36,613 nucleotides of DNA. Origin: a virus. The notes beneath the pieces were generated by a model. It was not told where the DNA came from. It searched no databases and saw only the letters and a list, made by a program, of their open reading frames with translations. The stretch lies in IMG/VR virus record IMGVR_UViG_3300043540_000086, positions 1-36,613 of that record; one strand, given 5' to 3'. The first letter of the stretch is position 1, and the number at the start of each line of letters is the position of its first letter. The position numbers and the translations under genes were made by a program. This document shows, piece after piece, positions 1-36,613 of this stretch.

Positions 1-270
1 ACCCTCGCCGGCGGTTCGGTTGACCTGTGCGATGCGATGACATCCGACTACGGGCAGTACATGCGCCCGCACACCCCCGGCACGACGCTGACCCCTGGTG
101 AATGGCGCGACTTGCTCGACTGGGTGCGCGGCAATCCGAGGCGCGGCATCAAACAACACTACGCCCCGTATCTGTGGGCACACGCATGGAGCGTGCTGAC
201 GAGCAACCCGAAGACCGCGAATCTGGTCTGGCAGCGCGAGTTTGGGGAAAAGCGGAAGGCTGGTGGGTGA
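1..270 (+). CDS. DUF1906 glycoside-hydrolase-like protein, C-terminal part (continues from the right edge)
   Basis: This frame is open from the first base and encodes the last 90 residues of the protein that begins at 35986. The first 127 bases duplicate the last 127, so on the circle the gene is 771 nt (256 aa). This part contains the end of the DUF1906 domain (GGSVDLCD) and a C-terminal tail that finishes KRKAGG. Its TGA overlaps the ATG of the next gene. Catalytic candidates lie in the N-terminal part. The exact overlap makes the join secure; the enzymatic role is inferred. Confidence 0.85.
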   Translation, partial: TLAGGSVDLCDAMTSDYGQYMRPHTPGTTLTPGEWRDLLDWVRGNPRRGIKQHYAPYLWAHAWSVLTSNPKTANLVWQREFGEKRKAGG

Positions 271-422
271 TGGAACGCAACACAAAGGCAATGCTCATCG
301 CGTGCGCGATCATGTCGCTCCCGACGTTTGTCATGAGCATCCTGTTCGGATGGGTCATCGCCATCGTCATCGGCCTCTTCTGCGCCTGCGCGATCGCCCT
401 CGGGGAGGGCATCCGCCCGTGA
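270..422 (+). CDS. Small two-helix membrane protein, candidate holin
   Basis: This 50-aa protein has two hydrophobic segments (about residues 7-19 and 21-42) and a charged N-terminus (MERNTK). Its start overlaps the stop of the DUF1906 gene (TGATG), so the two are translationally coupled. A tiny two-helix membrane protein directly after a cell-wall-active enzyme is the usual arrangement of a holin or pinholin. No family was recognised, so the lysis role is inferred from topology and position. Another small membrane role is possible. Confidence 0.65.
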   Translation: MERNTKAMLIACAIMSLPTFVMSILFGWVIAIVIGLFCACAIALGEGIRP

Positions 423-679
423 GTCCGCGCCGCCGTCCGCCACGCGACCTGGTGGACGTCATGGGGGTCGACCGGACCTCCGGCGGCAAGTCGCGCCCAG
501 AGCGAACGATCCAAGAGGTCATCAATGCCCCAGACGGGTCGGCGCGCAGGGGACTCACACCGCGCAAGTTCGGGATGCTCTCGATGGACCCGCTGTCCGA
601 ATGGGAGTGCTCTTTCTGCGGGTCCGAGAACGCCAGGCACTGGAGGCGCTGCCCTGGATGCGGCGCATCACGTCACTGA
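419..679 (+). CDS. Small basic protein with C-terminal zinc ribbon
   Basis: This 86-aa protein starts at a GTG that overlaps the previous stop (GTGA). The N-terminus is Arg/Pro-rich. The C-terminus carries two CxxC knuckles (CSFC at about residue 65 and CPGC at about 79) separated by a basic stretch, like a RanBP2/zinc-ribbon fold. It is coupled by TGATG to the next gene. A nucleic-acid or protein-binding adaptor is plausible, but the function is unknown. Confidence 0.7.
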   Translation: MSPRRRPPRDLVDVMGVDRTSGGKSRPERTIQEVINAPDGSARRGLTPRKFGMLSMDPLSEWECSFCGSENARHWRRCPGCGASRH

Positions 680-792
680 TGTATCGTGCCATCAAGGCGC
701 GCGAGCTGCGCGCAATGCGCAAGGCGCGAGATGCGGCATATAACGCATCGGTCGAGTGGTACGAACGCTACGTGTCGGGAGACCAAGAGTGA
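679..792 (+). CDS. Very short basic helical protein
   Basis: This 37-aa frame is coupled to both neighbours (TGATG upstream, GTGA downstream). The sequence is strongly helical and basic in its first half (IKARELRAMRKARDAAYN) and acidic at the end (SGDQE). The seamless overlaps on both sides are the main reason to accept it. No function can be assigned. Confidence 0.6.
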   Translation: MYRAIKARELRAMRKARDAAYNASVEWYERYVSGDQE

Positions 793-938
793 CTTTCAAG
801 AGCAACCTCGCGCCGAAGAACCAGCGACGCGGCTTCGGACTCCCTCCGAAGGCATGGCAATGCCCGGATTGCGGGGTCGCCAACCGCGAGTACATGGCAC
901 GGTGCACCAACTGCAAGGCGACGAGACCCGTTGCCTGA
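789..938 (+). CDS. 49-aa zinc-ribbon protein
   Basis: The GTG start overlaps the previous TGA. Two CxxC pairs (CPDC at about residue 26 and CTNC at about 41) with WQCPDCG...CTNCKA spacing match a zinc ribbon. It is the second such protein in this small-gene string. Its stop overlaps the TTG start of the portal gene, so it belongs to the same operon. The function is unknown; a DNA- or protein-binding accessory to packaging would fit the location, but that is inference. Confidence 0.68.
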   Translation: MTFKSNLAPKNQRRGFGLPPKAWQCPDCGVANREYMARCTNCKATRPVA

Positions 939-3045
939 CCTCAAGCTGTCCGACACCGAACTCGGCCAGGCGGTCCAGCAGGACTATCAGGCCGCATGGT
1001 CGACGCGCGAGGATGTCGTCATCCGCAAGATGGACCACTACGCCCTGTACCGGGCGTACCGCTCCGACACCTCGGATGCCAACGCGGGACGCTCGGACAA
1101 GAATGCGATCGGGCCGTTCAACTGGTCACGTCTGACGATACCGTTCGCGTACTACGTCGTGGAGACGATGCTCTCGCGCCTGTCGACCGACACGCCCACG
1201 GTGACCATTGTCCCGCGCTCTGTCGAAGCGGTGCCGTATGCCGAGGCCAAGCAGTTGCGCATCAATCAGATGCTCAACGACGTGGGATGGGACGCGATCG
1301 TCCTCTCGGCCGTCAAGGACATGCTCATCATGGGCGACGGATTCGCCAAGGTCTACTGGGACCCCGAGACACAGCGCCCGTGCGTGACACATATCCGCTG
1401 GCTCGATTTCATGTTCTCGACCGAGGCGGGCACGATGCATGACGCCGAGTGCCTGTTTCATACAACCTGGCATACGCGCGAGAGCCTGACCGAACTCGCC
1501 AAGCGCAAGGGATCTAACGGGCGCCCGCTCTACCGCAACATCGACATGCTGCGCGATCAGTCCCAGGACCGCACGGCGTCGGACGCATGGTGGACACAAG
1601 AGCGCCTGTACGCGGGAGCGGGGAACCCGGCCAATACACGCCTAGAGATGACGCAAGTCCCGATCGTCGAGTGCTGGTACCGCGACGGATCGGTCATCAC
1701 GGTCGGCGGCGCGGGATATAACGTCGTCATCCGCTCGCAGCCCGCACCGTACGAGGACAATCGCGGCAACCCGATCCGTCCGTTCGTCTCGTTCTCCAAC
1801 ACCCCCGATCCAGGGTCTCCGTACGCCATCGGCGACGTCGAGATGATCGAGGACATGCAGCGTGAGGCGAGCCTGATCACCAATCAGGCCATCGACCAGT
1901 CCACGCGCAACATCAACCGGGGCGTGCTATACGACCCGACGCGCATCTCCGCCAGCCAGATCGACGCCCTGCTCGGGACGCCGGGAGGCAAGGCGGCGAT
2001 CAAGGGGGGGAGTCTCCAGACGGCGCTGCAGGAACTCCCTCCGGTCGAGCTGACCCGCGACTACGACTCCGCGCTGCAGCGCATCCAGCAGATGGTCGCC
2101 ATGACCGCGGGAGTCTCGGACGCCGACAACACACCGCCGCCGAGTCCCAATCCGTCGCAGATGGAAACCGCGACGGGAGCGTGGATCAGGAATCAGGAAG
2201 GCAACCGCAGGGTTGACTTCAAACTGTTTCTCATCTCGCGCGCGGTCCGTGATATCGGATGCCGTCTGGACTGGCTCGACCGTCAATTCAACAAGTCATC
2301 GCAGATGGTCGTCCCGGTCAAGCGCGGCTATGCGCCAAAGACCGGCCAGAAGGGTGTCAGGCCGCACCCCGACGCGGGCGTTGCGGTCGTCTCAGGGTCG
2401 ATGAACTCCCACAAGCACGAGTACGACGTGACCGTCGATGCGGGCAGCCTGTCGGCGCCGATGGGCGGTGAGCAGGCGCAAAAGGCACTCATGCTCGCCC
2501 ATACCCTCATGGACCCGTCGCTCAACCTCGCGCAGCTGGTCAACACGCAGGAGCTTGCGACGATGCTCGTGGACGCCGCCGGGTTCGAGCCCGACCGCAT
2601 CCTCTCACCACAGGCGCCGCAATCCCAGCCCGGCGATCAGCAGGCGCAGCAATCCCAGCCCGGCGATCAGCAGGCGCCGCAAGGGCAGCCGGGTGGACCC
2701 GGGGCTGGCGGTCCCCCGCAGGTCCCCGGAATGCCGGCGCCACCGGGGGGAGGTTCTCCCGCTCCTGGACCATCCCCCGGTGGCACACCCCCGCAGCAGG
2801 GACCCCCGATCGGAGAGCCGGTCGGACCCGCACCACCGGGACTTGCTCCGGGAACGCAGCTTACCCAGGAGCAACTGCAGCAGATCATGGCCGCATCGCA
2901 AGGGGCAGGCGGTGCGCCGCCCGAACAGGCACCTATGATGCAGACGGGTCAGCCGGATCAAGGAACCCCGCAACTGAGCCCGGAGGACCTGCAGGCACTC
3001 ATGGCCGCTGTCGGTGCACGCGGCGACGGACAGCAAACGGCATAG
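931..3045 (+). CDS. Portal protein
   Basis: This 704-aa protein starts at a TTG overlapping the previous gene. The portal forms the dodecameric ring at one capsid vertex, through which DNA is packaged and ejected. The N-terminal half has typical portal features: an early helical region (IPFAYYVVETMLSRL), the segment MGDGFAKVYWD, and later the long helix with QMVAMTAGVSD. The last 150 residues are Pro/Gln/Gly-rich and repetitive, which is unusual and probably disordered; they contain 30-bp tandem repeats. Position near the terminase on the circle and upstream of scaffold and capsid supports the call. The portal subfamily is uncertain. Confidence 0.88.
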   Translation: MPDLKLSDTELGQAVQQDYQAAWSTREDVVIRKMDHYALYRAYRSDTSDANAGRSDKNAIGPFNWSRLTIPFAYYVVETMLSRLSTDTPTVTIVPRSVEAVPYAEAKQLRINQMLNDVGWDAIVLSAVKDMLIMGDGFAKVYWDPETQRPCVTHIRWLDFMFSTEAGTMHDAECLFHTTWHTRESLTELAKRKGSNGRPLYRNIDMLRDQSQDRTASDAWWTQERLYAGAGNPANTRLEMTQVPIVECWYRDGSVITVGGAGYNVVIRSQPAPYEDNRGNPIRPFVSFSNTPDPGSPYAIGDVEMIEDMQREASLITNQAIDQSTRNINRGVLYDPTRISASQIDALLGTPGGKAAIKGGSLQTALQELPPVELTRDYDSALQRIQQMVAMTAGVSDADNTPPPSPNPSQMETATGAWIRNQEGNRRVDFKLFLISRAVRDIGCRLDWLDRQFNKSSQMVVPVKRGYAPKTGQKGVRPHPDAGVAVVSGSMNSHKHEYDVTVDAGSLSAPMGGEQAQKALMLAHTLMDPSLNLAQLVNTQELATMLVDAAGFEPDRILSPQAPQSQPGDQQAQQSQPGDQQAPQGQPGGPGAGGPPQVPGMPAPPGGGSPAPGPSPGGTPPQQGPPIGEPVGPAPPGLAPGTQLTQEQLQQIMAASQGAGGAPPEQAPMMQTGQPDQGTPQLSPEDLQALMAAVGARGDGQQTA
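2611..2700 (+). repeat. 30-bp tandem repeat in the portal C-terminus
   Basis: Units at 2611-2640 and 2641-2670 differ at one base, and a third diverged unit follows at 2671-2700. They encode QAPQSQPGDQ-type decapeptides. The unit length keeps the frame, so copy number could change without breaking the gene. Confidence 0.9.
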
Positions 3046-3054
3046 GAGAGCGAC

Positions 3055-3411
3055 GTGGCGGCAAACCCCGGACTACTCAGAGCGGCGATCGACCTCGCGG
3101 CGTTTACGACCGACACCACGGTCATCGCGGCGCAGACCGGTCGTCAGATCCTCGTCCACTCATATGTGCTGTGCTCGCCCGGCGGCGGCGGGAAGCTGAC
3201 CCTCTGGGATGGGGCATCGGCGGGGAACCGCGAGCTTGCGGCGCTGAGTTTCGGCGCTGCGGGTACCTCTGCCCCGATCGTCGCTCCCGCCCCGGAGGAC
3301 ATCGGTCCGGAGCCGTACTACTGGTTCGCGACATCCTCCGGCAATGCGCTCGTGGCAACGCAAGCTTCGTCCATCGCCCTCTACGGGCACATCATCTACA
3401 GCGTCTACTAG
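3055..3411 (+). CDS. Small beta-rich structural protein
   Basis: This 118-aa protein has a GTG start preceded by a good ribosome site (ggagagcgac). It is rich in short hydrophobic beta-like stretches and Gly/Ala/Ser (ILVHSYVLCSPGGGG, KLTLWDGASAGNREL). Such proteins are common as small head or spike components. It sits between the portal and the fibre-like genes. No specific family was recognised. Confidence 0.7.
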   Translation: MAANPGLLRAAIDLAAFTTDTTVIAAQTGRQILVHSYVLCSPGGGGKLTLWDGASAGNRELAALSFGAAGTSAPIVAPAPEDIGPEPYYWFATSSGNALVATQASSIALYGHIIYSVY

Positions 3412-3423
3412 GAGAGTACCGAC

Positions 3424-4239
3424 ATGACCCCGGCAACCCTTGAAGCACCCGTCCGCTCGTGGGCGTGCCCGTCATGCCGGGTGCAGATGCGCACGACCGA
3501 TGACGCCCCGCAGCATGTCTGCGCAGGACTCGACGGTCGTAAGGCCCTGCTCGTCCAGGTCAAGCGTCTCGGCGATACTCCAGATGCCCGCCATGTGCTT
3601 TGTGAGCGCGAGGACTTCATCGGCGGATGGTACGGAGCGGACCGCTACATGAGCGTCCGCACCGACCACGGCGACGGATCGAACGACGTGCTGGTCTACC
3701 TGCCGACCGTCTATCACGACCTGCGCGCGCATGAGGGTCCTCAGATGGCATGGTCGACGTCGGCCGCGATGCCGTATTCGCTGACACAGACCTTGCAAAA
3801 GCTGATCAACCTGTCCGGTGACACGTTCAAGGCGCTCTACTACAACAACTCGGTCACTCCGGTCAACACGGCGACGACCGCCGCGACGTCGGAGGTCAAC
3901 GGCTCGGGTTCCGCATTCCAGACTGCCAACGAGCAGACGACCTCCGGGACGTACACGCAGGGCACCGGCATGGCGATCAACACCCCCGCCATCACGCAGA
4001 ACTACAATTCCCAGGGAAACAACACCGTCTCGTTTACCGCGACGTCGATCACCTCGGCAACGTCGTTCACCTCGCTCGCATCCGGGCTCTACGGCATGGT
4101 CGTCGCAGATACAACGGTTCCGGGATCCGGAGTGTCGTACATCATCAGCTACCACTACTTCGGTGGACAGCAGCTCGTGACGGCGGGTACCTTCGCGGTG
4201 ACGATCAACGCCAATGGATTTGTGACCTACACCTGCTAA
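3424..4239 (+). CDS. Structural protein with N-terminal Cys knuckle
   Basis: This 271-aa protein has a GGAGAG ribosome site before its ATG. The N-terminus carries a CPSC...C pattern (about residues 16-35), reminiscent of a zinc ribbon. The middle (LTQTLQKLINLSGDTFKALYY) is helical. The last 130 residues are Thr/Ser/Asn-rich beta sequence ending in ITINANGF-like strands. The C-terminal half looks like a virion decoration or fibre domain. The combination of a Cys knuckle with a beta domain is odd for a virion protein. Confidence 0.7.
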   Translation: MTPATLEAPVRSWACPSCRVQMRTTDDAPQHVCAGLDGRKALLVQVKRLGDTPDARHVLCEREDFIGGWYGADRYMSVRTDHGDGSNDVLVYLPTVYHDLRAHEGPQMAWSTSAAMPYSLTQTLQKLINLSGDTFKALYYNNSVTPVNTATTAATSEVNGSGSAFQTANEQTTSGTYTQGTGMAINTPAITQNYNSQGNNTVSFTATSITSATSFTSLASGLYGMVVADTTVPGSGVSYIISYHYFGGQQLVTAGTFAVTINANGFVTYTC

Positions 4240-4264
4240 TGAGACGTACTCCGAGGAACGTTCG

Positions 4265-4391
4265 GTGACATCAAAACCGATGATCGTCGGGCACGTACAT
4301 CGGTGGCGGATCGGTGTCGGGCGTCTCGTCTGTCCCGGAAGGGGCGACTGTGTCGTTCGCATCAGGTGCCGTCACACTCAGCCTTAGCTAG
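4265..4391 (+). pseudogene. Small structural-type gene apparently broken by one base
   Basis: A GTG at 4265 has a good ribosome site (gagga, 7 nt upstream) and reads MTSKPMIVG. In that frame it then becomes Arg/Cys-rich and stops at 4388. The neighbouring frame from about 4291 reads TYIGGGSVSGVSSVPEG and continues to TAG at 4389-4391, with composition like the adjacent fibre genes. Removing one G from GGG at 4289-4291 joins the two into a 42-residue protein of normal composition. It could be a real frameshift mutation, a programmed slip, or an assembly error in a homopolymer. Confidence 0.5.
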
Positions 4392-4405
4392 CAGAAGGAA
4401 CCCCG

Positions 4406-6118
4406 GTGGCATGGTCGCGCGTACAGTCGGCGCTCGGCAAAGCGAATCAGACGTCCACGGCCGCGCCTAAAGCGACGTGGACGTCTGGTCCGACCACGGG
4501 CAACCTGCTCATCGCCTTCGCGTTGCTCGATCAGACAGGTGGCACCGCGTGGACCGGCGCCACCTGCTCGGACGGCGGCCGGAACACCTGGACGCAGATC
4601 GGGACGGTCGCGTCGAACACATCCGCTTCATACGTGGCGATGTTCTATGCAAAGAACTGTATTGGCGGCACGGCCAATACGGTCACGATCACCTTCTCGG
4701 GAGGTTCGCTCGGATCGTATAACGCGGCCAACGTCGCCCTGGTCGAATACTCCGGACTCGACACGTCCGCCCCGCTCGTCTCGGGGGCGCTTGCGGCATC
4801 GACGTCTTCGGGGACCGTGCTCTCGACCGGGTCGCTGACGGTCTCGTCGTCGGGCTCGCTGATGGTGGCATTCGGCGCCACATATCAGAACCCGGGCATG
4901 ACCTGGACGCCGGGTACGAACCTCACGACGTTCAACTACGACGACGCGACGACGATCTACTGCGAGGACGGCACGGTCTCGGCGAGCCAGGCCGCGACAT
5001 ACACGATGAGCGTGTCGCATAGCTGGGCAATCGGCGGCGCAGTATTCAAGCTGGCATCCTCTTCAGTATCGGCGACCGCGGGCGCCGCATCTGTCGGCGT
5101 CGCGGGAAGAGGCGCATCGGTTTCCGCCAGCACGACGGCCACGGCGGGCGCGGCGAGGGTCGGCGTCGTCGCATCTGCCCCGACGCCGACGGCGACCGCG
5201 ACGCCATCGGGAGCGGCGGTCTCCATCACGGCAACCGCGCCTACCACGTCGCAGACCTCCAACGCCACGGCGAACCTTGCAAGTCTTAGCATCGCGGCGA
5301 ACGCTCCCCCGGTTACGGTCAACCCTGCCTCGGGAACCGCGTCAGTATCTTCATCGGCACAGAACCAGTCCGTCACCATCACCGCGACGGCGGGAGCCGC
5401 TGCTGTCGGAGCGGCTGCGTCGAACCCGTCAGCATCCGGGTCGACGACGGCGACCGCCGGATCTGCGACGGTCACCGCAACGGCGGCGAACACATCCGAG
5501 GCGATCACCGCGACGGCGGGAGCCGCTGCTGTCGGAGCGGCTGCGTCGAACCCGTCAGCATCCGGGTCGACGACGGCGACCGCAGCGGGCGCATCTGTCA
5601 CGTCAACCGCGAACGGCGCGACGACGACGGTCACCGCGACGGACGGGTCTGCAGCGGTATCGGTCGCTGGATACAACGCGACCACTTCCGGGTCATCAAT
5701 AACCACCGCTACGGCGGGACTCGCCAGCGTATCTGTCACTGCGCAGAACCAGTCTGATACCGGAACGGGGTTCTCCGGATCGGCAAGTGCGTCGGTCTCG
5801 GCGCGGAGCCCCTCCGTCACCGTCACCGCGACCTCGGGCGCCGCATCTGTCGGAGTCGCAGCGTCCGGCACAAGCGCATCGGGATCGACAACGGCAACTC
5901 CAGGGTCTGCAGTTGTCTTTGCATCAGCGTATGCAGTCACCGCCACAGAGTCAGGAGGGACCGTCACGGCAACGGCGGGCGCGGCGACAGTCGGTGTCGC
6001 GGCGCTTGCGAGCGTACGTACATTCCCCGAAAATCCCATGACCGCGTGGGACGAATCGTTTATGGTGCACACAGGAACGCAAGTACCGATGCGCAGAATC
6101 CCGAAGCGACGGAGATAG
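4406..6118 (+). CDS. Fibre/adhesin-like protein with Ala-Thr-Ser repeats
   Basis: This 570-aa protein has a GTG start. Residues 1-218 form a beta-sandwich-like domain (TWTSGPTTGNLLIAFALLDQ, VALVEYSGLD, GGAVFKLASSS), typical of surface-binding or lectin-like modules. Residues 219-545 are repetitive (ATAGAASVGVA, SGSTTATAGSA), like fibrous stalks or Ig-like repeats of tail fibres. The C-terminus is basic (MRRIPKRRR). Two 80-bp segments inside are identical, at 5378-5457 and 5504-5583. Host recognition or virion surface decoration is a reasonable inference. Confidence 0.7.
   Translation: MAWSRVQSALGKANQTSTAAPKATWTSGPTTGNLLIAFALLDQTGGTAWTGATCSDGGRNTWTQIGTVASNTSASYVAMFYAKNCIGGTANTVTITFSGGSLGSYNAANVALVEYSGLDTSAPLVSGALAASTSSGTVLSTGSLTVSSSGSLMVAFGATYQNPGMTWTPGTNLTTFNYDDATTIYCEDGTVSASQAATYTMSVSHSWAIGGAVFKLASSSVSATAGAASVGVAGRGASVSASTTATAGAARVGVVASAPTPTATATPSGAAVSITATAPTTSQTSNATANLASLSIAANAPPVTVNPASGTASVSSSAQNQSVTITATAGAAAVGAAASNPSASGSTTATAGSATVTATAANTSEAITATAGAAAVGAAASNPSASGSTTATAAGASVTSTANGATTTVTATDGSAAVSVAGYNATTSGSSITTATAGLASVSVTAQNQSDTGTGFSGSASASVSARSPSVTVTATSGAASVGVAASGTSASGSTTATPGSAVVFASAYAVTATESGGTVTATAGAATVGVAALASVRTFPENPMTAWDESFMVHTGTQVPMRRIPKRRR
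5378..5583 (+). repeat. 80-bp exact direct repeat inside the fibre gene
   Basis: 5378-5457 is identical to 5504-5583, an offset of 126 bp (42 codons), so the frame is preserved. It encodes ITATAGAAAVGAAASNPSAS and the following residues twice. Perfect identity at third codon positions points to a recent duplication or ongoing recombination. Confidence 0.92.
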
Positions 6119-6121
6119 ACG

Positions 6122-7003
6122 GTGACATTCACGATTCCGAATATCGAGTCGAGCCCGACGTTCGACGGTCAGTCAGTCCCGGATGCAACCGACTGGAGTG
6201 CGGTCACGCTTGCCGAGAACGGAACGTATGTCGTCTCCGGCATGGGCGTCACACCGTCATCGGGCATGACAGTCGCAATCGCCGCAGGGACATTCTCGAT
6301 CGCCGGAGGGCAATACACCTACGCAGGTGGCACGACAACGGTCGGCGCCGCATCCGCGACCGACCGCAGGGACATCATCTCGATCAACTCGTCCGGGACG
6401 ATCACCGTCACCGCAGGAACCCCCTGCGGAACCGCAGGGTGGACGCGCTCGTCATCCGGGCTGCCTCCCGTAAAGCCTGCGATTCCCGCGTCGAATGTGA
6501 TCCTCGCAGAGATCTACGTGTCGTCCACGACAACGACCGTGGCATCTGGAAACATCATCGACAAGACGCTCGTAGTCGGAAACAACGTGTACCTGCCGTC
6601 ATGCGTGTTTTCGGCGGCAAGCACATCCTTGGCCTCAAACACATGGACGACGGTCAATTCCAACGGAAGCCCAATCCTCTACAACGGCATGACCGCCTCC
6701 GGACAGGGGGTCGCCGTCCCGCGCACAGGTACGTATCTGTTCGTCGCGCAGATGATCAACACGGTGTGGGGCGGCGGTTCGTCCCGATGGCGCATTGGTT
6801 TCACTATCAACTCCGGTGGAAACAACGAGGTCGTATCGGCGCTCTATAACGCAAACGATGCCGCATGGCTGTCGGGGTCGCGTGTGATCAACCTGAACTC
6901 CGCAGATGTTGTGCAGATGACCGCATTCGAGAACGCCGGTGCGACGACGCTCGGCGCAGGAAACGCAATCTGGTCGCTTACCTGGCTTGGACGCGCGGTG
7001 TGA
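6122..7003 (+). CDS. Virion spike or fibre protein with C-terminal jelly-roll-like domain
   Basis: This 293-aa protein has a GTG start. The N-terminal 120 residues (SAVTLAENGTYVVSGMGVTP, ATDRRDIISI) resemble attachment regions of phage receptor-binding or baseplate proteins. Residues 160-293 (LASNTWTTVNSNG, VPRTGTYLFVAQM, WRIGFTINSGG) resemble C1q/TNF-like trimeric domains, which often cap phage fibres. The gene at 13848 has a similar C-terminal pattern (GDYDFTFGCQ, DVMRLRYQL). Its stop overlaps the next start. The fibre-tip role is inferred. Confidence 0.68.
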   Translation: MTFTIPNIESSPTFDGQSVPDATDWSAVTLAENGTYVVSGMGVTPSSGMTVAIAAGTFSIAGGQYTYAGGTTTVGAASATDRRDIISINSSGTITVTAGTPCGTAGWTRSSSGLPPVKPAIPASNVILAEIYVSSTTTTVASGNIIDKTLVVGNNVYLPSCVFSAASTSLASNTWTTVNSNGSPILYNGMTASGQGVAVPRTGTYLFVAQMINTVWGGGSSRWRIGFTINSGGNNEVVSALYNANDAAWLSGSRVINLNSADVVQMTAFENAGATTLGAGNAIWSLTWLGRAV

Positions 7004-7260
7004 TGACCGACTACACGACAGAGCAGTTGTCGCATATGCGGAGCATCCTTCAGACCCCAGGATGGAAGCTGCTTGAATCTGAGTTTGCGTATATCAAGTT
7101 TGGCGTGATCGACAAGGTCATGCGATCAGATACGAACGACGAAGAGAGGATCGAAGAGATCATCCGCCAGGAAGGACGTGACGAGGTGATCGGATGGTTT
7201 GCAAGCAGGCTTGAAGAAGCCGGTTGGGTGCTCACAAACGAGGAAGGCGAAGATGTCTGA
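7003..7260 (+). CDS. Small acidic helical protein
   Basis: This 85-aa protein starts at an ATG overlapping the previous TGA. It is predicted helical and acidic (EERIEEIIRQEGRDEVIGWF, EEAGWVLTNEEGEDV). The segment LLESEFAYIKFGVIDKVMRS resembles small helical proteins encoded beside phage scaffold genes. Its last codons overlap the scaffold start. A packaging or assembly accessory role is possible but unproven. Confidence 0.65.
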   Translation: MTDYTTEQLSHMRSILQTPGWKLLESEFAYIKFGVIDKVMRSDTNDEERIEEIIRQEGRDEVIGWFASRLEEAGWVLTNEEGEDV

Positions 7261-8113
7261 CGAACTTGGCATGGAGGGCGGTCCGTCGCAGGAAGAGATC
7301 GCCGCACGCGCTGCAGCGGCACGGGGAGAAAACGCACCTAAGCCAGAGTCCATCTGGGGAGATGAGGAAGCCGAGGAACTTGCCCGCAAGAAGGGCTGGC
7401 AGACGCCGGCACAGGCTCTCAAGAGCTATGCGGCCGCAGAGGCGCAGATGACCAAGCAGTCACAGGAGCTGGCCGAATACAAGAGCCAGGTCGACGCGCT
7501 TACCGATTACGTGCAGGAACTCAACCAGCAGGCTACGCGCGGCGAGTCACCAAATATCTCGCAGGTTGACATGCGTACCGAGGTCGGGCAGTGGGTCAAC
7601 CAGTTCGCCGACCCGGTAACGGGTGAGATCGATATGGTCGCCATGAAGCAGGCAGAGTTTCAACTGCAGGCGCAGCTTGCGGCGGCTTCGCTTGAGCAGC
7701 AGAAGCAGGCGCTTGCGGCAATGCTGGACGAACGGCTTGGCCCAATCCAGAGCCGCGCCGAGGCGCAGGAGTCCGATGAGGCACACGCTGAACTCATGGA
7801 GGCGTACGGAGATCAATACGAGGCGATCAATGACGCCGCCGTGGCATTGGTCGAGTCTCAGCCCGACGTGTGGGATGCAATCGCTGAGCGTATCGGACTG
7901 GGCGAGGCGATGAAGATGGCACACGCCGCAGCCGCGCAGCAGATGACCACGCAGACCGTCAGGCAGCAGCGCGAGCAGGCCGACGCATTCACGATCGGCT
8001 CCGGGTCACGGGGCGTGACGAAGGGGCGCAGGACATCTGAGCAGGTCGAGAAGGACGCAATCTTCGGGGCCGCTCCGCAGAAGGGCGACTTCATATTCGG
8101 TGGCGGTCTGTAG
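7253..8113 (+). CDS. Capsid scaffolding protein
   Basis: This 286-aa protein starts at ATG 7253, chosen over an upstream in-frame ATG because a ribosome site (gaggaagg) precedes it and the overlap with the previous gene stays short. The sequence is Gln/Glu/Ala-rich and largely coiled coil (EAQMTKQSQELAEYKSQVDA, EQQKQALAAMLDERLG). It begins with an acidic tail and a KKGWQTPAQALKSYAAAE segment seen in scaffold proteins. It lies just before the capsid gene, as expected for a protein that templates procapsid assembly and then leaves. Confidence 0.8.
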   Translation: MSDELGMEGGPSQEEIAARAAAARGENAPKPESIWGDEEAEELARKKGWQTPAQALKSYAAAEAQMTKQSQELAEYKSQVDALTDYVQELNQQATRGESPNISQVDMRTEVGQWVNQFADPVTGEIDMVAMKQAEFQLQAQLAAASLEQQKQALAAMLDERLGPIQSRAEAQESDEAHAELMEAYGDQYEAINDAAVALVESQPDVWDAIAERIGLGEAMKMAHAAAAQQMTTQTVRQQREQADAFTIGSGSRGVTKGRRTSEQVEKDAIFGAAPQKGDFIFGGGL

Positions 8114-8119
8114 CGGATC

Positions 8120-8149
8120 TTGCGTGACGTCGGGGGACTGGTGTATAAC
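8120..8149 (+). promoter_or_regulatory. Promoter for the capsid unit
   Basis: TTGCGT at 8120-8125 and TATAAC at 8144-8149 are separated by 18 bp in a non-coding gap. The expected transcript start is near 8156, leaving a leader of about 180 nt before the capsid gene. Confidence 0.6.
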
Positions 8150-8155
8150 TGCGTC

Positions 8156-8333
8156 AGGCCCCGGTCGTCCGGATAAGCCGCATACGCAGGGCAGTAAAAG
8201 AAGCGCACGACCACGCCCCCTCACGGGACCGGGGCATGCGGGCAACCCCACAAGGGTCCGCGAGAGATAGCACCGGCAAGGACAAGGCGAAGATCGGCGA
8301 TACGTCGTCATACCTTCGACCAAGGACTTTGCA
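8156..8333 (+). promoter_or_regulatory. Structured 5' leader of the capsid gene
   Basis: This stretch has no gene. 8158-8166 (gccccggtc) pairs perfectly with 8227-8235 (gaccggggc), closing a large domain. A second hairpin at 8238-8261 pairs gcgg/ccgc and accc/gggt around a 5-nt loop with a 3-nt bulge. The ribosome site aagga lies 7 nt before the ATG at 8334. A long folded leader before a highly expressed gene may stabilise the mRNA or control translation. No known RNA family was recognised. Confidence 0.5.
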
Positions 8334-9527
8334 ATGGCTATCACCATTCCCGTTCCGTCTCCTGCGAGCACGACAAACGCAGGACTCGACACCACCGGAA
8401 ATCTTGCGATCAACAGCTCACAGCTCAAGATCGACATGTTTCCGGACGTCTTCTGGGTCGACCGGGGCCAGACTCCGATCGTAGCCCTGCTGGCGCAGCG
8501 CGCCAGATCCAAGCCCGCGACGGAGATCCTGGTCCAGTGGCTTGAGGATTCGAGCATTCCGTCGAACCTCACCCCGTCGACCAGCTACAACAACTCCGCG
8601 ACGTCGGTCGTCTTGACGACGGGCCAGGGCGCGTGGGTCAACGTCGGTGACGTCATCCTTGACGCCGCGACGTCAGAGCTGCTGTACGTCTCTGCGGTGT
8701 CGGGCGACACGCTGACGGTCACCCGTGGATATGCCGGAACCTCCGCGCAGAACATCGGTTCGACCGACAACTTCATCAACATGCGTCAGGCGTCCGGTCA
8801 CGGGACCACGTCGCCGACCGCACTGCAGACGGTCACCTCGACCAAGTCGAACTTCTGCCAGATCCGCAAGACGGCCGTTCAGGTCACCAAGACTCTCGAC
8901 GCAGTCCAGCTCTACGGCGGCAATGAGCGCCAGCGCCAGCGGGTGATGAAGGCCCAGGAGCACTCGATCGACTGGGAGACGATCCTTCTCCACGGCATCA
9001 AGGCGTCGATCACCAACGTCAACAACCCGGTCTACCTCGCAGGCGGTATGGACAACTACATCGCCACGAACAAGCTGAGCGTGTCGGGTGCGCTGACCGA
9101 GGCGACCTTCCTCGACTTCATGCCGCAGGTGTTCCGGTATTCGTCCAACCCCGGTGCCCGCGCCAAGGTGCTGTTCGCCTCAGCGGAGATCATCAACACG
9201 ATCAACTCGTGGGGACTGTCGAAGCTCCAGGTCACCGAGGCTTCCAACGCGGCGAGCCAGACCTACGGCATCGACATCAAGGAATACGTCCACGGGTACG
9301 GAAAGCTGTTCGTGGTCTACCACCCGCTGCTGATGGCCGGGTTCAAGGGCTACGGCTACATCATCGACATGGACAACATCTGGATGCGCCCGCTCCGGCC
9401 GACCACGCTTGAGACGAACATCCAGGCCCCGGACGCCGACCTCTACAAGGATCAGTACCTCACCGAGTCGAGTTTCCAGGTTGCCAACGAGATCACAATG
9501 GGCGTCATCAGCGGGGTCACCTTCTGA
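8334..9527 (+). CDS. Major capsid protein, SU10/DUF5309-like
   Basis: This 397-aa protein is the shell subunit. It resembles the SU10-type HK97-fold capsid family (DUF5309). The N-terminus is extended (MAITIPVPSP), followed by an insertion with an LTVTRGYAGT signature at about residue 125. A central helix (AVQVTKTLDAVQLYGGNERQ) and a C-terminal domain (YGYIIDMDNIWMRPLRPTTL, ANEITMGVISGVTF) follow. It sits after the scaffold and behind its own promoter, which fits heavy late expression. The exact subfamily is by eye. Confidence 0.85.
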   Translation: MAITIPVPSPASTTNAGLDTTGNLAINSSQLKIDMFPDVFWVDRGQTPIVALLAQRARSKPATEILVQWLEDSSIPSNLTPSTSYNNSATSVVLTTGQGAWVNVGDVILDAATSELLYVSAVSGDTLTVTRGYAGTSAQNIGSTDNFINMRQASGHGTTSPTALQTVTSTKSNFCQIRKTAVQVTKTLDAVQLYGGNERQRQRVMKAQEHSIDWETILLHGIKASITNVNNPVYLAGGMDNYIATNKLSVSGALTEATFLDFMPQVFRYSSNPGARAKVLFASAEIINTINSWGLSKLQVTEASNAASQTYGIDIKEYVHGYGKLFVVYHPLLMAGFKGYGYIIDMDNIWMRPLRPTTLETNIQAPDADLYKDQYLTESSFQVANEITMGVISGVTF

Positions 9528-10171
9528 TGACGAATACTCAGACCACTCCGCGCAAGCGGGGACGCCCGCCAAAGGTCAGCCAGGAGCAGGAGACCGCTCT
9601 CGGTCACATCCCGGCAGGGCATCGCATGGTCGTGTCCGTCTTTGCAAAGCACAAGCTGGAATTGCGCCCGCCGGAGATCGTTTGGGTCGGAAGCGTCCAG
9701 CAGGCACGCGACCGTGGCTGGATGCTGACCTTTGACGATCACAAGGCTCTGTGCCCCGACGAGTGGGTTCCGGCGTTGCAGGAACACCCCGAGTTCAAGT
9801 CGCATGCGGTCGGATTCCTCGGGGACCCGCTGGTGCGGTACAAAGGCGTCAGTCAGGTACAGACTCAGCGAGGGTCTGTCACCGCCGGCACGAAGCATCA
9901 GAAGCCGCCGCTTGCCGACTGGGACACGATGCCCGATGACGAACTCCAGGAGAGGATCGTCATGGGAGGATTCTCCGAGACCGAAGCGCTCGCATGGGAA
10001 GCCTCACACCGCAAGCGTCCTACCGTCATGGTCACGCTCGCACAGCGCACCGCTGATGCGCAGGCCCAGAAAGACGATCCGGACGACGAACAGGGTGCCG
10101 AGTTTCCCATGATGTCGGATGACGTTGAGCTTCCGGATCGCATCGACATCAACGATGAGGTGACGGCATGA
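9527..10171 (+). CDS. Capsid-adjacent protein with AT-hook-like N-terminus
   Basis: This 214-aa protein overlaps the end of the capsid gene (TGATG). Residues 8-14 read RKRGRPP, an AT-hook-like DNA-contacting motif. The middle (MVVSVFAKHKLELRPPEIVWVG) is a small mixed domain. The C-terminus is acidic (KDDPDDEQGAE). It may be a head-completion protein or a capsid minor protein that contacts DNA. No family was recognised. Confidence 0.65.
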   Translation: MTNTQTTPRKRGRPPKVSQEQETALGHIPAGHRMVVSVFAKHKLELRPPEIVWVGSVQQARDRGWMLTFDDHKALCPDEWVPALQEHPEFKSHAVGFLGDPLVRYKGVSQVQTQRGSVTAGTKHQKPPLADWDTMPDDELQERIVMGGFSETEALAWEASHRKRPTVMVTLAQRTADAQAQKDDPDDEQGAEFPMMSDDVELPDRIDINDEVTA

Positions 10172-10908
10172 GCACGCTTGCTGCGGCAACGATCAACTCT
10201 CCGGGTGGTGGCATCGGAGACGTCATGGGGATGGGTGACATCAACACCTACCTCGTGCCGTTCACCGTCAATATGAGTTCGTCATATGCCACAGGTGGCG
10301 ACACATGGACGCCACCTCCCGGAATTCCCGGAAACTGGAAACTGCGCCAGATCAAGATCACAGGACACATCCAGAGCGGCTATATTTTCTCCTGGAATAG
10401 CTCTGTGGCTACTCCGAAGATCCAGGCGTTTACGGGTGCCAACTCTCCGGAGCCGGTGACGGGCACATTTCCCGCCATCGCCACGGCAGGCAACGACGGT
10501 ACGTACTACACGCTGACTGCTCCCTTCTCGGGGACCGTCAGCGCCGCGTACATCGCCGCCAACGCTACGTACACCGGCGCGACGCCGAACGGGCGCAACT
10601 GGACCGTGCAGAACATCACGCAGTCGTTTACCGACGTGGCGACGTTCACCGGCACCGGCTCCGGCGCGGCATTCAACCTCGCGGCGGGAACTCCGAAGGC
10701 GATGACTCTCGGAGCCGCTGCGCACCTTGTCGTGACGGCAGGAGACCAGATCAACTTTGTCTCCACGCATACCGGAACCGGCCTTGCCGATCCCGGCGGC
10801 ACATTCTCGCTTCTCATCACCCCGTCGAGCGGTGGCGCGAACGAGGTTCCCGCGACGACGAACCTTTCGGCAATCACTCTTTCCGGTGTCGCGTACTACG
10901 GAGCGTAG
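10168..10908 (+). CDS. Beta-rich structural protein, capsid decoration candidate
   Basis: This 246-aa protein starts with an ATGA overlap. It is Gly/Thr/Ala-rich with beta-strand patterns (FTVNMSSSYATGGDTWTPPP, WKLRQIKITGHIQSG, LSAITLSGVAYYGA). Its position inside the capsid transcription unit, before a terminator, suggests a stoichiometric head protein such as a decoration or minor capsid subunit. It is a soluble-looking beta protein without signal or membrane segment. Confidence 0.62.
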   Translation: MSTLAAATINSPGGGIGDVMGMGDINTYLVPFTVNMSSSYATGGDTWTPPPGIPGNWKLRQIKITGHIQSGYIFSWNSSVATPKIQAFTGANSPEPVTGTFPAIATAGNDGTYYTLTAPFSGTVSAAYIAANATYTGATPNGRNWTVQNITQSFTDVATFTGTGSGAAFNLAAGTPKAMTLGAAAHLVVTAGDQINFVSTHTGTGLADPGGTFSLLITPSSGGANEVPATTNLSAITLSGVAYYGA

Positions 10909-10951
10909 GCCAGAAGTTTCTGCCCCCGATGCTTGAAGGGAGGTGAGCAAT

Positions 10952-10993
10952 ATGGCACGCAAGGGTCACCGTCGCGTCAAGCGCGGGAAGTAA
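10952..10993 (+). CDS. 13-residue highly basic peptide
   Basis: The peptide MARKGHRRVKRGK is preceded by an unusually strong ribosome site (gggaggtgag, spacing 4 nt after gag). It lies alone between the beta-rich protein and a terminator. Eight of 13 residues are Lys, Arg or His. The stop codon sits in the loop of a cgggaa/ttcccg hairpin (10984-10999). It is the last gene of the capsid unit. A virion DNA-binding peptide is conceivable; it could also be a leader peptide. Confidence 0.55.
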   Translation: MARKGHRRVKRGK

Positions 10994-11019
10994 TTCCCGT
11001 GTCCTAGCGGACATACAAC

Positions 11020-11063
11020 GCGAGGCCCCGGAGTCCCAATCCTCCGGGGCCACTCGCACTTTT
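11020..11063 (+). terminator. Rho-independent terminator closing the capsid unit
   Basis: ggccccggag at 11024-11033 pairs perfectly with ctccggggcc at 11042-11051 around an 8-nt loop. The stem extends through gcga/tcgc (11020-11023 with 11054-11057), followed by TTTT at 11060-11063. It separates the capsid genes from the neck and tail genes. Confidence 0.75.
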
Positions 11064-11086
11064 GATGGATCGAGCACGAGGACGAC

Positions 11087-11725
11087 ATGACATTCAGTGA
11101 TCTTCAGAGTTACGTCTTGGACCGGCTCTCCATCACCTCAGCGGATACAAATCGCGTCACGCAGGTAAAGAACATCCTCAACCAGGTCTACCTCCAGTTG
11201 TGCGCGGAGGAAAACCTGAACACCGCGTTTGCCACGCTGACCGTCACTGCGGGCGGATCGAGCGTTGCGCTTCCCGCGGGAACGACCGGCATCTTGAGCC
11301 TCCGTAACGGCATCGACATCATGGAGCCGATCACCCTTGAGCAGATGGCGTCATACGTCGCATCGACTTCTGCGGGGACAAGCCCGCTGACGATCGTCTC
11401 CCCGCTCTACTACTCGCTCACATCTCCGCTGGTGCTTCAGGTCTGGCCGTCGCCAAGCGTCGACACCGCGCTCTCGGCATTGCTCAACTTTGCCCCTGCG
11501 ACGATGTCGGCGAACTCCGACACTCCAAGCCTGATTGCATCAGCCTGGCACGACATGTTGGCGGAGCTGACGATCCAGCGCATCGCCATCTCCGAGGAAG
11601 AGCTGTGGCCACAGCAGCTCGGCGTCAACGTCGCTGAGGATCTTCTGCAGCGCTTTCGGGCGTGGAATATGATGCAGGAAGGACCGTCGAGCACCGCGAT
11701 CCCGCTCAAGGGGTACACGCGATAG
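11087..11725 (+). CDS. Head-tail adaptor protein
   Basis: This 212-aa protein (MTFSDLQSYVLDRLSITSAD) has the organisation of gp6/gp4-like adaptors that dock under the portal. It has N-terminal helices, a central beta insertion (FATLTVTAGGSSVALP), and C-terminal helices (SLIASAWHDMLAELTIQRIA). Its position directly before the large tail protein fits. Assignment is based on pattern and synteny. Confidence 0.7.
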   Translation: MTFSDLQSYVLDRLSITSADTNRVTQVKNILNQVYLQLCAEENLNTAFATLTVTAGGSSVALPAGTTGILSLRNGIDIMEPITLEQMASYVASTSAGTSPLTIVSPLYYSLTSPLVLQVWPSPSVDTALSALLNFAPATMSANSDTPSLIASAWHDMLAELTIQRIAISEEELWPQQLGVNVAEDLLQRFRAWNMMQEGPSSTAIPLKGYTR

Positions 11726-13851
11726 TGCCGACGTCGCCTCCGCAACTGCGTCTCCGCTCGCCACGTGCGACCGTCACTCCGCAGGAGGTCGTCGCTTTTC
11801 CGTTCACCGGAGGGATGGTCACCGACCTCCGCCCCGAGGAACTACAGAAGCAGCAGAGCGCGAACCTTCAGGACGTCATCTTCCCGAACGGCATCGCCAC
11901 CACGCGCGGGGCACCTGCGTCGACCGATGTCGCCAACCCGTTCACGACGCAGATAAAGGGCGTGTACGTCACGCTCAACGTCGCACCATCGGTCGGGCAC
12001 GTCTATCACATATCGTCGACGCTGGGTGAGATTTACAACTCACAAGGTGGCGCGGTCGCCACCACGATCTCGCTGACATCGTCACCGCAGGGCATTCTCG
12101 GACGAGGGCTGCTTGGCAGTCATGGTCTTGGCTATGCCTCCCCATCATCCTCGGTGACGACTCCATCCGTAACCCGTATTCCGTTCTGCGTTTTCCAGAA
12201 CGAGGTGCTTTGGTTCGCCCAGGACGGAGTGTCGCCAATCATCCGCACGACGACTGCCGCATTCCCGGGATCGGTGTCGAGTTCCGGAACGATCACTGGA
12301 GCCGTTGGTACTACGGCGCTGTCTGGGTCGGGTACTAGTTTCACGTCGAACATCAATGCCTACATCGACATTCCAGGGCTTCCGCCGAACACGGCTCTTG
12401 TGCGTTCTGCGTCATCTGCGACGTCGGCATCTATCGCCACACCGCTGCCCGCAGCGCTCTCCGGCGCGACGCTCGGAACGACGCGGGTATTCGGTAACAT
12501 CGCACTTACGACGCAGGTCAATGACACCGGCACGGCGACGGTATCATCCACCACGCTCTCCGGTCAGGGCACGAACTGGACGCAATCCGGGGCAGGATTC
12601 GGAGCAGTCGCAATCGGTGATGTCGTGTCATGGAAGGGGACGAACGGCGCAAACATGTTCGTCCGGGTGACTGCGGTCACCAACGACACGACACTAACCG
12701 TCACGCCCGGAGGTACGGGCACGACGCTGCCATACACCATCTGCCGCCCGGCGGTCGGTAAGCACGGGTGCGTCCACAACAACCGACTATGGATCACAGG
12801 CGTGGCATGGCAGCGCCGCCGCGTCTACTACACGCCGCTTGTCTCGTCTACGCAGGTGGCGGGCAATGGACTCGTCCAGTGGACGCTCGGCGACCCGACC
12901 AACGGCAACTACTCATGGTCTCAGCAGCCGGGAGATGCGAACCAGTTGGACTGGGTCGATGTCCCGGACGACAACACAGAAGGGTACATCGTCGCTGTTG
13001 CGGATTCCCCGTCAGGGCTTTTGATCCTCGCTACGGACGGGTGCTACATCCTGACCGGCGACCCGCCGTCAGAGAATGTCCGACTGGTCGCCGCAGGCGC
13101 CGATTGTCTTGACGCCCGTTCGGTCGTCTCATCGCACGGATCGGTGTTCTGGGCCGGGAGGCAGGGCATCTTCCGGTTCGTCGGCGGTCGCATCGCGGAC
13201 ATCACCGCCAACGCGCGAAACGCGGAGTGGCGCTCGCTGATGTGGAATAACGGCGGCACATCACCGACGCTGATCGGCTATTTCACGCGCGGACACTACG
13301 TGCTGTCCACGGGCACGCAGACGTGGGTATATGACTCCATGAAGCAGCGCTGGTGCGGGAATCACACGACATCGCAGCCGCTCGCCGCGTGCACGGAGCC
13401 GACAGAAGATCAGGCGTATGTCGCTCCGTCCACCCATAATACGTCGATCACCCGTATGTGCCCGGTCTACCTGGACACAGGAGATGCGGACCCGAATGCG
13501 GTGTTCATCGGCGACATCCCCCCTAGTGCCGCAGGAGATATCTCGTCGATCAAGAGAATCACCGAAGAACGCATCACGTACGACATGACGGCGGGATCGG
13601 GGTCTGTGCAGTCGGCAATGGACCCGACTGTCATCTCGGGGTTCACGTACGGAACGGATGCAACGCTCTCGGCCACAACCGGACTCGACACCGTGAGAAT
13701 CCTCCCGAACTCCGACGTGACGCAGACCGTGACCGGATCGATAGGGAAGTCCGGCAGAGCGTTCTATGCGCGCATCACGGCCACCGGATGCACGTCATTC
13801 CACGTCTCGTCGTTTGAGATGTTCCGCAGAGAGTTCACGCCGGGCGCATGA
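11725..13851 (+). CDS. Large neck/tail protein, beta-propeller-like
   Basis: This 708-aa protein starts at a GTG overlapping the previous stop. The N-terminus (FPFTGGMVTDLRPEELQKQQ ... NLQDVIFPNG) resembles podovirus tail proteins related to P22 gp10-type stabilisation or hub proteins. Repeated beta blades follow (GKHGCVHNNRLWITG, DSPSGLLILATDGCYILTGD, GSVFWAGRQGIFRFVGG). The likely role is closing the head and building the short tail. An upstream ATG in frame would overlap the adaptor by 64 bases, so it was not used. Confidence 0.68.
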   Translation: MPTSPPQLRLRSPRATVTPQEVVAFPFTGGMVTDLRPEELQKQQSANLQDVIFPNGIATTRGAPASTDVANPFTTQIKGVYVTLNVAPSVGHVYHISSTLGEIYNSQGGAVATTISLTSSPQGILGRGLLGSHGLGYASPSSSVTTPSVTRIPFCVFQNEVLWFAQDGVSPIIRTTTAAFPGSVSSSGTITGAVGTTALSGSGTSFTSNINAYIDIPGLPPNTALVRSASSATSASIATPLPAALSGATLGTTRVFGNIALTTQVNDTGTATVSSTTLSGQGTNWTQSGAGFGAVAIGDVVSWKGTNGANMFVRVTAVTNDTTLTVTPGGTGTTLPYTICRPAVGKHGCVHNNRLWITGVAWQRRRVYYTPLVSSTQVAGNGLVQWTLGDPTNGNYSWSQQPGDANQLDWVDVPDDNTEGYIVAVADSPSGLLILATDGCYILTGDPPSENVRLVAAGADCLDARSVVSSHGSVFWAGRQGIFRFVGGRIADITANARNAEWRSLMWNNGGTSPTLIGYFTRGHYVLSTGTQTWVYDSMKQRWCGNHTTSQPLAACTEPTEDQAYVAPSTHNTSITRMCPVYLDTGDADPNAVFIGDIPPSAAGDISSIKRITEERITYDMTAGSGSVQSAMDPTVISGFTYGTDATLSATTGLDTVRILPNSDVTQTVTGSIGKSGRAFYARITATGCTSFHVSSFEMFRREFTPGA

Positions 13852-14552
13852 CCGGCACGCCGACACCCCCATTATCCGATCATATCGCCGAGGGCTTCGG
13901 TACATCTGGCGCATCGTCCGGACTCTACGGAGTTCTTGCCGACTACATCGCAGGACCGGAGATGGCCGGCGTCCTGTCGCAGCAGTACGGAGTCACCCCG
14001 CCTACGGTCATACAGCCGGGGATGCGGCTTCCCGCCAGCGGCCAGGACGGACAGGTCGTCGACGCGATCGTCGATTCGGCCAACGGCATCATCTGGAGAT
14101 TCAGGTATCGGCAGTCAGCGCCGGTCCCGTACCAGTGGGAGTTTATCGGCGGACCTGCGTTGCGTTCCGAAGTGCTCACCAACGAGACCCTGTCAGGGAC
14201 GAACGCATGGTCAGATCTCGCTACCGTTGGTCCGTCGATCACCGCGCCGTTCTCGGGAGACTACGACTTCACGTTCGGATGCCAGCCGAACACGTACACC
14301 AACATAAACAACACAGCGATATCGGGAATCTGGAATATCACCAAAAACGCCCAGTCCGGGCTCACGATGACGGTGCTCACCGACAGTTCTGGCGGGAACA
14401 CCAACCTCACAGACACACAGTCCACGCGCATTACCGCGATATCAGCAAACGATGTAATGCGCCTTCGCTATCAGCTTTACGGTAACAATGGTCCGGTATC
14501 GTTTTCAAACAGATTCCTGACTATACTTCCGGTCAGAGTGCAAGGGGGATAG
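13848..14552 (+). CDS. Tail-associated protein with C1q-like C-terminus
   Basis: This 234-aa protein starts with an ATGA overlap. Residues 30-110 contain VLSQQYGVTPPTVIQPGMRL and WRFRYRQSAPVPYQWEFIGG, a pattern common in tail or fibre proteins of phages from high-GC hosts. Residues 120-234 form a beta domain (TAPFSGDYDFTFGCQPNTYT, DVMRLRYQLYG) comparable to the C-terminus of the gene at 6122. It is probably an exposed tail protein. Confidence 0.65.
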   Translation: MTGTPTPPLSDHIAEGFGTSGASSGLYGVLADYIAGPEMAGVLSQQYGVTPPTVIQPGMRLPASGQDGQVVDAIVDSANGIIWRFRYRQSAPVPYQWEFIGGPALRSEVLTNETLSGTNAWSDLATVGPSITAPFSGDYDFTFGCQPNTYTNINNTAISGIWNITKNAQSGLTMTVLTDSSGGNTNLTDTQSTRITAISANDVMRLRYQLYGNNGPVSFSNRFLTILPVRVQGG

Positions 14553-15338
14553 GTGGCACCGCTTCTCAACTTCGCGCAGTTCGCCCACCTTCACCCCGGC
14601 GCTGACCCTCAGCACTTGATCAGCGCATACGGTGCGTACGTCATGGGGCACAACCCGAACGCATACGCGCAGCCTGTGTCAGGACAGAACCCATACGTGG
14701 ACCCGCGCGTGTCTGCGGCGGTCGGAAACTATATGGGGGTTCCTGGGCAGTACAACCCCATGATGGCAATGTCTGCCGCAAACACGATGGCAGCGCTGTC
14801 GGGATACTCGGACACGCCCATCACGCAGACGCCGGTGTCCACAACCCCTCAGGCGATGCAGACCGGAATCGACGCGCATGGGAACCCTGTGATGCAGACC
14901 CCGGCTGCGCTTACCTCCTACACCTTCACGGTCGGCCCTGACGGGCAGCTCTATCGTCAGCTTGCATCCAACACCGCGCATTCGTACGCATCGCATGGGA
15001 CATTCAACTCATCGGCTGCGCAGAACGCCTACAACCAGGGTCACCAGGCACTCGACATCAAGAAGGCGGGACTGGAGCTGCAGGGCCAGCAAAACCAGGA
15101 AAAGAGCATGTTCGGAGCGCAGCAGGCGTTACAGAAGGCAGGACAGGATGTCGGCACCGCGATCGGCAACTGGACGACACAGCAGCAGAACAACGCAATG
15201 CAGACGGCACCCCCGTCGTACTCGCCGAAGATGACGTGGGGACAGTTCGTGAAAAATCATGGCGGCAAGCCGACGACCGCGCTCCAGGCCGTCTACAACG
15301 CGACATTCGGCAACCCTCAGTGGAAGGGTAATGCCTGA
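14553..15338 (+). CDS. Gln/Ala/Tyr-rich virion-associated protein
   Basis: This 261-aa protein starts at a GTG directly after the previous TAG. It is rich in Gln, Asn, Ala and Tyr (PNAYAQPVSGQNPYVDP), with a helical Gln-rich segment (LELQGQQNQEKSMFGAQQAL) and ends QAVYNATFGNPQWKGNA. Low complexity and position among internal virion genes suggest an ejected or tail-associated protein. No family was recognised. Confidence 0.6.
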   Translation: MAPLLNFAQFAHLHPGADPQHLISAYGAYVMGHNPNAYAQPVSGQNPYVDPRVSAAVGNYMGVPGQYNPMMAMSAANTMAALSGYSDTPITQTPVSTTPQAMQTGIDAHGNPVMQTPAALTSYTFTVGPDGQLYRQLASNTAHSYASHGTFNSSAAQNAYNQGHQALDIKKAGLELQGQQNQEKSMFGAQQALQKAGQDVGTAIGNWTTQQQNNAMQTAPPSYSPKMTWGQFVKNHGGKPTTALQAVYNATFGNPQWKGNA

Positions 15339-15505
15339 TGCCGTTCACATCCGAGGCGCAGCGTCGCTTCATGTGGGCAACGCATCCCGACATCGCACAG
15401 CGATGGGCGAACGAGGACAAGAAGGCGGGCCGTTCAGAGAAGGGCTTGCCATATCATCACCGTAAATCCAAGCTTTCAAAGCACATGAAGCGAAAGAAGG
15501 CGTAG
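15338..15505 (+). CDS. Small conserved phage protein (PFTSEAQRRFMWA type)
   Basis: This 55-aa basic protein starts with a TGATG overlap. It begins MPFTSEAQRRFMWATHPDIA, a motif that recurs in many phage genomes without known function. It ends in a Lys/Arg/His cluster (HMKRKKA). The high charge suggests nucleic-acid contact. It is the first of three consecutive Lys-rich proteins leading to the internal virion genes. Confidence 0.75.
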   Translation: MPFTSEAQRRFMWATHPDIAQRWANEDKKAGRSEKGLPYHHRKSKLSKHMKRKKA

Positions 15506-15796
15506 ATGGCAACCGTAAAGAATCGGCTTTCCGAGAAGATGCGTCCATCAGGAACCGCAGTCGAACGTACGATCGGCGCGAAAGCAAAGAAGTCGTCGCT
15601 CGTCATGGCGATGAGGCGCCGCCCCGGTGGCGCGAATCGGACATGGACGCAAGACCAGTGGAACAAGGCGCACCCCGGAGAGACGGCTGCCGAGAACCGC
15701 AAGAGCTTCATTCGCGAGGCGATGGTCGCCAACATGCGCAACAGGAAGTCGAAGGTCGCTCCGCTGATGCGCGGTAAGAAGGTCATCGCAGACTGA
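15506..15796 (+). CDS. Basic protein with QW-x-x-AHPG motif
   Basis: This 96-aa protein starts immediately after the previous stop. It is strongly basic, with RTWTQDQWNKAHPGETAAE at about residues 45-63. The next gene repeats the core (FTFSQWRSAHPG), indicating a shared small module. The C-terminus is Lys/Arg-rich. The function is unknown; packaging along with DNA is one possibility. Confidence 0.65.
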   Translation: MATVKNRLSEKMRPSGTAVERTIGAKAKKSSLVMAMRRRPGGANRTWTQDQWNKAHPGETAAENRKSFIREAMVANMRNRKSKVAPLMRGKKVIAD

Positions 15797-17376
15797 TGGC
15801 GAAAACGCCGACAGCAGAGCCGCACACGATCTCGACGCCCACTAGAGCGACGGTCAACACCGGGCCGAAGAAGTTCACGTTCTCTCAGTGGCGCTCGGCG
15901 CACCCCGGATCGTCGGTGAAAGAGGCAGCCGCGAGTTACGCGAAGCTCCCGAGCGCTCAGCGCATGTCGGCATTTCCCAAAACGACTGCGACCAAGAAGG
16001 CGAAGGTCACAGCCAAGACGACGAAATCCTCGTCAGGAGGTTCGTCGTCCGGAGGTTCGTCGTCCGGAGGTTCGTCGTCCGGAGGTTCGTCCGCCGGGTC
16101 GTCCGCCGGGTCGAACCTGTACGGCGGTGATCTCGTCTCTCAGATCCTCGGTATCAGCAGTACGAGCCCGCAGGCAGAAGCTAACGCCGCGCTGTCCTCG
16201 CTTCAGAATCAAACGCAGTGGCAGAACACACAGATGCAGAACGCCGCGAACGCCGCAGAGAATGCGGCGTCGAACTGGTCGAATCAGTCTGCGGCGAATC
16301 TGACAAACCTCGCGCACCTGACGGGCACCGTCGGAACGACGAACGATTCGGGACTCACCGCCGCAGGCGACCTCCCCGCGAACATCCGGGCTTTGCCGGG
16401 AGTGATGAGCCAGCAGGAACTTCTCAAGTCCGTTGCGTCGGCCGCGCAGTCGGAGAATCAGGCGGGCAACATCCCCGGATACATCGCCGCGACGGCGACG
16501 GACGCACAGGGAAGGCTCTACGGAGCAGAAGCCAAGGCGCAGTCGGCAATCCTCGACGCCCTGGCGAAGAACAACGCCACCATGACGGGCCATCAGCTCG
16601 CAGCCGCGTCGCGCATCCTGGCAGCGCAGATATCCGCCGGTGGAGCGATCCAGCGTCAGCAGATGTCTGATCAGACCGGACTGACAAAAGCACAGATCAG
16701 CGCATCGACTTCCTCATTAAAGATATCCGCCGCCAACGCAAAGGCGACAAGCGCTGCGAACGCCAAAGAACTAGCCGCAGCACGTACCGCTGCGGCGAAT
16801 CTCTGGAATGGTCAAGCCGCATCTGGGTCAAAGAACGCCATCCCTCCGTCCCGCGACCCTGTCGCCATGTATCAGCACCTCAGTTCCTACAACTTGAGCG
16901 ATGCGCAAAAGCTCGCGATAGTTTCATCATTCGGGTTCAGCAACGAGCAGATCATGAATCTTCAGGCAACGATACCGTCCCTGCGTAGATTTGGCGGATA
17001 TCAGTCCCGCTACAACGCCGCAGTCAAGATCGCAAACGCATACAAGACCGTTGTCGCCAAAGACGAGAGCCAGCGTGCGTCGCTGACTGCTCAGATCAAC
17101 GCATTGCAAAATCAAATCAACGCTACGGCCCCCGCGGACTTCGCAGGGAAAGCTTCGCTTGTCGTGCAGCAGCAGAAGCTTCGGGAGAAACTGAAAACGC
17201 TTGGTTCGATCTCCCCCGCTGCCATCGCATCGAACTTCACAAAGATGGCCGACATCGCCGGAGGGAGAGCCGCCGAGATCCTACTGGTGCAAGCCGGCAT
17301 CCCTCAGTCACAGATCAATGCGCTATTCGGACCGAAAGGACCGTACGCAGCGCTCGCTAGACAGTACTTTACGTGA
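15796..17376 (+). CDS. Internal virion protein candidate with Ser-Gly linker
   Basis: This 526-aa protein overlaps the previous stop (TGATGG). Residues 25-48 carry the QW-x-x-AHPG module. Residues 80-103 are a SSSGG linker made by 15-bp tandem repeats. The rest is Ala/Gln-rich helix (QNTQMQNAANAAENAASNWS) with a coiled-coil stretch at about 427-470 (TAQINALQNQINATAP). Together with the 1155-aa protein and the lysin that follow, it resembles the internal core or ejection proteins of podoviruses. The role is inferred. Confidence 0.65.
   Translation: MAKTPTAEPHTISTPTRATVNTGPKKFTFSQWRSAHPGSSVKEAAASYAKLPSAQRMSAFPKTTATKKAKVTAKTTKSSSGGSSSGGSSSGGSSSGGSSAGSSAGSNLYGGDLVSQILGISSTSPQAEANAALSSLQNQTQWQNTQMQNAANAAENAASNWSNQSAANLTNLAHLTGTVGTTNDSGLTAAGDLPANIRALPGVMSQQELLKSVASAAQSENQAGNIPGYIAATATDAQGRLYGAEAKAQSAILDALAKNNATMTGHQLAAASRILAAQISAGGAIQRQQMSDQTGLTKAQISASTSSLKISAANAKATSAANAKELAAARTAAANLWNGQAASGSKNAIPPSRDPVAMYQHLSSYNLSDAQKLAIVSSFGFSNEQIMNLQATIPSLRRFGGYQSRYNAAVKIANAYKTVVAKDESQRASLTAQINALQNQINATAPADFAGKASLVVQQQKLREKLKTLGSISPAAIASNFTKMADIAGGRAAEILLVQAGIPQSQINALFGPKGPYAALARQYFT
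16036..16095 (+). repeat. 15-bp tandem repeat, four units
   Basis: The unit ggaggttcgtcgtcc at 16036, 16051 and 16066 is identical. A fourth unit at 16081 is changed at its 3' end. The units encode GGSSS linkers, and the repeat length keeps the frame. Confidence 0.93.
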
Positions 17377-17384
17377 GGTAGTAG

Positions 17385-20300
17385 TTGACGACGCTCTCAG
17401 ACCTTTACGCAGGATCGGGCGCGGGTGGCGCAGCAGCGGGAGGCGGAGAGACACTTTCCGGCTTGTGGGCGAACGGTACCAGTCCTTCTGCGCCAGCACA
17501 TCACGGCGGCGGAGGGCTGCTGGGCGGCATCGAAGGATTCGTCCACAACGCGGGCAATGATGCGCTCAACTTCATCACGCAAGGGATGCCTGCACTCGGT
17601 GGACTGATCGGAAACAACTTCGCGGCGATCTCCGGAATCCCGGAGTTGTACGGACTCACAGGTCTCCCCGGATCGAACTACGCATCGCACATCCTCCCCG
17701 CGACGCTTTCGGCAGACAAGCAGTTCGTCAAGGGGACCTTCGACTACTACGTCAACAAATACGGGCCGATCCTCGGTTCGATCGCCGCAGGGCATCCCGG
17801 ATCGGCGCTTGAGCAATTCGGTCACGCGCTCTACAAGAATCCTCTCTACACCGGACTCGACGTTGCGTCGCTTGTCACCGGCGGGGAGGGAGCCATCGCC
17901 AAGATCGGCACGCTCGCCGCACGCGGATCAATGGACCTCTCGGCGGTCGAAGCCGCGCAGGCTGCGGGACAGGCGGCTGCGGAACGTGCCGCGTCCCAGG
18001 CGGCGCCACTTGGAGCAGACGTCGCTAAGGCAGCAGGAGACGCAGCACTTGCCATGGCGGGCGCGGACCCCATGTCCATTGCCGCGCTCAAGCAGGAAGC
18101 GTTCATGCAGGCCGTGCGCGATCAGCCTGCATGGCTACGCCGTTTCACCGACCAGAGCATCGGACCAGAATCGCCGCGCTATCGCGCGCCGATAAAAGGA
18201 GAGGTTTCACCCGGCGAGGGGGCACCTCCGCAGTCGGTCGAAGTACCGCGTAGGCCGTACTCCGCAAAGCCGCTTGAGCGCGCAATCCAGAAGGGCACCG
18301 ACTGGATCAAGCAGGGCATCGCCGACAGGTTCCCGGATTCGCCGATCGTCGGAGACGCCGCCAAAGCGGCTCGGTATCAGGCAAAGGTCGCACGCATGGG
18401 GCGCACGACCGCAAAGGCGCGCGGGCTCAAGATCGCCGATCACATGGGCGCGGCGGCACTTACCAGGGCCATCAAGGGCCTCGGTTCGATGCCGCTCGTG
18501 CGCGAGTTGCGGATGAATGAGATTGAGCGGTTCGCGTCCACGCTGTTCGCAAAGGGCGTCACGATTGATCAGGCCGAGGCGTTCTTCCGTCGCAAGCTCG
18601 CAGAGTACGAGGCTGCAGGACGATCCACGAAGGACGTTGCCTACAACCTTCATCTCGCAGAGCGTGTGCCGAATGACATGCGCAATCTCGAAACTGCCCC
18701 CGCTCGGGTCCAGCGCGTCGTCGCTGAAATCCGGAACCTCAACGCCAACTCACGCGAATACCTGGCAGCGGGTGCCGGGATGACCGTCGATCAGATGCGA
18801 CAGCGCGCATACAACGAGGCGGCGCAGATCGCGGGAGTATCCAAGTACGACCCCGCAACGGGAGCATTCACAAAGCCTCCTGCAGACTGGAAGCCCGCAT
18901 ACGATCCTCAGTACACCGGCCCCGTACGAGCACGGACGCGCGGCGCCGGAGAGCGTCCCCCGATCCAGCACGGGAACATGTTCGCCCCGGTGAAGATGAA
19001 GTCATTCCACGGGATGATGACAGCCGATCAGACACTCGATCCGTCGCTGCTTGTCGCATACCATCGGGACCTGCTGCCGAAGATCGAGATGAACAGGACG
19101 CTCTTCGGGACCGATCCGCACAAAATCGGCGGGATCGTCAACGGGTTCCTATTTCACGATGAGAACGGCGCGGTTATCTCGGGATCGCGTGCCGCACAAC
19201 TGCTGCACCGCTACGACCCGAACACGACGGTGCTCGTCTACGTCGGAACGTTGCGAAAAGGTTTCCAGCGCGCATCCGACCTTGCCGACGCTTCTGCGCA
19301 GTTCGATCAGGCGATGCGCAATTTCGAGGTGTCACCGGAGATCGCAGCCGGACTTGAGCGCGGCGTCTACCCGGCGGGAACCAAGGCATCCGACTACGTG
19401 CTGATGAGCAAGTCCGGTTACGACGCGCTGCTGAATGGGGCACGCGGAGCATCGCACGGGGCACTTGGCATCTACGACGGAATCCTGAATACCTGGAAAG
19501 GTCTGATCCTCGGGCTGCGTCCCGCATTCCTGGTGCACGTCACGCTCTCGCACCTTACCCAGTACGCAATGCTCGCCGCCAACGATATGCGCGCGATCCT
19601 TGACGTCGGCGCCGCAGACGGACTTGTACGTCAGGCGATGGAGCGCGTCGATCCCGGAGTGGGAATGGGTTTCTCCGGGACAGAGCCGCCATCGATGTAC
19701 CGCGATCCGGTCATGCGCAAGGGGCACTACGTCTCTCCCGGCATCGTCCGGCGTACCAAATATCAGGCGGAGCGCATCCCGGCATCGTTTTTCCATTTCA
19801 ACGATTGGATTCAGGAACGCATCCGTGCCGGAGGCTGGTACTCGCAGGCAAAGCAGGTTGCGCGCGATCAGGGATTCTCCGTCCGCCAGATGACGCCGGA
19901 CCAGATCATCCAGGCAATCGCCGACAACCCCGCGCTGACGGCAGAGACATCGCGTCGCTTTACCGCAATGCTCGGCGACTACATCCACTTCTCGCCGTTC
20001 GAGCAGGATGTCATGCGGCGCATCTTCCCGTTCTACTCGTGGCTGCGAGTAGCAACGAGGCTTGCCTTCAACCTTCCGCTGGAACACCCGTTGCGCGCAC
20101 AGATGCTCGCCGTGTCGGGGATCGCCGCGCAAGCGGTCATGGACCCGCAGGGCATCCAGGGGAAGCTTCCCATCTACTCTCGCGGATACGAGCCGCTGCT
20201 CGGCACACCGCTCGGGATGGGAACGGGCGCATACAACCCGTTCACTGACGTCGGGAACATCATTTCCGGACTGATGGAGGGTGGTCCGCAGGGAGTCGCA

Positions 20301-20852
20301 CAAGCCCTATACTCAAGCTCGGCGTCACCGATCGTCCAGCTCATCGCCTCGCAGGTCACCGGGACCGACCCGATGACCGGACAGCCGTTCTACTCCCCGT
20401 CCGGGTTCGACGGGACGTTCACCTCGTCGCATGGGGCGACAATGAAGATCGACCCGGTGACCGGTCTCCCGACCTACACGCAGGCGCCTGTTCCTAGCAT
20501 ATTCCAGCAGATCGCAGAGCAGCTCCCCGGTGAGTCCACGTTGCGCGCGCTGCTTTCCGGATCACAGCATCCGTACGCGACGACATCCGATCTCGCCCTG
20601 ATAGAGAACGCGCTTGGGCATCCTCAGGCATCGCAGCAGCAGTTGTTTGCGCCCTCATCGAAGGCACCTCCTGCCGTGGGTGCCATCCCATATCTCACCA
20701 CGCTCGCGCAGTTCGGCGGCCTGCCCGTCAAGACCGTCGATCCGCAGAATGAGCTTGCGGTGATTCAGCACTTGCTTGCCGCATATAATGCCGCACAGCA
20801 GAACACGCAGGCATCCCAGCAGCAGGCAGCAAACACCCTCGGTGGTGGATGA
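17385..20852 (+). CDS. Very large internal virion / ejection protein
   Basis: This 1155-aa protein is the largest in the genome. It starts at TTG 17385 with gaggtag upstream. Most of it is helical, with Ala-rich regions (AAQAAGQAAAERAASQAAPL). A central hydrophobic segment at about 706-731 (LILGLRPAFLVHVTLSHLTQ) could insert into membranes. The N-terminus is Gly/Ala-rich and the C-terminus Gln-rich. Size and position just upstream of a transglycosylase match ejection proteins that cross the cell envelope. A tape-measure role is less likely because no tail tube genes were found. No enzyme motif was seen. Confidence 0.62.
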   Translation: MTTLSDLYAGSGAGGAAAGGGETLSGLWANGTSPSAPAHHGGGGLLGGIEGFVHNAGNDALNFITQGMPALGGLIGNNFAAISGIPELYGLTGLPGSNYASHILPATLSADKQFVKGTFDYYVNKYGPILGSIAAGHPGSALEQFGHALYKNPLYTGLDVASLVTGGEGAIAKIGTLAARGSMDLSAVEAAQAAGQAAAERAASQAAPLGADVAKAAGDAALAMAGADPMSIAALKQEAFMQAVRDQPAWLRRFTDQSIGPESPRYRAPIKGEVSPGEGAPPQSVEVPRRPYSAKPLERAIQKGTDWIKQGIADRFPDSPIVGDAAKAARYQAKVARMGRTTAKARGLKIADHMGAAALTRAIKGLGSMPLVRELRMNEIERFASTLFAKGVTIDQAEAFFRRKLAEYEAAGRSTKDVAYNLHLAERVPNDMRNLETAPARVQRVVAEIRNLNANSREYLAAGAGMTVDQMRQRAYNEAAQIAGVSKYDPATGAFTKPPADWKPAYDPQYTGPVRARTRGAGERPPIQHGNMFAPVKMKSFHGMMTADQTLDPSLLVAYHRDLLPKIEMNRTLFGTDPHKIGGIVNGFLFHDENGAVISGSRAAQLLHRYDPNTTVLVYVGTLRKGFQRASDLADASAQFDQAMRNFEVSPEIAAGLERGVYPAGTKASDYVLMSKSGYDALLNGARGASHGALGIYDGILNTWKGLILGLRPAFLVHVTLSHLTQYAMLAANDMRAILDVGAADGLVRQAMERVDPGVGMGFSGTEPPSMYRDPVMRKGHYVSPGIVRRTKYQAERIPASFFHFNDWIQERIRAGGWYSQAKQVARDQGFSVRQMTPDQIIQAIADNPALTAETSRRFTAMLGDYIHFSPFEQDVMRRIFPFYSWLRVATRLAFNLPLEHPLRAQMLAVSGIAAQAVMDPQGIQGKLPIYSRGYEPLLGTPLGMGTGAYNPFTDVGNIISGLMEGGPQGVAQALYSSSASPIVQLIASQVTGTDPMTGQPFYSPSGFDGTFTSSHGATMKIDPVTGLPTYTQAPVPSIFQQIAEQLPGESTLRALLSGSQHPYATTSDLALIENALGHPQASQQQLFAPSSKAPPAVGAIPYLTTLAQFGGLPVKTVDPQNELAVIQHLLAAYNAAQQNTQASQQQAANTLGGG

Positions 20853-21802
20853 TGGCGATACCGGCGCAATATCTGAATCTCGTCAAGCAGGCATCGGCCA
20901 GGTACGGCGTGCCGATGTCAGGGCTTGAGGCGCAGATCAACATGGAGTCGGGCTGGAATCCGAACGCGCGTTCTCCCGCAGGCGCGCTCGGCATCGCACA
21001 GTTCATGCCCGGTACCGCCAGGAGCTACGGGGTTAACCCGCTCGATCCCGCGTCGGCAATCCCCGGTATGGCGCGGATGATGGCAAACGAATACCACTCG
21101 TTTGGGAACAACTGGCTAAAGGCCCTTGCCGCCTACAACGCCGGACCGGGGAACATCGGTGCCGGAATGGGCTATGCGCAGAAGCTCCTGCCGTACTACA
21201 CGGGATCACACTCTGCGCCGGCATCGCTACAGGCATCGGTGACGGGGATGACACCCGCGATATCGTCGTCCGCGTCAATCGCGCCTTTGGACTTCGGAGC
21301 GGTACTCGGAGCGGTAGGACTCTCCCCTAACTCGGAAGCAGCGGGGTTTCTCTCGCACATCATGTCCATGCTTGGTCCGCTCAGCGGAGGACCGCATAAC
21401 GCCGCCGCTTCTGTTGCAACGACGCTCGTCGGTGCTCCTGGAGGATCACAGCAGCAGAATATGGCCGTTCACGACGCCCTCTCGCAAGTTGGTGTTCCGT
21501 ACGTCTGGGGAGGCACGTCGCCGGGAAAAGGTCTGGATTGCTCCGGTCTTGTGCAGTACGCCTGGAAACAGGCGGGCGTCAACATCCCGCGCACCACCTA
21601 TCAGCAGATTGCCGCTCTCCCGCATGTGGATGGTGGCATGAGTTCCTGGCGCCCTGGTGACCTGATCTACCCCGAACCGGGCCATGTCGGCATGTATATC
21701 GGCGGCGGAAAGATCGTCGAGGCCCCATACACCGGGACGAACGTGCAGGTCGTCCCGGTGTCTGGCGGATGGGCGCATCCCTATGCCGTCAGACGACCGT
21801 GA
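20849..21802 (+). CDS. Bifunctional lysin: lytic transglycosylase plus NlpC/P60 peptidase
   Basis: This 317-aa protein has two wall-cleaving domains. Residues 1-120 are a soluble lytic transglycosylase (SLT) domain with catalytic Glu33 in NMESGWNPNA, followed by GALGIAQFMPGTA and LAAYNAGPGN. Residues 205-317 are NlpC/P60, with Cys231 (LDCSGLVQYAW) and His279 (GHVGMYIGGG). It cuts glycan strands and stem peptides. The gene overlaps the large internal virion gene by 4 bases, so it may be virion-borne and act during DNA entry. It could also serve as endolysin, as holin candidates follow. No signal peptide is seen. Confidence 0.88.
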   Translation: MMAIPAQYLNLVKQASARYGVPMSGLEAQINMESGWNPNARSPAGALGIAQFMPGTARSYGVNPLDPASAIPGMARMMANEYHSFGNNWLKALAAYNAGPGNIGAGMGYAQKLLPYYTGSHSAPASLQASVTGMTPAISSSASIAPLDFGAVLGAVGLSPNSEAAGFLSHIMSMLGPLSGGPHNAAASVATTLVGAPGGSQQQNMAVHDALSQVGVPYVWGGTSPGKGLDCSGLVQYAWKQAGVNIPRTTYQQIAALPHVDGGMSSWRPGDLIYPEPGHVGMYIGGGKIVEAPYTGTNVQVVPVSGGWAHPYAVRRP

Positions 21803-22049
21803 AGATGACAGCGGCACTCATCCTCGCATCGGGTGGCGTGACCCGATGCGAGGATCCCGTGAGGCGTGCTGGCGATGGTGGCCGATCAGGGTCCACGACG
21901 GGATCATCTGGTGTTCGTGCGGAATCTGCGGATCGCAAGGCAGAATCATGTCACGAGGCTCCTGGTACTACTGCCCGAAATGCCTAGGTATCACGTCGTA
22001 CATGATGATGGCATCAGTGTGGATCTATAAGGTGGTGAACGTATCGTGA
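21783..22049 (+). CDS. Zinc-ribbon protein following the lysin
   Basis: This 88-aa protein starts at ATG 21783, inside the last 20 bases of the lysin gene. Cys pairs CSCGIC and CPKC (about residues 45-71) form a zinc-ribbon-like pattern around GRIMSRGSWYYCPKC. The C-terminus is hydrophobic (SYMMMASVWIYKVVNV). The frame was chosen over the GTG overlapping the lysin stop because it keeps the Cys motifs. Function unknown. Confidence 0.6.
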   Translation: MPSDDREDDSGTHPRIGWRDPMRGSREACWRWWPIRVHDGIIWCSCGICGSQGRIMSRGSWYYCPKCLGITSYMMMASVWIYKVVNVS

Positions 22050-22369
22050 GTTCCGAGTTCGACCAAATGGTCATTAGCCGTTTCGAGTCGCTGGAACGAC
22101 TCATCAAGGATGAGTTCCGCACGGTCAACAACCGCCTCGGTGCCGTCGAGAAGCAGACCCGCATAACCAACGGCAGAGTCACCGAACTCGAACACGCCGG
22201 CATCACCAAGGAAGCGGTCTCTCAGGCGATCGACGAGTTGCACGAAATGCACGAACAGCACATCGACCGCTGGTGGCAACGGTTCGTCAACGCGGCGACG
22301 GGCGTCGCCGCGATCTTCGGTATTCTAATCGTGATCGTTGCCGACATCATCTACCACCACATCGGCTAG
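22046..22369 (+). CDS. XhlA-like protein: coiled coil plus C-terminal membrane helix
   Basis: This 107-aa protein starts at GTG with a GTGA overlap. Residues 5-50 are a coiled coil (SRFESLERLIKDEFRTVNNR). Residues 84-103 are a single hydrophobic helix (AATGVAAIFGILIVIVADII). That is the layout of haemolysin XhlA-type proteins, which assist holins. It sits in the lysis region after the lysin. Host membrane location is predicted; the precise family is not certain. Confidence 0.7.
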   Translation: MSSEFDQMVISRFESLERLIKDEFRTVNNRLGAVEKQTRITNGRVTELEHAGITKEAVSQAIDELHEMHEQHIDRWWQRFVNAATGVAAIFGILIVIVADIIYHHIG

Positions 22370-22381
22370 GAGCATCGTCCT

Positions 22382-22708
22382 GTGAGCACGCCGCCGTTCG
22401 TCTTTCCTCCGCGAAAAGACATCATCGGATCGAAGATGAAGCGCACCGGCCATAACGGCTCGGTGGAATACGCCGTTGTCATGGACTGCTTCTATGTTGA
22501 GGCTCTTGAGGCAAAGCAGCACGCGGGATGGAAGCTGCTGATGAGGGATGAGAAAACGGGTATCCCGTCGACATGGACCATTGACGAGGAACCGAACCGC
22601 GCACATCACACGATCGAGTTCGTCACACTCGACGCAACCGGCGACGACCTTTCGTCGCTGACATCCGGAGAGGGTCTTTGGAATACCCTCACGAAAGGCA
22701 AGGCATGA
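22382..22708 (+). CDS. Hypothetical protein in the lysis region
   Basis: This 108-aa protein has a GTG start with aggagca upstream. It is soluble, with mixed charge and no Cys motif (NGSVEYAVVMDCFYVEALEA, WKLLMRDEKTGIPSTWTIDE). It lies between the XhlA-like and holin-like genes and overlaps the next start by 4 bases. No function can be assigned. Confidence 0.65.
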   Translation: MSTPPFVFPPRKDIIGSKMKRTGHNGSVEYAVVMDCFYVEALEAKQHAGWKLLMRDEKTGIPSTWTIDEEPNRAHHTIEFVTLDATGDDLSSLTSGEGLWNTLTKGKA

Positions 22709-23000
22709 CTCCCACCATTCTTTCTACGTATCTTCGCGTCATCTTCGTCTACTTGCTCGGTGCTGCGCTCGCCGCCGAATCGGCGTGGATGGTCGTCAAG
22801 CACGCCGACTACACAAACCCGATCGTCTACGTCGCCATCGCCTACTGGTCGAGCATCCTCGGCGTGCACATCAACAACATCGGCACGCCGAACCCCAGCG
22901 TGTCGGTCGATCAGCAGCTCCCTGTTGATCCGATCGCCGCTGCCACCTCCGCGGGACTGCCGGATTCCAACGCGACGGGCGCGGCGACTCCCCCCGTTGC

Positions 23001-23004
<4 letters not shown>
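22705..23004 (+). CDS. Two-helix membrane protein, holin candidate
   Basis: This 99-aa protein starts with an ATGA overlap. Two hydrophobic segments (about residues 9-28, LRVIFVYLLGAALAAESAWM, and 38-56, NPIVYVAIAYWSSILGVHI) are followed by a polar, Pro/Ala-rich tail. Topology and location among lysis genes support a holin, which would form membrane lesions that release or activate the lysin. It is the second holin candidate in the genome besides the one at 270. Confidence 0.65.
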
Positions 23005-23609
<605 letters not shown>

Positions 23610-23618
23610 CTCTACTCA

Positions 23619-23654
23619 TTGACCGCACATTAGCCGCCATGCTAATGTGCGGTC
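23619..23654 (+). promoter_or_regulatory. Promoter embedded in a perfect 13-bp inverted repeat
   Basis: gaccgcacattag (23621-23633) and ctaatgtgcggtc (23642-23654) are exact reverse complements around 8 nt. TTGACC (23619-23624) and TAATGT (23643-23648) form -35 and -10 boxes 18 bp apart, both overlapping the repeat. The predicted start falls at the A of ATG 23655, so the message would be leaderless. Binding by the encoded HTH protein would block its own promoter. Confidence 0.65.
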
Positions 23655-23870
23655 ATGTCTACAAAAACAGACTTCAAAACCCTCCGTCTTGCGAGGTCAT
23701 TGACCCAGGAAGACGTCGCCTATGAGGCTGGTGTGTCGATCGGGACGATCCGGCGCATGGAGAAGGGTCTGACCTGGGGCACCGTCACCACCCGCAGGAA
23801 GGTGGCGGATGCCCTTGGCGTGACCGTAGGAGAACTCACCAGCATTCTCGGGGGTGAGTTCGATGAGTGA
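23655..23870 (+). CDS. XRE-family transcriptional regulator
   Basis: This 71-aa protein is almost entirely a Cro/CI-type helix-turn-helix: FKTLRLARSLTQEDVAYEAG, then VSIGTIRRMEKG and RKVADALGVTVGEL. It has no second domain. No ribosome site precedes the ATG; the start abuts the inverted repeat, consistent with leaderless translation. It is first in the module that leads to the recombination genes and probably autoregulates. A Cro-like role is inferred. Confidence 0.88.
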   Translation: MSTKTDFKTLRLARSLTQEDVAYEAGVSIGTIRRMEKGLTWGTVTTRRKVADALGVTVGELTSILGGEFDE

Positions 23871-24336
23871 GCAACTTCTGGTAAACCCGACCACCGGAGA
23901 AGTGCTCGATCAGCGCGACGCAGAAGGTCTTGCGCGCCACCTCGCGGCGGTCATGGACGACATCGCAGAACTGCAGGCAGAGCTTGGACGGCTGCGCGAG
24001 GAAGAGATGCGCCTTGACATCCACCTGCGCTCGCATGGGCTTCGCATCGGCATGCGCATCTACGCCGGGGAGCATCACGGCAAGCGCCGCTATCTGGTTT
24101 GCGTTCCTCCGGATCGCCGTCCCGCGCAGCGTGTCAACGCCGCGTGGTGCGCGAAACACTCTGAGCAGTTGCTCGACATGGGCCTCGGGTACATGCAGTA
24201 CAAGGCGCCGACCGCAGCGGAAGTACGCCGCAAGGCCGGCGAACTGGTTGCCGCAGGCATCGACGTGTCGGAGGTGCTGCCCGAACCGAATGAGCCGGTG
24301 ATCGGAAACATCGAAATCGTGGAGGGTGAATCGTGA
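23863..24336 (+). CDS. Hypothetical coiled-coil protein of the recombination module
   Basis: ATG 23863 (157 aa) is preferred over an in-frame GTG at 23854 because gggggtgag lies just upstream of it. Residues 20-50 form a coiled coil (DDIAELQAELGRLREEEMRL). The middle has GEHHGKRRYLVCVPPDRRPA and the C-terminal part is helical. It overlaps the XRE gene by 8 bases. The context suggests a DNA-metabolism accessory, but no motif proves it. Confidence 0.65.
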   Translation: MSEQLLVNPTTGEVLDQRDAEGLARHLAAVMDDIAELQAELGRLREEEMRLDIHLRSHGLRIGMRIYAGEHHGKRRYLVCVPPDRRPAQRVNAAWCAKHSEQLLDMGLGYMQYKAPTAAEVRRKAGELVAAGIDVSEVLPEPNEPVIGNIEIVEGES

Positions 24337-24596
24337 ATGACCAGATGACGCTCAACTTGGACGGAACACGTACCGATGCGTTCGTGGTCGCGTTCTCAGG
24401 CAACGTCGACATCGACCGCGAGACGACCATTCTGGAGAACCTGCGCCTCGGTCACACCGTCACCGTCACCGTCGATGACGGGTTCGGAAACGCCGTCAAT
24501 TTCGATGCCCGCGTGGCAAACAGATCGTGGAGCGTAAAGAAGAACGAGGAAATTGGCGATCTCGTCACGCACAAGATCAGTCTCAAAGTCGCCTGA
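24333..24596 (+). CDS. Small beta-rich hypothetical protein
   Basis: This 87-aa protein starts at GTG with a GTGA overlap. Alternating patterns (DAFVVAFSGNVDIDRETTIL, GHTVTVTVDDGFG, THKISLKVA) indicate a compact beta fold. It lies between the coiled-coil protein and the RecT-like gene. No function can be assigned. Confidence 0.65.
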   Translation: MNDQMTLNLDGTRTDAFVVAFSGNVDIDRETTILENLRLGHTVTVTVDDGFGNAVNFDARVANRSWSVKKNEEIGDLVTHKISLKVA

Positions 24597-24613
24597 CAAG
24601 GAGCGAAGGAGCG

Positions 24614-25717
24614 ATGAGCACCAACACACAGCTTGCGGTTCGTGGAGCCTCAAGCCAGATCGGGATCATGGAGCTTGGCGAGGTGTTCGCCAAGTCTGGG
24701 TTGTTCAACGGCGTCAACGACCAGGCAAAGGCCGTGGTCAAGATCGTCACCGGAGATGAGCTTGGAATCGGACCCGGCGCGGCGATGCGCGGACTGCACA
24801 TCATGCAGGGCCAGGTCACGCTGTCGGCGGGACTCATGGCCGCGATGATCAAGAAGTCCGGGAAGTACACCTACCGTGTCAAGGAGCACGACGGGGAGCA
24901 TTGCATGATTGTGTTCTTTGAGCGCAACGGAGACGAGTGGGAGGAAATCGGACGCGAGAACTACACCCGCGAGGACGCGCAGCGTGCACGCTTGTGGGGG
25001 AAGTCAGGGCCGTGGACGACAGACCCGCGATCGATGCTGTTCAACGCGGCCATGCGCCAGGGTGCGCGCAGGCATTGCGGTGACGTGTTCATGGGGTCGG
25101 TCTACGAAGCCGAGGAACTGGCGGATATCCCTGGCCCTCCGGGACCGCAGGTCGTAGAAGCAACCGTGGAGGTCGTCGATGAGACGACCACGGTACAGGT
25201 CACCGAACAGCACTACTTCAACCCTGACGGGACCGTGGAATCCACCGTGCAGGACCCCGTAACTGCACCGAATCACCCGACACTGCGCGAGCGAGTGGAT
25301 GAGTTCACGTCAGGTCTCGACGAGCACCAGCTCTCACTGCTGATCTCCAGCATGAAGTCCGCAGGCATCCCCGATTGGAAAACGCTGTTTGCCGACGATT
25401 CGATGATCTCTACGGCGACGACCATCCGTGAGTCGATTACCGGCGCGTCGTCAGGCACACTGGACGCGGAAGAGGATCCGCGCATCACTCCGAAGCAGCG
25501 CGCGAGGATGTTCGCCATCGCCAAGGAGTCGGGTATCTCGAACGACGAGGTGCGCGAGATCATCGAGAGGATCACCGGCGACCCGTCATCGACGTCCATC
25601 ACACAGGAACTCTACGATGACGTCATCGCCGCGATCGAAGCGGCGCCGTCAGAGATTCCATCGCTGGATGCGCAGATCCACGAACTGTTCGATGCCAGTG
25701 TCGAGTCGGATGGGTAG
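24614..25717 (+). CDS. RecT-like phage recombinase
   Basis: This 367-aa protein starts at ATG 24614 with aaggagc upstream. Residues 10-180 match a RecT-type single-strand annealing protein of phages: GEVFAKSGLFNG, KAVVKIVTGDELGIGPGAAM, TLSAGLMAAMIKKSG and WTTDPRSMLFNAAMRQGARR. It would anneal complementary strands during recombination or repair. The C-terminal third is an extra helical region (ITPKQRARMFAIAKESGISN). The next gene encodes a nuclease, the usual partner. The family call is by eye. Confidence 0.78.
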   Translation: MSTNTQLAVRGASSQIGIMELGEVFAKSGLFNGVNDQAKAVVKIVTGDELGIGPGAAMRGLHIMQGQVTLSAGLMAAMIKKSGKYTYRVKEHDGEHCMIVFFERNGDEWEEIGRENYTREDAQRARLWGKSGPWTTDPRSMLFNAAMRQGARRHCGDVFMGSVYEAEELADIPGPPGPQVVEATVEVVDETTTVQVTEQHYFNPDGTVESTVQDPVTAPNHPTLRERVDEFTSGLDEHQLSLLISSMKSAGIPDWKTLFADDSMISTATTIRESITGASSGTLDAEEDPRITPKQRARMFAIAKESGISNDEVREIIERITGDPSSTSITQELYDDVIAAIEAAPSEIPSLDAQIHELFDASVESDG

Positions 25718-26048
25718 AAACCAGGGAACCGAGTTCGAGCAGCAGGTCATGTCGCTCGCACGGGACCTTGGATGGCACGTCGCGCACTTCAGGTCCGTCC
25801 TTGTCACGCGCAAGGACGGATCGCGCTACTACTCCACGCCTGTCGGCGCGGACGGGCGTGGATTCCCCGATCTTGTCCTGGTCAAGCATCGTGTCCTGTA
25901 CCGGGAATGCAAGCGGGGAACAGCACGCCTTGAGCCCGATCAGGCGCGCTGGGGCGATCTTCTGACATCTGCCGGCGCCGACTGGGGAATCTGGCGCGAC
26001 ACGATGTGGAAGCAGATCAAGCAGGAACTCACCGAGGGAATGCGATGA
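25710..26048 (+). CDS. VRR-NUC nuclease
   Basis: This 112-aa protein starts at an ATG that overlaps the recombinase stop. The fold is a PD-(D/E)XK VRR-NUC domain: Glu10 in GTEFEQQV, Asp54 in GFPDLVLV, and E-x-K at 66-68 in YRECKRG, followed by LEPDQARWGDLLTSAGADWG. Such stand-alone enzymes are often Holliday-junction or structure-specific nucleases in phages. Coupling to the RecT-like gene supports a recombination role. Confidence 0.85.
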   Translation: MGRNQGTEFEQQVMSLARDLGWHVAHFRSVLVTRKDGSRYYSTPVGADGRGFPDLVLVKHRVLYRECKRGTARLEPDQARWGDLLTSAGADWGIWRDTMWKQIKQELTEGMR

Positions 26049-26260
26049 AAACCGATCCGACGCATATGTCGCCGCTCGACGCCGTAGAGTCTCTGCTTGA
26101 TGCCCTTGACGGTTCGCTTGCCTCAAGCGTCGCAGACGAGATCAGAGAGCACCTGGCAGCGGCCCGATCGGAACTCGACGGATGGGAGCGGCTTGTCGAC
26201 GAGCAGCACGAGGAAATACAGGAACTCCAGCATGCCCTGTACGAATCGCGCCGATCATAA
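26045..26260 (+). CDS. Small acidic helical protein, last rightward gene
   Basis: This 71-aa protein starts with an ATGA overlap. It is helical and acidic (DAVESLLDALDGSLASSVAD, DEQHEEIQELQHALYES). It ends the long rightward block and overlaps the converging leftward gene by 6 bases. No function is evident. Confidence 0.6.
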   Translation: MKTDPTHMSPLDAVESLLDALDGSLASSVADEIREHLAAARSELDGWERLVDEQHEEIQELQHALYESRRS

Positions 26261-26458
26261 CTCGCTCTCCATCGCGCGCTTGATGCGCATGACCGCCGCC
26301 GGAGTCATCCGCGCGGTCCGTGAGATCGCGCGGACTCCTGATCCCTTTCGCAACTCCGCACGCACGAGTTCATCCCGTGTGTCGCGCAGCGATTCATACT
26401 GGTAGCGCGCTCCGATGACCTGCTCGGCGATCATCGCCAGCTTCTGATCGACGCTCAC
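26255..26458 (-). CDS. Minimal helix-turn-helix protein
   Basis: This 67-aa protein starts at GTG 26458, overlapping the upstream stop; a longer frame exists but would overlap that gene. The C-terminal half reads LVRAELRKGSGVRAISRTAR followed by MTPAAVMRIKRAM, an HTH of sigma-70 region-4/resolvase type. It resembles the HTH of the gene at 33532. It is the last gene of the leftward operon, and its 3' end collides with the rightward block. Confidence 0.65.
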   Translation of the reverse strand: MSVDQKLAMIAEQVIGARYQYESLRDTRDELVRAELRKGSGVRAISRTARMTPAAVMRIKRAMESEL

Positions 26459-26700
26459 TCCGCCACCACGCCGAATGTCACTACGATCCACGGTCCGCCA
26501 GGCTCGTCGAGCGGATGCGCGGTCACAGGGATCCCCAGGGACTCGCCGATCCGCAGCAGCATTTCCGCATTCGTGGCATGCACCGTCTCGCCCGCGACAA
26601 CTGATCCGGAATCAAGCATTTCCCAGATCCGGCCGACCTCAAAGCCGCGCACGAACTCCGGAGATTCGCTGTCGAATGCCAGGAGCAGGTCCTCACTCAT
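26455..26700 (-). CDS. Hypothetical 81-aa protein
   Basis: The start was placed at ATG 26700, which overlaps the previous TGA; upstream codons in this frame are Arg-rich shadow sequence. The protein is acidic with a hydrophobic C-terminus (MSEDLLLAFDSESPEFVRGF, GGPWIVVTFGVVAE). No motif was recognised. Confidence 0.65.
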   Translation of the reverse strand: MSEDLLLAFDSESPEFVRGFEVGRIWEMLDSGSVVAGETVHATNAEMLLRIGESLGIPVTAHPLDEPGGPWIVVTFGVVAE

Positions 26701-27182
26701 CACTCCACCGCCTCCCACTCGCCGACAGCGGCGCGTTCGACGCGTCCCCCGTAGGTCCGCTGGTAATCGCGTGCGTCGCGCTCGTCTCCAGCGCCATATG
26801 ACCACGGCTCTCCGCTCACCGACACCACCCGCCACACGTATTCCGGCTCCGGCCGGTAGATAGAACGCACCTCGTCGTCGGAATAGCTTGCGAACGCCCA
26901 CGGCACCCCGTCGTCGCGCGAGAACTCGACGTAGATCCACTTGTCGATGACGGTTCCGCGCGAGCCCCTCGGGATGTCGACCGCGCCGGTCAACTCATGT
27001 TCCCCGCGCATGTCGGTCAGCGTCTCGACGACGTCCAGCTCCCGCGCCTCGCCTTCCGGCTCGTCCAGCTGGGCGCGGATGCGGTCTCGCAAGACGCGCT
27101 GCGTTCCAGGTAGCACGTCGTATCCATCGAATTCGCGAAGCGCCTCCCGCAGCAACGCCTCCATGCGCTCTTCGCGCGTCAC
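26700..27182 (-). CDS. Hypothetical 160-aa protein of the leftward operon
   Basis: GTG 27182 has gggggtg just upstream. The frame stays open to GTG 27296, so a 199-aa fusion with the Cys-rich gene upstream is possible, but the bridge would be an Arg-rich stretch with shadow-like composition. The N-terminus is helical (EERMEALLREALREFDGYDV). The middle and end form a beta domain (GSRGTVIDKWIYVEFSRDDG, YVWRVVSVSGEPWSYG). No function is known. Confidence 0.6.
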   Translation of the reverse strand: MTREERMEALLREALREFDGYDVLPGTQRVLRDRIRAQLDEPEGEARELDVVETLTDMRGEHELTGAVDIPRGSRGTVIDKWIYVEFSRDDGVPWAFASYSDDEVRSIYRPEPEYVWRVVSVSGEPWSYGAGDERDARDYQRTYGGRVERAAVGEWEAVE

Positions 27183-27296
27183 GGCGTCACACCCCCGAGC
27201 GCGGCGCGGAGGGCGTCGCCGAAGTTCGCGCTCGCACACGTCGCCCTCGGCCTCGGGGTCGACGTTGCAGTGCGGGCAGTCGCAGGTGTCACTCAC
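27179..27296 (-). pseudogene. Small Cys-rich gene, apparently frameshifted
   Basis: GTG 27296 has an excellent ribosome site (ggagg, 6 nt spacing) and reads MSDTCDCPHCNVDPEAEGD. The +1 frame then reads CASANFGDALRAALGGVTP and stops at 27179-27181, overlapping the next GTG in the usual GTGA way. The original frame instead becomes Arg-rich. The length, 118 nt, is one base off a multiple of three. An indel near 27239 would explain this; programmed slippage or an intact fusion are alternatives. Confidence 0.45.
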
Positions 27297-27309
27297 TGAT
27301 GTCCTCCAT

Positions 27310-27372
27310 TCACGAGTGCACTCCAGATCCATAACATGCCGGGCACGGCTTCATGGCCGGGTCGTTAGTCAC
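27310..27372 (-). CDS. 20-residue peptide with CPAC knuckle
   Basis: GTG 27372 overlaps the stop of the pentapeptide gene. The peptide MTNDPAMKPCPACYGSGVHS contains a DnaJ-like CxxCxGxG half-site. It is the right size to bridge the gap to the next gene. Evidence is the coupling and the motif only. Confidence 0.4.
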   Translation of the reverse strand: MTNDPAMKPCPACYGSGVHS

Positions 27373-27760
27373 GGAGTGCACCGCGCAGGTCTGCCTCGGG
27401 CAGGTTGGCCCAGCGAAGGTCGGCGTAGCGCAGGTCGGCGTCGGACAGGTTGGCGCCCGACAGGTCGGCCCAGCGAAGGTCTGCGTAGCGCAGGTCGGCA
27501 ACGGACAGGTCGGCAACGGACAGGTTGGCACCGCGCAGGTCGGCATCGCGGAGGTTGGCGCCGTACAGGTCGGCTCCCCACAGGTCGGCGTCGGACAGGT
27601 TGGCCCAGCGGAGATCGGCGCCCGATAAGTTGACGCCCGACAGGTTGGCACCGCTCAGGTCGGCACGCACTCCGTGGGGCGCGCCGTCTAGCCAGCGGTG
27701 GTGGTCGCCAAGTACCTGTTGCAGGCGGACTCGTGGGAGTGGTGTCGTGTCGTCAGTCAT
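27365..27760 (-). CDS. Pentapeptide-repeat protein
   Basis: This 131-aa protein starts with an ATGA overlap. Residues 1-31 are a non-repeat head (TPLPRVRLQQVLGDHHRWLD). About 19 consecutive A(D/N)LXX repeats follow from residue 33 on (ADLSGANLSGVNLSGADLRW), which form a right-handed quadrilateral beta-helix. Some members of this family mimic DNA and act on gyrase or restriction enzymes; whether this one does is unknown. A truncated copy lies at 31545. It belongs to the leftward accessory operon. Confidence 0.9.
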   Translation of the reverse strand: MTDDTTPLPRVRLQQVLGDHHRWLDGAPHGVRADLSGANLSGVNLSGADLRWANLSDADLWGADLYGANLRDADLRGANLSVADLSVADLRYADLRWADLSGANLSDADLRYADLRWANLPEADLRGALRD

Positions 27761-29196
27761 GACGCCTCGATTCCGTCGAGCACGTACTCGTGCGTGGACA
27801 TCCCGTGATGCCAGGCGACCGCCGCGTGCGCGGATGGCATCTCCGCCGGCACGGGGATCAGATACCTCCGGTAGCGGCGTCCGGGAATCGGCGCCGATCC
27901 GGTCATCGCCTCATAGCGGCGCGACCACGCATCGTCGAGCACCGGGAGGTCCGATCCGATCGGCTCCGGGCTCGCGTCGACCAGCTCCACCCAGCGGCAG
28001 CGTGTGACGCCCATGCCGGGCAGCGGGTCGGCGTCCCACAGCACGCCGTAGTCGTCGGATGCGATCGCCTGCGCGCCGAGGACTTCCATCATCCGCGCGT
28101 TGCCGATCCGATCCGCCATGATGCGACGGACTTCGGCGTTTTCCTCACGGCTGATCTGCTCTGCGGTGATCGTCTCCGGGCGCATGACGATCTGCTCGGT
28201 GACCTGCGTTCCGTGGACGTGCCACAGCGCCCATCCGTCTGCCCATGCAATCGACGGGCCGGAATCGTTGTGCAGCCGGTGTGACCCCCATCCGCGCGAC
28301 CGCGACGGGTCCACAAGCTCGGTGTGGACCTCGGTCTGACGCCGGACGACGATCACGAACTTGCGATGCGGCCACCACCACCCGGCCTCCATCGCGTCGA
28401 TGCGTGCCTTGTTTGCCTCTGCCAGCTCATCGCCGATATTGAGTCCGCAGACATCGGTGAAGAACGTCAGGTACGCATTCCATCCTGCCCACCAGGTGCC
28501 GCCCCAGTATTTCCACCACGCGCCACTGACCGCGTTATGGACCCCGTCACCCACCGCGTCATCTACCGCGCCACTGACAGCGTTATGGACCCCGTCACCC
28601 ACCGCGTCATCTACCGCGCCACTGACAACACCACCCACCGCGTCATCTACCGCAATACCGACAGCGTTATCTACCGCGCGACGGACCGCACCACTGACCG
28701 CGCCATCTACAGCGTTATCGACCGCGTCACCCACCGCGTCATCTACCGCAATACCGACAGCGTTATCTACCGCACCACGGACCGCGTTATGGACCGCGCC
28801 ATCTACAGCGCCACGGACAACACCACGGACCGCGTTATCTACCGCACCACGGACCGCGTTATCTACCGCACCACGGACCGCGTTATCTACCGCGTCATCT
28901 ACCGCACCACGGACCGCGTTATCTACCGCGTCATCTACAGCGCCACGGACAGCACCGTGCGCGTCAATGATGTGCGCGGCGATTGGTGCCGCGAATGCCA
29001 TGACGATCGGGGAGTCCACCCAGATGACGTTGCCGTGCCACGGGATGCCGGCAGCCTCATAGCAACGCCGGATGCCGTCTGCGACCTTGGACTCGTCTGC
29101 GGGCGCGCAATCCAGTCCGCGAGCAATCCACTCGTCCGCCCAGGAAGCCATGCGCGCCTTCTGGGCGGGTGTGAGACGTTCGATTCTCGACGGCAT
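27757..29196 (-). CDS. DUF6745 protein with a giant tetrapeptide repeat insert
   Basis: This 479-aa protein has three parts. Residues 1-80 are an N-terminal helical head (RLTPAQKARMASWADEWIAR). Residues 81-226 are about 36 tetrapeptides of the type (G/N/D)AV(D/R/S/G). The remainder is a DUF6745-type domain: HNDSGPSIAWADGWALWHVHG, then EENAEVRRIMADRIGNARMM, VDASPEP and AAVAWHHGMSTHEY. The domain's biochemical role is unknown. The small partner that usually accompanies it is the next gene upstream. The repeat insert is absent from typical members as I know them. Confidence 0.82.
   Translation of the reverse strand: MPSRIERLTPAQKARMASWADEWIARGLDCAPADESKVADGIRRCYEAAGIPWHGNVIWVDSPIVMAFAAPIAAHIIDAHGAVRGAVDDAVDNAVRGAVDDAVDNAVRGAVDNAVRGAVDNAVRGVVRGAVDGAVHNAVRGAVDNAVGIAVDDAVGDAVDNAVDGAVSGAVRRAVDNAVGIAVDDAVGGVVSGAVDDAVGDGVHNAVSGAVDDAVGDGVHNAVSGAWWKYWGGTWWAGWNAYLTFFTDVCGLNIGDELAEANKARIDAMEAGWWWPHRKFVIVVRRQTEVHTELVDPSRSRGWGSHRLHNDSGPSIAWADGWALWHVHGTQVTEQIVMRPETITAEQISREENAEVRRIMADRIGNARMMEVLGAQAIASDDYGVLWDADPLPGMGVTRCRWVELVDASPEPIGSDLPVLDDAWSRRYEAMTGSAPIPGRRYRRYLIPVPAEMPSAHAAVAWHHGMSTHEYVLDGIEAS
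28519..28956 (-). repeat. 12-bp tandem repeat array in the DUF6745 gene
   Basis: The array encodes roughly 36 tetrapeptides with invariant AV or close variants. Larger units are also repeated, such as a 48-bp block at about 28528 and 28576. Both strands are open through the array because of its composition. Copy-number change keeps the frame. Confidence 0.92.
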
Positions 29197-29198
29197 GG

Positions 29199-29516
29199 TC
29201 AGTCGACCGTCTGGCGGGTGACACCCGCGTAGAAGTCCTGCTCGCGGGCGATGCTGACCCGGTACCAGCCGGGCGCGACCTCAAGGGGCGCGTGGTGCGA
29301 TCCCGGCCCGGTCTGCTCGATCACGCCGCCGTCGGTCAGGACCTCGATAAAGCGCCGGTCAAGGTCGTCGGTGATCTCGTGGCACTCCGCGACGAGAACA
29401 TGCCGCGTCCCGGTCACCTCGCCGAGGGCAAGCACGGGGTCGGTCGACTTCTTCGGCACTCCGCTGGGCGGAGCTGCAGGGATGAGACTCACGTCTCCCT
29501 GCCTGATGATGTGCAC
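29199..29516 (-). CDS. Small partner of the DUF6745 protein
   Basis: This 105-aa protein starts at GTG 29516, with aaggagacac 4 nt upstream; an in-frame ATG at 29546 lacks a ribosome site. The sequence MHIIRQGDVSLIPAAPPSG, VLALGEVTGTRHVLVAE and HHAPLEVAPGWYRVSIAREQ matches the small beta protein commonly encoded beside DUF6745 genes. Function unknown; the conserved pairing suggests one system. Downstream spacing to DUF6745 is 2 bases. Confidence 0.75.
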   Translation of the reverse strand: MHIIRQGDVSLIPAAPPSGVPKKSTDPVLALGEVTGTRHVLVAECHEITDDLDRRFIEVLTDGGVIEQTGPGSHHAPLEVAPGWYRVSIAREQDFYAGVTRQTVD

Positions 29517-29536
29517 TTCGTGTCTCCTTGTGTGTG

Positions 29537-29893
29537 TTATATCCATCTGCCGTTATCAGCCTCGGAATCCATCTCCATCTCGTCGGCGATGATCTGAAAC
29601 GCATCCTGTATGAACTGCTCGCGTTGCCGGCGCTCATGCATTCCGAGGGGAATCCAGCGCATGCCGTCCCACACGATCATGCGTCCGTCACATGTCGGGA
29701 TGCTCGGCACAATGGCGAATCCGTGCATGGAGACAATCGCCCAGTCTTTCCATGACAGGCGGTCGACCGCAGGATGGCGATGGATGACCTCGGACCCGAT
29801 GAGTGGTGACATAGGATCGATGCGCGCATGGTTGAGCGTCATCGCCAGTCCCTTTGCCGATTGCGCCGGGTTGTCCTTTGTGCTGTCCGTCAT
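29537..29893 (-). CDS. Hypothetical 118-aa protein
   Basis: The start was placed at ATG 29893 with aggaaggtg upstream. The middle (DWAIVSMHGFAIVPSIPTCD, GRMIVWDGMRWIPL) is a small beta domain. The C-terminus is helical (RRQREQFIQDAFQIIADEME). No family was recognised. It is part of the leftward operon. Confidence 0.65.
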   Translation of the reverse strand: MTDSTKDNPAQSAKGLAMTLNHARIDPMSPLIGSEVIHRHPAVDRLSWKDWAIVSMHGFAIVPSIPTCDGRMIVWDGMRWIPLGMHERRQREQFIQDAFQIIADEMEMDSEADNGRWI

Positions 29894-29898
29894 GGACG

Positions 29899-30126
29899 TC
29901 ACCTTCCTCGCGATACGGTGACGAACTGCAGATGCGGGGCGTTCTTCCATCCCCTCCACCCCTGGACCTCGACGGCACCGCAGGTGCGGCAGATCCGCCA
30001 GCACGGATTGTCGTTGTCGTCCGCCTCGGGATGGGAGTAGTAGTTCCACTTATGCCATCTGTGTCTCCTGCCGGGAGAGCCCTTAAGTCCCTGACGGCGC
30101 CAGTGCGTGTCGTAGTCGTGTGGCAT
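29899..30126 (-). CDS. His/Trp/Cys-rich small protein
   Basis: This 75-aa protein (ATG 30126, aaaagggg upstream) is basic and aromatic: RRHRWHKWNYYSHPEADDND, then CWRICRTCGAVEVQG and GWRGWKNAP. The CxxxCxxC pattern with nearby His residues suggests metal binding. Its function is unknown. The leader just upstream (30127-30215) holds two small hairpins and no convincing gene. Confidence 0.65.
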   Translation of the reverse strand: MPHDYDTHWRRQGLKGSPGRRHRWHKWNYYSHPEADDNDNPCWRICRTCGAVEVQGWRGWKNAPHLQFVTVSRGR

Positions 30127-30215
30127 CGTTTCCCCTTTTCCGGTCGTTGTGCATATCCGGGGCGACCTCGAAGCCGCCTACGTCCTCGCGATGCGAGGAA
30201 CCCGGATGCGGGTTG

Positions 30216-30395
30216 CTACCTGCCCAGCAGGTGATCGAGCAGGAACCTACCCGGCGCTCCGGAGTCCGACCACTCCACAAGCGCCGCGATGATCACGACC
30301 GACCACAAAAATGCCCACGCGACCTGCGCGCGCGCCCGCTCATACCGCATCCGGTCGCGGCGCCGGCGCAGGTAGTCGGGGGAATGGCCGCTCAT
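30216..30395 (-). CDS. 59-aa single-pass membrane protein
   Basis: A short frame starts at ATG 30395, overlapping the previous TGA (ATGA). The N-terminus is basic (SPDYLRRRRDRMRYERARAQ). A transmembrane helix follows (VAWAFLWSVVIIAALVEW, residues 25-42), then a polar tail (DSGAPGRFLLDHLLGR). The positive-inside pattern predicts a cytoplasmic N-terminus. A phage membrane protein in an accessory operon could act in superinfection exclusion; this is speculation. Confidence 0.65.
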   Translation of the reverse strand: MSGHSPDYLRRRRDRMRYERARAQVAWAFLWSVVIIAALVEWSDSGAPGRFLLDHLLGR

Positions 30396-30667
30396 GACCG
30401 TGCCCCCGCGACCGTCGCCAAGGCGTCATCGTAGGCGTCGATCAGCGTGGGTCCGTCGCCAAGCGGACATGTCGTGCCTTCGACTTCTTCTGTCTGTACC
30501 CTCCAACCCTCAGGGCCTTGTGCGACTTCATGCCATCCGATGCGCTCATCCAGGCGCCGCGCCAACTCGTCGGCGATGGCACTCCGCACGCGGTCGACGA
30601 GTCGTCCCCCCAGAAGCGCCGCGTGCGCGTCGATGTCGCGCAGCAGATCAAGTGTCATGTCGGTCAT
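30392..30667 (-). CDS. Hypothetical 91-aa protein
   Basis: The start was placed at ATG 30667, with agggga upstream. The sequence is helical and acidic: MTDMTLDLLRDIDAHAALLG, VRSAIADELARRLDERIGWH, TLIDAYDDALATVAG. It overlaps the membrane-protein gene by 4 bases. No motif was recognised. Confidence 0.65.
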   Translation of the reverse strand: MTDMTLDLLRDIDAHAALLGGRLVDRVRSAIADELARRLDERIGWHEVAQGPEGWRVQTEEVEGTTCPLGDGPTLIDAYDDALATVAGARS

Positions 30668-30750
30668 GTCATTCCCCTGTTGTCGTTGGTGGTCACCCAT
30701 GGCGCGCCCGCGGTGACGATCCGCGGCGAGGGGCGCCGGCCCGCGCGCAT
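30664..30750 (-). CDS. 28-residue basic peptide, tentative
   Basis: This tiny frame (MRAGRRPSPRIVTAGAPWVT...) fills the gap between two genes, and its stop overlaps the next ATG. No ribosome site is visible. It is kept at low confidence because tight coupling is the rule in this operon. Confidence 0.3.
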   Translation of the reverse strand: MRAGRRPSPRIVTAGAPWVTTNDNRGMT

Positions 30751-30757
30751 TGTGTGG

Positions 30758-31276
30758 CTAGGAGTTGGTGCTCGGTGTCACGTCAGATTTCGTAGGCAGA
30801 GCATTCCGTGATTCGGACAGGCAATGATCAAAGCCGTAGAACCCCCAGCACGAGTCGATGAAGCTTCCCGTGGTGATCTCGAATCCGTAGACCTCGCCCT
30901 CTACGTACATGCGCCATTTCTCCAACTCAGACGCAAGGATCTCACGCGCCACAAAGTTCGAACGCTGCGTACCATTCTTGACGAGTTCCCGGGTGATGTC
31001 GGCGTGCGTGCAGTAGATCGCCCCGTTCGCGTCCTCCGGGCTTGACTCCCATAGCCCGTATCTATCGGCGTGAATCCAGATGACATCGGCGCAGTCGGAG
31101 TCCAGGTCTGTCGGAGAGTCGCCAGGTGCTCGCCGCGTGTACTCGCCGATGCACAGATCGTCCCAAGAGCGCATATTTCCGAACGTGCCCCATTCTTCGT
31201 CCGGAGATGCCGGGTAGTAGTCCGGGAAAATGCGGATGACGTAGTCCCCGATGGTCTCTTCGTAGATAGGTTCCAT
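30758..31276 (-). CDS. Hypothetical phage protein, 172 aa
   Basis: ATG 31276 was chosen; upstream codons are Arg/Ser-rich shadow sequence. The pattern ETIGDYVIRIFPDYYPASPD, EEWGTFGNMRSWDDLCIGE, VIWIHADRYGLWES and EILASELEKWRMYVEGEVYG, ending in SCWGFYGFD, recalls a family of hypothetical phage proteins (LGTM-type) of unknown function. It is acidic and soluble. Confidence 0.72.
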   Translation of the reverse strand: MEPIYEETIGDYVIRIFPDYYPASPDEEWGTFGNMRSWDDLCIGEYTRRAPGDSPTDLDSDCADVIWIHADRYGLWESSPEDANGAIYCTHADITRELVKNGTQRSNFVAREILASELEKWRMYVEGEVYGFEITTGSFIDSCWGFYGFDHCLSESRNALPTKSDVTPSTNS

Positions 31277-31278
31277 TG

Positions 31279-31548
31279 CTAGACCTCCATCCGGGAGCGG
31301 CGGGCTGCTACTGCCGACTCGTGACGCTTGCGCATCCAGTCGAACTCGCGGACTCCTATGGTGAACTCCTCGCATGGAGTCGGGACGTCGGCGTATTCGC
31401 CCTTAGGGTGTGAGCTTCCCGAGCTATTGTCCTGCCAGTCATACGGGTGCCCGTGTTGGTCGTAGATGGCGAAACCGCGTGTGTGCCATCCTTGCGAGTG
31501 CCATGCCTTGACGTAGATCGCTGTTGCCGGGCGGGTGGTGTCGGTCAT
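31279..31548 (-). CDS. Hypothetical 89-aa protein
   Basis: ATG 31548 overlaps the previous stop (ATGA). The protein is His/Tyr/Trp-rich (IYVKAWHSQGWHTRGFAIYD, GHPYDWQDNSSGSS) with a basic end (RKRHESAVAARRSRMEV). It lies second in the leftward operon. The function is unknown. Confidence 0.65.
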   Translation of the reverse strand: MTDTTRPATAIYVKAWHSQGWHTRGFAIYDQHGHPYDWQDNSSGSSHPKGEYADVPTPCEEFTIGVREFDWMRKRHESAVAARRSRMEV

Positions 31549-31703
31549 GACTGTGCCCCCTTGCCGCGCAGGCTGGCGCCCGACAGGTCGGCGCCCGACA
31601 AGTCGGCACGCACTCCGTGGGGCGCGCCGTCTAGCCAGCGGTGGTGGTCGCCAAGTACCTGGTCCAGGTGGCCCTGTGGGAGTGGTGTCGTGTCGTAAGT
31701 CAT
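31545..31703 (-). CDS. Truncated pentapeptide-repeat protein, first gene of the leftward operon
   Basis: This 52-aa protein starts at ATG 31703 with agggggaatg upstream. It shares the head of the gene at 27365 (TPLPQGHLDQVLGDHHRWLD) and then VRADLSGADLSGASL, but has only about three repeats before a short unrelated tail (RGKGAQS). About 58 bp are identical between the two genes. It may be a remnant of duplication, or a head domain kept for its own role. It is directly downstream of the leftward promoter. Confidence 0.7.
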   Translation of the reverse strand: MTYDTTPLPQGHLDQVLGDHHRWLDGAPHGVRADLSGADLSGASLRGKGAQS

Positions 31704-31737
31704 GTCATTCCCCCTAGGAATCGTGTCGGTACCTAGG

Positions 31738-31766
31738 ATGATTCCACGATGTGTGATCACTGTCAA
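31738..31766 (-). promoter_or_regulatory. Promoter of the leftward operon
   Basis: On the minus strand TTGACA (31766-31761) and AATCAT (31743-31738) are 17 bp apart. The start should be near 31731, about 28 nt before ATG 31703. Two CCTAGG palindromes (31713-31718, 31732-31737) flank the start, and a GTGATCAC palindrome (31753-31760) lies within the spacer; both are operator candidates. Confidence 0.65.
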
Positions 31767-31796
31767 CACGTCAGGACGAGTGACCGTGATCAGTGG
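31753..31796. promoter_or_regulatory. Paired GTGATCA operator-like sites
   Basis: GTGATCACTG at 31753-31762 and GTGATCAGTG at 31786-31795 lie 33 bp apart, close to three helical turns. They sit between the two divergent promoters, as expected for a looping or cooperative repressor. Confidence 0.5.
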
Positions 31797-31820
31797 TTAC
31801 GCAAATTGCGCACCAATCAA

Positions 31821-31849
31821 GTGACACGTCCACTGCGCGGGGGTACGAT
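31821..31849 (+). promoter_or_regulatory. Rightward promoter for the replication genes
   Basis: GTGACA (31821-31826) and TACGAT (31844-31849) are separated by 17 bp. The predicted start is near 31856, immediately before the terminator hairpin. Confidence 0.62.
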
Positions 31850-31863
31850 GCATGCGAAACAAG

Positions 31864-31904
31864 AAGCGGCGCCGCGATCTGCGAGAGACCGGGCGCCGCT
31901 TTTT
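31864..31904 (+). terminator. Terminator/attenuator just after the rightward promoter
   Basis: aagcggcgcc (31864-31873) pairs perfectly with ggcgccgctt (31892-31901), with an 18-nt loop and five Ts at 31900-31904. No gene lies between promoter and terminator, so it would cut the transcript at about 50 nt unless relieved. Confidence 0.75.
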
Positions 31905-31925
31905 CCGACATGTCAGGGGGTGACG

Positions 31926-32294
31926 ATGCACGACAATCATAGCAGCACCACACCAGGAGAGGTCGATTCCGCGCGTAGATGGCTCCCCGGATTCGACCTC
32001 TCGGGAGTCGACCGCGAGGTGCCGTCACTGGGCTACCGCATGCAGATCATCGGGCACGAACTGCTGCCAGAGCTGGCCGCCAGGCGCATCGAATTGATCG
32101 CACGGGTGCCAAAACCGGGCCTCAGGGCGCATGAGGTCGCCGATCTTATGAAGCTCGAATGGCAGTTATCGCGCGCCGTGGACAACGCCTGGGACCGCCT
32201 GCGCGCGGCCGAGCGGGCCGCAGCGGAGTACGAGCAGTGGCTCTCCGGAGCGCGCCCGGATGATTTTTCCGGATTTTTCGCGGAGGGTGAGTAA
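31926..32294 (+). CDS. Hypothetical helical protein before the replication gene
   Basis: This 122-aa protein starts at ATG 31926 with caggggg upstream. It has a helical core (MKLEWQLSRAVDNAWDRLRA, AERAAAEYEQWLSGARPDDF) and an acidic C-terminus. It overlaps the replication gene by TAATG. It could be a partner of the initiator, but no motif supports this. Confidence 0.65.
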   Translation: MHDNHSSTTPGEVDSARRWLPGFDLSGVDREVPSLGYRMQIIGHELLPELAARRIELIARVPKPGLRAHEVADLMKLEWQLSRAVDNAWDRLRAAERAAAEYEQWLSGARPDDFSGFFAEGE

Positions 32295-32935
32295 TGCGTT
32301 CGCGGCCGGGTCCGTTCGTGTTTTTCCACGACCGTTTCCTTGAGCATCCGAAGCTCGCAGAGCTGTCCGATGGGGACGTGGTGAGGTGGATCTCTGTGGT
32401 CTGCTGGTGCGCCCGGAATGAGACCGACGGGCGATTCTCGGAGGCCGATTTTCGGATCGCTCAGAGGCGAGGGAGTGACAGGTTGGCGCGCGCTCGCCAC
32501 CACGTCGCCAACCTCGTGGCAGCCGGACTGATCGACGAAACCGACGAGGAGGGCGTGTATCAGGTCCACGATTACAGCGAGTGGCAGGAGACGAAGGAGG
32601 AGAAACTTTCACGGCGAGCAGGGCAAAGAGAGCGTGCCAACCGACACCGGGAGCGCAAGCGTCACGCCGTTACGTCACGCGTTACGCCAGAGGATGTGTC
32701 ACGCGTTAATAACGCTGTAAGAAGTAGAGGGGTTATGTCTGCTTCGCAGACAGACATAACCCCCCCGCGTGAATCTCGATCTGGAGGATCGATTCACACG
32801 GGAGAACCCAAGGGACAGGGCGGCAACCACGACGGGCCGGAACAGATGACGGATATCGATCGGTACATGCGACAGCAGGGGACGTGGGAGGAGTGGATCG
32901 AGTATGAGCGGGGGAGGGCGATTGGTGGGAGGTGA
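32294..32935 (+). CDS. Winged-helix replication initiation-like protein
   Basis: This 213-aa protein has an N-terminal domain with DRFLEHPKLAELSDGDVVRW, ADFRIAQRRG and LVAAGLIDETDEEGVYQVHDYSEWQ. This is the winged-helix layout of phage replisome organiser/initiator proteins. A basic linker follows (RAGQRERANRHRERKRHAVT). The gene contains iteron-like repeats and a 13-bp hairpin, as phage lambda keeps its origin inside O. No helicase or polymerase was found, so host replication proteins are probably recruited. The end is acidic and aromatic (EEWIEYERGRAIGGR). Confidence 0.72.
   Translation: MRSRPGPFVFFHDRFLEHPKLAELSDGDVVRWISVVCWCARNETDGRFSEADFRIAQRRGSDRLARARHHVANLVAAGLIDETDEEGVYQVHDYSEWQETKEEKLSRRAGQRERANRHRERKRHAVTSRVTPEDVSRVNNAVRSRGVMSASQTDITPPRESRSGGSIHTGEPKGQGGNHDGPEQMTDIDRYMRQQGTWEEWIEYERGRAIGGR
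32661..32763. other. Candidate replication origin inside the initiator gene
   Basis: GTCACGC(C)GTTA occurs at 32661-32672, 32674-32684 and 32698-32708. A perfect 13-bp inverted repeat follows: ggggttatgtctg (32729-32741) with cagacataacccc (32751-32763), loop 9 nt. A related palindrome GTAACGCGTTAC lies at 33027-33038. Repeats plus hairpin inside an initiator-like gene suggest an origin; this is inferred. Confidence 0.5.
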
Positions 32936-33002
32936 TGGTTCATGGGCGTGGGGGATCGTCGCTTGTGGGATTCGTCATAGGCCACGCCTATCGAGTTTCA
33001 AA

Positions 33003-33078
33003 TGAGACTCAGTCTCAACAAGCCGGGTAACGCGTTACATGCTTAGGACGCTAATGATGGTAATGAGAATCAGTCTCA
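33003..33078. promoter_or_regulatory. Two palindromic operator-like sites
   Basis: TGAGACTCAGTCTCA at 33003-33017 is a perfect 7-1-7 palindrome. A copy with one mismatch lies at 33064-33078, 61 bp away and 7 bp before the -35 box of the next promoter. GTAACGCGTTAC (33027-33038) is between them. The intergenic stretch 32936-33121 holds no gene. Confidence 0.62.
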
Positions 33079-33085
33079 GTTGGTC

Positions 33086-33114
33086 TTGACACGCCGCAGA
33101 TCATCGGCAAAGAT
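33086..33114 (+). promoter_or_regulatory. Promoter for the gene at 33122
   Basis: TTGACA (33086-33091) and AAAGAT (33109-33114) are 17 bp apart. The start should fall at about 33121-33122, the ATG itself, implying a leaderless message. The -10 is weak. Confidence 0.5.
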
Positions 33115-33121
33115 TCACCCG

Positions 33122-33535
33122 ATGCCAGCCAACGCCACACCGCTCACCCGCCCCGTCGCCGCTCCCGGACCGTCAGCGGTCGTCACAGCGTCATCCCGCC
33201 GCAACATGCGCCTCAGCAGGCTCAAGCGTCCCCGCCGCTTCGACCGCGATGCCCAGCTTGCGCTGATCGACCTCCTGGCTGCCGGCGTCGAGCGGCAGGC
33301 GGCAGAGCAGGACGCCGAGCTTAAGTCGGCGGACCGCAAGAACCTGGCCCTGGCAGCCGCGGTGCTCGTCGACAAGCATCGGCTGATCATGGGCGAGGCG
33401 ACGCAGATCACGACGGACCTCGGGCCGGATGAGGTGCGTGAGCTGGAGCGGATGCGGGAGCGGGCCGCGCTAGAGGCCAGGCGGCTCGGCGTGGATATCG
33501 CATCGGACGCCGATGCACCCCGCTGTGAGGATTAG
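33122..33535 (+). CDS. Putative small terminase subunit
   Basis: This 137-aa protein starts at ATG 33122; no ribosome site is present, in keeping with a leaderless transcript. The N-terminus is basic (NMRLSRLKRPRRFDRDAQLA). A helical core follows (DRKNLALAAAVLVDKHRLIM GEAT), of the kind found in small terminase-like proteins of phages from high-GC hosts. The C-terminus is acidic coiled coil (ELERMRERAALEARRLG). It lies about 0.9 kb before the large terminase. A regulator is an alternative. Small terminases recognise the packaging site. Confidence 0.5.
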   Translation: MPANATPLTRPVAAPGPSAVVTASSRRNMRLSRLKRPRRFDRDAQLALIDLLAAGVERQAAEQDAELKSADRKNLALAAAVLVDKHRLIMGEATQITTDLGPDEVRELERMRERAALEARRLGVDIASDADAPRCED

Positions 33536-33741
33536 CGGCTTTCGCGGTGCACGATCCGGTGCACGAGCGCGGATGTGATGCCAGCCGCATCCGCGACAGC
33601 GCGCATCGTGTGGCCTTCGGCGATCGCCGTGCGGATGGACTCGTCACGAGCGATCCGCAGCTTGCGCGCCTCGGCCTGCGAGGTCGCCAACGCGGCTGCC
33701 GCGCGGGCGACCTCGCTCAGGGGCTCATTCGGCTCATTCAC
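33532..33741 (-). CDS. Small helix-turn-helix protein
   Basis: This 69-aa protein starts at GTG 33741, overlapping the upstream gene by 8 bases. Residues 36-64 form an HTH (IRTAIAEGHTMRAVADAAGI then TSALVHRIVHR). The same pattern occurs in the gene at 26255. It converges with the terminase-like gene, overlapping by 4 bases. It probably binds DNA; its targets are unknown. Confidence 0.68.
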   Translation of the reverse strand: MNEPNEPLSEVARAAAALATSQAEARKLRIARDESIRTAIAEGHTMRAVADAAGITSALVHRIVHRESR

Positions 33742-33904
33742 CGCTGGCCGCCAAGCTCTCGGCGAGTGCGTGGCAATCGGCGACCGTATACACGGGAGTA
33801 CCCGCGCCATGGGCCCATACCACCCACTCTCCGATATTACGCTCGACCGCGTCGACCAGTACCCGCTTGGCCGCAAATATTCCCCTTACTTCGTCCTCGG
33901 TCAT
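33734..33904 (-). CDS. 56-aa hypothetical protein
   Basis: ATG 33904 is 6 nt after aggtg; an ATG three bases upstream is less well placed. The sequence is MTEDEVRGIFAAKRVLVDAV followed by WVVWAHGAGTPVYTVADCHA. It is a compact acidic protein with a Trp/Val-rich centre. It lies between two genes of a short leftward operon. The function is unknown. Confidence 0.6.
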   Translation of the reverse strand: MTEDEVRGIFAAKRVLVDAVERNIGEWVVWAHGAGTPVYTVADCHALAESLAASGE

Positions 33905-33922
33905 CATCTACACCTGGTCTTT

Positions 33923-33968
33923 CATGATGTCGATTACCCGGCTCGCATGATGTCGATTACCCGGCTCG
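33923..33968. repeat. 23-bp perfect tandem duplication
   Basis: 33923-33945 and 33946-33968 are identical. The duplication lies at the 3' end of the leftward gene 33934-34125 and is not a multiple of three, so it changes the reading frame at that gene's end. Confidence 0.93.
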
Positions 33969-34125
33969 CTTCGGCGCTGGTGAGTCCCTTGCGCTGGATG
34001 TGCGATGCGCTCCTGCCGAGGATTCTTCCGGCCGGCGTCGCCCATCCGTACTGGCCGGCGTAACTGGGGCTAATTCGGCTCGCGAGCGACTGGATGTAGC
34101 GGATCTGGCTGGCGGTGGCGGTCAT
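33934..34125 (-). CDS. Small protein whose C-terminus was altered by a duplication
   Basis: This 63-aa protein starts at ATG 34125 with aaggag upstream. The sequence MTATASQIRYIQSLASRISP ... GLTSAEASRVIDIM is helical. It now ends RAG. Without the second repeat copy it would end SRVIDIMKDQV, with its stop touching the next gene's start, the usual spacing here. It is first in the operon behind a clear promoter. Confidence 0.7.
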   Translation of the reverse strand: MTATASQIRYIQSLASRISPSYAGQYGWATPAGRILGRSASHIQRKGLTSAEASRVIDIMRAG

Positions 34126-34157
34126 GTCGGATCTCCTTGGCTCTGATTACTACGGTA

Positions 34158-34187
34158 AGCGTATCCCCTCCCGACGTGGCGTGTCAA
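34158..34187 (-). promoter_or_regulatory. Promoter of the short leftward operon
   Basis: On the minus strand TTGACA (34187-34182) and TACGCT (34163-34158) are 18 bp apart; the predicted start is near 34151. GCGTAAGCG-like repeats around it could be operators. Confidence 0.68.
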
Positions 34188-34449
34188 CCAGCGTAAGCGG
34201 ATCCAAGAAAATCTTAACAATTGGGGTGTCTGCTCTGTTGTGCGGGCGATCGGTGGCATTGCGCCGCGATGGCCCCCCGGGGTCTGCCCGCGCCGGGGCG
34301 CGCGGGCTCTGGCCTCACACCGCGGGCGCAGGCGCGGCGCGCATCGCGTCATGTATGGCGATGCGGAGCCATTCGACGTTTTTTGTTGTTTCATTTTAAC
34401 CTACCAATTTCCGCTATACAAAAAATAAAAGGCGCCGTGTATATAAGCG
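34188..34449. other. Non-coding region before the large terminase
   Basis: No gene is seen. gcccgcgc/gcgcgggc near 34298-34319 forms a very stable hairpin. gcatcgc (34341-34347) pairs with gcgatgc (34358-34364), and a run of six Ts follows at about 34379. The last 70 bases are AT-rich, with TATACA (34415-34420) and TATATA (34440-34445) as possible -10 boxes. It may hold the terminase promoter, a terminator or the packaging site. Confidence 0.5.
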
Positions 34450-35904
34450 ATGCTAACTACACGCGATATACAACTGGCCCTAGCGACACCACACAGCATG
34501 TCCGCATGGTGCCGTCTTTCGGGAAAGCCGATAGACCTGTGGGATCATCAGCGCCAGGTCCTCGATCTGTGTATGACGGGCAAGGGTCTCGTGATCCTCA
34601 AGGCGCGTCAGCTCGGCGTGTCCGAGGTCATCGCGATGTATGTGCTCTGGTTCGCGATGACCAACCCGAACTCGCAGTCCATGCTGATCTCCATTGGGGA
34701 CCGCGAGAGCGTTGACCTGCTCGCACGGCTGGAGGCGCTCTATGACTCCATGCCCGCGGAGGTTCGCAACTACGCCTCCAAGAAGGGTCCGCCGAACCAG
34801 CACATCCTGCGGCTCGGGAACTCGATAATCAGGAGTCTCCCGGCGGGGGCGGGGCGTGCGTTCAAGAGTGACCTGCTCGTGCTCGACGAGGCGGCGCGGT
34901 GGGAGAACGCCGATGAGCGGATGGCGGACCTGATGCCGACCGCGGCGGACTCCGGGCAGACGATCATCTCCTCGACGGCGCGCGGGATCGGGAACATGTT
35001 CTGGAGGCAATGGGCGCAGACAAGGCCGAACACCAACCGCATCTTCATCCCCGCCACGGCGCGTCCAACCAGGACACGCCAGTGGGTCGAACAGCAGCGC
35101 AATGAGTTGATGCACCTCGGGCCGCAGGAGTATCCGCTGACATCCCAGGAGGCGTTTCTGTCGAGCGGCGTGGGTATCCTCGATACGTCCGGGCTGTCGT
35201 GGATGACCGAGCACATGGCGCGCACCGGGACCCGGTACGAGATCTCCGCGCAAGGAGCGGTACGTGACCAGGCAGGACGATGGACGCTTTGGCAAGCTCC
35301 TGAGCCGGGACGCGATTACATCCTCGCGGCGGACAGTTCGGGAGGCGGCGCGGGAAGCGATCCAAGCGCTGCCTGCATCTACGACGTTGGTGCTCGTTGT
35401 CAGGTCGGAGCCTTCTGGGGACGTGTCCCTCCGCATGTCCTGGCACGGCAACTTGCCAACGCGGGATTGATCTACAACACCGCGCTGATCGCGCCGGAGG
35501 CCAACGACCACGGAAAGGCCGTCGTCGCGCATCTGGCCGACGCCGGGTATCCCCGCATCTACGAATCCGAGCGGTTCGACACCGCGCGTGGCGGGGTATC
35601 GGGCGCCGGGCAGCTCGGCTGGGTGATGTCACGGGCATCGAAGCACACCGCCGTCGGCGCGCTCGGATCGGCGATCTACCACCGCACCGTCTGTATCCGG
35701 GATGTGGAGGCCATCTCCGAGATGACGATGTTCGGCGAGATCGCGCCGGGCAAGTTCGCCGCGATCTCCGGGCACGACGACAGGGTGATCGCGCACGCCA
35801 TCGCCATCGCCATCATGGACCACTCGGCGCTTACCGGAGGCATGTCCGCCGCCGAGGCGGAGCGTCCGTACTGGATGGCCGGTGACGTCGTGACCGGCTA
35901 TTAG
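34450..35904 (+). CDS. terL: Terminase large subunit
   Basis: This 484-aa protein is the packaging motor and nuclease. The ATPase has an N-terminal adenine-binding-type WDHQRQVLD, Walker A-like KARQLGVSE (51-59), Walker B DLLVLDEA (141-148) and coupling motif IISSTARG (172-179). The nuclease domain has Asp295 (LAADSSGG), Glu350 (APEANDHG) and Asp443/444 (GHDDRVIAHA), the expected metal-binding acids. The start lacks a clear ribosome site (aagcg only), so it may be leaderless or weakly translated. It cuts DNA and threads it through the portal. Confidence 0.95.
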   Translation: MLTTRDIQLALATPHSMSAWCRLSGKPIDLWDHQRQVLDLCMTGKGLVILKARQLGVSEVIAMYVLWFAMTNPNSQSMLISIGDRESVDLLARLEALYDSMPAEVRNYASKKGPPNQHILRLGNSIIRSLPAGAGRAFKSDLLVLDEAARWENADERMADLMPTAADSGQTIISSTARGIGNMFWRQWAQTRPNTNRIFIPATARPTRTRQWVEQQRNELMHLGPQEYPLTSQEAFLSSGVGILDTSGLSWMTEHMARTGTRYEISAQGAVRDQAGRWTLWQAPEPGRDYILAADSSGGGAGSDPSAACIYDVGARCQVGAFWGRVPPHVLARQLANAGLIYNTALIAPEANDHGKAVVAHLADAGYPRIYESERFDTARGGVSGAGQLGWVMSRASKHTAVGALGSAIYHRTVCIRDVEAISEMTMFGEIAPGKFAAISGHDDRVIAHAIAIAIMDHSALTGGMSAAEAERPYWMAGDVVTGY

Positions 35905-35914
35905 CATCGCCGGT

Positions 35915-36040
35915 ATGAGTGATTCACTTGCCCGCGCGCAGGATGAGTGGGAATATCACTGGCGAATCTACATGGAGCGTCGCGCGTGCCGATCCCCGGA
36001 GTTGACTACTCATATTCCCGTCCGGACCTCTCGGAGCTAG
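35915..36040 (+). CDS. 41-aa peptide overlapping the DUF1906 start, tentative
   Basis: The ATG lies 10 bases after the terminase stop. The first half is protein-like (MSDSLARAQDEWEYHWRIYM). The second half overlaps the DUF1906 gene in another frame by 55 bases. No ribosome site is visible. It may be real, as a bridge between two coupled genes, or chance. Confidence 0.4.
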   Translation: MSDSLARAQDEWEYHWRIYMERRACRSPELTTHIPVRTSRS

Positions 36041-36613
36041 TACGACTGGGAAAGCAGTTCGTCGTGCGGTACGTCTCGCGCGATCCGCGTAAGTGCATCA
36101 CCCGCACCGAGGCGCAGGCGATCGCCGCGCACAAACTGCAACTGGTGCTGGTGTTCGAGGACGCGTCCAACCGCGCACTCGGGTCCAAGGCGGACGGGCG
36201 CGCGGACGCCGAGTTCGCATCGCGTGTGATCGCATCGCTGGGAGAGGGGCATCCGCAGGTCTGCTACTGGGCCGTGGACTTCGACACCGCCGGGAATCCG
36301 GGCGTCACCGACAGATATGCGAGCGGGTGGGCATCATGGCCGCGTGCGCGCACGGGTCCGTACGGTTCTTATGAGATCGTCGAACATCACCGCCGCCGGG
36401 GGTTTGGATACGGCTGGCAGACCAATGCCTGGTCGCACGGGCGCTGGAGCCCGCTCGCCCAATTGCGCCAGCACGCGCCCGGCGTGACCCTCGCCGGCGG
36501 TTCGGTTGACCTGTGCGATGCGATGACATCCGACTACGGGCAGTACATGCGCCCGCACACCCCCGGCACGACGCTGACCCCTGGTGAATGGCGCGACTTG
36601 CTCGACTGGGTGC
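35986..36613 (+). CDS. DUF1906 glycoside-hydrolase-like protein, N-terminal part (continues at base 1)
   Basis: The gene starts at GTG 35986, with ggag 8 nt upstream, and runs off the right edge. It continues at 1-270, giving 256 aa on the circle. The DUF1906/Rv2525c-like TIM-barrel pattern is clear: IPGVDYSYSRPDLSEL (Asp7), QFVVRYVSRD, LVLVFEDASN (Glu58), CYWAVDFDT (Asp98/Asp100), FGYGWQTNAWSHG, and the terminal GGSVDLCDA. The barrel is related to GH25 lysozymes, so cell-wall hydrolysis is plausible. Position before a mini two-helix membrane protein supports an endolysin role. No signal peptide is seen. Confidence 0.85.
   Translation, partial: MPIPGVDYSYSRPDLSELVRLGKQFVVRYVSRDPRKCITRTEAQAIAAHKLQLVLVFEDASNRALGSKADGRADAEFASRVIASLGEGHPQVCYWAVDFDTAGNPGVTDRYASGWASWPRARTGPYGSYEIVEHHRRRGFGYGWQTNAWSHGRWSPLAQLRQHAPGVTLAGGSVDLCDAMTSDYGQYMRPHTPGTTLTPGEWRDLLDWV
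36487..36613 (+). repeat. 127-bp terminal direct repeat (contig closure)
   Basis: The last 127 bases are identical to bases 1-127. The exact length equals a common assembler k-mer size, so this most likely shows circular closure rather than a natural terminal repeat. A coding gene reads straight through the join. Confidence 0.95.

What the first reader, a model, noticed from the sequence alone, without database searches (positions are those of the whole stretch)
31821..31925. Terminator directly after a promoter: attenuation or antitermination switch
The rightward promoter (GTGACA-17-TACGAT) is followed within about 10 nt by a 10-bp perfect stem with T5. No gene separates them. The replication genes downstream can only be expressed if the terminator is bypassed, or the promoter makes a roughly 50-nt small RNA.
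Basis: partly seen in the sequence, partly recalled or inferred. Interest (0 to 1): 0.7.

Follow-up and report, generated by a model that had tools for sequence, protein, structure and literature searches.

The report
Terminator in a phage replication-operon leader
In an unclassified phage that probably infects actinobacteria, a likely promoter for the DNA-replication genes is followed after a few bases by a strong stop signal for transcription, so those genes can be made only when the stop is overrun; this is probably a brake on replication, but nothing yet shows how, or whether, it is released.

Summary
GTGACA-17-TACGAT (31821-31849) is followed by a hairpin (31861-31904) with an all-G/C 8-bp core running directly into T5. 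The hairpin is the only such structure in the 36.6-kb record; 300 simulated windows gave 2 in total. Only two strict promoter matches exist in the whole record, and both lie in the 222-bp divergent control region 31704-31925, pointing outwards. Predicted start 31856 and stop 31904-31906 give a ~50-nt RNA. A Shine-Dalgarno site and the ATG of a replication operon follow 21 nt after the T-run. No TAnnnT -10 element lies between the hairpin and 32045, so a start beyond the terminator is unlikely. No alternative antiterminator fold appears, only ~5-8 nt precede the hairpin, and no antiterminator protein was recognised, so 'switch' is unproven. The hairpin is also terminator-like on the other strand. 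No close relative of the phage was found; none of 96 distant replication-gene loci has the arrangement. Best reading: a promoter-proximal intrinsic terminator limits replication-gene expression to leaky or factor-dependent read-through, with a short RNA as by-product. A known kind of device at a new site in a phage with no near relative.

The parts
31821..31849 (+). rightward promoter (PR): GTGACA - 17 nt - TACGAT; predicted start about 31856
   Evidence: the TAnnnT -10 form matches the corynebacterial sigma-A consensus (PMC3890552)
31861..31904 (+). intrinsic terminator: 13-pair hairpin with 8-bp G/C core, 18-nt loop that partly pairs, T5
   Evidence: d-score about +31 (formula used from memory)
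31863..31902 (-). same hairpin read leftwards, followed by TTCTTGTTTC: possible terminator for antisense transcripts
   Evidence: d-score about +29
31856..31906 (+). predicted ~50-nt leader RNA
   Evidence: inferred from promoter and terminator positions
31915..31923 (+). Shine-Dalgarno AGGGGGTGA for the gene at 31926
   Evidence: sequence
31926..32294 (+). first gene of the operon, 122 aa, no recognised relative
32294..32935 (+). replication-initiation protein (phrog_2447, E 3.6e-21)
31738..31766 (-). leftward promoter (PL): TTGACA - 17 nt - AATCAT
31754..31792 (.). operator-like dyad TGATCACTGTCA ... TGACCGTGATCA; left arm overlaps the PL -35
   Evidence: the two arms are the only exact copies of TGACNGTGATCA in the window
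31545..31703 (-). first gene of the leftward block, short pentapeptide-repeat-like protein (phrog_7713)

Best explanation
PR is a real promoter for the operon 31926 onwards. RNA polymerase that starts near 31856 copies 5-8 nt, then the hairpin, and most complexes release at 31904-31906, leaving a ~50-nt RNA. Only polymerases that pass the hairpin, by intrinsic leakiness or because a phage or host factor has modified them, reach the Shine-Dalgarno site and make the 122-aa protein and the replication initiator. The terminator therefore acts as a promoter-proximal brake that sets, and possibly times, entry into replication. Shown by sequence: promoter match and placement, terminator anatomy, order, absence of another -10 element. 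Inferred: that both signals work in the host, that termination is incomplete or regulated, and the purpose.
For: Terminator unique and far above chance; stable in every transcript length folded. The only two strict promoter matches of the record sit in this region, divergent. Strong SD and ATG 21 nt after the T-run. No TAnnnT between 31906 and 32045. Second gene downstream is a replication initiator. Precedents: lambdoid pR'-terminator with Q (PMC6266700) and Gifsy-1 IsrK, where a terminated short RNA and a read-through mRNA come from one promoter (PMC4825925).
Against: No RNA data. No antiterminator protein or site recognised. No relative keeps the arrangement, so selection on it cannot be shown. 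Sequence alone does not give termination efficiency in the unknown host. The PR -35 is imperfect (GTGACA).
Confidence: 0.55

Rival explanations
1. The ~50-nt RNA is itself the product: a stable regulatory or host-directed small RNA; read-through is incidental.
For: Complete promoter-RNA-terminator unit. Mycobacteriophages L5, D29 and StarStuff make very abundant stable non-coding RNA from their early Pleft promoter (PMC5712189).
Against: The RNA is nearly all terminator hairpin; its loop shows no significant pairing to phage gene starts (best energy reached by 15 of 200 shuffled loops); no relative; the promoter is the only candidate for the operon.
Confidence: 0.15
2. The hairpin is mainly a two-way insulator: it stops antisense transcripts from the leftward block (34394 to 33532) from entering the leftward operon, and the cost to rightward transcription is tolerated or the promoter call is wrong.
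For: Terminator-like on the - strand too (d-score about +29); convergent genes lie downstream.
Against: Leaves the replication operon without another promoter (no TAnnnT in 31906-32045); the T-run is better on the + strand.
Confidence: 0.15
3. The hairpin does not terminate in vivo and works as a 5' stem that protects the mRNA or shapes translation start.
For: It begins 5-8 nt from the predicted 5' end and ends 10 nt before the SD.
Against: T5 directly after a perfect G/C core is the textbook terminator signature and rare in this record.
Confidence: 0.08
4. The short RNA primes or activates the phage replication origin near the initiator gene.
For: Position upstream of the initiator gene; GC skew turns positive around 31-33 kb; other dyads and repeats nearby.
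Against: No origin identified; no homologous case found.
Confidence: 0.05

Closest known systems
Lambdoid late promoter pR' with promoter-proximal terminator and Q antitermination
   Same: Promoter followed by a terminator with no gene between; downstream genes need read-through (PMC6266700).
   Different: Here the downstream operon is replication, not late genes; the leader is ~50 nt; no Q-like protein found; no -10-like pause element in the initially transcribed region.
Gifsy-1 prophage IsrK
   Same: One promoter yields a terminated short RNA and a read-through operon mRNA (PMC4825925).
   Different: No sequence or gene relation; no alternative structures or trans-pairing found here.
Mycobacteriophage L5/D29 Pleft non-coding RNA
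   Same: Actinophage; short RNA from an early promoter ahead of coding genes, far more abundant than downstream mRNA (PMC5712189).
   Different: That RNA is ~100-500 nt and lacks an evident hairpin terminator; here the terminator is canonical and the RNA ~50 nt.

Membership tests
Promoter-proximal intrinsic terminator (leader attenuator, generic) | promoter, then intrinsic terminator, then gene on one strand with no gene between | tested here: met
Promoter-proximal intrinsic terminator (leader attenuator, generic) | terminator efficiency that changes with a signal | not testable with these tools
   needs RNA or reporter data
Lambda-type Q antitermination unit | Q-like antiterminator gene in the phage | tested here: inconclusive
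   no antiterminator family among window proteins scanned, but many proteins have no family at all
Lambda-type Q antitermination unit | -10-like pause element just after the start | tested here: not met
   no TAnnnT on the + strand between 31850 and 31925
Lambda-type Q antitermination unit | controls the late operon | tested here: not met
   next genes are an unknown and a replication initiator; a leftward block at 33532-34394 separates them from the terminase
Riboswitch, T-box or other RNA-sensed attenuator | known RNA family or mutually exclusive antiterminator fold | tested here: not met
   no Rfam match; terminator stem intact in all folds; only 5-8 nt precede the hairpin
Leader-peptide (translational) attenuation | translated short ORF upstream of or across the terminator on the transcript | tested here: not met
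   the in-frame ATG at 31848 lies inside the -10 element, so it is not on the predicted RNA; no other start precedes the hairpin

The most novel reading that the evidence does not exclude
The phage carries an unrecognised processive antitermination system, possibly a product of the leftward early block, that loads at PR and licenses replication-gene transcription through the promoter-proximal terminator. To my knowledge (not searched exhaustively) such control of a replication operon has not been described in an actinobacterial phage.
Probability: 0.15. Interest if true: 0.6.

Novelty: new member of a known kind. Interest (0 to 1): 0.32.

Why it matters
If the terminator is regulated, it would place the decision to replicate at a transcription stop, as lambdoid phages do for late genes, in a phage group where antitermination is poorly known. 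If it is merely leaky, it is a simple dosage control for a replication initiator.

Tried and rejected
Late-gene Q-type control: rejected because the terminase is separated from this operon by a leftward gene block. Leader peptide from ATG 31848 running in frame through the hairpin: rejected because that ATG lies inside the -10; by eye the stretch has GC3 14/25 and GC2 16/25, unlike the gene. Alternative antiterminator folds with transcripts starting at 31786, 31821, 31840, 31848 or 31856: terminator stem always intact. Conservation: megablast in phages and viral-contig scans with terminase, Rep, capsid and the 122-aa protein gave no near relative; an alignment of Rep gave 14 genome and 80 viral loci, of terminase 80 viral loci, all about 24-38% identical; among 180 sequences (1.63 Mb, window included) promoter-terminator-gene by the same rule occurs only in the window. 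A hairpin before the Rep of L016 looked alike but lies in a coding gene. The exact stem as a DNA pattern has no match in viral contigs. Trans-pairing of the loop to gene starts: not significant. Literature searches for such leaders in actinophages gave only the L5/D29 non-coding RNA.

Full report
WHAT THE WINDOW IS. The window is a whole IMG/VR viral record of 36,613 bases, 63% G+C. It encodes an SU10-like portal and adaptor, a major head protein, terminase, a transglycosylase/NlpC-P60 lysin, RecT, an xre-type regulator and a replication-initiation protein. The nearest relatives of the last are in Gordonia and Arthrobacter phages and in actinobacterial genomes at about 26-38% identity, so an actinobacterial host is likely (inference). 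No near relative was found by DNA or by protein scans.

CHECK OF THE OBSERVATION. Between the start of the leftward gene block (31703) and the rightward gene at 31926 lies a 222-base divergent control region. The rightward site is GTGACA-17-TACGAT, 31821-31849. With at least 5/6 in the -35 and 4/6 in the -10, only two matches exist on both strands of the whole record: this one and TTGACA-17-AATCAT at 31766-31738 on the minus strand. Both lie in this region and point outwards. Simulated windows carry about 4.8 such matches each, so the motif is not rare in general; the placement is what carries weight. TACGAT fits the TAnnnT form found at about 97% of mapped starts in Corynebacterium glutamicum, where the -35 is only weakly conserved (PMC3890552).

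The hairpin has arms 31861-31873 and 31892-31904. Its 8-bp all-G/C core, GCGGCGCC/GGCGCCGC, runs directly into TTTTT. It is the only 8-bp G/C-rich perfect stem abutting a T5 run in the window; 300 third-order Markov windows gave 2 in total. The fold energy of 31856-31930 is -33.2 kcal/mol, z = -3.3 against dinucleotide shuffles. Energy alone is not exceptional for this G+C-rich genome; the join of compact stem and T-run is. A d'Aubenton-Carafa-type score, formula from memory, is about +31 on the plus strand and +29 on the minus strand.

WHAT FOLLOWS. With a start near 31856 the RNA reaches the hairpin after 5-8 nt and would end at 31904-31906, about 50 nt long. The Shine-Dalgarno AGGGGGTGA (31915-31923) and ATG (31926) follow. 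The plus strand has no TAnnnT between 31906 and 32045, so a second start between terminator and gene is unlikely. Thus the operon (122-aa protein without relatives; then the replication initiator) is probably reached only by read-through.

MECHANISM. RNA-only switching is not supported: no Rfam match, no competing fold in transcripts with five different starts and three ends, and almost no leader before the stem. Leader-peptide control is excluded for the predicted start because the in-frame ATG at 31848 is inside the -10 element. What remains is a terminator that is leaky or is passed by a factor. No antiterminator family was recognised among the proteins scanned, but most of the leftward genes have no family, so a factor cannot be excluded. 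Lambda-type Q control needs further features that are absent: no -10-like element after the start, and the downstream genes are not late genes; a leftward block (33532-34394) separates them from the terminase.

COMPARISON. 96 loci with relatives of the replication protein show terminator-like hairpins within 1.5 kb upstream in 22 cases, none preceded by a promoter match within 60 nt. Over 1.63 Mb of fetched phage, prophage and window sequence, the strict promoter-terminator-gene order occurs only in the window. In Arthrobacter phage Jinkies a terminator lies upstream of the AT-rich stretch before the genes leading to Rep, which looks like the usual order of terminator first and promoter second. 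The arrangement is therefore peculiar to this record in the data seen, but relatives are so distant that absence says little about conservation.

KNOWN KINDS. Promoter-proximal terminators that give a short RNA and a read-through mRNA are known in phages: the lambdoid pR' region with Q (PMC6266700) and IsrK of Gifsy-1 (PMC4825925). In actinophages, L5, D29 and relatives make a highly abundant RNA from Pleft whose 3' end has no evident hairpin (PMC5712189). The case here works like a simple leader terminator; membership in the Q class fails two tests.

VERDICT. Ordinary in kind, unusual in place.

Noticed in passing
window 23620-23655 and 23655-23870: A perfect 15-bp dyad (TGACCGCACATTAGC/GCTAATGTGCGGTCA) ends on the ATG of an xre-type regulator; the TGCTAATGT inside it would place the start at the ATG, i.e. 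a leaderless, probably self-regulated gene.
   Followed up: partly
window 31957-32002: A 15-bp inverted repeat (14/15) within the first codons of the gene at 31926, about 50 nt after the terminator, without a T-run.
   Followed up: partly
window 32729-32763: A perfect 13-bp inverted repeat (GGGGTTATGTCTG/CAGACATAACCCC) inside the replication-initiator gene; possible origin or operator.
   Followed up: no
window about 33004-33078: Two near-identical palindromic elements (TGAGACTCAGTCTCA, TGAGAATCAGTCTCA) about 60 bp apart between the replication gene and the next gene; operator- or iteron-like.
   Followed up: no
window 21820-21855: A perfect 15-bp hairpin just after the lysin gene, without T-run.
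   Followed up: no
window 11019-11060: A strong hairpin with TTTT between structural genes, a possible mid-operon terminator.
   Followed up: partly
window 27757-29196: DUF6745 protein with a long stretch of GAVDNAV-like repeats.
   Followed up: no
window 31545-31703 and 27365-27760: Two leftward pentapeptide-repeat proteins share a nearly identical N-terminal stretch (VLGDHHRWLDGAPHGVRADLSGA), suggesting duplication with loss of repeats in the shorter one.
   Followed up: no
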